Shown here: piece after piece, positions 1-36,293 of the stretch
How the letters are laid out: every line of letters starts with the position of its first letter
Position numbering within the stretch: the first letter of the stretch is position 1
From: a virus
Reading direction: 5' to 3' (one strand)
DNA length: 36,293 bases
Virus record (IMG/VR): IMGVR_UViG_3300047508_000105
Location: 1 to 36,293 of that record
Made by a program: the position numbers and the translations under genes
Notes under the pieces: generated by a model
Databases searched by the model: none
What the model was told of the DNA's origin: nothing
What the model saw: the letters and a program-made list of their open reading frames with translations, nothing else

Positions 1-49
1 GCCATCCCGTTTGCGTGCGTGACGGATGTCTGAGCCTTCCCTGATCTGA

Positions 50-81
50 GAGCCGGGCGCTGCTTGCGGCAGGCCCGGCTC
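50..81. other. Strong hairpin upstream of HNH/terminase
   Basis: Inverted repeat: GAGCCGGGC (50-58) pairs with GCCCGGCTC (73-81). The stem extends inward as CTGC (60-63) against GCAG (69-72) with G59 bulged, leaving a 5-nt loop. No T-run follows on either strand, so an intrinsic terminator is unlikely. It lies just upstream of the HNH-terminase block, where cos sites often sit in HK97-like phages. A packaging-related role is inference only. Confidence 0.5.
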
Positions 82-109
82 GTGCCGAACCTGTTGCGGA
101 GGTCCGACG

Positions 110-730
110 TTGGAAACCCTAAGTCTGTTCGATACTCGTTGCGTGCGTTGCGACCGGTTCCTACCGGAAGAGGCCTTTTCCCCGTCACAGCGGCATAAAT
201 CGGGAGTGTGGTGCCGTTCCTGCAGGAAGGAACACGACGCACACAAGAAGAAGAAGAAAACCCTGGTGTGTGCACATTGTGGGGGGGCGATGTGGAATAC
301 CCCGAGATCGGGGTCGCTTCCGCAAGGTCAAGCGGTGTGTCGGCCCTGTCGCAAGACGTATCCCAAGCACGGTCCCTATCTGTCCGAGGTGAAGGTGGTT
401 GCTCCGCTTTACGGACCTTGGCTCGTTGAGGTGACGATGATCCCGACTAAGGAACTCAAGACAGGCGAAAGAGGACTTGGGTATGCCCATCAGCAGATGC
501 GGAAGCGGTTACTGCCGAAGGCTTACGGCCAGCCGTGTGCCCTGTGTGGGTACTTGATGGTTCAGGGGCAGCGACTCGACTTGGATCATGTGATCCCCAG
601 GAAGTATGGCGGGATTGGCGGTCCGGTGCGGATTGTTCACGCGTCGTGTAATCGGTCGCAGGGTGCTCGTTTGGGTAATCGTTTGCGTCACGGGGTGAAG
701 CCGCTTGATCGTCGGGTATCGCGGTGGTGA
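110..730 (+). CDS. HNH homing-type endonuclease next to terminase
   Basis: A 206-residue protein starting at TTG 110, with GGAGG about 8 bases upstream (96-100). The HNH core is C-terminal: CALC zinc pair (about 143-146), LDLDHVIPRKYGG with the catalytic D-H (about 159-160), then HASCNRSQGA and LGN. Three earlier CxxC pairs (about 11-14, 35-38, 54-57) and one at 77-80 suggest an N-terminal zinc-ribbon array; a lysine run lies near residue 46. In HK97-type phages an HNH protein beside the terminase is needed for cos cleavage (known for HK97 gp74), and position supports the same role here. It overlaps the small-terminase start as TGATG. A free-standing homing endonuclease is the alternative. 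Confidence 0.88.
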   Translation: METLSLFDTRCVRCDRFLPEEAFSPSQRHKSGVWCRSCRKEHDAHKKKKKTLVCAHCGGAMWNTPRSGSLPQGQAVCRPCRKTYPKHGPYLSEVKVVAPLYGPWLVEVTMIPTKELKTGERGLGYAHQQMRKRLLPKAYGQPCALCGYLMVQGQRLDLDHVIPRKYGGIGGPVRIVHASCNRSQGARLGNRLRHGVKPLDRRVSRW

Positions 731-963
731 TGCGGGCTCGTTCGGTTGCTCGAGCGGTGAATGCGGGTGAGGGTTTGAAAGAACTTGCTTACGAGCTGGC
801 GCGCCGGGTGGATGATCCCGAGTCGTCTGCGTCGGAGGTGGCGTCTTGCGCTCGCGAGTTGCGGATGGTGCTCGCCGCGTTGGCTGATCAGCCGGTGGCG
901 TCGCGAGGTGATCCCCTTGACGAACTCAGGAAACGCCGCGATTCCCGACGGAGAAGCGCCTAG
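730..963 (+). CDS. Terminase small subunit (putative)
   Basis: A 77-residue protein with ATG at 730 overlapping the HNH stop. It is mostly helical and highly charged, with a middle section VDDPESSASEVASCARELRM and a tail GDPLDELRKRR. This tail, size and position immediately before the large subunit match the short TerS-like proteins of actinobacteriophages. It would bind the packaging site and regulate the large-subunit ATPase. Its 3' end overlaps the large terminase start, implying translational coupling. No classic HTH is evident, so the call rests on size, context and the DPLDEL tail. Confidence 0.65.
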   Translation: MRARSVARAVNAGEGLKELAYELARRVDDPESSASEVASCARELRMVLAALADQPVASRGDPLDELRKRRDSRRRSA

Positions 964-2368
964 GGGTTGCCAGGTTCCCCGTATCCGGTCGGTGCCGCCG
1001 TACGTGTCTTCCTCCGGTGACGATGTCGTGGAGTTGTGCCGGATCGCCGGTCTGGAACTCGATCCGTGGCAGCAGGACGTGTTGCGGCAGGGGTTGGGTG
1101 AGGATGCGGCCGGCCGGTGGGCCGCTTTCGAGGTGGCGTTGGAGGTGGCCCGCCAGAACGGCAAGGGCGAGGTGTTATTGGCGCTCGAGTTGGGTTGGTT
1201 GTTCCTGATCGATTCGACCCGTGTGGGTAAGCCGTGCCTGATTTTGCATACGGCGCACGAGTTCAAGACTTGCGCTGAGGCGTTCCGGCGGACGGTCGGG
1301 TTGATCGAGAACTGTGGGTTGTTGCGTCGTGAGGTGGCGACGATCCGCCGGACGACCGGCGAGGAAGGTATCGAGTTGCGGAACGGGAACCGGTTGCGGT
1401 TCCTGGCTCGTTCGACGAGTTCGGGTCGAGGGTTCAGCGCCGATCTGGTGATTTGGGATGAGGCGCAGATTCTTGGTGCCGGTCCGGTGGCGGCGATGTT
1501 GCCGACGTTGTCGACTCGTCCGAATCCGCAGATCTGGTATGCGGGTACGGCCGGTGTCGGGATCTTGTCGACGCATCTTGCTTCGGTGCGACGGCGCGCG
1601 CTGGCGGGTGGCGACCCGTCGCTCGCCTATTTCGAGTGGTCCGTCGACGAGGCCGAGTACGACCCGACCGATCCCGAGGCGTGGCGTGTGGCCAATCCGG
1701 CGCTCGGTATCCGGATCTCACCGGAATACGTCGAGCGTGAACGCGCCGCGATGTCGGCGGAGGGGTTCGCCCGTGAGCGCCTCGGTGTCGGTGACTGGCC
1801 GTCGGACGAGTCGTTCTCGGTGATCGAGCTCGCCGACTGGGAGGCGTGCGCGTCGCCGTCGGAAGAGCGTCCGTCGCCGGTGTGTTTCGCGGCTGATGCG
1901 ACCCCGGAACGGACGTTCGGTGTGATTGCGACGGCGGGCCGGTTGGCGGACGGTTCGTTGATGGTGGAGCTCGTCGATCACAAGCCGGGGGTCGATTGGA
2001 TCGGTGACCGTCTCGTCGAGTTGGTGGAGCGTCACGACCCGCTCGCCGTGGTGGTGGACCGCAGCGGGCCGGCAGGCACCGCTCTAGGCGTGCTGGAGCG
2101 TTCCGGCGTCGAGGTGACGATCCCGGCGGCGCACGACGTCGCGCAGGCCGCTGAGGGCTTCTACGACGCGGTGACGCAACGGCAGATCGTGCACCAGTCG
2201 GATGTGCGTTTGGGTCGGGCTGTTGCCGGGGCGAAGCAGCGGCCGATCGGGCAGGCGTGGGGTTGGGATCGGCGTGGGACGTCGGATGACATCTCGCCGT
2301 TGGTGGCGGCGTCGTTCGCGTTGTGGGGGTTCTTGAAGTCCGAGTCTGCCGAACCTGGCGTCTGGTGA
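917..2368 (+). CDS. Terminase large subunit
   Basis: The DNA-packaging motor ATPase and nuclease, about 483 residues. The chosen start is TTG 917, preceded by AGGTGA with 5-base spacing. The frame stays open upstream but looks non-coding there, and GTG 908 is an alternative. The ATPase domain shows the actinophage-type Walker A ARQNGKG (about 78-84) and Walker B LVIWDEA (about 177-183). The C-terminal RNase H-like nuclease domain shows CFAADATPERTFG, AVVVDRSG and a final DDISPLVAASFALWG with acidic metal-ligand candidates. Length is usual for HK97-type TerL. It acts with TerS, the portal and probably the upstream HNH protein. Confidence 0.93.
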   Translation: MTNSGNAAIPDGEAPRGCQVPRIRSVPPYVSSSGDDVVELCRIAGLELDPWQQDVLRQGLGEDAAGRWAAFEVALEVARQNGKGEVLLALELGWLFLIDSTRVGKPCLILHTAHEFKTCAEAFRRTVGLIENCGLLRREVATIRRTTGEEGIELRNGNRLRFLARSTSSGRGFSADLVIWDEAQILGAGPVAAMLPTLSTRPNPQIWYAGTAGVGILSTHLASVRRRALAGGDPSLAYFEWSVDEAEYDPTDPEAWRVANPALGIRISPEYVERERAAMSAEGFARERLGVGDWPSDESFSVIELADWEACASPSEERPSPVCFAADATPERTFGVIATAGRLADGSLMVELVDHKPGVDWIGDRLVELVERHDPLAVVVDRSGPAGTALGVLERSGVEVTIPAAHDVAQAAEGFYDAVTQRQIVHQSDVRLGRAVAGAKQRPIGQAWGWDRRGTSDDISPLVAASFALWGFLKSESAEPGVW

Positions 2369-2381
2369 AAGGTGGCAAGTG

Positions 2382-2651
2382 ATGCTCACACCCAAGCAGG
2401 AACGCAACGGTGTCGGACCGGATCCGGCGCCCGGTCATAACACGGCGGTGGCCGGTCCGGATGTCACCGCGACGGTGTCGTCGGCGATGGGTTCATCGGA
2501 GTCGGCGGCTCTCGGTCGTGCCGCGGAGACGGTCGCCGAGTTCCAGACTCCTGCCGGTTCCGGTCGTGGCGGTCACACGGTCGGTGCCGGCGGGTCGATG
2601 TTCGAGTGGGATGCCGGTCTGGCGATCGACGAGGGAACAGGGGAGGCGTGA
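2382..2651 (+). CDS. Small Ala/Gly/Ser-rich protein, unknown
   Basis: An 89-residue protein of low complexity, rich in Ala, Gly, Ser, Thr and acidic residues, with no cysteine and no membrane segment. ATG 2382 has AAAGGTGG six bases upstream, which decides it over GTG 2379. It lies between the large terminase and the portal, where actinophages often carry small virion-associated or unknown proteins. Its end overlaps the next ATG. It is probably unstructured, and no function can be assigned. Confidence 0.7.
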   Translation: MLTPKQERNGVGPDPAPGHNTAVAGPDVTATVSSAMGSSESAALGRAAETVAEFQTPAGSGRGGHTVGAGGSMFEWDAGLAIDEGTGEA

Positions 2652-2827
2652 TGTCGGGTTCGTATGGTGACGCCAACAGCGCGGACGAGGCGGCGACGGT
2701 GGCTGCGGCGCAGGCCGGTGTCGCGTCGGAGACGGCGCGCGTCGCCGCCTATCAGGCGCAGGCGGACCGGTTCATCTCCGAGCACGGTGCTGCGGTGATC
2801 AGCGGTCACAATCCTGTCGGGACGTGA
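2651..2827 (+). CDS. Small helical protein, unknown
   Basis: A 58-residue protein with ATG 2651 directly after GGGAGG and overlapping the preceding TGA. It is almost entirely Ala/Glu/Gln/Arg helix (EAATVAAAQAGVASETARV...), likely one amphipathic or coiled-coil helix, ending in a short Gly/Pro tail. It belongs to the run of coupled small genes leading into the portal. No family is recognised. Confidence 0.7.
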   Translation: MSGSYGDANSADEAATVAAAQAGVASETARVAAYQAQADRFISEHGAAVISGHNPVGT

Positions 2828-3030
2828 CCCGTCCCGCCGTCGAGCTCGGCGCCGCGGTCGTGTTGATGCTCGTCGGCGCGTGGCTGATCGGCTGGTGGGC
2901 GGTCGGGATCGTGCTCGTCGTGTTCGGTGTGCTCGTCGCCGGCGACGCGCTCCTGCGTGACGACAAGCGGCGGGCGGCTCTGCGTGGTTCTCATGACGAG
3001 ATCCTTGAACGGTGGAGGAACGCACGATGA
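2824..3030 (+). CDS. Small membrane protein with two TM segments
   Basis: A 68-residue protein from GTG 2824, overlapping the previous stop as GTGA. Two hydrophobic stretches (about residues 9-26 and 29-45) around a Gly-Trp-Trp turn predict a helical hairpin, followed by a basic cytoplasmic tail (LLRDDKRRAAL). Its place inside the packaging/head operon, far from the lysis genes, argues against a holin but does not exclude it. No family is recognised. Confidence 0.72.
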   Translation: MTRPAVELGAAVVLMLVGAWLIGWWAVGIVLVVFGVLVAGDALLRDDKRRAALRGSHDEILERWRNAR

Positions 3031-3194
3031 GAAGCAGCGTTCGCCATCCTCTGACGCCGTGGCAGTGCCCGCGATGCGAACTGTGGCATGACGAGTTCAG
3101 GTGTCCCGCGTGTCCTCCGGCTCAACCGATGGGGATCCTTCAAGCGTTGAAGCAGATCGAAAGGTCGGAGAAGCGGAATAGGCGCCGGCGATGA
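3027..3194 (+). CDS. Zinc-ribbon microprotein
   Basis: A 55-residue protein. ATG 3027 overlaps the preceding TGA and has GGAGG about 9 bases upstream. Two cysteine pairs, CPRC (14-17) and CPAC (about 26-29), predict a compact zinc ribbon, followed by a basic helix with a C-terminal RRRR. Such ribbons bind nucleic acid or act as protein-contact modules. It overlaps the portal start by ATGA, so it is translated with the head genes. Function unknown. Confidence 0.72.
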   Translation: MRSSVRHPLTPWQCPRCELWHDEFRCPACPPAQPMGILQALKQIERSEKRNRRRR

Positions 3195-4627
3195 GACTCC
3201 TCGACCGTGTGACGGCCCGCTACCGGGCCCAGGGCTACTACGAGGGTATGGCTTCGGGCGCCGCGGTCCTGATGACCTACACGAACGACCCGAAGAAAGA
3301 ACCGGCGGTCAAACCGCTGGTGGCGGCGGCGACGCAGGCGTACGAGACGAACGGTGTCGTGTTCGCCTGCACCCTGGTACGGATGATGATGCTCGCCGAG
3401 GCGGCGTTCAAGTTCCGTTCGCTCGTCGACAAGCGCCTGTTCGGGAACCCGGATCTGCGGATCCTCGAATACCCGTGGCCGAACGCGACGGCGGGCGAGC
3501 TGTGGGCGCGGATGGAGCAGCAGTCGTCGCTGACCGGTAACGCGTTCGTCGCCAAGGTCGCCGTCGACGAGCTGCTGGTGTTGCCGTCGGCTGAGGTGAC
3601 GATCGTTTCCGAAGTCGTCGTGTCGCCGAGCGGGACGCGCTACAAGCGGCCGCTCGGTTACGACTGGGATCCGTCGCTCGCCGATCCGGCGGCGAAATCG
3701 AAGGCCCAGTTCTTCACCGTCGACGAGGTCGCCCACTGGTCCCCGATCCCTGATCCGGTCGCCCAGTTCCGCGGCATGTCGTGGTTGACGCCGGTGTTGC
3801 GCGACGTGAACGCCGATTCGGCCATGACGAACTACAAGTCGATGTACATGGACCACGGCTCTCCGATCGTCGCCGTCAAGTACACGCGTCCGTTGAAGCC
3901 GGAGACGGTCGACAGTCTCATGGAGCGGATCCAGGCGAAGTACGGCGGTGTCGCCAACGCGTTCAAACCGTTGATCTTCGACCAGGGCGCCGATCCGATG
4001 ATGGGTGGCGGGCTCGCCGACATCGATTACCGCAACGTGCAGACCGGCGGTGAAACCCGGATCTGCGCGGCGGCCGGTGTGTCCCCGGTGCTCGTCGGGT
4101 TGCGGAACGCCGAGCCGGGCGAGTCGTACGAGACGGCCATGCGCCAACTGGCCGACATGCACCTGCGGCCGTTGTGGCGCTCGGCGTGCGCGTCGTTGCA
4201 GAAACTCGTGCCGAACGTGCCGGCGCAGGGCGTGCAGCTCTGGTACGACACCTCCGATATCGCCGCGTTGCAGGCCGCCGAGACCGAGAAGGCGCAAGTG
4301 ACGCAGGTGAACTCGGCGGCGATCCTGACGTTCGTGCAGGCCGGGTTCACCCGTGATTCGATTCTGTCGGCGGTGACGTCCGGCGACCTGTCGCTGTTGG
4401 TGGCCGAACCGGAAGCACCGCCGCCCGGTATCACGGGGCGCGAGACGATCACCGACGCCATCGGCGGCACCGCGGCCGGGGCGAAGCTCGGACAGGCCGC
4501 CGGGGTTCAGCCGGTACTCACGAAACCGCAGACCCCCGCGTCGAAGACACCGATGCCGGCGTCGATACCGACGACTCCTTCTGCTACGGGACGTCCCCGC
4601 GCGCCGTCAGCGAACGGGAAAGGATGA
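3191..4627 (+). CDS. Portal protein (HK97-like)
   Basis: A 478-residue protein forming the dodecameric DNA channel at one capsid vertex. It has a typical HK97-family length and layout: an N-terminal region with NGVVFACTLVRMMMLAEA, a β-rich wing, then RGMSWLTPVLRDVNADSAM, QTGGETRICAAAGVSPVLVGL and a late MRQLADMHLRPLWRS. The 'AGVSPVLVGL' segment is a recognisable portal signature. The C-terminal ~70 residues are Pro/Ala/Thr-rich and probably disordered. ATG 3191 overlaps the upstream stop. The protease starts three bases after its stop. Confidence 0.93.
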   Translation: MRLLDRVTARYRAQGYYEGMASGAAVLMTYTNDPKKEPAVKPLVAAATQAYETNGVVFACTLVRMMMLAEAAFKFRSLVDKRLFGNPDLRILEYPWPNATAGELWARMEQQSSLTGNAFVAKVAVDELLVLPSAEVTIVSEVVVSPSGTRYKRPLGYDWDPSLADPAAKSKAQFFTVDEVAHWSPIPDPVAQFRGMSWLTPVLRDVNADSAMTNYKSMYMDHGSPIVAVKYTRPLKPETVDSLMERIQAKYGGVANAFKPLIFDQGADPMMGGGLADIDYRNVQTGGETRICAAAGVSPVLVGLRNAEPGESYETAMRQLADMHLRPLWRSACASLQKLVPNVPAQGVQLWYDTSDIAALQAAETEKAQVTQVNSAAILTFVQAGFTRDSILSAVTSGDLSLLVAEPEAPPPGITGRETITDAIGGTAAGAKLGQAAGVQPVLTKPQTPASKTPMPASIPTTPSATGRPRAPSANGKG

Positions 4628-4630
4628 CCG

Positions 4631-5407
4631 ATGGAATACACCCGCTCGTTCGCGTTGGAGGACATCTCGGTGCGTTCCGGTGGCGACGGCCGCACCGTCG
4701 ACGCCTATGCGACGGTGTTCAACACGCCCACCCCGGTGAACGACCAGGACGGCAAGTACGTGGAAGAGATCGACCCGGCCGCCTTCAACCGGGCCATCGA
4801 CCATGCACGGCGCGCCAAGGGCGGCTGGAGCATTCCGGTCATCTTCAACCACGGCATGACGATCTTTCACACACCGTCGGAGATCGACTCGGTTCCGATC
4901 GGTGTCCCCGAGGAGATCCGCGCCGACAAGCGCGGCCTGTTCACCCGCACCCGCTACCACGACAGCCCACGGGCGCGTGAGGTGCTCGAGGCGATCCGTG
5001 AGGGTTCGATCACCGCCTACTCGTTCTCCGGTGCATTCCGCCGTTCGGATCCGCTCGTGCCCCGTGGCGGGTTCCGTGCCGACCACAGCGGTGACCTTCC
5101 CGTGGTGCGGCGCATGGAGTCGACCCTGCGCGAGTTCGGCCCGGCGACGTTCCCGGTTTACGCCGAAGCCGAGATCGTCGGTGTCCGCGCCCTCGCTTCG
5201 CTGCTCAATGTTGTCCCATCCGAGGAACTCGAACGGTTCCTCGAGTTGTATCGCTCTGGCACTCCTACCGACCCGCCAGAGACAGGCACTCCCGACGATT
5301 CGGGACCAGCCACCGGCGACCCGCTCGTAGAGCACTCGGTCCGGTCACCCAAAGAAGAACTGCGGGCGCGTTACGCCGAGTTCATTCGCACAAGGAGTGC
5401 CACATGA
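4631..5407 (+). CDS. Prohead maturation protease (HK97 U35-like)
   Basis: A 258-residue serine protease that trims capsid and itself during maturation. Recognised by the N-terminal β-strand segment RTVDAYATVFNTPT and by IPVIFNHGM, carrying the catalytic His (about 74). The conserved GSITAYSFSGAF carries the nucleophile Ser (about 131 or 133). The C-terminal part after residue ~190 is acidic, Pro/Thr-rich and probably disordered, and may act as a scaffold tail. It sits between portal and capsid as in HK97 and overlaps the capsid start (ATGA at 5404). Confidence 0.9.
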   Translation: MEYTRSFALEDISVRSGGDGRTVDAYATVFNTPTPVNDQDGKYVEEIDPAAFNRAIDHARRAKGGWSIPVIFNHGMTIFHTPSEIDSVPIGVPEEIRADKRGLFTRTRYHDSPRAREVLEAIREGSITAYSFSGAFRRSDPLVPRGGFRADHSGDLPVVRRMESTLREFGPATFPVYAEAEIVGVRALASLLNVVPSEELERFLELYRSGTPTDPPETGTPDDSGPATGDPLVEHSVRSPKEELRARYAEFIRTRSAT

Positions 5408-6825
5408 GCACCGTTCAAGAGATGGAAGAGCGGATGCGGTCGATCCAGGCCGACCTGCGTTCCATCGCCGACATCCAATCCCCGACCGATGAAGACGTCA
5501 TCTTGCAGGACACCCTCATCCACGAGCACGCCGATCTGGAAGCCTCGGTCGCGCCGTTGCGTAAGCGGATGGCCGAGTTGGACCGCATCCGGACTCTCGC
5601 CGTCGAACCGGAGAACCGGGAAGAGCCCCGCAACGGTCCGACGCTCGTTGTCCGCTCGAACCGTGACCCGCTCGAAGATCTCGAGCGTGTCCGCTCGAAT
5701 CTGGTGTCGGGCGACGAGCTGCGTGCCCGCGCTATGGACCTGATCGAGGGTGATAGCAAGCGGCAGCGCTGGGAGTTCCCCGACGACCGGGCCGAAGCGG
5801 CCACGGTTCGGGCGCAGAGTTCGCAGATCGCCCGCCACATTCTGCTCACCGGTTCGCAGGAGTACCGTGAAGCGTTCCGCACCTATCTCGACACCGGCGA
5901 GGACAGCCGGTTCCGAGACATCCGTCTCGCCAACGCATCCGGCGGCTACCTGTTGCCGTACGTGCTGGATCCGACGATCGTGCTCACCAACTCGTCGAGC
6001 GCCAACCCGTTCCGGCGGGTGTCGCGCATCGTGCAGACCACCTCGAACGCTTGGCAAGGTGTCTCCTCGGCCGGTGTCAACGCGGCGCTCGTCGCCGAAG
6101 CCGCCACCGCGGCGGATGCGGCACCGTCGGACTTCGCGCAGATCCAGGTGGTACCGAAGAAGTTCGCGGCGTGGGTGCTCGGCACCTACGAGGCGTTGGA
6201 CGATACCGATTTCGGTACCCAGTTGCCCGGACTCCTGTCGGACGCGAAGGACCGCATCGAGTCGTCGTACTTCGCGACCGGTTCCGGCACTCTCGCCCCG
6301 CAAGGCATCGAGTCGGGGTTGACGTCCGGTACGCGTGTCGCCCCGTCGACGACCGGTACGGCGTTCAATGGTACGGCGTCGATCCCCGACGTCTACAACC
6401 TGCAAGCGGCTCTGCCGCCCCGGTTCCGTAAGGCACCCGGCGCCTGTTTCATGGCGAACATCGTCATCCTGAACAAGGTCCGAGCCATCGACCAGTACGG
6501 CGGCGGCTCGTTCTGGGCGAACATGACGTCGGATACCCCGCCGTCATTGCTCGGGCAACCCGTCTACGAGGCGTCGGATTTCTCGGCGACGACGACCGGT
6601 ACCTCGGCGGCGTCGGGTACGGCGTCGACCACGCTCGTCTACGGCGACTTCGGCCAGTTCATCATCGCCGACCGTGTCGGTGTGTCGATGTTGTACGACC
6701 CGCTCATCAAGGGCACCGGCGCTTCGGCGCAGCTACCCGCCGGTGAGGCCGGCTGGTACATGTTCTGGCGCACCTCGAGCCAGATCGCGACGACGGCGGC
6801 GTTCCGTAACCTGACGATCAGCTGA
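5404..6825 (+). CDS. Major capsid protein (HK97 fold)
   Basis: A 473-residue capsid subunit. The first ~150 residues are charged and helical (VQEMEERMRSIQADLRSI; LEASVAPLRKRMAELDRI), a delta/scaffold domain normally removed by the protease. The mature part opens around GGYLLPYVLDPTIVLTN and carries the P-domain and A-domain pattern: VPKKFAAWVLGTYEALDDT, LPGLLSDAKDRIESSYFATG, LLGQPVYEASDF, VYGDFGQFIIADRVGVSM, ending WYMFWRTSSQIATTAAFRNL. No crosslinking Lys/Asn can be assigned by eye. It is the last gene before the inserted methyltransferase/glycosyltransferase genes. Confidence 0.93.
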   Translation: MSTVQEMEERMRSIQADLRSIADIQSPTDEDVILQDTLIHEHADLEASVAPLRKRMAELDRIRTLAVEPENREEPRNGPTLVVRSNRDPLEDLERVRSNLVSGDELRARAMDLIEGDSKRQRWEFPDDRAEAATVRAQSSQIARHILLTGSQEYREAFRTYLDTGEDSRFRDIRLANASGGYLLPYVLDPTIVLTNSSSANPFRRVSRIVQTTSNAWQGVSSAGVNAALVAEAATAADAAPSDFAQIQVVPKKFAAWVLGTYEALDDTDFGTQLPGLLSDAKDRIESSYFATGSGTLAPQGIESGLTSGTRVAPSTTGTAFNGTASIPDVYNLQAALPPRFRKAPGACFMANIVILNKVRAIDQYGGGSFWANMTSDTPPSLLGQPVYEASDFSATTTGTSAASGTASTTLVYGDFGQFIIADRVGVSMLYDPLIKGTGASAQLPAGEAGWYMFWRTSSQIATTAAFRNLTIS

Positions 6826-6830
6826 TACCT

Positions 6831-7487
6831 GTGCATCCGTTGACGATCGCGAGGACGGCAATCGGCGAGCACGCCGCCATCCAGAAGGAACAGGAACTCG
6901 CCGCCTACCTCGCGATCGTCATGGATCTCGAACCGCTCGACACGATCGTCGAAGTCGGCGCGTTCGCCGGTGGAACCTTATGGGCGTGGCACCAGTTGGG
7001 TGCCCGCGTCATCGGTGTCGACATGCCACCCCCCGGCTACCCGGACGGCCCGCAGGTCAACGATCTCGGCATGACGGTCATCTGTGGTGACAGTCACCAT
7101 CCCGACACCCGTGACCAACTCTTGAAGGAGCTCGACGGCGCGCCGGTCGACATGCTGTTCATCGACGGTGATCACACCTACGAAGGCGTGAAGGCCGACT
7201 GGGAGCTGTACGCGCCGCTCGTGCGGCCAGGCGGTGTGATCGGCTTCCACGACATCTGCCTCCACGCCGAAATGCCGTTCATCGAGGTGAACCGGTTCTG
7301 GTTCACCCTCGATGGCGACAAAGAAGAACTCGTCGCCTGGCCGCCGACATGGGGTGGGATCGGTGTCATCCGCGCCGAGGACCGTACCGAGGCGGCCGAG
7401 AACCGTGAACGGCTCCTCGCCGACTACCGGCGATCCCAGGCCCTCACCTATCACAACCCGAACAAGAAGTTTCAGAAGGCGAGATGA
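6831..7487 (+). CDS. SAM-dependent methyltransferase (Methyltransf_24-like)
   Basis: A 218-residue class I methyltransferase from GTG 6831, five bases after the capsid stop. Motif I is EVGAFAGGT (41-49), an acidic strand-2 residue lies in GVDMPPP (about 64), then VICGDSHH, and the family-typical LFIDGDHTYEGVKADW (109-124) with RPGGVIGFHDI. This IDGDHxYEGVxxD pattern belongs to the methyltransferase-24/cephalosporin-hydroxylase group that acts on sugars and small molecules, not DNA. It overlaps the following glycosyltransferase by ATGA, so the pair is co-translated. The inference is that it methylates a sugar placed on the virion. The acceptor is unknown. Confidence 0.85.
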   Translation: MHPLTIARTAIGEHAAIQKEQELAAYLAIVMDLEPLDTIVEVGAFAGGTLWAWHQLGARVIGVDMPPPGYPDGPQVNDLGMTVICGDSHHPDTRDQLLKELDGAPVDMLFIDGDHTYEGVKADWELYAPLVRPGGVIGFHDICLHAEMPFIEVNRFWFTLDGDKEELVAWPPTWGGIGVIRAEDRTEAAENRERLLADYRRSQALTYHNPNKKFQKAR

Positions 7488-8479
7488 TGAGAACCCTCAC
7501 GATCGGCGTCGTCCCTCACTCGTTCGACGGGTCGTCTTACTACCGGTGTTGGCTGCCGGCGCAGCACATGGAGAAGAACTCGCATCACATCGTCGGTGTC
7601 GCCCGACCCGGCGGGCCCGGTGTGACCCCGCAGGAAGCCGGGCAACTCGACGTGCTCGTGTTCCAACGGCCCGCCGGCAAGGAAGGCGCCCGTCTCCTCG
7701 AAGGCCTCGTCGGGGTCACCAAGCTCGTCTACGAGGTCGACGACGACATGTTGAACGCGACGTCGTCCGGGCTGCCGCACCTCGTCAACGACCAGTTACG
7801 GGCGTCGGTGAAACGGTGCCTGCGGCTCTGCGACATGGTGACCACCACCAACGAGCACCTGGCCGACACGATCCGCCCGTACAACGAAAACATCGTCATC
7901 CTCCCCAACCATGTGAAAGCCGGACTGCTCGAGCTCGAGCGTCCGCGGCGGGACCGTCTGACGATCGGCTGGGCCGGTGGCACCTCCCACCTCGGTGACA
8001 TGGTGACGATCGCCGATCCGTTGCGGCGGGTGCTCGAGGTTCACCCCGACGTCGACATGCACTTCATGGGCTTCGACTTCTCGCCGCTCGTGCGCCGCGA
8101 GTGCCGCTGGTCGATCTGGGAACGCGACGTCGGCGACTACTACCGGGGCATCGATTTCGACATCGCCATCGCACCGTCGGAAGACACCCAGTTCAACCGG
8201 GGCAAGACATGGTTGCGGGCGTTGGAGATGGGCGCCCTCGGTATCCCGATCGTCGCGCAGGACCGGCTCCCGTACTCCGACTATGTCGTCGACGGGAAGA
8301 CCGGGTTCCTCGTGTCGAGCGAGCAGGAGTGGGAAGGCCGGCTCACCGATCTGATCAACGACGCCGACATGCGCGCCGAGATGGGCGCCGCCGCGAAGGC
8401 GCAGGCGTCCGGTTGGACGATCGAGGAAGGGTGGCGGTTGTGGGAAGCCGCCTACGAGACAGGAGCGAACAATGGGTGA
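7484..8479 (+). CDS. Glycosyltransferase (GT4-like, GT-B fold)
   Basis: A 331-residue GT-B glycosyltransferase. The N-terminal Rossmann half reads TIGVVPHSFDGSSYYRCWLP, DVLVFQRP, VYEVDDDM and TTNEHLADTI with ILPNHV. The C-terminal donor-binding half reads LTIGWAGGTSH, a D-FDIAIAPSED strand, and KTWLRALEMGALGIPIVAQD...YVVDGKTGFLV. The latter is the group-1 glycosyltransferase signature for the nucleotide-sugar site. It lies in the head operon between a methyltransferase and a 42-residue acidic gene that overlaps its end. A capsid or tail protein is the probable acceptor (inference from context; virion glycosylation is known in some actinobacteriophages). Confidence 0.87.
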   Translation: MMRTLTIGVVPHSFDGSSYYRCWLPAQHMEKNSHHIVGVARPGGPGVTPQEAGQLDVLVFQRPAGKEGARLLEGLVGVTKLVYEVDDDMLNATSSGLPHLVNDQLRASVKRCLRLCDMVTTTNEHLADTIRPYNENIVILPNHVKAGLLELERPRRDRLTIGWAGGTSHLGDMVTIADPLRRVLEVHPDVDMHFMGFDFSPLVRRECRWSIWERDVGDYYRGIDFDIAIAPSEDTQFNRGKTWLRALEMGALGIPIVAQDRLPYSDYVVDGKTGFLVSSEQEWEGRLTDLINDADMRAEMGAAAKAQASGWTIEEGWRLWEAAYETGANNG

Positions 8480-8600
8480 TTACGACGAACTCGAAGGCCA
8501 CGATCCGGTCGCCGAAGAAGAGATCGACGAAGGCCCGGCAGGGAAAGTGAAAGAGAAGAAGGCCGAGTCGGAATCGAAGCCGTCGAAACCTGGCGACTAG
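8472..8600 (+). CDS. Tiny acidic/charged protein
   Basis: A 42-residue protein starting at ATG 8472 with AGGAG six bases upstream, inside the end of the glycosyltransferase gene. It ends immediately before the connector ATG (8601). Composition is extreme: MGDYDELEGHDPVAEEEIDE, then a Lys/Glu/Ser/Pro mix, with no hydrophobic core, so it should be disordered. A second acidic microprotein lies at 10044-10142, again beside a glycosyltransferase. Virion decoration, glycan acceptor and chaperone roles are all possible and none is shown. Confidence 0.68.
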   Translation: MGDYDELEGHDPVAEEEIDEGPAGKVKEKKAESESKPSKPGD

Positions 8601-9149
8601 ATGGCGATCGTCACCGTCGAGGAAATCAAGACGTGGTTGCGGATCCCGGCGAGCGTGATCACGTCGGACGCCGAGCTCCAACTGATGATCGACGCCGTCA
8701 CGCTACAGATCGAGAACATAACCGGCGGGCCGCTCATCAACCGCACCGTCGTCGAACGGGTTCAGGCGACGAGCAACTACCGGACGTTGGCGTTACGTGA
8801 ACGTCCGATCGTGTCGGTCGACTCGATCGTCGACATCGCCTCGGGCACCGCCATGACGATCACCGATCTGGATATCGATGCGAACTCGGGGATCGTGCGC
8901 CGCAAACTCGACCTGGCGTTCTACTCGCGCGGCCCGTACTACACGGTGACCTACACCGCCGGTTGGGGAACGACGCTGTTGCCGACGTTCAACCTGGCCG
9001 CCCGGATCATCGTCGCCCGTTTGTGGCAGATCCGTCTCGGGTTGAACAGCCCTCCCCAACAGGATCCGTACACACCGCCGGTCGTGACCCCGATCTCGCA
9101 GCAGGCGCTCGAACTGTTGGCGCCCTACGCGCAGGAAGCCTATCTGTGA
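8601..9149 (+). CDS. Head-tail connector (gp6-like adaptor)
   Basis: A 182-residue protein with ATG directly after the preceding TAG. The opening VTVEEIKTWLRIPASVITSDAELQ followed by LMIDAVTLQIENITGGPL is the usual helical start of phage connector/adaptor proteins (HK97 gp6/SPP1 gp15 type). A β-rich middle (PIVSVDSIVDIASG...ITDLDID, YYTVTYTAGWG) and a helical end follow. It would form the ring under the portal. Position two genes after the capsid agrees, although modification genes are interposed. Confidence 0.85.
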   Translation: MAIVTVEEIKTWLRIPASVITSDAELQLMIDAVTLQIENITGGPLINRTVVERVQATSNYRTLALRERPIVSVDSIVDIASGTAMTITDLDIDANSGIVRRKLDLAFYSRGPYYTVTYTAGWGTTLLPTFNLAARIIVARLWQIRLGLNSPPQQDPYTPPVVTPISQQALELLAPYAQEAYL

Positions 9150-9152
9150 GCC

Positions 9153-9647
9153 ATGCACACCGCCGCGTTCCTCTATGTCGACGAGCACTGCGAGGATGTC
9201 TCCGGTACCACCGGCATCGTGGTCGAATGCGGCAGCCGTAACGTCAACGGCTCGGTCCGCGGCCTGTTCCCCTACGCCCAGTACCTCGGCATCGACATCG
9301 AGGCCGGGCCCGGTGTCGACATGGTCGCCGATTTCCGTGAGGTCGAGATGGTCGACCAGCTCGCCGACGTCGTCATCTGCTGCGAAGTGCTCGAGCACGA
9401 CACCGACCCGGCCGCGCTGCTCGCCAAGGCGTTCGAGGTGCTCCACCTCGGCGGCAAGTTGATCATGACGTGCGCCGGTGTCGGACGCGCCGAACACTCG
9501 GCGGTCGACGGTGGTCCGTTGCGCGACGGTGAGCACTATCGCAACATCTCGGCGGCAGAACTCGAAGGCTGGTTGACGGCGCAGGAGTGGGCGAAGTTCG
9601 ATGTCGACGTCGCCGGCGACGACACCCGCTGCGTCGCTTGGAGGTGA
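9153..9647 (+). CDS. Small SAM-dependent methyltransferase (Methyltransf_11-like)
   Basis: A 164-residue class I methyltransferase lacking a large C-terminal substrate domain. Motif I is VVECGSRNVNGS (23-34), strand 2 is YLGIDIEAGPGVDMVADFRE, and motif IV-like DVVICCEVLEHDTDP (about 72-86) is typical of methyltransferase-11 small-molecule enzymes. LHLGGKLIMTC follows. DPPY and PC DNA-methyltransferase motifs are absent. It is sandwiched between connector and tail-terminator-like genes. With the methyltransferase at 6831 and two glycosyltransferases it makes a four-gene modification set. The proposed sugar substrate is inference. Confidence 0.8.
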   Translation: MHTAAFLYVDEHCEDVSGTTGIVVECGSRNVNGSVRGLFPYAQYLGIDIEAGPGVDMVADFREVEMVDQLADVVICCEVLEHDTDPAALLAKAFEVLHLGGKLIMTCAGVGRAEHSAVDGGPLRDGEHYRNISAAELEGWLTAQEWAKFDVDVAGDDTRCVAWR

Positions 9648-9651
9648 CCCG

Positions 9652-10041
9652 GTGGCGATCCTCTCGTTTGCTGATGCTCGCGCCTACCTGTTCGCCGCCC
9701 TCGACGTCGACGCCATAAACGCTCTCGAAGCGGTGCAACAGGTGTTCGACTACGAACCGGCGGTCGCCGAGACAGCCGGGCCGGCGCTCGTGTCGGTCTT
9801 CGCCACCGGGTTCGACCCGACCGAGTGGCTGTTCCTGTTCGCGGTGCGTGTCTACTACGAGACGAAGATTTCGGTACCGGAGGACGCGCAGAAAGGTCTG
9901 GATGTCGTCGTCGACGCCGTCGACGAGGCCCTGGCCGCCGCCGGGCGGGTAGGTCCGGTCAACTGGACTATCGGTTACGCCGACGGCATCGACGCGCTCG
10001 TCGCCGAAACTGCTGTCACTATCGGAAGGGAAGGGTTCTAG
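9652..10041 (+). CDS. Head-tail completion / tail terminator-like protein
   Basis: A 129-residue protein from GTG 9652, with GGAGGTGA four bases upstream deciding this start over an upstream in-frame ATG. It is mixed α/β with FADARAYLFAALD, FLFAVRVYYETKISVPEDAQK and a long helix VVVDAVDEALAAAG. Size and position, after the connector and before the major tail protein, fit a neck or tail-terminator protein of the gpU/gp9 kind. No unmistakable family motif is visible, so the call rests mainly on order. Confidence 0.55.
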   Translation: MAILSFADARAYLFAALDVDAINALEAVQQVFDYEPAVAETAGPALVSVFATGFDPTEWLFLFAVRVYYETKISVPEDAQKGLDVVVDAVDEALAAAGRVGPVNWTIGYADGIDALVAETAVTIGREGF

Positions 10042-10043
10042 CC

Positions 10044-10142
10044 ATGTCGGAGATTGAAACCACCGAACCAGAAGCACCAGCCGAAGAAGAGGTCGTCGAG
10101 GAGGCCGACGCCGACGAGCCCGCCGAGGAATCGGCCAGCTAG
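10044..10142 (+). CDS. Tiny acidic protein (32 aa)
   Basis: ATG 10044 follows the preceding stop by two bases. The product is nearly all Glu/Ala/Asp/Pro (MSEIETTEPEAPAEEEVVEE...), with no hydrophobic core. Its TAG overlaps the GTG start of the next glycosyltransferase at 10142. It resembles in character, not sequence, the 42-residue protein at 8472. Function unknown. Confidence 0.62.
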   Translation: MSEIETTEPEAPAEEEVVEEADADEPAEESAS

Positions 10143-11161
10143 TGCGGGTGCTCATGGTCCACCCCGGTCCGCACTACTCGGTCGCGGACGTCTACAACGG
10201 GTGGGTCCGTGGGCTCGGCCAGGCCGGTGTCGGGGTCGCCGACTTCAACCTGGACAACCGGCTCGACTTCTACAGTGCCGCGCACGTCAGCCTCGAAAAC
10301 GGTGACATGCCGAAAGCGTTCGACGCGCAAACGGCGATGCACATGGCGATCAACGGGATCTACTCCTCGGCGTTTCTGTGGTGGCCCGACGTCGTCATCA
10401 TGGTCATGGGCACCTTCGTGTCCCCGACCGTCGTCGAACGGCTACGGGATCGTGGGATGCACATGGTGCTGCTCTGCACCGAGTCCCCGTACGAGGACGA
10501 ACGCCACCTGAAACAGGCCGAGGCGTTCGACACCGTCATCGTCAACGACCCCGTCAATCTGGACGCCTTCCGTCTCGTCAACCCGAACACGCATTACATC
10601 GGCCACGCCTTCGACCCGCTCACCCACTACCCCGGCAGCCAGTCCCGCTCGGGTGTCGGATTCTGTGGGACCGGGTTCCCGTCACGCATCGAACTCCTCG
10701 AGCAGGTCGACTGGTCCGGCCTCGATCTGCGCTTGGGTGGGAACTGGCAGTACCTCCCCGAAGATTCCGACCTGAACAAGTACCTCCTCGACGACCCGCA
10801 GGCCTGCATGGAGAACACCGACACCGCCGACTTGTACCGGTCGTCGGTGGCCGGGTTCAACTGTTACCGGCAGGAACACCACGACGGCGCCCACGCCGAC
10901 GGTGTCGCCTGCGGGCCGCGGGAGATCGAGATGGCGGCCTGTGGGTTGCCGTTCGTACGTGACCCCCGCCCCGAGTCCGACGAACTGTTCCCGTTTCTCC
11001 CGACCTACGACACCGCGGCCGAGCTCGAACAGCAGTTGCGGTGGCTGGTGTCGGACCCTTCTCGTGCGGCCGAACTCGGCCGCCGGGCTCGTGTGGCGGT
11101 GGCGCGCCGCACGTTTGCACACAATGCCGCCCAGCTACTCCGCATCATCGACAAGGCCTAG
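10142..11161 (+). CDS. Glycosyltransferase (CgeB / Glyco_trans_1_2-like)
   Basis: A 339-residue GT-B enzyme of a different subfamily from the one at 7484. The N-terminal half reads RVLMVHPGPHYSVADVYNGW, PDVVIMVMGTFV and HMVLLCTESPYEDE. The C-terminal half has GVGFCGTGFPSRIELL and the CgeB-type signature CGPREIEMAACGLPFVRDPR followed by DELFPFLPTYDT. It ends in the usual HNAAQLLRII helix. GTG 10142 overlaps the acidic gene. Its stop is ten bases before the major tail protein. Probable role: transfer of a sugar to a virion protein; donor and acceptor are unknown. Confidence 0.85.
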   Translation: MRVLMVHPGPHYSVADVYNGWVRGLGQAGVGVADFNLDNRLDFYSAAHVSLENGDMPKAFDAQTAMHMAINGIYSSAFLWWPDVVIMVMGTFVSPTVVERLRDRGMHMVLLCTESPYEDERHLKQAEAFDTVIVNDPVNLDAFRLVNPNTHYIGHAFDPLTHYPGSQSRSGVGFCGTGFPSRIELLEQVDWSGLDLRLGGNWQYLPEDSDLNKYLLDDPQACMENTDTADLYRSSVAGFNCYRQEHHDGAHADGVACGPREIEMAACGLPFVRDPRPESDELFPFLPTYDTAAELEQQLRWLVSDPSRAAELGRRARVAVARRTFAHNAAQLLRIIDKA

Positions 11162-11170
11162 GAGGCCGAT

Positions 11171-11572
11171 ATGGCAAGAGAACACGGTGCCCGAGGCCGC
11201 GTCTACATGGCGATCACGTCGGCCGGTACCGCTGAAGCGGTCGCGTTCCAGTCGGCGTGGACGTTCAACCAGGTCACCGACAAACAGGACGTCACCGCCT
11301 TCGTCGACACCAACAAGGTCTACGTCGCCGGCCTCCCCGACGCCTCGGGAACCTTCACCGGGTTCTTCGACGACGCCACCCAGCAGGCCTACACGGCCGC
11401 GTCCGATGGCGTCGCGCGGAAGTTCTACCTGTACCCGAACATCTCGCAGGCGCCCGGCACCTACTGGTTCGGCACCGTGCTCCCCGACTTCTCGGCTGCC
11501 GGTGCGGTCTCCTCGGCGGTGACGACCTCGAGCAACTGGGCGGCGGCGTCGTCGATCAGCCGGGTGGGCTGA
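11171..11572 (+). CDS. Major tail (tube) protein
   Basis: A 133-residue protein with AGGAGG before ATG 11171. It is β-rich: GRVYMAITSAGTAEAVAFQS and TFNQVTDKQDVTAFVDTN, with the tail-tube hallmark of a strand pair followed by GTFTGFFDDATQQAYTAA, and later TYWFGTVLPDF. This matches short siphovirus tube subunits of about 130-150 residues. It lies directly before the frameshifted tail chaperone, the expected order. It polymerises as rings around the tape measure. Its TGA overlaps the next ATG. Confidence 0.82.
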   Translation: MAREHGARGRVYMAITSAGTAEAVAFQSAWTFNQVTDKQDVTAFVDTNKVYVAGLPDASGTFTGFFDDATQQAYTAASDGVARKFYLYPNISQAPGTYWFGTVLPDFSAAGAVSSAVTTSSNWAAASSISRVG

Positions 11573-11916
11573 TGCCGGAGCGTGTCGAACCGCCGCCGCC
11601 GCAGGTCATGGCCGTCAAACTCGACGGCCACTACTTCCAACTGTGGGATCTGCCGATCGAGGACGTCGAGGCGGTCGCCGCGAACCATGACGGCGTGTTC
11701 TGGTTGTCGGTGATCACGACGCCTCTGTCGTCGCTGTCGCTCGCTCGTGACATCGTCGAAGCTGTCGCGAAGAGGATGGGTAAGGCGGTGCCGCTCATGA
11801 CATCGGCGCGTGAGGTGTGGAATCTGTTCGAGCAGATCCCTGAGGACATGCCCGCCGAGTTCGCGGATGGCATCCCAAAAGAGGTTCCGGACGCGACGGA
11901 GACGACTGGCTCGTAG
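11572..11916 (+). CDS. Tail assembly chaperone, zero-frame product (gpG-like)
   Basis: A 114-residue protein whose ATG overlaps the tail-protein stop. It is acidic and helical in its second half (LSLARDIVEAVAKRMG; REVWNLFEQIPEDMPAEF). Context between tail tube and tape measure identifies the lambda-G-type chaperone that coats the tape measure during tail assembly. A canonical slippery heptamer at 11874-11880 lies 12 codons before its TAG. A fraction of ribosomes should therefore make the longer GT fusion described separately. Confidence 0.8.
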   Translation: MPERVEPPPPQVMAVKLDGHYFQLWDLPIEDVEAVAANHDGVFWLSVITTPLSSLSLARDIVEAVAKRMGKAVPLMTSAREVWNLFEQIPEDMPAEFADGIPKEVPDATETTGS

Positions 11917-12017
11917 CGTTCTCGCGGCCCCCGTGGAACTGGGCACCGTCGCTTACCCGCCAGCAGACATGGCGTGACCTTCGCCTGTTGATGGAGTCGA
12001 TGCCGATGGAGGACTGA
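11572..12017 (+). CDS. Tail assembly chaperone GT fusion by -1 frameshift
   Basis: Reading 11572-11880 and then stepping back one base (continuing 11880-12017) gives a predicted 148-residue fusion. The -1 frame has no stop from the slip site to TGA 12015-12017. It encodes RGSGRDGDDWLVAF, then RPPWNWAPSLTRQQTWRDL and MESMPMED. This Trp-rich, charged extension is the typical T part of actinophage chaperones and has no start codon or RBS of its own. Its stop overlaps the next ATG at 12017. The fusion links chaperone to tube and tape measure. Efficiency cannot be judged from sequence. Confidence 0.82.
11874..11880 (+). promoter_or_regulatory. -1 ribosomal frameshift slippery site
   Basis: CCCAAAA in the zero frame as C-CCA-AAA fits X-XXY-YYZ exactly. 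After a -1 slip both tRNAs re-pair (CCC, AAA) in the tail chaperone frame that stays open to 12017. The conserved position between tail tube and tape measure supports function. Confidence 0.85.
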
Positions 12018-12517
12018 TGGGTGTCGCGTCGTTTGCCCTGAAGGCCGCCGATGGAATGACGCCGGCGGATGTGGCGAAGCAGATGCTCGGCAAGGTCGAC
12101 CAGGCCGCCGACGACGCCATGAAACTCGCCGGTAACCACGCGAAGACGCTCATCTCGAGCGAAGGTGCCCGCCACTTCATCCGGGCGCGCAAGACCCGCA
12201 AGCCGGTCCACCTGTCCGCCAAGCTCGGACCGCACTCGAAGAAACAGGCGATCGTCTACGGCACGCCGACCGGGTTCTGGACGATCGTCGACAAAGGTTC
12301 GAAACGTCACCGCATCGAACGCAAGTTCAAGGGCAGCGGCAAGAAGAGATACGCGCAACTCCTCCGCACCCCGTACGGGCCTCGGCCCTACGTGCTGCAC
12401 CCCGGCCACGGCCCGCAGGGCCACCCGTGGGACAAGGCGATGGTGAAGGTGAACGCCATGCCGCAATCAGTGTTCGAACCGGCCATCGACAAGGCGTTCG
12501 CATCGATCTGGGATTGA
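12017..12517 (+). CDS. HK97 gp10-like tail/neck component
   Basis: A 166-residue basic protein, ATG overlapping the frameshifted chaperone stop. The start is helical (MTPADVAKQMLGKVDQAADD). A middle β-region includes IVYGTPTGFWTIVDKGSKRH and then YGPRPYVLHPGHGPQG. The 'V-D-K-G-x-x-x-H ... HPG' arrangement is characteristic of HK97-gp10-like head-tail/tail proteins. Its place after the chaperone, not before the tail tube, is a less usual arrangement. It may act as a tail completion factor. Confidence 0.65.
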   Translation: MGVASFALKAADGMTPADVAKQMLGKVDQAADDAMKLAGNHAKTLISSEGARHFIRARKTRKPVHLSAKLGPHSKKQAIVYGTPTGFWTIVDKGSKRHRIERKFKGSGKKRYAQLLRTPYGPRPYVLHPGHGPQGHPWDKAMVKVNAMPQSVFEPAIDKAFASIWD

Positions 12518-12523
12518 GGTGGC

Positions 12524-14440
12524 ATGGCCGATTTCACGAAGTCGTTCCGCCTGCTCCTCGACGCCGACACCAAAGGCGCGGTCGACGGGCTCGGCCACTT
12601 CTCGGATGCCGCCAAGAAGGCTGACACTCAGACGCAGACCGCCGGCAAGGGCATCTCGGCGTCCATCGGCGACATCGTGGCGAAGACCGGGCTCGGTCAG
12701 AAAGCGATGGGTACCTTCGGTTTGTCCGCCGGTCAGATGGGAACGCTCGTCACCGGTGGCGCCGGTGTGGCCGGTGTGGCGATCGCGAAGTTCGCCATCG
12801 ACAGCGCTTCCAAGTTCGCCGACCTCGGGCAGAAGGTCGAGAAGTTCGGTGAGGTTGCCGGTACGACGAACGACACGGCGTCACGGTTCGTCGCGGTAGC
12901 CGATGACTACGGCGTGAGTGCCGACTCCTTGTCGACGGCGGTCGGCAAACTCGGCAAAGGCCTCGGCGCGAACGCCGGCGAGCTCGACAAGTACGGAGTC
13001 GCCATCGCTCACGCCAAGGATGGCTCGATCGACCTGGCGCAGACCACGTTCAACGTGATCGACGCCTACAACGCGACGACCGATCCGGCGAAGAAAGCGG
13101 CGCTCGCGTCGACGGCGTTCGGGAAGTCCTACCAGGATCTGATTCCGCTGATCGATGTCGGTTCGGCGAAGATCAAGCAGTCGTTCGATTCGGTCGACAA
13201 GGCCCAGGTGTTCGGTGACAAGAAGGTCGCCGAGGCGAAGGCCTACGGCGTTGCTCTCGACAACCTGAAGGATCAGTTCTACGACTTCCAGCTAACCCTC
13301 GGCAAGGACGTGATTCCTGTCCTACAGGACACCTTCGGTCAGATCTCGAAGCTCACCGGAGCGTTCAACAACCTCATCGACGCGCTCCCCGGCAACACCG
13401 GGCAGAACGTCATCGGCTGGGTCGAGGATGTCCTGAACCCGTTGAAGGTGCTGTTCGAGATTCCGGACAAGCTCCGCGGCGTCCGCGACGCCATCGAAGA
13501 ACTCGCCGGCGGTGGCCCCGCGGTGGTGACCGGTGTGACCGACACGCTCAAGACCGGGCTCGACAACATCACGACCGCCACCACGGCAGCGGTTACCAGT
13601 GTGATGCACGTCGGTGACGCCAACGGCGACATCCTCGGCAATCTGACAGCTCTCTACGGCGACTATGACGTCGCGGTCGGCGATTCGGCAAAACAGCAGG
13701 ACGAGTGGAAGAAGCACACCGCCGACGCTCTGGCCGCCGCACAAAAGGGACTCGACGACACGAAGTACAAATGGGACGTCCTGACCGGTGCTGTTACCGA
13801 CGACGAGGCCTGGCTGCATCTTCAGCAGCAGTTCGCCGACACGGGGCAGGCCGGCGTCGACGCCGCGCAAGCGGTGACGGACGCGCAGGCCGCCGATGCG
13901 ACTGCGGCGAAGACTCGTGGCAAGGCGCACGAGGACGCTTCCGCGAAGGCGGCGGCCGCTTGGGATGTCGTGACACAGAAGGCCCGTGACTCGAAGTTGT
14001 CGGTCGACGAGGAGAAGCAGGCGGTCATCGAGTACGGGCAGAAGATCCTCGAGATTCCCCTGTCGCGGGCGACTCAGATGATCGCCCAGATCGACAAGGG
14101 CAACCTGCAACTCGTCGAGGATCAGTTGGAGACACTGACCCGCAACCGGACGGTGAACTTGCAGATCATCGCCAAGGGTGGCGCCGGATACGGCCCGCGC
14201 GTCGGCGTCCCCGGTTTCGCTAGTGGTGGGACGGTGCCCGGTCCGATGGGTGCGCCGATGCTCGCCGTCGTTCACGGAGGCGAGCAGATCACGCCGCCTC
14301 GTGGTGGAAGTAACGGCGGCGCGGTAATCGTGAACCAGTACTTCGTGGTCGACCCCGCTGCCGATCGCGTCTCGGTTGCGCGTGCCATCGAGGAATCCCG
14401 GGCCGCTCTGAAGCGTGCGGGCGGGACGTTGGTGGGCTGA
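12524..14440 (+). CDS. Tape measure protein
   Basis: A 638-residue protein, the longest in the window, ATG 12524 after GAGGTGG. It has alternating Ala/Asp/Lys helices and a Gly/Ala/Val-rich hydrophobic segment (MGTLVTGGAGVAGVAIAKF, about 67-85). A typical tape-measure N-terminal region follows (TASRFVAVADDYGVSADSLSTA; AALASTAFGKSYQDLIPLI). The C-terminal end is Gly-rich with VPGFASGGTVPGPMGAPML and EQITPPRGG, common in actinophage tape measures. At about 0.15 nm per residue it predicts a tail near 95 nm (inference). No peptidase motif was seen. Confidence 0.92.
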   Translation: MADFTKSFRLLLDADTKGAVDGLGHFSDAAKKADTQTQTAGKGISASIGDIVAKTGLGQKAMGTFGLSAGQMGTLVTGGAGVAGVAIAKFAIDSASKFADLGQKVEKFGEVAGTTNDTASRFVAVADDYGVSADSLSTAVGKLGKGLGANAGELDKYGVAIAHAKDGSIDLAQTTFNVIDAYNATTDPAKKAALASTAFGKSYQDLIPLIDVGSAKIKQSFDSVDKAQVFGDKKVAEAKAYGVALDNLKDQFYDFQLTLGKDVIPVLQDTFGQISKLTGAFNNLIDALPGNTGQNVIGWVEDVLNPLKVLFEIPDKLRGVRDAIEELAGGGPAVVTGVTDTLKTGLDNITTATTAAVTSVMHVGDANGDILGNLTALYGDYDVAVGDSAKQQDEWKKHTADALAAAQKGLDDTKYKWDVLTGAVTDDEAWLHLQQQFADTGQAGVDAAQAVTDAQAADATAAKTRGKAHEDASAKAAAAWDVVTQKARDSKLSVDEEKQAVIEYGQKILEIPLSRATQMIAQIDKGNLQLVEDQLETLTRNRTVNLQIIAKGGAGYGPRVGVPGFASGGTVPGPMGAPMLAVVHGGEQITPPRGGSNGGAVIVNQYFVVDPAADRVSVARAIEESRAALKRAGGTLVG

Positions 14441-16308
14441 TGGCTCATCTCAACTGGGGCACCGGTCTCGATGGTGCGACCGTCGACGTTCAACTCGGTC
14501 TCGGCTTCGCACCCGCGACGGCGATCGCGTCGATCACGTGGACGAGCATCATCACCTACGTCCGGTCTCTGTCGTACGAACTGGGCAAGTCCGACTCGCT
14601 CGACGCCTACCAGCCCGGTCGGCTCGCAATGGATCTCGACAACCGCGATCGCCGGTTCGATCCGCTTCATGCGTCGGGGCCGTACTTCGGGAACCTGAAG
14701 CCGATGACCCCGATCCGCGTCCGAGAGACGTACAGCGGGACGACGGTCACCGCGTGGACCGGGTTCGTGTCCGGCTTCCCGCAGTCCTACGACCCACCCC
14801 GTAACGCCACGTGTTCGGTGACGGCGTCGGATGGCTTCGGTGTCCTCGCTCGTACCATCATGCCGTCGCTCTACGCCTACGAGGTCACTGCTGATACTCC
14901 GTCGCTGTGGTGGCGGTTGGGTGAGCAGGCCGGCACGACCGCGGTCGACGCGTCGGGCAACGCGCTCGACGGCACATACGATGGCGGCGCGACGTTCAAC
15001 TCCCGCACGGGGTTGGTGGTCGACTCTGACAACGCGATCGCGTTTGACAGTGACGATGCCGTGGCGAAGCACGGGTTCGCCTGGCCGGCGTACCCGTTCA
15101 GTATTGAACTATGGGTGAGTCTCCCGGTTTCGGCGGCCGGTAGTAGCGGCGTCATCGTGGCATGTCAAGGTACGGGTGCGATCGTTTTCTTATCGTGCGA
15201 CAACATCACTCCCAGGTTGCTCGTATCCATTGCGGGTTACGTTTCGCCGCCGAACTGGTTGAGGACATACACAGCCAACCTGCTGGACGGTCTGACGCAC
15301 CATGTCGTAATCACTTTTGCGAGCGGAGCCGCCGCCCCAATCTTGTATGTCGACGGTGTAGCCGTCGGATCAAGCAGTGGTTCGGGAACGGTCCCGGCTG
15401 TCGGTGCAGCTGACCTGTCCGTCTACGGCGCAACGATCGTTGCCACCGTAGACGAGTTCGCCATTTACCCGTCGGCCCTATCGGCGGCTCGTGCGCTCTC
15501 CCACTACAACGCCGGTCATGCCCCTTACTCGGGGCTCGACACCGGTGCAGCGATCACCAAGATCCTCGATATGATCGGCTGGCCGTCTGCCGATCGCACC
15601 ATCGAGACAGGCAAGTCCACGGTCATCGACTTCGACACGTCCGGCATGACGGCGCTCGAAGTGATCCAGGCAATGGAGAAAACCGAACGGGGCCGCTTCT
15701 TCATGGCGCCTGATGGCAAGGCCACTTTCTACAACCGGCACCACACGCTCACCACGGCGGCGTCCACGACCTCGCAAGCCACCTTCGGGGATAGCGGCTC
15801 CGAACTTCCGTACGGCGACCTGAACCTCGAGTTCGACGACTCGAAGATCCGCAACTCGATCACGACGGCGCGCACCGACGGCAGCCCGTTCAACGTCAAA
15901 GACGCCGCGTCGATCACCAGCTACCGCGAACGGGCCTACGCGGTCACCGGCCTTCTCAACGCATCCGATGGGGAACTCCGAGATCTCGGCTATTGGCTCC
16001 TCGGCCACTACACCCAACCCGTCACTCGTGTCCCCGAGATCGCCATCCAGCCGCGCCGATCACCAACAACGCTGTTCCCGCACATTCGTGATCGTTTGCT
16101 CTGCGATCGAATCACCGTCAAACGCCGCCCGCAGGGTGTCGGTTCGGCCATTTCGATCGACTGTCTCATCGAAGGGATGCGGCACACGCTGACCCGAGAC
16201 GGTGCATGGACGACGACACTCCTTCTGTCACCGGCAGAGACGACCGGGTTCTTCATCCTCGACAACGCCACGTTCGGGCAACTCGGCCTCAACGCTCTCG
16301 CCTTCTGA
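14440..16308 (+). CDS. Minor tail protein with inserted LamG/lectin-like domain
   Basis: A 622-residue protein. The N-terminal ~150 residues (RLAMDLDNRDRRFDPLHASG, TAWTGFVSGFPQSYD, ATCSVTASDGFGVLA) and the part after ~360 (TKILDMIGWPSADRTIETGK, ALEVIQAMEKTERGRFF) form a siphovirus distal-tail/baseplate protein. Between about 152 and 358 lies a concanavalin-A/LamG-type module: SLWWRLGEQAGTTAVDASGN, FSIELWVSLP, THHVVITF, LYVDGVAVG, VDEFAIYPSALSAARALSHY. That fold commonly binds glycans, suggesting host-surface recognition. Bases about 15150-15450 look less GC-rich than the flanks, consistent with acquisition. ATG overlaps the tape-measure stop. Confidence 0.85.
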   Translation: MAHLNWGTGLDGATVDVQLGLGFAPATAIASITWTSIITYVRSLSYELGKSDSLDAYQPGRLAMDLDNRDRRFDPLHASGPYFGNLKPMTPIRVRETYSGTTVTAWTGFVSGFPQSYDPPRNATCSVTASDGFGVLARTIMPSLYAYEVTADTPSLWWRLGEQAGTTAVDASGNALDGTYDGGATFNSRTGLVVDSDNAIAFDSDDAVAKHGFAWPAYPFSIELWVSLPVSAAGSSGVIVACQGTGAIVFLSCDNITPRLLVSIAGYVSPPNWLRTYTANLLDGLTHHVVITFASGAAAPILYVDGVAVGSSSGSGTVPAVGAADLSVYGATIVATVDEFAIYPSALSAARALSHYNAGHAPYSGLDTGAAITKILDMIGWPSADRTIETGKSTVIDFDTSGMTALEVIQAMEKTERGRFFMAPDGKATFYNRHHTLTTAASTTSQATFGDSGSELPYGDLNLEFDDSKIRNSITTARTDGSPFNVKDAASITSYRERAYAVTGLLNASDGELRDLGYWLLGHYTQPVTRVPEIAIQPRRSPTTLFPHIRDRLLCDRITVKRRPQGVGSAISIDCLIEGMRHTLTRDGAWTTTLLLSPAETTGFFILDNATFGQLGLNALAF

Positions 16309-16320
16309 AACGGGGAACTG

Positions 16321-16695
16321 ATGGCCGTTCCGAAGACGTGGACGACGAACGAAGTCCTGACCGCCGCCGACCTCAACGCTTCACTCGCCTCGACGGCGTG
16401 GACGGCGGTCACCTATACGAACTCGTGGGTCGACTTCGGTGGCTCGCTCAATGTCGTCCAGTACCGCAAGTGCGGCGACAAGGTCGAGATACGCGGGATG
16501 ATGAAATCAGGAACGATCAACCTCACCGCGTTCACGTTGCCGTCCGGGTTCCGGCCCCCTGCCGATATCCAGTTCGCGCAAGCGTCGAACGGCGCCTACG
16601 GCCAATTGAACATCACGTCCACGGGCGCGGTCGTTCCGCAGATCGGTAGCAACGTTTCGTTCGGCGTCAACTGCGCCTTCTCGGTGACGGCCTGA
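16321..16695 (+). CDS. Minor tail / fibre-tip β protein
   Basis: A 124-residue protein. It opens with KTWTTNEVLTAADLNASL, a segment seen at the start of many phage fibre proteins, followed by SWVDFGGSLNVVQYRKCGDKVEIRG and FTLPSGFRPP. The 'W-x-N/D-F-G-G ... V-x-I/L-R-G ... F-T-L-P-x-G-x-R-P' pattern is typical of β-sandwich tail-fibre ends. It follows the LamG tail protein and overlaps the next gene. It probably forms part of the receptor-binding tip. Confidence 0.75.
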   Translation: MAVPKTWTTNEVLTAADLNASLASTAWTAVTYTNSWVDFGGSLNVVQYRKCGDKVEIRGMMKSGTINLTAFTLPSGFRPPADIQFAQASNGAYGQLNITSTGAVVPQIGSNVSFGVNCAFSVTA

Positions 16696-16976
16696 TGGCC
16701 CGCCTCGTCTACCGAGACGACACCCGCAGTGTCTGGGAAGTCGACGACCAGCCCGGTGTCATCGATCACGTCGACTACGGCGCCCCTCAGATGGATGGGT
16801 CACTCCTCCCGCTGCCGATGGCGAACCGGATGGACCAGGCGTTCGACGGCCTCAAACAGATCCGCGATTCGAGCGGCACGCTCACTCTCGCTCAACTCTC
16901 GAACGCCGTACGCGTCCTCGCCGGAGCCGTCATTGCCCTCGGCCGGCTGTACCTCGGCCGCATCGAGACGGACTGA
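16695..16976 (+). CDS. Small tail-associated protein, unknown
   Basis: A 93-residue protein whose ATG overlaps the previous stop and whose own stop overlaps the endolysin start. The β-start RLVYRDDTRSVWEVDDQPG is followed by a helical half with TLAQLSNAVRVLAGAVIALG, which could be amphipathic or weakly membrane-associated. No family is recognised. Position between fibre tip and endolysin suggests a minor virion protein. Confidence 0.7.
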   Translation: MARLVYRDDTRSVWEVDDQPGVIDHVDYGAPQMDGSLLPLPMANRMDQAFDGLKQIRDSSGTLTLAQLSNAVRVLAGAVIALGRLYLGRIETD

Positions 16977-17767
16977 TGAACCCGCTCTACCCGCTGGCCC
17001 GGATAGACCTGCTCGGCGAGGCGCAGACCCAGCCGAAGATCCTGCCACGGCTCGTCATCCTCCACACCAACGCCTCACCGGGCACCGTCACCCCGGCACA
17101 GCTCCGCGCCTACATGGGTCGAGCCGACGTCGGTGTCGAATGCACCTTCGATGTCGGCTCCGACGGTGCGGTCTGGCAGTACATGCCGGCCAATGTCCGC
17201 GCCGACTGCAACTACCAGGCCAATCCGTTCGCCGTGTCCATCGAAACCCAGGACCGCGGTTCGGCCACCCTGAACGTGACGCCGTGGACGCGGGCGCAGG
17301 TCGACGCTCTCGTCGAAGTCCTCGCCTGGCTCCGCGACGAATGGCAGATCCCGATGGTCCGCGCCGCGCACTGGTCCGGGTCCGGTGTCGGAGCGCACCG
17401 CGACTTCCCGCAATGGTCCCTCACCGGCCACTCGTGTCCCGGTGACGCCCGCTTCGCTCAAGTCCCCGACATCATCGCTCGAGCAGCCGTCTTCGGTCGG
17501 CAACCACCGCAGCCGCCGGCGCCGAACCATCCGACTCTGCCCGCCGGGCTCGTGCCGCTCTACACCGAGGAGTCCGACGTGAACCCGTACCGCATCACCA
17601 ACCCGAACCGGCCGACCCAGTTGATCCGGTGGCCCTCAGGCGCTCTCGGATGGTGCTCGCATGCCGAAGCCGCGCTCTACCCGGAAAGCCACTCAGAACC
17701 CGATACAGCCACCTTTGACGCCCTCGTAGCCGCTTGCACCGTCCCCGCCGTGCCATCAGGGCAGTGA
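16976..17767 (+). CDS. Endolysin: N-acetylmuramoyl-L-alanine amidase
   Basis: A 263-residue lysin that cleaves the bond between muramic acid and the stem peptide. The Amidase_2 domain spans about residues 20-165. LVILHTNASPG carries zinc ligand His30, VGAHRDFPQ carries His141, and TGHSCPGDARF carries Cys154 with the conserved CPGD. After a Pro-rich linker (QPPQPPAPNHP) the C-terminal ~80 residues (YRITNPNRPTQLIRWPSGAL...) form a probable cell-wall-binding domain. No signal peptide, so release depends on a holin. Small membrane genes follow. Confidence 0.92.
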   Translation: MNPLYPLARIDLLGEAQTQPKILPRLVILHTNASPGTVTPAQLRAYMGRADVGVECTFDVGSDGAVWQYMPANVRADCNYQANPFAVSIETQDRGSATLNVTPWTRAQVDALVEVLAWLRDEWQIPMVRAAHWSGSGVGAHRDFPQWSLTGHSCPGDARFAQVPDIIARAAVFGRQPPQPPAPNHPTLPAGLVPLYTEESDVNPYRITNPNRPTQLIRWPSGALGWCSHAEAALYPESHSEPDTATFDALVAACTVPAVPSGQ

Positions 17768-17809
17768 CACCCTCTCGTCGTTCTCGCAAGCCCTGAAGGA
17801 GGACAGCCG

Positions 17810-17836
17810 ATGGGCGACGTATATCGGTGTCGGTAG
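17810..17836 (+). other. Eight-codon mini-ORF with strong RBS, in frame with next gene
   Basis: AAGGAGGA precedes ATG 17810, which encodes MGDVYRCR and stops at TAG 17834-17836. The next ATG (17840) lies three bases later in the same frame, so the membrane protein is separated from this start only by an amber codon and one Val codon. Either a re-initiation leader or an amber-interrupted N-terminal extension. Confidence 0.5.
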
Positions 17837-17839
17837 GTC

Positions 17840-18163
17840 ATGTCGCGGATCTACGGCGACATCAGCCCAGCCCTGGCGACGGCGATAGTTGCCATCCTCG
17901 TCGCGGCCATCAGCGGCTACTACTCGCTCAAAGGTGCCAAGGTTGCCGGCAAGGCAGAAGAACGCCGAGCGGCGACCGAGGAGTTCACCGCCGTCATCAG
18001 GGAGTTACGCGCCGATCTCACCAGGGCACACAAACGTCTCCGCGCGTGCGAAGCGGGACGTATCGGAGAAGCCGAACGAATCTCAGCGTTGCAGGCGCAG
18101 GTCAACAATCTGCGCCGCACCGTCGAGATCCTGGAGGCACGAGATGAAGGCCCCAACCTTTGA
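17840..18163 (+). CDS. Single-TM coiled-coil protein (lysis accessory/holin-like)
   Basis: A 107-residue protein with one N-terminal membrane segment (ALATAIVAILVAAISGYYSL, about 11-30). A long charged coiled coil follows (EERRAATEEFTAVIRELRAD; ISALQAQVNNLRRTVEILEA). This layout occurs in phage lysis cassettes (holin-associated or spanin-like inner-membrane proteins) and the gene follows the endolysin. The direct RBS is weak. Translation may depend on the strong RBS of the mini-ORF just upstream. It overlaps the next small membrane gene. Confidence 0.7.
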   Translation: MSRIYGDISPALATAIVAILVAAISGYYSLKGAKVAGKAEERRAATEEFTAVIRELRADLTRAHKRLRACEAGRIGEAERISALQAQVNNLRRTVEILEARDEGPNL

Positions 18164-18236
18164 CTGGCGCTGGCTCGCCGTTTTCACCGTGTTCCTGGTG
18201 GTGCTCGCGTTCGTCCTGGTCGCCGTCGTCACCTGA
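18144..18236 (+). CDS. Tiny single-TM protein (30 aa)
   Basis: ATG 18144, six bases after GGAGG, lies inside the end of the preceding gene. The 30-residue product is a basic/aromatic head (KAPTFDWRW) and one hydrophobic helix of about 19 residues (LAVFTVFLVVLAFVLVAVV). It is the last gene before the terminator. Likely a small lysis-associated membrane protein; holin identity is possible but not demonstrable. Confidence 0.65.
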   Translation: MKAPTFDWRWLAVFTVFLVVLAFVLVAVVT

Positions 18237-18250
18237 CGGGTTAACGCGAA

Positions 18251-18274
18251 AAAGCACCCCCGAAGGGGTGCTTT
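18251..18274. terminator. Bidirectional intrinsic terminator between convergent units
   Basis: A perfect 10-bp stem, AAAGCACCCC/GGGGTGCTTT, with a 4-base loop. Read leftward the loop is UUCG closed by C-G, and the stem is followed by a run of T (positions 18254 to 18249 on the minus strand), a good intrinsic terminator. Rightward it has a shorter T tract. It separates the rightward lysis genes from the leftward small-gene block. Confidence 0.85.
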
Positions 18275-18278
18275 CGGT

Positions 18279-18446
18279 TCAGGCCTTCCGGCCATGCCAC
18301 GCCTGGTGGCGCTGGGCCTCTACCTGGGTGAAGTAGAACCCCCGGTAGGTCACCTGCTCGCCGCAGGTGCAAGCGAGCCGGTAAGCCCCGTCCTTCCAAG
18401 GCGTTTCCGCCTCGGCTGGCGTGACGGTGGTGGAGAAGTTGGTCAT
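18279..18446 (-). CDS. CxC/HxxxH microprotein, leftward
   Basis: A 55-residue protein, ATG at 18446 with AAGGGG upstream. An in-frame ATG at 18482 would add 12 residues and is coupled (TGATG) to an upstream 24-codon open frame. The sequence carries CTCG and a QRHQAWHGRK end, a possible CxC...HxxxH zinc site, with an aromatic β-strand (YRGFYFTQ) between. It is read from promoter P1 and ends just before the bidirectional terminator. Function unknown. Position in a leftward insert within the late operon is moron-like. Confidence 0.68.
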   Translation of the reverse strand: MTNFSTTVTPAEAETPWKDGAYRLACTCGEQVTYRGFYFTQVEAQRHQAWHGRKA

Positions 18447-18541
18447 GGTGACCCCTTTCGGTTGGTGGTGTTTGGTTTCCATCACTTCCGATTGGCCTTT
18501 GGTTTGCGGTGCCAAACCGCCGTGCTCCGGTCTTGCCGGCT

Positions 18542-18553
18542 GCCCCTAGGGGC
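18542..18553. promoter_or_regulatory. Perfect 12-bp palindrome downstream of P1
   Basis: GCCCCTAGGGGC is its own reverse complement and lies about 3-14 bases inside the predicted P1 transcript. Possible operator or short RNA hairpin. Confidence 0.4.
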
Positions 18554-18562
18554 TATGTAGTT

Positions 18563-18591
18563 ATTAAACACCTATCCGCACACACTGTCAA
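18563..18591 (-). promoter_or_regulatory. Leftward promoter P1 (TTGACA-17-TTTAAT)
   Basis: On the minus strand TTGACA (18591-18586) is followed after exactly 17 bases by TTTAAT (18568-18563). Where the related promoters P2 and P3 have ATG six bases after the -10, P1 has ATA (18556-18554), opening a 24-codon frame that ends TGATG at 18482. The gene ATG at 18446 is about 110 bases from the predicted start of transcription. Confidence 0.82.
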
Positions 18592-18603
18592 CACCTAATC
18601 GCA
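18567..18603 (-). promoter_or_regulatory. Tandem operator repeats on P1
   Basis: Two direct copies of a 14-mer, TGCGATTAGGTGTT (18603-18590) and TGCGGATAGGTGTT (18580-18567), spaced 23 bp start to start. They overlap the -35 and -10 regions. The same geometry recurs at P2 and P3. Confidence 0.75.
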
Positions 18604-18610
18604 CAAAGGT

Positions 18611-18799
18611 TCAGGACTTCCGCTGCCGGTACATCTCGGCCTGATGCTCCCGCCACGCTGTCGCACACTTGGCGCACAACGTCTCTCCGGCTCGTTGGTG
18701 CCGGCGGGCGGCCGCGACCGTCCCGTGAGGTTGTAGACGGCGAGGGGGACCGCCTCGCTGGCGGTCCCGGTACTCGGCGAAACGTGAACGCTCGGTCAT
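18611..18799 (-). CDS. Small Cys-pair protein, paralogue of 34384-34581
   Basis: A 62-residue basic protein. Key features are RDRQRGGPPRRLQP, GTVAAARRH, GETLCAKCATAW and a helical EMYRQRK end. The GT-x-AAARRH-x-R-x-GE-x-LCA-x-C block is shared with the gene at 34384-34581, about half of the residues matching by eye. It belongs to the common actinophage small proteins with one CxxC pair, of unknown function. ATG 18799 overlaps the stop of the upstream gene. It is transcribed leftward from P2. Confidence 0.75.
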   Translation of the reverse strand: MTERSRFAEYRDRQRGGPPRRLQPHGTVAAARRHQRAGETLCAKCATAWREHQAEMYRQRKS

Positions 18800-18990
18800 A
18801 ACCGCACCCCGCGGCGGCGAGCGATGGCTTCGATGATCTCGACGTTACGGAGGCAGCGCCCGGTCCCATCGGCCGACCGTCCCCGATCGGCCCGGCGAGG
18901 TGCTGCCAGCTGGGTCCAACTGAACATCTGATTGCGCCAGGCGATGTAAGCGGTGCGGAGTTCTTCGTCGTTCATGTCGAGGAACCTCAT
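18796..18990 (-). CDS. Small helical protein, unknown
   Basis: A 64-residue protein, ATG 18990 with GGAGG seven bases upstream, overlapping the preceding stop as TGATG; GTG 18993 is an alternative start. The helical start FLDMNDEELRTAYIAWRNQM is followed by an Arg-rich loop and a final helix NVEIIEAIARRRG. It is the middle gene of the leftward P2 unit. No family is recognised. Confidence 0.68.
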   Translation of the reverse strand: MRFLDMNDEELRTAYIAWRNQMFSWTQLAAPRRADRGRSADGTGRCLRNVEIIEAIARRRGVRL

Positions 18991-19148
18991 CACTTCACCT
19001 CCAGAGCGGCGAGGCGGGTCTCGGCCTTGATGAGGAGCGAGATGTTGATCTCGCAGGGCGGGTAGCCCTTGCTGATCTGGGCGTCGTAGGCGGCGGTGCG
19101 CTCTGCGATTTCTGCGGTGAGGGTTTCGATGTCCTGCGTCGTTGTCAT
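18990..19148 (-). CDS. 52-residue leaderless gene, P2 unit
   Basis: Starts MTTTQDIETLTAEIAERTAA and continues as a helical, acidic/basic protein. ATG 19148 lies six bases after the P2 -10 element. The predicted transcript therefore begins at or next to the start codon, and translation would be leaderless, a mode common in actinobacteria. A gene of identical length also beginning MTTT stands at P3 (34578-34736), but the rest of the two sequences does not align well. First gene of a three-gene leftward unit. Function unknown. Confidence 0.75.
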   Translation of the reverse strand: MTTTQDIETLTAEIAERTAAYDAQISKGYPPCEINISLLIKAETRLAALEVK

Positions 19149-19154
19149 GTCTCT

Positions 19155-19183
19155 ATTAAACACCCTACCGCACACGTTGTCAA
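19155..19183 (-). promoter_or_regulatory. Leftward promoter P2 (TTGACA-17-TTTAAT), leaderless
   Basis: TTGACA (19183-19178), 17-base spacer, TTTAAT (19160-19155), then six bases to ATG 19148. A consensus-like sigma-70 promoter. Confidence 0.85.
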
Positions 19184-19195
19184 CACCTAGACGCA
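19159..19195 (-). promoter_or_regulatory. Tandem operator repeats on P2
   Basis: Direct 14-mers TGCGTCTAGGTGTT (19195-19182) and TGCGGTAGGGTGTT (19172-19159), again at 23-bp period and overlapping the core promoter. Confidence 0.75.
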
Positions 19196-19206
19196 CAAAG
19201 GTGGAC

Positions 19207-19389
19207 ATGGCTCATTACGCGAAGTTCATCGCCGCCTTGGCCGCCGCCCTCGCGGTGACCGGCACCTGTCTCGCCGACGGCCATATCACCGCGGCGGAAT
19301 GGGTTGCCATCGCCGTCGCCTTCGTCGGAGCACTCGCCGTCCGCCAGGTCACCAACGCACCCGCCGAGGAGCAGCATGACGCAATCTGA
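19207..19389 (+). CDS. Holin (two TM segments)
   Basis: A 60-residue protein with ATG 19207 and AAAGG five bases upstream. The sequence HYAKFIAALAAALAVTGTC, then DGHITAAEWVAIAVAFVGAL and VRQVTNAP, is the familiar actinophage holin layout: a first membrane helix, a short 'DGxIT-x-x-EW' turn, a second helix, then a polar tail. It would permeabilise the membrane to release the amidase. It lies 1.4 kb from the endolysin because the leftward small-gene block intervenes. It overlaps the next membrane gene. Confidence 0.82.
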   Translation: MAHYAKFIAALAAALAVTGTCLADGHITAAEWVAIAVAFVGALAVRQVTNAPAEEQHDAI

Positions 19390-19519
19390 TGTCGCCTACC
19401 TGATCGCCGCCATCCTGTTCGCCGTCGTGTTCGTCATGAACCTCGTCGAACGCGCCGTCGTCGCCGCCTTGTACGCCGCCGGGCTCACGGCTCTCGCTGT
19501 CGGCCTGCTCATCACCTAA
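19376..19519 (+). CDS. Second small membrane protein of lysis cluster
   Basis: A 47-residue protein, ATG 19376 after GAGGAG, inside the holin 3' end. Two hydrophobic helices (VAYLIAAILFAVVFVMNLV; VVAALYAAGLTALAVGLLI) separated by ERA. Size and coupling to the holin suggest a co-holin or antiholin, as adjacent actinophage membrane proteins often do. Not proven by any motif. Confidence 0.72.
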   Translation: MTQSDVAYLIAAILFAVVFVMNLVERAVVAALYAAGLTALAVGLLIT

Positions 19520-19533
19520 CCAAAGGGAGCAAC

Positions 19534-20253
19534 ATGCAATCAGAAGGAATCATCGCCCCCGACGGCGACCTGTTCCTCAAGGTCATACGCGGTGAGACAT
19601 GGTCGACCCCCGAATATCCGCCCGACCCGACCCACCGTGAGATTGCCCGGTGGGCCCTCCCGCGCGCCGACCTGCCCGCGGCGGTGAACGACTGGCGCAC
19701 CGCGAACTTCCGGCACTTCTCGAAAGGCTGGGGGAAACTCGCCGTCGCCCGAGCAGCGCAACGCATCCACGGGATGCCGTTCATCTACGGCGCGCTCTGG
19801 CTACGCGTGTTCCGCGGTAACGGCGACGTCGAAGAACTCGGCCTCGCCTCACTCCGCGTCGTCACGAACGCCGGTGTCGCCTACCTGACCGCCGACATCG
19901 CCGGCGGCGCCAACGACTCGAACCTGTTCAAGTTCCACGGCTTCGGCACCGGTGGCACCGCCGAAGCCGCCGCCGACACCGCACTCGTCACCGAGGAAAC
20001 CACCCAGTACAACCCGGACAGCACCCGCCCCACCGGCTCGCAAGCCTCGAGCACCAACACCTATACGACCGTTGCGACGTACTCGCCGGACTCGGGTGCG
20101 ACCAGAGCGATCACCGAGCACGGGATCTTCACCCAAGCGGCGACCGGTGGCGGCACCCTGTGGGATCGCACCCTGTTCTCGGTCGTCAACCTCGTCGCCT
20201 CGAGCGACTCACTCCAAGCCACATACGTCGCGACCTTCCCCGCAGGGAGCTGA
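19534..20253 (+). CDS. Virion structural protein (minor tail type)
   Basis: A 239-residue protein. After a helical N-terminal part it contains FHGFGTGGTAEAAADTALVT and EETTQYNPDSTRPTGS, then YSPDSGATRAITEHGIFTQA and GGGTLWDRTLFSVVNL. This is a phage structural family in which FHGFGTG, NPD, TEHG and LWDRT are landmarks. SD GGGAGC precedes ATG 19534. It opens a second structural block downstream of the lysis genes. Exact place in the virion unknown. Confidence 0.78.
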   Translation: MQSEGIIAPDGDLFLKVIRGETWSTPEYPPDPTHREIARWALPRADLPAAVNDWRTANFRHFSKGWGKLAVARAAQRIHGMPFIYGALWLRVFRGNGDVEELGLASLRVVTNAGVAYLTADIAGGANDSNLFKFHGFGTGGTAEAAADTALVTEETTQYNPDSTRPTGSQASSTNTYTTVATYSPDSGATRAITEHGIFTQAATGGGTLWDRTLFSVVNLVASSDSLQATYVATFPAGS

Positions 20254-20256
20254 GTT

Positions 20257-20811
20257 ATGCCTGTCAACTTGTGGACCGCACCGTCGGCGCCGCTCGCTCC
20301 CGGCACGTCGATCGCGCAGAACACGTTCACCGCGGCGAAGGATCTCCCGGTCGGCGAGTTCGCCACCAACTTCCCGATCATCTACGGCGGCACCCTCAGC
20401 CCCGGCAGCCACATCCAGATCGAGGCGTGGGGCGTCGCGTCGAACACGGGGACGCCGACCCTCGCGCTCGGTATCTACTGGGGACTCGTCGCCGGTACCG
20501 CCATCGCCGTCAGCACCGCGAAGACGACGACGACCGCCATGACGAACTGGGAATGGCATCTCTGGTACACGTCGCGGATCATCGGCGTCGGCACGGCCAC
20601 CACCGGCGGTTCGATCGTCGGTTCCGGCTACTGGAACCTGCCGACCTCGCTCACGGCGTGGACGCAGATACGGCTCCCCGAAACCGCACCGGCGGCGGTC
20701 GCCATCGACACGACCATCAACAAACAGATCTCGATCGGTGCGACGTGGGGCACGTCGAGCATCTCGAACACGATCACCTGTCATGAGTGCCTCGTAGAAG
20801 TTCACGGCTGA
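20257..20811 (+). CDS. Virion-associated β protein
   Basis: A 184-residue protein rich in Thr, Ser, Ala and Trp with β-sandwich character (FPIIYGGTLSPGSHIQIEAW; WEWHLWYTSRIIGVGTATTG; AWTQIRLPE). It begins four bases after the previous stop. Composition and position among fibre genes indicate an exposed tail or decoration protein. No enzymatic motif. Confidence 0.68.
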   Translation: MPVNLWTAPSAPLAPGTSIAQNTFTAAKDLPVGEFATNFPIIYGGTLSPGSHIQIEAWGVASNTGTPTLALGIYWGLVAGTAIAVSTAKTTTTAMTNWEWHLWYTSRIIGVGTATTGGSIVGSGYWNLPTSLTAWTQIRLPETAPAAVAIDTTINKQISIGATWGTSSISNTITCHECLVEVHG

Positions 20812-20812
20812 T

Positions 20813-21073
20813 GTGGCCGGCTTCGTTCTCCCCTACACCGACCCGGCGACCTGGCAGCCGATCCCCGTATCCGGTGCGGCCGGACAGGTACACGTAACGA
20901 ACCCGTCGACCGACGCGCCGTGCTACATCAACATCTACACGCAGAGCGGCACGTTCATCTTCTCCGGCTGGAAATGCCATCCGCTCGAGACGATCATCGT
21001 CACGTTTCCCGCCGGAGCCACCTGTAGAGCGGCTTCGTGCGGTCCGATGACCGCTGACGTCACGGCCGGCTGA
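20813..21073 (+). CDS. Small β-rich virion protein
   Basis: An 86-residue protein from GTG 20813, one base after the preceding stop. Alternating hydrophobic strands (GQVHVTNPSTDAPCYINIYT; TFIFSGWKC; ETIIVTFPAGATC) predict a small β-sandwich like a fibre head or decoration domain. Four cysteines are present, unusual for phage structural proteins. It overlaps the repeat-fibre start. Confidence 0.65.
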   Translation: MAGFVLPYTDPATWQPIPVSGAAGQVHVTNPSTDAPCYINIYTQSGTFIFSGWKCHPLETIIVTFPAGATCRAASCGPMTADVTAG

Positions 21074-22635
21074 TGGCCGTCGCCGTCGACGCAATCGGCC
21101 CCGGAGCGTCCGGTCAGACCAACGGAATCAACCCGCCCGGCGTCGCGTTGACGTGGTCGCACACCTGCACCGGGTCGGACCTTCTCCTCGTCGTCGGTGT
21201 CTGTTGCACCGTCAACCCGGACACCGGACTGTCGACGACGGCGACGTACAACGCCGTGTCGATGACATCGCTCGGTGTCGTCCATTCCGGCGGGTCGACG
21301 TCGGGTTACGTCCAGTTCTTCTATCTGATCAACCCGGCGACCAGTGCTCATAACGTCGTCGTCACCGCAGCCGGTAGCACCGGAGGTGCCGTCGACTACG
21401 GCGGCGGTTCGATCTCGTTCACCGGCGTCCACCAGACGACGCCGCTGAGCTCGCCGTTCACGAACACGGCGAACGGGACCAGTGTCTCGGTCAACGTGAC
21501 CGGCACCACCTCGGGCAACTTTGTCGTCGACACCGCGTGCGCCGGGACGAGCATGACGTCGGTCGGCGGCGCGCAGACCCAACGGATCCACGCCAACACC
21601 GGTAGCGGCGCCGCCGCCAACCAGCTCGGCATGTCGACCGCGCCGGCCGGTGGCACCGTCACCATGACGTGGAACGGCGGGTCCGACTTCTGGGGCACCA
21701 TCGCCGCCGAAGTCCTCCCGTCGACCGGTGCCGCCGTTGATCTTTCCGCCGCTCCATCCGGCGTGTTCGCCGGTCCCGGCGCTCAAGGTCCGCTCGCGTT
21801 CCAGTGGCAGCAACGTTTCGGTGTCGACCCGTCGGGCGGTCTGTTCACGACAAGTCTCGCCGGGTCGGTCACGCCGACCGGTGCGCTGGTGAGACAGGAC
21901 AACAAGGCGTTGGCCGGGTCGAGCACCGCTACCGGCACACCGGCGAAACAGGTACAGAAACCGCTGGCCGGGTCGAGCACCTCGACCGGTGCGCTCGCCA
22001 AACAGGCGCAGAAAGCGTTCGCCGGCAGCTCGACACCGTCGGGGACGCTCACCTCCATCAAGGTCGTGCTCCGAGCGTTCGCCGGTTCCGTGACGGCCAC
22101 CAGCACTCTCGTCAAACAGGTCGCCAAAGCCCTCGCGGGGTCGACCAGCCCGAGCGGCACCTTGGCGAAGCAGGACGCCAAGGCGCTCGCCGGGTCGGCG
22201 ACCCCGGCGGGCGCTTTGGCGAAACAGGCCCGCAAGGCGTTCGCCGGCACCTCCACCGCGACCGGGGCACTATCGACGGTCCGTGTCCTCCTCCGCTCGT
22301 ACGCGGGCAGCGTGACCGCCGCCGGTGTCCTCGTACGGCAGGCTCAGAAGGCGCTCAGCGGCTCGAGCACGCCGTCGGGCACGATCACACGTCAGACGGC
22401 CAAAGGACTCGCAGGAACCGTCACAGCATCCGGCGCCCTGGCGAAGCTGGTCCGCAAGGCGTACGCCGGGACACTCACCGCCGTCGGCTCGCTGATCGCC
22501 GCCCTCGTCGGCGCCCAACAACCGGCTGCCATCAAGGAACGCCGCACCTGGCGGGTCGACGGCCGGCGCACGTGGACCGTCGACAACCGGCGTATCTGGC
22601 GCGTCGACAACCGGCGCACATGGGAAGAGGACTGA
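21073..22635 (+). CDS. Tail fibre with 12 tandem 18-20-residue repeats
   Basis: A 520-residue protein. The first ~250 residues are a Thr/Ser/Gly-rich β domain of a type common in phage fibres (LTWSHTCTGSDLLLVVGVCC; GSISFTGVHQTTPL; WGTIAAEVLP). Residues about 262-483 consist of twelve consecutive units of the form [LFY]AGS-x-T-x-x-G-x-L-x-[KR]Q-x-x-K-x. Units 4 and 8 are lengthened to 20 residues and end with VVLRA or VLLRS. The end carries four copies of an 8-residue R-R-x-W-x-V-D motif. The protein is probably a trimeric fibre shaft. Repeat number may vary by recombination. Confidence 0.82.
   Translation: MAVAVDAIGPGASGQTNGINPPGVALTWSHTCTGSDLLLVVGVCCTVNPDTGLSTTATYNAVSMTSLGVVHSGGSTSGYVQFFYLINPATSAHNVVVTAAGSTGGAVDYGGGSISFTGVHQTTPLSSPFTNTANGTSVSVNVTGTTSGNFVVDTACAGTSMTSVGGAQTQRIHANTGSGAAANQLGMSTAPAGGTVTMTWNGGSDFWGTIAAEVLPSTGAAVDLSAAPSGVFAGPGAQGPLAFQWQQRFGVDPSGGLFTTSLAGSVTPTGALVRQDNKALAGSSTATGTPAKQVQKPLAGSSTSTGALAKQAQKAFAGSSTPSGTLTSIKVVLRAFAGSVTATSTLVKQVAKALAGSTSPSGTLAKQDAKALAGSATPAGALAKQARKAFAGTSTATGALSTVRVLLRSYAGSVTAAGVLVRQAQKALSGSSTPSGTITRQTAKGLAGTVTASGALAKLVRKAYAGTLTAVGSLIAALVGAQQPAAIKERRTWRVDGRRTWTVDNRRIWRVDNRRTWEED
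21854..22510 (+). repeat. Tandem 54-60-bp coding repeats in fibre gene
   Basis: Twelve degenerate 54-bp units (two of 60 bp) encode the AGSxTxxGxLxKQ shaft repeats. Conserved DNA words such as GCCGGGTCGAGCACC recur. The units are diverged, so this is a protein-level repeat and not a recent DNA expansion. Confidence 0.8.
22543..22628 (+). repeat. Short tandem repeats at fibre C terminus
   Basis: Four ~24-bp units encode R-R-T-W-R-V-D-G / R-R-T-W-T-V-D-N / R-R-I-W-R-V-D-N / R-R-T-W. Close DNA similarity (CGGCGCACNTGG) indicates recent duplication. Confidence 0.75.
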
Positions 22636-22988
22636 TGACGACCGGCCCGATAACCAGATTCATCAACGACGAACAACCCGACTACGTCGAGACGTTCATC
22701 TCCAACGGTGTCTCCCCCGACATGTCGACCGGCTGGACGTTCTCGGTCGTCATCACCACGACCACCGGGACACCGACAACACTGCTCACCAAGTCGACGG
22801 GGATCACCGGCGCCGCCGGCGGTGTCGTGACCGTCATGTTCACCGGCGTCGAGCTCGCCACCGCTCTCGTGACCGCCACGTTCGCCGTCGACAACGTCTC
22901 GTACCTGATGTTCCTCACCGCGCGCCGTACCGCCGACACGTCGGATCTGACCGCGTCCCGCCAGCTCCTCATGAAATGGCGGCCGTGA
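22635..22988 (+). CDS. Small β protein, last gene of structural block
   Basis: A 117-residue protein, ATG 22635 overlapping the fibre stop. It is Thr/Val-rich with β strands (TGWTFSVVITTTTGTPTTLL; GGVVTVMFTGVELATALVTA; NVSYLMFLTARRT), resembling small baseplate or fibre-adaptor domains. It ends with a helical QLLMKW. A strong terminator follows at 23020-23063. Role unknown; virion association inferred from position. Confidence 0.68.
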   Translation: MTTGPITRFINDEQPDYVETFISNGVSPDMSTGWTFSVVITTTTGTPTTLLTKSTGITGAAGGVVTVMFTGVELATALVTATFAVDNVSYLMFLTARRTADTSDLTASRQLLMKWRP

Positions 22989-23019
22989 ACTAACCTCACC
23001 ATCGCTGCATCCACGCATT

Positions 23020-23063
23020 CAGCCCACCGGGTCGGTCCCCTCAGGCCAGCACCCGGTGGGCTG
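23020..23063 (+). terminator. Terminator after structural operon
   Basis: A perfect 13-bp stem, CAGCCCACCGGGT/ACCCGGTGGGCTG, with an 18-base loop, followed by TTTGCGTT. It ends rightward late transcription and faces the leftward lysogeny genes. Confidence 0.82.
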
Positions 23064-23071
23064 TTTGCGTT

Positions 23072-23314
23072 CTAGCGGTAGGTCTTCGGAGTCGGCGGCG
23101 GCAAGCGTCGCATCGCTTCGGCTTGTGCAGCCGATTTCCGACGGCTGCGGATGACGAACGGGACGAGGATGGCAACCGCGACGAAGCTGACGACGATCTC
23201 CGCCGCCGAGGTGCTCCCCATCCGGATGCCTACCAGCGCGCCGTACGCGCCGACGAGGATCGCCGCCACCGATATGAGTATCCGCCGGGCCTTTACCTGA
23301 TCTGCTGTCGCCAT
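23072..23314 (-). CDS. Membrane protein (two TM), leftward
   Basis: An 80-residue protein from ATG 23314 (GTG 23332 would add six residues). Two hydrophobic segments (ILISVAAILVGAYGALVGI; AAEIVVSFVAVAILVPFVI) are followed by a basic cytoplasmic tail ending LPPPTPKTYR. It lies downstream of the integrase on the same strand and may be expressed from the prophage. Such genes sometimes act in superinfection exclusion, but no motif supports this. Function unknown. Confidence 0.7.
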   Translation of the reverse strand: MATADQVKARRILISVAAILVGAYGALVGIRMGSTSAAEIVVSFVAVAILVPFVIRSRRKSAAQAEAMRRLPPPTPKTYR

Positions 23315-23493
23315 GTCGTCCGCCCTTTCCACGCGCGTCTCACGCGCGAGTTGATGTTATCCACAGTGACACGAGGTTACGCCCCGTGACACGTCTCCGC
23401 AGGTCAGACAGGGTTTCCACCTCTCTGACCTGCACCGATAAAACCCCACTTGGGTCATGGATCACATGCTCCAAGTAACGCCCTTTCGGCTGG
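23315..23493. other. Gene-free gap between integrase and membrane gene (attP candidate region)
   Basis: 179 bp with no convincing ORF. It holds two direct GTGACACG copies (23366-23373, 23386-23393) and a perfect 10-bp inverted repeat GCAGGTCAGA/TCTGACCTGC (23399-23408, 23424-23433, 15-base spacer). ACTTGG...CCAAGT also lies near 23449-23477. A location beside the integrase 3' end suits attP arm or core sites. No tRNA 3' fragment is recognisable, so the crossover point cannot be named. Confidence 0.4.
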
Positions 23494-24630
23494 TCAGAGC
23501 GCACGAGGCAGCCGGGCCACGCGCGTCCCACGCGCGATCTCGCCCAGAACCGAGTGCGTAACCACCGGCGCCGAGGCGTGCACGTACATGTCGATGGTGA
23601 ACGACGTACGGGCGTGGCCGAGGTTGCGGGAGATGTCGGCCGGGTTGGCGCCGAGCTCGAACAACCACGACGCGTAGGCGTGGCGCAACTGGTGAACCCC
23701 GAAGCCGGAGATCCCCACCGTCGCGCACAAGCGCGTCCACTCCCACTCCCACGAACCCCGCCCCATCGGCCGGCCCGTGCGCGACGTCACCACCAGACCC
23801 TCGGCCCCGAAGCGCCGACGCGCCAGATGGTCGCGGATGGCGTCGAGCACGGCGGACTCGACCGGCACCAACCGCTTGCGTTGTCCCTTCGGGGCCACGA
23901 ACCCTTCCCGGCCGTGGTGCCACTCACCCTCGACGAAAACGTGATCCTTCGGATGCGTCTTCAACTGGCGGTCGATCGTCAACAAGCCGCGGTCGAAGTC
24001 GATCCGGTCGACCGTCAACCCGCGCATCTCACCCGAGCGCAGACCGGCGCCGAGGGCGAGGTGCAAGGCGACGGTCATGTGCTCGGGTGCGTGCTCGAAC
24101 AAGGCGGCGACCGTCTCGCGCTCGGGTGCGTCCACCACCACCCGCTCGACGCGCGGTGCCTCGACGACGGCGACCGGGTTGGTGGCGATCATCCGATCCC
24201 GTACCGCTTCCGACATCAACTGCGAGAGCAGCTGCTGCGCGTGGGCCACCGTCCGCGGCGCGTAACGCACCAGCATCGCGTCACGCCACCGTTCCACCAT
24301 CGCCGCGTCGACATCACGTAGACGTCGAGGCCCGAACGTCGGTGCGAGCATGGTCCGCCATTTGCGCCGGTACTGCTCACGGGTGCCGACCGAGCGCCAC
24401 GACCGGCGAGTCAGCCACGTCTCCCACCAGTCGGCCATGAGGGTGCGGCTCAACCGTGGGTCGATACCGACGCCGGCGTGTAGCGACGCTTCCTGTGATA
24501 CCAGCCACGTTTTCGCGTCGCGCCGGTTGTCGAAGGTCGCCGTGCGCGTCCCCCGCGGGCCGGGAGCGAACCGGTAGCGGGCCTGATAGCGACCGGAAGC
24601 GAGATGGCGGATCCCGTTCGACTCAGTCAT
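23494..24630 (-). CDS. int: Tyrosine integrase
   Basis: A 378-residue site-specific recombinase. Start ATG 24630 overlaps the upstream gene stop (ATGA). The N-terminal arm-binding/AP2-like part includes SGRYQARYRFAPGPRGTRTA. The core-binding SAM-like domain lies at about 62-150. The catalytic domain shows Arg198 (GAGLRSGE), Lys248 (VAPKGQRKR), His313-x-x-Arg316 (HQLRHAYASW), His339 (LGHARTSF) and nucleophile Tyr349 (DMYVH), a complete R-K-HxxR-H-Y set, so it should be active. It is leftward, downstream of an HTH gene. Makes the phage temperate. Confidence 0.95.
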   Translation of the reverse strand: MTESNGIRHLASGRYQARYRFAPGPRGTRTATFDNRRDAKTWLVSQEASLHAGVGIDPRLSRTLMADWWETWLTRRSWRSVGTREQYRRKWRTMLAPTFGPRRLRDVDAAMVERWRDAMLVRYAPRTVAHAQQLLSQLMSEAVRDRMIATNPVAVVEAPRVERVVVDAPERETVAALFEHAPEHMTVALHLALGAGLRSGEMRGLTVDRIDFDRGLLTIDRQLKTHPKDHVFVEGEWHHGREGFVAPKGQRKRLVPVESAVLDAIRDHLARRRFGAEGLVVTSRTGRPMGRGSWEWEWTRLCATVGISGFGVHQLRHAYASWLFELGANPADISRNLGHARTSFTIDMYVHASAPVVTHSVLGEIARGTRVARLPRAL

Positions 24631-24818
24631 GGTGTCCCCGAGCCGTCGGTAGGGGCTAGCTCGGTTACGTGCCAGTGGTCCCCATGGGCGAGTGCGAGCC
24701 AGTCGGTCCCGAACTCCTCGCGTAGCTGATCCGCCACGTAGTCGGCCTGTCGCTGGCTCGTGAATCGCGCATCCCGCCCCTGGCAATCGGGTGCCCCCCA
24801 ATCGGCGTTAGAGGTCAC
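24627..24818 (-). CDS. Cassette microprotein, near-copy of 29144-29308
   Basis: A 63-residue protein from GTG 24818 with GGAGG upstream. Its middle (DARFTSQRQADYVADQLREE, FGTDWLALAHGDHWHV) is nearly identical to the rightward gene at 29144-29308, and the DNA is also closely similar. The N terminus MTSNADWGAP and C terminus LAPTDGSGTP are both encoded by the recurring terminal element (24790-24812 and 24631-24653). Stop overlaps the integrase ATG. Aromatic/His-rich with no catalytic motif. Function unknown. Confidence 0.75.
   Translation of the reverse strand: MTSNADWGAPDCQGRDARFTSQRQADYVADQLREEFGTDWLALAHGDHWHVTELAPTDGSGTP
24631..24653 (-). repeat. Terminal element E1 (3' type)
   Basis: CCTACCGACGGCTCGGGGAC plus ACC, in frame as P-T-D-G-S-G-T-P, immediately before integrase ATG. 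Confidence 0.7.
24790..24812 (-). repeat. Terminal element E2 (5' type)
   Basis: TCTAACGCCGATTGGGGGGC, in frame as S-N-A-D-W-G-A-P, at the start of the cassette gene. Confidence 0.65.
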
Positions 24819-25105
24819 GTCACCTCCCCGTTGCCGTGGGCGTCCATCCACTCGTCGACCCGATCCTTGTAACGCTTGTGTGCCGCCTGTACCGAGATCT
24901 CGAGGATCTCGGCGATATTGGCCCACGACACGCCCTCACGGCGGGCCTGGACGACGGCCTGGAAGCGTTCCTCGTCGACGCGGCGCTGTCGCCGCGCGAG
25001 GTCACGCATCCAAGTCCGCCAGTCGTCGATGTGGCGTCGACGCGCCACCAGGTTCTCCCGTTTCGTTGAAACCTTCGGAACGTGCAGGTTACGCGATCTT
25101 CGCAC
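24815..25105 (-). CDS. Small HTH DNA-binding protein (sigma-70 region 4-like)
   Basis: A 96-residue basic protein from GTG 25105, with AAAGG about 10 bases upstream. The N-terminal Arg-rich region is followed by a helix (RQRRVDEERFQAVVQARRE) and the HTH GVSWANIAEILEISVQAAHK with a YKDRVDEW tail, close to sigma region-4/TrfB-type helices. It is the first gene of the leftward lysogeny unit, facing an excisionase-type gene across a palindrome-rich region. The only repressor/Cro-like candidate in the window, although no classical dimerisation domain is present. Confidence 0.75.
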   Translation of the reverse strand: MRRSRNLHVPKVSTKRENLVARRRHIDDWRTWMRDLARRQRRVDEERFQAVVQARREGVSWANIAEILEISVQAAHKRYKDRVDEWMDAHGNGEVT

Positions 25106-25147
25106 TGGGTAAGGCCTTTCGGATGGCGGGCTTCAACGTTGGTTGAC

Positions 25148-25177
25148 ATTGCACACTGACCGGGTCGGATATGTCAA
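25148..25177 (-). promoter_or_regulatory. Leftward promoter candidate for HTH-integrase unit
   Basis: TTGACA (25177-25172), 18-base spacer, TGCAAT (25153-25148). The -10 matches consensus at four of six bases. It is flanked upstream by two abutting palindromes, as in a repressible promoter. Predicted leader to GTG 25105 is about 35 bases. Confidence 0.5.
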
Positions 25178-25192
25178 GAACCAATCGGTTCT
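25177..25192. promoter_or_regulatory. Operator-like palindrome AGAACC-N4-GGTTCT
   Basis: Perfect 6-bp arms with 4-base centre, abutting the -35 of the leftward promoter. Confidence 0.55.
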
Positions 25193-25205
25193 CAACCTAG
25201 GTTGA
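25192..25205. promoter_or_regulatory. Perfect 14-bp palindrome
   Basis: TCAACCTAGGTTGA is fully self-complementary. It directly abuts the preceding palindrome and shares its T. Confidence 0.6.
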
Positions 25206-25232
25206 CGCACCCCGGTTCGGGTGACCCGTCTT

Positions 25233-25244
25233 GACAACGTTGTC
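25233..25244. promoter_or_regulatory. Perfect 12-bp palindrome GACAACGTTGTC
   Basis: Fully self-complementary and preceded by TT, so it overlaps a TTGACA hexamer (25231-25236). Candidate operator. Confidence 0.5.
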
Positions 25245-25392
25245 GCACGTCAGGCGATTGTTGTGTCACAAGAGGTAACACTCTGCGAGTTGGCCTTGTC
25301 ACAGGCCATAACAGGTGCCAAAGTTGACGTAACCCCGAGCCCCCAGACCCCGGACTCGTCGACCAGGTTTTGCGGATTGGGAGGAGACCCCC

Positions 25393-25593
25393 GTGGAGGC
25401 TGCTGCTTTGTCGCGCCCCGAACGAAAGACTGGTTTCACCGACACCCGAGGTGCCGCTGAATACCTCGACATGACCGAGCACGCCCTACGCATGCGCCGG
25501 TCCAGGGGTAACGGTCCGCCGTTCCACAAGCGAAACGGCATCGTCCGCTACTTCTACGCCGAGCTCGACGCGTGGATGCTCGGGCAGCAGTGA
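25393..25593 (+). CDS. Excisionase / MerR-type HTH protein
   Basis: A 66-residue protein from GTG 25393 with GGAGGAG upstream. The winged-helix DNA-binding domain reads GFTDTRGAAEYLDMTEHALR, MRRSRGNGPPFHKRNGIVRY, AELDAWML, the standard HTH_17/AlpA-excisionase layout with the conserved 'GPPF-x-K/R-x-x-G-x-V-R-Y' wing. It faces the integrase unit, suggesting a recombination directionality factor or early regulator. Its stop overlaps the nuclease start, so it is the first gene of the early operon. Confidence 0.82.
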   Translation: MEAAALSRPERKTGFTDTRGAAEYLDMTEHALRMRRSRGNGPPFHKRNGIVRYFYAELDAWMLGQQ

Positions 25594-26909
25594 GCACACT
25601 CACCGATCCGGCGACCGAGGTGCTCGACTTCGTGCGCGACCAATGGGGCCGCCCGCTCATCGTGCCCGTGGGCGGCGGGAAGCCGATCGCCTACACCCGC
25701 GCCAGCGCGGCGGCGAAGACGGTGGAGGACACGTTCAACCTCGAGATGTGGGCGCGCCGCAATGTCGTCTTCGGCATGGCCCGCGATCCCTCGCTCGTGG
25801 CTCGGGTGATCGCCCTCGGCGGCGACCCGTCGACGTGGGACAAGGCGAAGAAGAACGCGGCCAACAAGATCCACGAGGCGGCCGCCGAGGTCGCCCTGGC
25901 GAACAAGGCTGCCGACATCGGCACGGCCGTGCATCGCATGACCGAGATCGTCGACCGGAACCTGCCGCTGATCGCTGGGCCCTACGAGGCCGATATCGAG
26001 GCCTACGTGAACGCCGTGGCGGCGGCCGGTTTGATGGTCGACCCGCGCTTCATCGAGTGCCGCATGGTGTGCGACGAACTGCTCACCGCCGGCACACCCG
26101 ACCGCATCCTTCGCTCGGCCGACGGCCGGAACATAATCGCCGATCTGAAGACCGGCGGGTCCGTCGACTACGGCGGGCTCGGGTGGGCGGCGCAACTCGC
26201 CGCCTACGCCCACGGTTCGCTCTACGACGTCGAGCACGGCGAGCGGCTCGACACGCCGCCGATCGACCACGCGACGGGCATCATCGTCCATCTGCCCGCC
26301 GGCAAGGGCGTGTGCACGCTCTACGAGATCGACCTCGTCGCCGGCTACCGCGCCGCCCAACTCGCCAACGAGATCCGCGCCGTGCGCCGCGAGGCGAAGC
26401 GCTGGATCACACCGCTCGTGACAGCGTCGCCGGTCGACGACGCGCAGCGACGTCATCCCTCGGCCGGCGATGTCGTCGAACGGCTCGGCCAGGGTCACGA
26501 CGAGGGCGACACGATCGACGACGAGCGTTACACCAAGGTGCGCGCCCGCTACGAGGCGCTGTCGCCGGCCGCGCAGTTCTGGGCGGCGACGATCGAGGCC
26601 GAGGCGCGCCGTGCCGGTGTCGGCTTCCGGCTGAAGGACGCACGCAGCTACCGCCGCTACTGGCTCTACGCCGCGCTGATCCTGCTCGCCGAGGGAGGCG
26701 TCGACGATCCCGACGCCGTGCGCGCCCTCGTTGCTCGAGCAACGGACTCGGACGCGCCGTTGTTCCCGACGATCACCGTCGGACATGCCGTCGGCGCCAT
26801 GGGCGCCGACGAGGCGAAGGCCTTCGTCACCGCGGCGGCCGATCTCTGCGCCGGCCGGCTGAAGGCGTCGATCGACGTCGACGGCGTGATGCTGCTCGTA
26901 CCCGTCTGA
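25590..26909 (+). CDS. RecB/Cas4-like PD-(D/E)XK exonuclease
   Basis: A 439-residue protein from GTG 25590, overlapping the excisionase stop. A nuclease core lies in the first half: GTAVHRMTEI with His115, CDELLTAGTPDRIL with Asp171, IIADLKTGG with D185-x-K187, and WAAQLAAYA with Gln202/Tyr206, the RecB-family motif order. The second half is helical. Actinophages use such enzymes for end resection in recombination. A putative nucleic-acid-binding partner follows. Function in host DNA degradation is an alternative. Confidence 0.85.
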   Translation: MSTLTDPATEVLDFVRDQWGRPLIVPVGGGKPIAYTRASAAAKTVEDTFNLEMWARRNVVFGMARDPSLVARVIALGGDPSTWDKAKKNAANKIHEAAAEVALANKAADIGTAVHRMTEIVDRNLPLIAGPYEADIEAYVNAVAAAGLMVDPRFIECRMVCDELLTAGTPDRILRSADGRNIIADLKTGGSVDYGGLGWAAQLAAYAHGSLYDVEHGERLDTPPIDHATGIIVHLPAGKGVCTLYEIDLVAGYRAAQLANEIRAVRREAKRWITPLVTASPVDDAQRRHPSAGDVVERLGQGHDEGDTIDDERYTKVRARYEALSPAAQFWAATIEAEARRAGVGFRLKDARSYRRYWLYAALILLAEGGVDDPDAVRALVARATDSDAPLFPTITVGHAVGAMGADEAKAFVTAAADLCAGRLKASIDVDGVMLLVPV

Positions 26910-26935
26910 CCCAAGTACAAGCGAAAGGACAAGCC

Positions 26936-27337
26936 ATGCCATTCAACGACCCCGGAAGTCTCGACAAGTTGCCGCTCGACGACCTGCTCGACGCCCTGCT
27001 CATGCTCGATGTGCACGAGCAGATGGAGGAGATCCCGACGACGTTCGGCCCGGCGTCGCCGATCCGCGCCGACGTGTTCGTGCTCGACGGCGCGCACAAG
27101 GGCGACCAGTACGTCGACGCCTTGATCTTCCCGCGGGTGCTGATCGGACAGCTGCGCGGCTCGGTCGGCCAGAAGGTGCTCGGGCGCCTCGGCAAGGGCC
27201 AGGCGAAAGCGGGACAGTCGGCGCCGTGGAAGCTCGACGTGGCGACCGCGGCAGACCGCGCCGTCGGCGAACGCTTCGAGGCCTACCACGCCCAGCGCGT
27301 CGCGGCGACGGCCGTGGTCGATGAGGAGCCGTTCTGA
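26936..27337 (+). CDS. Nuclease-associated protein, possible ssDNA-binding OB-fold
   Basis: A 133-residue protein, ATG 26936 after GAAAGGA. The core ASPIRADVFVLDGAHKGDQY, DALIFPRVLIGQLRG, VGQKVLGRLGKGQAKAG and APWKLDVATAAD recurs in actinophages next to RecB/Cas4-like genes. The β-strand pattern with a Gly/Lys loop would fit an OB fold, so a ssDNA-binding or recombination accessory role is plausible but not shown. It overlaps the next gene by TGATG. Confidence 0.65.
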   Translation: MPFNDPGSLDKLPLDDLLDALLMLDVHEQMEEIPTTFGPASPIRADVFVLDGAHKGDQYVDALIFPRVLIGQLRGSVGQKVLGRLGKGQAKAGQSAPWKLDVATAADRAVGERFEAYHAQRVAATAVVDEEPF

Positions 27338-27726
27338 TGGTCGGTGAGCGCGATCACGGCAAGGAAGGCGAGCGCATCGTCGAGCGACTGCTGCGCTATG
27401 GCGGATGGGAGATCATCGAAACCCAACCGATCGCGCACGGCCATCACCTCGACCTCCTCGGCAAACATCCCGATCACGACGAGACGCTGTTCGAGGTCAA
27501 GGTGTGGGCCGACCCCAAGGTCGTCGGCACCGACAACGTCAAGAAGGCGATCGCCGACGCCTACGACCTGCGGGCCGCGGGTGAGCAGCGACCGTACGTG
27601 CTCGTGCTCTCGCACGAGTTGGCCGGGCTCCATCAGATGATGCTCAGCCGGGCGATGGCAGCCGACGTCATCACCGACGTGTGGGTTCTGGCGCTCGTGC
27701 CCATGACGCGCCCGGTACTGCTGTGA
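27337..27726 (+). CDS. PD-(D/E)XK nuclease-fold protein
   Basis: A 129-residue protein. The layout is GKEGERIVERLLRYGGWEII, HHLDLLGKH with acidic Asp39, then LFEVKVW with E53-x-K55. This is the minimal restriction-endonuclease/resolvase fold (helix, D, ExK, then helix DNVKKAIADAYDLR and strand PYVLVLS). It may act as a resolvase-like or DNA-repair nuclease with the neighbouring enzymes. No specific family can be named by eye. Confidence 0.72.
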   Translation: MVGERDHGKEGERIVERLLRYGGWEIIETQPIAHGHHLDLLGKHPDHDETLFEVKVWADPKVVGTDNVKKAIADAYDLRAAGEQRPYVLVLSHELAGLHQMMLSRAMAADVITDVWVLALVPMTRPVLL

Positions 27727-27893
27727 CGCCGGCCCTGCTCGATCTCATGGAACACGAGAAGGTGATCGAGCAGGGCGGCGCGGCCGAAGACATCGAGTGG
27801 TGCCTCGCCCGCATCCGCGAAGGTGAGAAGTACCGAGCTGCCGGATACGTGACCTTCGAGGGTTACCTCCGCGATCGCTGGGGGTTGTCGTGA
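27723..27893 (+). CDS. Small helical protein, unknown
   Basis: A 56-residue acidic protein from GTG 27723 (GTGA overlap with the previous stop), ending four bases into the next gene. MEHEKVIEQGGAAEDIEWCL is followed by EGYLRDRWGL. No motif is recognised. Co-translated with the nuclease and methyltransferase genes. Confidence 0.65.
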   Translation: MTPALLDLMEHEKVIEQGGAAEDIEWCLARIREGEKYRAAGYVTFEGYLRDRWGLS

Positions 27894-28615
27894 AGCGGCG
27901 ATGCGCGGGCTGCTCGGCCGTCATCGACGGGCGACCGAATCGGATCTACTGCTCGCCGAAATGCAGTGCCCGAGTACGGGTCGCAAGGGCCCGAAACCCG
28001 TTACAAACTGTTACGGGTTTCGGGCCCGTCGAGACCGTGATCGAGGGCACGAACGGCGTGCTGATTGCTGAGGTCGCCCGCCTTAGTTACCTGGGCGGGC
28101 CCGATACGACCGTGCTCGATACGACCTACGGACGCGGTTCGTTCTGGACGTGCTACCGGCCGCCCGGGCTCGTACGCACAGTGAGTGACTTCCGGCAGCT
28201 CCCACATCCCGACGCCTCGGTCGAGGTCGTCGTGTTCGACCCGCCCTACATCTCGACGGGGAATCGCGCGACGTCGTCGATCGACGACTTCTACGACCGC
28301 TTCGGACTCGGCGAGTTCAGGGGCTGGCGGGAGATCCGTCGGCTCATCGACGACGGGCTGGCCGAGTGCGCTCGTGTCCTGGCGCCTCGTGGGCGTGTGT
28401 TCGTCAAGTGCATGGACTACGTCGAGTCGGGTCGCAAGGTGTGGAACACCTTCCACGTCTACGACGAGGCCGAGCAACTCGGGCTGCGGCTCGTTGATCG
28501 GTTCCATCATCTGACCGGCGGCGGACCGCAACCGAAGGACAATCTCGACGGGACACCACGCGAGCAGCGCACCGCCAGGGAGGTGACGTCGATGCTGCTC
28601 GTGTTCACCAAGTGA
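27890..28615 (+). CDS. DNA methyltransferase (DPPY) with N-terminal zinc finger
   Basis: A 241-residue protein from GTG 27890. Residues 5-25 hold CAGC and YCSPKC, a four-Cys zinc module. The methyltransferase region has VLDTTYGRGSFW (about 75-86) in the SAM-motif position and VVFDPPYIS (about 114-122), the catalytic DPPY of adenine-N6/cytosine-N4 enzymes. ECARVLAPRGRVFVKCMDYV follows. No restriction enzyme is adjacent, so self-protection against host restriction is likely (inference). A 41-bp hairpin (27987-28027) lies in the linker between zinc finger and enzyme. Confidence 0.83.
   Translation: MKRRCAGCSAVIDGRPNRIYCSPKCSARVRVARARNPLQTVTGFGPVETVIEGTNGVLIAEVARLSYLGGPDTTVLDTTYGRGSFWTCYRPPGLVRTVSDFRQLPHPDASVEVVVFDPPYISTGNRATSSIDDFYDRFGLGEFRGWREIRRLIDDGLAECARVLAPRGRVFVKCMDYVESGRKVWNTFHVYDEAEQLGLRLVDRFHHLTGGGPQPKDNLDGTPREQRTAREVTSMLLVFTK
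27987..28027. repeat. Perfect 15-bp inverted repeat inside methyltransferase gene
   Basis: GGGCCCGAAACCCGT and its exact complement ACGGGTTTCGGGCCC flank an 11-base centre (TACAAACTGTT). It encodes the interdomain linker (ARNPLQTVTGFGP). It could act as a protein-binding palindrome, RNA hairpin or attenuator, or mark a fusion point. Confidence 0.75.
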
Positions 28616-28950
28616 CCAACTCGTCGAAGAGAAAAGGCGACCTCGCCGAGCGGGAGGCGGCGACGTTGATCGCCGACCTGCTCGGCGTGCCGGTGCGGCG
28701 CAAGCTGGGCGCCGGGCGCCTCGACGACGAGGGCGACCTCGACGGCGTGCCCAACACGACCGTCCAGGTCGTCTCACGATCCTCCGACGTCGTCGCCGTG
28801 GCCCTCGTACGCAAGCCGCTCGAAGCCGACGCTCAGGCGGTCGTGGCCGGCACGACGTTCGCGGCGACGTTCGTGCGGATCCGCGGCGGGACGTGGCGCG
28901 TCGTGTTGACACCGGCCGCGTGGGCGACCTACTGGCGCGAGGCGACATGA
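28612..28950 (+). CDS. Holliday-junction-resolvase-like PD-(D/E)XK protein
   Basis: A 112-residue protein from GTG 28612. SKRKGDLAEREAATLIADLL, VPVRRKLGAGRLDDEGDLDG, VPNTTVQVVSR, and AGTTFAATFVRIRGGTWRVV resemble the actinophage resolvase-type endonuclease family (acidic E, 'GDLDG', then a β-strand). The Lys expected in the (D/E)xK strand is replaced (VQVVSR), so activity is uncertain. It overlaps both neighbours. Probable role in recombination intermediates. Confidence 0.72.
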   Translation: MTNSSKRKGDLAEREAATLIADLLGVPVRRKLGAGRLDDEGDLDGVPNTTVQVVSRSSDVVAVALVRKPLEADAQAVVAGTTFAATFVRIRGGTWRVVLTPAAWATYWREAT

Positions 28951-29147
28951 CCCCCAACGCCGATTTGGGGACACCCACCGGTCTGGCCTTGCTCCATGAG
29001 AAGGCGCTTCGATGGGCGTGCTGGTCGTGGGCCGACAGCAGGCACTATCCCGAACCTGACTGCCCGACAACCAGTGAGTTCGCGACCGTGTCGCGATCGT
29101 TCGGTTATGAACCGTGGGCGCCCCCTAACGACGGGTCGCGGGCATGA
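28947..29147 (+). CDS. Cassette microprotein with terminal elements at both ends
   Basis: A 66-residue protein, ATG 28947 overlapping the previous stop (ATGA). The N terminus MTPNADLGTP and C terminus APPNDGSRA are encoded by the recurring element (28953-28975 and 29124-29143). The unique middle is aromatic: LHEKALRWACWSWADSRHYP, PDCPTTSEFATVSR. No known family. Its stop overlaps the next ATG at 29144. Confidence 0.7.
   Translation: MTPNADLGTPTGLALLHEKALRWACWSWADSRHYPEPDCPTTSEFATVSRSFGYEPWAPPNDGSRA
28953..28975 (+). repeat. Terminal element E3 (5' type)
   Basis: CCCAACGCCGATTTGGGGAC plus ACC, in frame P-N-A-D-L-G-T-P. Confidence 0.72.
29124..29143 (+). repeat. Terminal element E4 (3' type, diverged end)
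   Basis: CCTAACGACGGGTCGCGGGC, in frame P-N-D-G-S-R-A, abutting ATG 29144. Confidence 0.65.
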
Positions 29148-29308
29148 CGTGCGACCAAGGCAACGCCCGATTCACGAGCCAGCGACAGGCCGACTACGTA
29201 GCGGATCAGCTCCACGAAGAGTTCGGGACTGACTGGCTAGCGCTCGCCCACGACGATCACTGGCACGTCCACGAGCTATCCCCTAACGACGGTTCGGGGA
29301 CGCCATGA
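29144..29308 (+). CDS. Cassette microprotein, near-copy of 24627-24818
   Basis: A 54-residue protein. From NARFTSQRQADYVADQLHEE through FGTDWLALAHDDHWHV it matches the leftward gene upstream of the integrase at nearly every residue. It lacks that gene's N-terminal element and instead starts MTCDQGN. The C terminus LSPNDGSGTP is element E5. It is coupled to the following DNA methyltransferase (ATGA at 29305). Two near-identical copies in one compact genome indicate recent duplication. Function unknown. Confidence 0.75.
   Translation: MTCDQGNARFTSQRQADYVADQLHEEFGTDWLALAHDDHWHVHELSPNDGSGTP
29282..29304 (+). repeat. Terminal element E5 (3' type)
   Basis: CCTAACGACGGTTCGGGGAC plus GCC, in frame P-N-D-G-S-G-T-P, abutting ATG 29305. 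CCCC-AAC can pair with GTT-GGGG to form a hairpin that hides the GGGGA before the start. Confidence 0.72.
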
Positions 29309-30573
29309 CCGCCCGTCTCCTCGTCGGCGACGTCAACGAGCGCATCGGCGAGATCCCCGACGGCACGGTGGACGCCGTCATCTGCTCGCCGCCGTTCCTC
29401 GCCCTCCGCAAGTACGGGGGCGACGACGCCGAGATGGGTTCGGAGGCGAACCCGGCCGCGTTCATCGACGCCCTGCTCGACCTCACCGCACAGTTTCGCC
29501 GTGTCCTCGCCCCGCACGGCTCCATCGCCATCGAACTCGGCGACACGTACAGCGGACCACAACCGCCCTATCGATACACGGCAGAGCATCAGCCGGACTC
29601 ACGCATGGGCGGCTCGCATCGTGTTGCTCTTGACGGTTTTTCCGGTAACGAGGTGATGGGTGAAGCGAACATTACGGGACGGACCGGCAACGGTTGGCCG
29701 CTTGCCAAGTCGCTCGCCGGTATCCCCGAGGCATACATGCTGTCACTCGCCTACGGCCACAACGTCCTCAACCGCCACGCACCCGATAGCCCGGCGGGAC
29801 GGTGGCGGGTCCGCAACGTCGTCGTCTGGGCCCGCCCCAACCCGCCCGTAGGCGCCCTCGGCGACAAAGTCCGCCCGGCCACCTCGTACATCACCGTCGC
29901 CTGCACCTCCGCGAAACGATGGTTCGACCTCGACGCGGTGAGGACGCCACCCGGCCCGATGGGCGGCAGCGCCACCCCTGGTCCGCGCAAGGTGACCGGC
30001 TCCCGTCAAGACGACGGGCTGCCGCACATCACGAACAATCACGAGGCCGGTGCGCCGCCACTCGACTGGTGGGAAGACGACGACCCCACCGGACACGCCG
30101 CCCTCGTCCTCCCCACCCAGCCCTACCCAGGCGCCCACTACGCCACCTGGCCACCCACCCTCGCCAAACGCCTCATCGAAATGCTCTGCCCGCTCCGGGT
30201 TTGCACCGTGTGCGGGGAACCGTCGAGACGGATCGTCGGCGAAGCCGAGTATGTGCAGTCACGCAATGGGGGAGCACCCGCCGTGCTGGACATGCGCGAA
30301 GGGGTCATCGCTGCGCCTGGCGTTCGCAACTGGTCCGCCAACGGAGCCGCCAAAGGGGATAACGGCGTCACCCGCAACGCCCCGACCGTCGGCTGGACTG
30401 ATTGCGGGCACAACGCCCGGCGCAACGGCCACGTCCTCGACCCGTTCGCCGGCTCCGGCACCACCCTCGCCGTCGCCCACGGCTGCGGCCGAGACGCCAC
30501 CGGCATCGAGCTCTACGAAAACAACGGACTCCTGATCCGAGATCGCCTTGGAATGTTTTTGGAGGTGAGCTGA
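29305..30573 (+). CDS. β-class DNA methyltransferase (SPPF type)
   Basis: A 422-residue enzyme for N4-cytosine or N6-adenine methylation. Catalytic motif IV is VICSPPFLALR (S28-P-P-F31). The SAM motif DPFAGSGTT lies near the C terminus (about 379-387), the motif order of β-class enzymes. RNVVVWARPNPP is motif-V-like. The middle (about 85-130 and 210-260) is variable and probably the target-recognition region; bases 29570-29700 look less GC-rich. A zinc pair CTVCGEP and DCGH occurs before the SAM motif. The end LLIRDRLGMFLEVS has a diverged second copy beyond the next gene. Confidence 0.88.
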   Translation: MTARLLVGDVNERIGEIPDGTVDAVICSPPFLALRKYGGDDAEMGSEANPAAFIDALLDLTAQFRRVLAPHGSIAIELGDTYSGPQPPYRYTAEHQPDSRMGGSHRVALDGFSGNEVMGEANITGRTGNGWPLAKSLAGIPEAYMLSLAYGHNVLNRHAPDSPAGRWRVRNVVVWARPNPPVGALGDKVRPATSYITVACTSAKRWFDLDAVRTPPGPMGGSATPGPRKVTGSRQDDGLPHITNNHEAGAPPLDWWEDDDPTGHAALVLPTQPYPGAHYATWPPTLAKRLIEMLCPLRVCTVCGEPSRRIVGEAEYVQSRNGGAPAVLDMREGVIAAPGVRNWSANGAAKGDNGVTRNAPTVGWTDCGHNARRNGHVLDPFAGSGTTLAVAHGCGRDATGIELYENNGLLIRDRLGMFLEVS

Positions 30574-30986
30574 TGGCGGCCAAAATCGTCGCCTATCCGC
30601 CAGCGTTGGTCGAGCGTGTGACGACGCTCTATGGCTCCGGGCTCACTCAAGCAAAGATTGCTGCCGAGATCGGGCGGTCGCAACGATTCGTCTGGTGTGT
30701 GATGAAGCTGCACCAGATCCAGGCACGTCCGGCAAGCGTTCCGGTGGGCCGCGTCCTTGGTCCCCTGTCGCCCGGGTGGAAAGGGGACGAGGCGAAATAC
30801 CTGGCGCTACACACTCGCCTCTACCGACGCCGAGGCAAGCCTTCATACTGCGCCGCGTGCGATAGCCGCGATCCTGCAGGTGATTACGAGTGGGCGAACC
30901 TGACGGGGCGTTACGAGGACCCGTCTGACTTCGTTCGTCTGTGTGTCCGTTGCCATCGGCGCCTTGACGCTGCGTGGCGCCGATGA
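30573..30986 (+). CDS. HTH-HNH endonuclease-like protein
   Basis: A 137-residue protein, ATG 30573 with GGAGGTGA upstream and TGATG overlap. N-terminal HTH (VERVTTLYGSGLTQAKIAAE, IGRSQRFVWCVM) is followed by an HNH-type zinc region: YLALHTRLYRRRGKP, CAAC (93-96), DYEWANLTGRYED and CVRCHRRLD (124-130). The WxNLxGxYED stretch is typical of a phage HNH/recombination-endonuclease VII-like family. It separates the methyltransferase from a duplicate of that gene's last codons, as expected for a mobile homing-type gene. Confidence 0.78.
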   Translation: MAAKIVAYPPALVERVTTLYGSGLTQAKIAAEIGRSQRFVWCVMKLHQIQARPASVPVGRVLGPLSPGWKGDEAKYLALHTRLYRRRGKPSYCAACDSRDPAGDYEWANLTGRYEDPSDFVRLCVRCHRRLDAAWRR

Positions 30987-31051
30987 ACCACCTCGCCAAC
31001 GCCGACCTGATCGCCGACCGCATGGGGATGTTCCTCGAGGTGGTGGCGTGA
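30983..31051 (+). pseudogene. 22-codon remnant duplicating methyltransferase 3' end
   Basis: ATG 30983 overlaps the HNH stop and the frame ends at 31051. The product ANADLIADRMGMFLEVVA aligns with the end of the upstream methyltransferase (NNGLLIRDRLGMFLEVS). It is probably the displaced original C terminus left behind when the HNH gene inserted. Whether it is still translated is unclear. Confidence 0.6.
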
Positions 31052-31417
31052 GTGCCCGACGGCTACCCGCGGTCGGATCACGGCGCCGGCTATGTCGACC
31101 GTGTGTGCGCGACGTGCGGCGCCTCGTGGGTCGGCCTGATCGACGCCGGGTGCTGGTGGTGCGAGGCCGCCGTCGAGCGCCTGAGGGCGGCACAGCGCGC
31201 CGTGCTGCTCGATCCGCCGTGGCTGGCTACCAGTGCCGGGCACCCGCGTTACGACGCCCTGGACGAAACAGGCAAGGCGGTGTGGGACCGCACCCGCGGG
31301 CAGAGCCGTGGCGTCGACGCCGTCACGACATGGATCGGCCGGCTGGAGCGGGGAGTCGCCGCCGGGCTGATCGGGGAACAGGAAGCACGCCGAGCGATTC
31401 GAAGGGTCACCAGATGA
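31052..31417 (+). CDS. Zinc-ribbon protein, unknown
   Basis: A 121-residue protein from GTG 31052. CATC (19-22) and CWWC (34-37) form a four-Cys ribbon. A helical C-terminal region follows (AAVERLRAAQRAVLL; TTWIGRLERGVAAGLI; EQEARRAIRRV). Its stop overlaps the ATPase start. Proximity to the replication ATPase suggests a nucleic-acid-binding accessory, but nothing more can be said. Confidence 0.68.
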   Translation: MPDGYPRSDHGAGYVDRVCATCGASWVGLIDAGCWWCEAAVERLRAAQRAVLLDPPWLATSAGHPRYDALDETGKAVWDRTRGQSRGVDAVTTWIGRLERGVAAGLIGEQEARRAIRRVTR

Positions 31418-32601
31418 ACGAACCCACGACCGACGACCTGCTGGCCCTCTTCGACGAGCTGCGATCCCGACGGACCGCGGCGAAGCCCGTCGCCGAGGGC
31501 GAGTGGCCGACGCCGCTCGTGGACTGGGTCGAGGCCTACGGACGGGGCGACGACCCCGCCCGCTGGCTCGCCGAGCCGCTGTTGCCCGACGCCGGTTCGG
31601 TGGCCGTGTTCGCCAAGGGTGGCACCGGCAAGTCGCTGCTCGCCCTGTGGATAGCGGCCGGCCTCGCCACCGGCCTCGGCCTCGTCGGGCCCCTGGAGGC
31701 GGTCGAGGTGCTCTACCTCGACTACGAGATGACACTCGACACCGTCGTCGAGCGGCTCGTCGACATGGGCTACGACGAGCCCGAGGCGCTCAAACGGCTC
31801 CACTACGCCTCCCTGCCGTCGCTGGCGCCGCTCGACACCGCCGAGGGTGGCCGGGCGGTGGTCGGCATGGCGAAAGGCCTCGGGGCGCGCCTGGTGGTGA
31901 TCGACACCTTCGGGCGCGCCGTGGACGGCGAGGAGGACAAAGCCGACACCGTGCGGGCCTGGTATCGCTGGACGGGGCAGTTGCTCAAGATGGCGGGCGT
32001 CGCCTTCCTGCGGATCGACCACGCCGGCAAGCACCTCGAGAACGGCCAGCGGGGTTCGTCGGCCAAGAACGACGACGTCGACGTGGTGTGGGAGATGACC
32101 GAACGCGGCCACGGCGAGTTCCTGCTGCGGGCCACGAAACGGCGCGTCTCGTGGGTCGACGAGCGCATCGTCCTACGCCAGACCGACGTCAACGGCGTGC
32201 TCGGCTACCGGTGGGACAGCGGCTCGGTGACCTACCTCACGGGCACGGCCGAGGTGGCCGATCTGCTCGACCGACTCGACGCGCCGATCGGGATCTCCCG
32301 CCGTCGGGCGATGGCTCTCCTGCGTGCCGAAGGCCACGGCAAGGCGAACAACATCATCGCCGACGCCTTGCGCTGGCGGCGTGAGGCGGCTGAGTACCAC
32401 CTTCAGTACCAGTCAGTCGCGGGTTCTGAGGCGTCCCGAGTACCCGATGTCAGTACCGGTACGAATCCCCAGCAAGTACCACCCCAGTACCAGTCAGTAC
32501 CACTTTCCGGGCCTAAGGGTCCTCCACCCCACACCCCTGTAAGGGGTGGGGAGGACCAGGCCGTCCCCGGACTGTTCGACGAGCTACCGGAGGAGTCGTG
32601 A
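31414..32601 (+). CDS. RepA-like AAA ATPase / replicative helicase
   Basis: A 395-residue RecA-fold ATPase of the AAA_25/RepA type. VAVFAKGGTGKSLLALWIAA holds Walker A (about 67-74); VLYLDYEMTLDTVVERL has the family's acidic strand; ARLVVIDTFGRAVDGEE carries Walker B; AFLRIDHAGKHLENGQRGSS is the sensor region. After ~residue 310 comes a winged-helix-like stretch (ISRRRAMALLRAEGHGKANN). A low-complexity tail rich in Gln/Pro/Val coincides with iteron-like DNA. Likely the phage replication initiator/helicase. ATG 31414 overlaps the previous stop. Confidence 0.85.
   Translation: MNEPTTDDLLALFDELRSRRTAAKPVAEGEWPTPLVDWVEAYGRGDDPARWLAEPLLPDAGSVAVFAKGGTGKSLLALWIAAGLATGLGLVGPLEAVEVLYLDYEMTLDTVVERLVDMGYDEPEALKRLHYASLPSLAPLDTAEGGRAVVGMAKGLGARLVVIDTFGRAVDGEEDKADTVRAWYRWTGQLLKMAGVAFLRIDHAGKHLENGQRGSSAKNDDVDVVWEMTERGHGEFLLRATKRRVSWVDERIVLRQTDVNGVLGYRWDSGSVTYLTGTAEVADLLDRLDAPIGISRRRAMALLRAEGHGKANNIIADALRWRREAAEYHLQYQSVAGSEASRVPDVSTGTNPQQVPPQYQSVPLSGPKGPPPHTPVRGGEDQAVPGLFDELPEES
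32404..32502 (+). other. Iteron-like GTACC repeat cluster (candidate replication origin)
   Basis: Six GTACC copies in about 100 bp (32406, 32440, 32453, 32476, 32487, 32497). The longer word CAGTACCAGTCAGT occurs twice (32404-32417 and 32486-32499), and the perfect palindrome GTACCGGTAC lies at 32453-32462. All lie inside the low-complexity 3' end of the RepA-like gene, as lambda ori lies inside gene O. Confidence 0.6.
32532..32548. other. Hairpin next to the iteron-like cluster
   Basis: CACCCCT-GTA-AGGGGTG (7-bp arms), nested within a longer imperfect pairing of GGTCCTCC and GGAGGACC. It is adjacent to the GTACC repeats. No T-run, so not an obvious terminator. Confidence 0.55.
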
Positions 32602-32603
32602 CC

Positions 32604-32975
32604 ATGCCCACAAACGCCGATTTGGGGATACCTCCTGACGTTGCATGGTGGTTCAACGAGGCGGTGAGCCTGCTGCGTGAAGCCCGCCTCCACGTGGCCG
32701 CGGCCACCTCCCTCGCTGAGGAGATCGACGAGAGCCTGCCTTCGATACAGACGGCCCTTGTGAATGCCGTCTCGGGTCGTTTGGTGCAGGTGGGGTGGTG
32801 GGTGCTCGACGAGTTCAGACCCGAGGATATGACGGAGTCTCAATGGGAAACAGAACGTCTGACCTCATTGGCGGTGACAGCGCAGGAGGGCGGACTCGCT
32901 CCCAACTGGGTGGATCGTGTGCGGCCAGTCTTTGTCCGCACCCTGCCCCCTAACGACGGCTCGGGGACACCATGA
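32604..32975 (+). CDS. Cassette protein with terminal elements at both ends
   Basis: A 123-residue protein. Start ATG 32604 is chosen because M-x-x-N-A-D-L-G then matches the other cassette genes; GTG 32598 overlaps the ATPase stop and is an alternative. The N terminus MPTNADLGIP (E6) and C terminus TLPPNDGSGTP (E7) come from the recurring element. The middle is helical (WWFNEAVSLLREARLHVAAA; IDESLPSIQTALVNAV). No known family. Its stop overlaps the transglycosylase ATG. Confidence 0.72.
   Translation: MPTNADLGIPPDVAWWFNEAVSLLREARLHVAAATSLAEEIDESLPSIQTALVNAVSGRLVQVGWWVLDEFRPEDMTESQWETERLTSLAVTAQEGGLAPNWVDRVRPVFVRTLPPNDGSGTP
32610..32632 (+). repeat. Terminal element E6 (5' type)
   Basis: ACAAACGCCGATTTGGGGAT plus ACC, in frame T-N-A-D-L-G-I-P. 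Confidence 0.7.
32949..32971 (+). repeat. Terminal element E7 (3' type)
   Basis: CCTAACGACGGCTCGGGGAC plus ACC, in frame P-N-D-G-S-G-T-P, abutting ATG 32972. Preceded by ACCCTGCCC, a longer match shared with E8 and E10. Confidence 0.72.
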
Positions 32976-33442
32976 AAGCCGTCCTCGCCGCCCTCACCGT
33001 CGCCGTCCTGCTCTACCCGCGCGCCGTCGACGTCGCTCACGCGGACGCCGTCCCCGTCGACGCCGGCGCCATCGCCCCCGCCGTGCGACTCAGCAACCTC
33101 GAGCCCGAACCGGAACCTGACCTGGTCGCCCCGCCCGGATCCCGCTGCCCCGAGCTCTACCCGGTCGCCGTCGAGCACTGGCCCGGCGCCGCCGAGCACT
33201 GGCCGGTGCTCGACCGGATCTTCTGGCGGGAGTCACGCTGCCACCCGTGGGTAGTCAACCGCTACGGCTGCATCGGCGTGATGCAGATTTGCCGGGGGAA
33301 CCATGCCCGCCTCGGTGTCACCCGCTACGAGCTACAGGACGCCGGCACCAACATCGCCGCCGGCTACCAGCTCTGCCTCGAGCAGACGGCGCGCGGCCGG
33401 TCATGTTGGCGACCTTGGTGGCTGGGACGGTGGCGGCCATGA
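32972..33442 (+). CDS. Secreted lytic transglycosylase / lysozyme-like protein
   Basis: A 156-residue protein with a signal peptide (MKAVLAALTVAVLLYPRAVD, cleavage likely after AHA about residue 24). An acidic Pro-rich linker precedes a compact lysozyme-fold domain. FWRESRCHPWVVN holds the catalytic Glu (about 87), GCIGVMQICRGNH is the conserved SLT 'GxMQ' motif, and NIAAGYQLCLEQ follows. Several cysteines suggest disulfides outside the membrane. An exported muralytic enzyme in the early region, away from the lysis genes, is unusual. Confidence 0.8.
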   Translation: MKAVLAALTVAVLLYPRAVDVAHADAVPVDAGAIAPAVRLSNLEPEPEPDLVAPPGSRCPELYPVAVEHWPGAAEHWPVLDRIFWRESRCHPWVVNRYGCIGVMQICRGNHARLGVTRYELQDAGTNIAAGYQLCLEQTARGRSCWRPWWLGRWRP

Positions 33443-33588
33443 TCGCCGTGTGGGTCATCGCGATCGTCGGCGGATGGTGCGCTGTGATCGCCCTACGCCG
33501 CAGCGTGCACCGCGCCCACGTCTTCGACGGCCTCGTCGACTACCGCAGCGAACGACGCCGACGCGACCCGCTGGACGGTGAGACATGA
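33439..33588 (+). CDS. Small single-TM protein
   Basis: A 49-residue protein, ATG 33439 overlapping the transglycosylase stop. One membrane helix (IAVWVIAIVGGWCAVIAL) is followed by a basic cytoplasmic tail with SERRRRDPLDGET. Coupling to the exported transglycosylase suggests they act together at the membrane (inference). It overlaps the next ATG. Confidence 0.65.
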   Translation: MIAVWVIAIVGGWCAVIALRRSVHRAHVFDGLVDYRSERRRRDPLDGET

Positions 33589-33749
33589 CCCTGCCCCCCA
33601 ACGACGACGACCTGAACGACGTCACCGCGTCACCCGACGATGTCGCCTACGAGTGCGGTTGGCATGACGGGATCGATTACGGCTACCGGCTCGCCGAATG
33701 CGAGCTGACGTGCCCGCGATGCGGGGTGAGTTATGCCGCGGCTACTTGA
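33585..33749 (+). CDS. Zinc-ribbon microprotein starting with terminal element
   Basis: A 54-residue protein, ATG 33585. N terminus MTLPPNDDDLNDV begins with part of the recurring element (E8). The rest has YECGWHDGIDYGYRLAECEL and CPRCGVSY, giving four cysteines that may bind zinc. It overlaps the cytosine methyltransferase start by 17 bases. Function unknown. Confidence 0.62.
   Translation: MTLPPNDDDLNDVTASPDDVAYECGWHDGIDYGYRLAECELTCPRCGVSYAAAT
33597..33608 (+). repeat. Terminal element E8 (partial, 5' position)
   Basis: CCCAACGACGAC after ACCCTGCCC, in frame L-P-P-N-D-D. Matches the first half of the 3'-type element but lies at a gene start. Confidence 0.5.
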
Positions 33750-34389
33750 CCTGTTCTGCGGTGGGGGTGGCGCGGCGATGGGCTACCACCGCGCTGGGTT
33801 CGACGTCGTCGGGGTCGACGTCGTGCGTCAACCTGATTACCCGTTCTCGTTCGTGCTCGGCGATGCGCTCGCCTACCCGTTGCATGAGTTCGACGTGGTC
33901 CACGCGTCGCCGCCGTGCAAGCCGTTCACGTCGGCCGGCAACAAGGACCGCGGTACGGCGCGCCTGTTCGACCCGCACAGCGACTGCCTGACACCGACAC
34001 TCGCCCGCCTCGCCCGGCTGACCGTGCCGTGGATCGTGGAGAACGTCGTCGGCGCACCGATGCCCGCCGACTCGGTCACCTACTGCGGCTCGTCGTTCGG
34101 GCTCGCCGTGCGCCGTCACCGGCTGTTCGCATCGAACGTCACCCTCACCGCGCCACCGTGCGAACACGACGACACCCCGCGTTACCAGTCGCTCGAATGG
34201 GCCGCTCGCAAAGTCGGCAAACTCGCCTCGGTCGTAGGGGTACAAGGGGCGTTGCAAGGCGGTACCGACACCCTCGAGCTACGCCGGTGGGCTATGGGGA
34301 TCGACTGGCTACCGAACGACCGACTCACCCAAGCCATACCGCCCGCCTACACCGAACACATCGGCCGACAAATAATCGGCGCGTTATGA
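33733..34389 (+). CDS. C5-cytosine DNA methyltransferase (short)
   Basis: A 218-residue enzyme that methylates carbon 5 of cytosine. Motif I is LLDLFCGGGGAAMGYHRAGF, motif II GVDVV, motif IV ASPPCKPFTSAG with nucleophile Cys62, motif VI IVENVVGAP (E103-N-V), and motif VIII RRHRLFAS. The C-terminal TERLTQAIPPAYTEHIGRQI-like end provides motif X, here reading RLTQAIPPAYTEHIG. It is shorter than typical 300-400-residue relatives, with a reduced target-recognition region, as common in phage enzymes. Ends six bases into a convergent small gene. Confidence 0.9.
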   Translation: MPRLLDLFCGGGGAAMGYHRAGFDVVGVDVVRQPDYPFSFVLGDALAYPLHEFDVVHASPPCKPFTSAGNKDRGTARLFDPHSDCLTPTLARLARLTVPWIVENVVGAPMPADSVTYCGSSFGLAVRRHRLFASNVTLTAPPCEHDDTPRYQSLEWAARKVGKLASVVGVQGALQGGTDTLELRRWAMGIDWLPNDRLTQAIPPAYTEHIGRQIIGAL

Positions 34390-34581
34390 CCCTTGTCGCT
34401 GTTGATACATCTTCGCTTGGTAGTCGCTCAACGCCTCGGTGCACGACGCACACAGCGGCTCGCCCTTCCGCATGTGACGGCGAGCGGCGGCGTACGTACC
34501 GCACGGCTGAACAACGCGAGCAGGACCGCCCCGAAGGCGGTCCCGGCGCATCGCGTATCTCGAACGTTCCGATTCGGTCAT
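34384..34581 (-). CDS. Small Cys-pair protein, paralogue of 18611-18799
   Basis: A 65-residue basic protein. RDRLRGGPARVVQPCGTYAA, ARRHMRKGEPLCASC and QAKMYQQRQ match the gene at 18611-18799 in order and spacing. One CxxC pair plus an extra Cys. Starts ATG 34581, overlapping the previous stop, second gene of the leftward P3 unit. It is convergent with the C5 methyltransferase, their 3' ends overlapping by six bases. Function unknown. Confidence 0.75.
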   Translation of the reverse strand: MTESERSRYAMRRDRLRGGPARVVQPCGTYAAARRHMRKGEPLCASCTEALSDYQAKMYQQRQGS

Positions 34582-34736
34582 ACGGCACCGCGAGCCATGT
34601 CGAAGATGGTCCCGGTCCGCATGACTTCGACCGAGAGGGCGTCGAGCACTTCGTCGGTGGCGCCGGCATCCTGCGCCGCCATGAGCGCCTCTTCGGCTGC
34701 GAGGAAAGCGGCTTCGGCGGTGCGGGTCGTTGTCAT
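34578..34736 (-). CDS. 52-residue leaderless gene, P3 unit
   Basis: Starts MTTTRTAEAAFLAAEEALMA and is a helical Ala/Glu-rich protein. ATG 34736 lies six bases after the P3 -10 hexamer, so the message is probably leaderless. It has the same length and MTTT start as the gene behind P2, though the rest differs. Its stop overlaps the Cys-pair gene. Function unknown. Confidence 0.72.
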   Translation of the reverse strand: MTTTRTAEAAFLAAEEALMAAQDAGATDEVLDALSVEVMRTGTIFDMARGAV

Positions 34737-34742
34737 GCCCTC

Positions 34743-34771
34743 ATTCAATCACATTCCGCACACACTGTCAA
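34743..34771 (-). promoter_or_regulatory. Leftward promoter P3 (TTGACA-17-TTGAAT), leaderless
   Basis: TTGACA (34771-34766), 17-base spacer, TTGAAT (34748-34743), six bases to ATG 34736. Confidence 0.8.
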
Positions 34772-34783
34772 GCACATTCCGCA
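34747..34783 (-). promoter_or_regulatory. Tandem operator repeats on P3
   Basis: Direct 14-mers TGCGGAATGTGCTT (34783-34770) and TGCGGAATGTGATT (34760-34747), differing at one base, 23-bp period. Same geometry as P1 and P2. Confidence 0.78.
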
Positions 34784-34790
34784 CGTAGCC

Positions 34791-34810
34791 CCTAACGGCG
34801 GTTCCGCGCC
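34791..34810 (+). repeat. Terminal element E9 (no upstream gene)
   Basis: CCTAACGGCGGTTCCGCGCC, would read P-N-G-G-S-A-P and stop, abutting ATG 34811. There is no obvious gene in frame upstream, so the element stands alone as a start-associated sequence. Confidence 0.62.
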
Positions 34811-34960
34811 ATGAAGCGCACCACCTGGCGATGCAGGGATTGTGGCTACGTGCCGTCAGCGTTGAGCATCGGCAAGAGCGGGCCGAAGGCGATGACGTGC
34901 CCGCGCTGTCGCGGTGACTTCACTTGGACCCTGCCCCCTGACGACGGTGGTGAGGCATGA
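34811..34960 (+). CDS. Zinc-ribbon microprotein
   Basis: A 49-residue protein, ATG 34811. WRCRDCGYVPSAL and TCPRCRGDF give a clear CxxC...CxxC ribbon (residues 8-11 and 30-33), with basic residues between. The C terminus TLPPDDGGEA is encoded by element E10. It overlaps the next ATG (34957). Likely nucleic-acid or protein binding; function unknown. Confidence 0.7.
   Translation: MKRTTWRCRDCGYVPSALSIGKSGPKAMTCPRCRGDFTWTLPPDDGGEA
34937..34956 (+). repeat. Terminal element E10 (3' type, diverged)
   Basis: CCTGACGACGGTGGTGAGGC, in frame P-D-D-G-G-E-A, after ACCCTGCCC, abutting ATG 34957. Confidence 0.58.
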
Positions 34961-35166
34961 TCTCGCCCACCCGCGCTGAGATGGCGCCCGAGATCATCGA
35001 CCTAGTGCGCGAGCTACGCGAGACGCTTGGTCTGTTCGCTGGCGCGATGCCGATCTCACCGAAAGAAGCGTGGGAGGAAGCAATCAGGGAAGTCGTGCGG
35101 CTGCGACGGATCGAGCACGCCCGCTATGTCGCCTGGGTATCCCCTACCGACGGTTCGAAGTCATGA
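34957..35166 (+). CDS. Small helical protein with terminal-element C end
   Basis: A 69-residue protein, ATG 34957. Helices AEMAPEIIDLVRELRETLGL and PKEAWEEAIREVVRLRRIEH, then VAWVSPTDGSKS, the end being element E11. No motif is recognised. It overlaps the next gene start at 35163. Confidence 0.68.
   Translation: MISPTRAEMAPEIIDLVRELRETLGLFAGAMPISPKEAWEEAIREVVRLRRIEHARYVAWVSPTDGSKS
35143..35162 (+). repeat. Terminal element E11 (3' type, diverged)
   Basis: CCTACCGACGGTTCGAAGTC, in frame P-T-D-G-S-K-S, abutting ATG 35163. Confidence 0.6.
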
Positions 35167-35324
35167 GCCGCGCCGTCATCGACGACCACGTCCGCATCGC
35201 CCTCCACGACCTCGCCACCATCTACGTCGCCGGCAGCCTCTACGACAACGCAACCGTCTACGCCCACCTGTACCGAACCCGCGACCACCTCGACGCCGCC
35301 CTCGCCATCCTCGAGCAACCATGA
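35163..35324 (+). CDS. Small helical protein, unknown
   Basis: A 53-residue protein, ATG 35163 overlapping the previous stop. It is almost one helical bundle: DDHVRIALHDLATIYVAGSL, YDNATVYAHLYRTRDHLDAA. No family is recognised. Coupled to the next gene by ATGA. Confidence 0.65.
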   Translation: MSRAVIDDHVRIALHDLATIYVAGSLYDNATVYAHLYRTRDHLDAALAILEQP

Positions 35325-35797
35325 CCCGCCCCGACCATCGCACCCTGCAAGCCGCCTACACCCTCGAGCAACTCGCCCCCGACGTGACCGCCGCACTCAC
35401 CAACCTGCACCGCGAACGAGCCATCTGCGACGGCTACACCGCCGGCATCGGCAGTGGACGAGGAACCTCCGACAGCTCCACCACCGAAGCCGCCGCCCTC
35501 CAAGCCGACCGGCTCGACACCCGCGCCCAACGGATCCGCAACGCCATCGCCGACATCGAACGCGACATCCACCACCTGAGCCGCCTCACCCGCGACTCAC
35601 TCGGACTACGAGCACCGGTCACCGTCGCCCGCTGCCGGGACAACCACACCGGCAGGCAAGGCGCCATCGAATGGGGCGACCCCACCTGCGAGAACCTGCC
35701 CGACAAAGCCGGGCTGTGTGTCGCCTGCTACCACCGGGAACGCCGCTGGCGCCAAGCCCACGGCCTACCGGCACGAGAGATAGAACCAGCAGCATGA
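35321..35797 (+). CDS. Helical protein with C-terminal Cys cluster
   Basis: A 158-residue protein. The first ~95 residues are helical and likely coiled coil (QAAYTLEQLAPDVTAALTNL; ADRLDTRAQRIRNAIADIER). The end has RCRDNHTGRQ, PTCENLPDKAGLCVACYHRE, a four-Cys arrangement suited to zinc, followed by a basic helix. Looks like a small DNA- or RNA-binding protein. No family assigned. Confidence 0.7.
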   Translation: MTRPDHRTLQAAYTLEQLAPDVTAALTNLHRERAICDGYTAGIGSGRGTSDSSTTEAAALQADRLDTRAQRIRNAIADIERDIHHLSRLTRDSLGLRAPVTVARCRDNHTGRQGAIEWGDPTCENLPDKAGLCVACYHRERRWRQAHGLPAREIEPAA

Positions 35798-35880
35798 CCA
35801 CCCACGAGTTCTTCGTGTACGCCGATGCCGTCATGGCCGGCGCCTGGCTTCGGTACCTGATGATCCGGTGCCGGCGATGA
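35794..35880 (+). CDS. 28-residue microprotein
   Basis: ATG 35794 overlaps the previous stop and its TGA overlaps the next ATG. MTTHEFFVYADAVMAGAWLR ends in a basic LMIRCRR, forming one amphipathic helix. Coupling on both sides supports translation. Function unknown. Confidence 0.5.
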   Translation: MTTHEFFVYADAVMAGAWLRYLMIRCRR

Positions 35881-36044
35881 TCGCCGCCACCGCCGTCCAA
35901 GCCGAACTCACCGCCTACTGGAACACCCGACGCCCCGTGCAACCGGAAACCGGGCGTGCAACCTGGCCCCTGACGTGCAGCATCCTTGATATCCACAGGG
36001 AGAAGTACTACCGTGCCCGCCAGTCTGGCGACGAGCAACCCTGA
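35877..36044 (+). CDS. Small protein, unknown
   Basis: A 55-residue protein, ATG 35877 overlapping the previous stop. The helical start AATAVQAELTAYWNTRRPV is followed by WPLTCSILDIHREKYYRARQ. No motif is recognised. Stop overlaps the next ATG at 36044. Confidence 0.6.
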   Translation: MIAATAVQAELTAYWNTRRPVQPETGRATWPLTCSILDIHREKYYRARQSGDEQP

Positions 36045-36250
36045 TGGGTGCCTTCCCCGAGGTGACCGAGGTGCAACGTGTGCACCTGGAACCAGGCGAC
36101 ATCATCGTGCTCCACCTTGACCGACGCACGACGCAAGAGCGGGCGGATGACATCAAGGTGCAGGCCGAGGCGATCTTCGCGCCGCACAAGGTCATGCTCG
36201 TCACCGGCATTGAGATCACCACCGTGGCGCAGCACCCCGTGACTGACTGA
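36044..36250 (+). CDS. Small α/β protein, unknown
   Basis: A 68-residue protein, ATG 36044. EVTEVQRVHLEPGDIIVLHL, QERADDIKVQAEAIFAPHKV and MLVTGIEITTVAQH form a β-α-β pattern; the EPGDIIVLHL stretch recurs in small phage proteins of unknown role. The gene is followed by a GACT repeat run (36240-36252) and the next start. Confidence 0.65.
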   Translation: MGAFPEVTEVQRVHLEPGDIIVLHLDRRTTQERADDIKVQAEAIFAPHKVMLVTGIEITTVAQHPVTD

Positions 36251-36253
36251 CTG

Positions 36254-36293
36254 ATGAGTCAGGTCGCACCCTTCCCTGTCGCCGGCGCAGCAC
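36254..36293 (+). CDS. Partial gene running off the right edge
   Basis: ATG 36254 opens MSQVAPFPVAGAA and is still open at the window end. If the ends are joined, the frame continues into bases 1-44 as RHPVCVRDGCLSLP and stops at TGA 42-44, giving 27 residues. This is consistent with, but does not prove, a circular or circularly permuted genome. Confidence 0.45.
   Translation, partial: MSQVAPFPVAGAA

Follow-up and report, generated by a model that had tools for sequence, protein, structure and literature searches.

Putative virion-glycosylation genes split between the capsid and tail-tube genes of an uncultured phage

Two glycosyltransferase genes and two methyltransferase genes lie between the capsid and tail-tube genes of a virus in IMG/VR (record IMGVR_UViG_3300047508_000105; its whole 36,293-base stretch, with a GC content of 66%, is called the window here). 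Because these genes are woven into the genes that build the particle, the phage most likely decorates its own particle with sugars, which are probably methylated. We think it likely that these genes make up a virion-glycosylation cassette divided between two sites, each linked to a presumed substrate; one glycosyltransferase (GT1) would serve the head, the other (GT2) would serve the tail tube, and the methyltransferases (MT1 and MT2) would act on the sugar. All four enzymes occupy corresponding positions in other viral contigs, which argues against a chance arrangement. A methylated glycan on the capsid or tail had been proposed by the sequence-only reading; virion glycosylation is still the best reading and was strengthened by comparison, and the methylated glycan is plausible, resting on enzyme family and gene pairing.

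Gene order and predicted enzymes

The genes of the region lie on one strand in the order listed below. The gene order and tight spacing described earlier were borne out: from MT1 to the tail tube, neighbouring genes overlap by 4, 8 or 1 bases or are separated by gaps of 0-9 bases, and the coding strand of the region showed no terminator-like site. Pfam and PHROGs profiles also identify a portal, a prohead protease and an HK97-type capsid.

5404..6825, plus strand: capsid protein (MCP); PF05065 107.6 bits, TIGR01554; C-terminus ...LTIS; presumed GT1 substrate
6831..7487, plus strand: MT1, SAM-dependent O-methyltransferase type (Methyltransf_24/CmcI-like); PF13578 and PF04989 above cut-offs
7484..8479, plus strand: GT1, GT-B type group-1 glycosyltransferase; PF00534 above cut-off; phrog_7162 E 7.7e-49
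8472..8600, plus strand: acidic peptide 1; short family MG-x-x-DE-x-x-GHDP, then a charged tail
8601..9149, plus strand: head-tail adaptor (connector); phrog_442 E 2.3e-23
9153..9647, plus strand: MT2, SAM-dependent methyltransferase (Methyltransf_11-type); PF08241 above cut-off; phrog_32762
9652..10041, plus strand: neck-like protein; named by position, with no family match
10044..10142, plus strand: acidic peptide 2; 32 aa, 44% Asp+Glu, no Lys/Arg
10142..11161, plus strand: GT2, CgeB-type GT-B glycosyltransferase; PF13524 55 bits; presumed tail-tube glycosyltransferase
11171..11572, plus strand: tail tube; phrog_10528 E 1.2e-5 (weak, 'major tail protein'); presumed GT2 substrate

The start of MT1 (MHPL) is kept in relatives, as is GT1, whose gene overlaps MT1 by the 4 bases noted above. 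For the neck-like gene a start at 9652 is likelier than one at 9601, and the tail-tube start is backed by an N-terminus, MAR..GR.GR.Y, that is conserved in the alignment. A tail-tube model built from 58 relatives (pLDDT 86) matches the tubes of a gene transfer agent, a monocin, and phages R4C, SPP1 and lambda. An integrase is encoded on the minus strand at 23494-24630, and given this gene the phage may perhaps be temperate.

GT2 belongs to the CgeB-type family PF13524 (55 bits against a cut-off of 25), and its structural model, with a pLDDT of 95, is that of a GT-B enzyme. Its best matches among solved structures include methylmannose polysaccharide mannosyltransferase, PglA, BshA and Gtf3, and its best viral fold match carries the name CgeB-like. 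GT1 matches 3c4q, a predicted glycosyltransferase, and TarM by sequence. Both genes lie inside the head-tail block, with the overlaps and short gaps given above, as is expected for glycosyltransferases of a phage virion glycosylation system. No membrane-length hydrophobic stretch was found in GT1, GT2, MT1 or MT2; that GT1 and GT2 are soluble GT-B enzymes counts in favour of the cassette. MT1 belongs to PF04989, the rhamnosyl O-methyltransferase/CmcI family (32.7 bits against a cut-off of 23.2), and weakly matches several O-methyltransferases of solved structure, including CmcI and 3ssm, which we take to be the sugar O-methyltransferase MycE. By sequence family, MT1 is a candidate sugar O-methyltransferase. 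A methylated glycan is plausible because MT1 matches this family and because sugar C-methyltransferases (PF08421, PF08484) occur between MCP and tube in two related loci, L101 and L188; a third locus, L028, encodes within this interval a glycosyltransferase fused to a Methyltransf_24 domain.

Linkage of the enzymes to the tail-tube and capsid genes

We gathered relatives from viral contigs with GT2, GT1, MCP and the tube as queries. Genes on these contigs were called by a simple script and labelled from profiles of the collected sequences, with label errors possible; the GT2 and tube loci were the best 80 of 339 GT2 relatives and the best 80 of 371 tube relatives. Starting from GT2, the tube was the next gene in 91 of 94 cases, and in 52 of the 53 sequence clusters among the GT2-selected loci. 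With the tube as an independent start, GT2 lay no more than 1.5 kb upstream in 103 of 107 clusters of the pooled set. The four exceptions were a locus (L244) where an additional tube gene adjoins a GT2-tube pair, one (L272) with GT2 slightly farther upstream, a short contig (L259) in which the tube follows MCP, and one locus (L271) that carries no GT2 and whose downstream genes resemble, by eye, those for an epimerase and a methyltransferase of sugars. The GT2 loci are not near-identical genomes, since most GT2 relatives are 41-53% identical to the window copy. GT2 distances correlated with those of the tube at a Mantel r of 0.66, the connector at 0.56 and MCP at 0.19, in tests on 18-27 loci that do not fully separate shared synteny from co-evolution; the correlation with the connector counts against the cassette reading.

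Judged by these neighbourhoods, GT2 is nearly fixed to its tail-tube family, and among the steps of the mechanism proposed below, the action of GT2 on the tube is the one best supported by comparison. A bolder proposal, to which we give an even chance, is that GT2 and the tail tube are an obligate enzyme-substrate pair in a large uncultured phage group, so that the tube would always be glycosylated and the head would be modified by separate, exchangeable enzymes. The isolates in which virion glycosylation is known are few, and most are mycobacteriophages. That hundreds of viral contigs carry a near-fixed glycosyltransferase-tube pair suggests that it may be ordinary in some uncultured phage groups. 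With GT2 and the tube as the only two genes needed, glycosylation of the tail tube could be tested by co-expression, without phage or host.

The capsid side is more variable. Where MCP identity exceeded 54%, MT1 and GT1 followed MCP in each of the 13 dereplicated clusters with sufficient sequence; GT1 was patchy at 30-54% MCP identity (10 of 24 clusters) and absent below 30% (0 of 5). GT1 distances tracked those of MCP (Mantel r 0.905) much as MCP tracked the portal (0.876), a resemblance that points to joint inheritance of the head block rather than to a specific substrate. By position, GT1 is tied to the capsid gene and GT2 to the tube gene, and the proposed GT1-MCP step rests on position and co-inheritance. 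An MT1- or MT2-type gene lay at most six genes from GT2 in 25 of the 37 GT2 clusters whose upstream sequence was long enough, and several GT1-bearing loci lacked MT1.

Among 115 otherwise unlabelled proteins from the MCP-tube interval of relatives, 8 were NAD-dependent epimerase/GDP-mannose dehydratases and 10 were family-2 glycosyltransferases, and the interval also held further methyltransferases and enzymes resembling reversibly glycosylated polypeptides. Predicted gene content makes this stretch a variable glycan island within the morphogenesis block. No sugar-nucleotide gene was recognised in the window's own MCP-tube interval, which suggests dependence on host nucleotide sugars and counts against the cassette reading. 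Plain head-tail gene orders were found in Gordonia phage Mcklovin, which has an MCP homologue of about 32% identity, and in three distant tube relatives, Prochlorococcus phage MED4-184, Pelagibacter phage HTVC112P and Roseobacter phage CRP-406; none of the four has an annotated glycosyltransferase or methyltransferase in this interval. In comparison with these distant isolates, the enzyme genes are extra genes within an otherwise standard order.

Proposed modification and its alternatives

In the mechanism that we favour, the four enzymes would be produced along with the structural proteins, late in infection. The tail-tube protein would receive a sugar from GT2, with a host nucleotide sugar as the donor. 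The MT1-GT1 pair, directly 3' of the capsid gene, would modify MCP in the simplest case, or else another head protein, with GT1 likewise drawing on host nucleotide sugars. The sugar, once attached, would be O-methylated by MT1 and MT2, probably to cap it, a step suggested by family and pairing. We infer MCP and the tube as acceptors, and sugar rather than protein as the target of the methyltransferases. The benefit would presumably be an altered particle surface, which may make the particle more stable, change how it adheres, or help it to escape being recognised or degraded. Shielding against antibodies, which had been suggested earlier alongside receptor competition, is unlikely to be the selected benefit, since the phage is known only from an environmental contig.

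One account (PMC12619734) places the glycans of described systems on the C-terminal ends of the subunits of capsid and tail tube, and in both Che8 and Dylan the capsid and tail proteins end in Ser. A C-terminal Ser acceptor fits the MCP in part: the window MCP ends in Ser, and a terminal Ser was found in 13 of 23 MCP clusters with GT1 versus 2 of 22 without it, a difference confounded by descent. It does not fit the tube, which ends in Gly; a tube that lacks a terminal Ser counts against the cassette reading. Tube residues T70 and S127 (counting the Met encoded at 11171 as residue 1) are kept in the tube family and not in distant tubes, and MCP residues T378, S404 and T406 are kept in capsids with GT1 and not in those without it, both patterns again being confounded by descent. 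These five residues are candidate acceptors.

The enzymes could instead act on the host surface, glycosylating and methylating cell-wall polymers or glycolipids and so blocking superinfection or changing a receptor. The sequence match of GT1 to TarM, a wall-teichoic-acid enzyme, and the integrase of a possibly temperate phage are in keeping with such a role. However, the enzymes have no membrane segment, their genes are embedded in a late virion block without a terminator-like site on the coding strand, and GT2 keeps to and co-diverges with the tube, not MCP, across hundreds of contigs, which a surface role would not need. We regard this explanation as unlikely. We hold it to be equally improbable that the glycosyltransferases act on virion proteins while the methyltransferases methylate protein, or are unrelated. 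MT1 and MT2 belong to broad families and, as the locus counts above indicate, are not universal companions of the glycosyltransferases. Yet MT1 overlaps GT1 as a gene pair, its family PF04989 includes rhamnosyl O-methyltransferases, and the L028 fusion and the sugar C-methyltransferases of L101 and L188 also count against this explanation.

Modification of phage DNA against restriction is a far more remote explanation. Phage glycosyltransferases are described as often modifying DNA (PMC12619734), and among the 50 best viral fold matches of GT2, a single one, of low identity, bears the name DNA alpha-glucosyltransferase. The genes, however, sit in the virion block, distant from replication-side genes; inspection of the translated ORFs by eye revealed no base-hypermodification pathway; and the best fold matches of GT2 are CgeB-like, polysaccharide or small-molecule glycosyltransferases.

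Known systems and possible host

Virion glycosylation as a principle is already known, because Corndog-type mycobacteriophages have a methyltransferase and glycosyltransferases among their head genes, and one report describes the Corndog-type enzymes as modifying the capsid and tail tube (PMC11600133). Another lists Che8, Corndog and Myrna as having glycosylated proteins and reports glycosylation of the Che8 capsid (PMC12363180). What is new here is the enzyme families, the capsid/tube split of the set, and the near-obligate GT2-tube pair. Dylan, which we used as the representative of the cluster O mycobacteriophage group Corndogvirus, resembles the window in that an O-methyltransferase and glycosyltransferases are packed closely among its head genes. 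In Dylan, however, the O-methyltransferase and three glycosyltransferases form one block between portal and protease, with no glycosyltransferase beside the tube gene, whereas the set in the window is split between capsid and tube. Che8 (cluster F) likewise encodes glycosyltransferases (gp108-gp110), one of them fused to a methyltransferase domain, but their genes lie at the right genome end, far from the capsid and tail genes. The Che8 and Dylan enzymes are of other families (for Dylan, TylF-type methyltransferase, PF10111 and GT25), and profile comparison gave no significant alignment of GT1 or GT2 with Che8 gp108/gp110, or of GT2 with the Dylan glycosyltransferases, in the pairs compared. 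With other Pfam families and non-aligning pairs, the window enzymes are not members of the Corndog/Che8 type by homology.

The nearest isolate relatives of GT1, at about 30% identity, are glycosyltransferases of Streptomyces phages Zuko and KimJongPhill (gene 5 or 6), and the Zuko enzyme adjoins a sugar epimerase close to the large terminase. Both phages also encode MT2 relatives. Unlike the window, they carry the glycosyltransferase upstream of the terminase and the methyltransferase at the other genome end, and no GT2 relative was detected in either. CgeB-type spore-surface glycosyltransferases (PF13524) share family and fold with GT2; only the domain family is common to the two, GT2 being phage-encoded and tied to a tail-tube gene.

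A DNA-level search of isolates gave no match to the window, and tblastn with GT2 against 50,697 phage records gave none even at E 10. Genome contigs yielded one Streptomyces locus for GT1, at 38% identity, and 396 genomes from the phylum of that Streptomyces genome yielded one weak partial match for GT2. Relatives of the window MCP were found in phages of Gordonia, Mycobacterium and Rhodococcus, and these point tentatively to an actinobacterial host.

Sequence identity across the tail tube gene

From portal to tail tube (3191-11572), the window is 88-99% identical to a near-twin contig (L002/L004), whereas in the genes directly past the tube gene identity falls to about 30-47%. The drop appears to be a recombination joint whose position leaves the enzymes together with both of their presumed substrates, the major capsid protein (MCP) and the tube protein.

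Two related loci are arranged differently. On a single contig (L244:1218-3426), GT2, the CgeB-type glycosyltransferase gene, is flanked by two tail-tube genes, and the tube locus at L271:4866-6393 lacks GT2 and continues with what look, by eye, like sugar-epimerase and sugar-methyltransferase genes.

The acidic peptide family

The acidic peptide encoded at 8472-8600 belongs to a family of short proteins (42-71 aa; window, L173, L006, L024, L030, L021 and L027) whose members share the opening MG-x-x-DE-x-x-GHDP but vary in the tail that follows, which is rich in E, K and P. In every case MCP or GT1, the group-1 glycosyltransferase, is encoded nearby. Because a 438-aa protein at L033 opens with a similar start (YDFQKGHDPV), the conserved segment suggests an anchor peptide.

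Other candidate modifying enzymes

A 2OG-Fe(II) oxygenase gene lies inside the glycan island, the variable MCP-to-tube interval, of one relative (L192:4498-5109); its product might hydroxylate an acceptor residue or a sugar. By-eye reading of translated ORFs in the window gave three further methyltransferase-like genes, all outside the virion block:

28037-28615, putative DNA methyltransferase
29305-30573, putative DNA methyltransferase
33733-34389, putative DNA methyltransferase

These probably serve restriction evasion.
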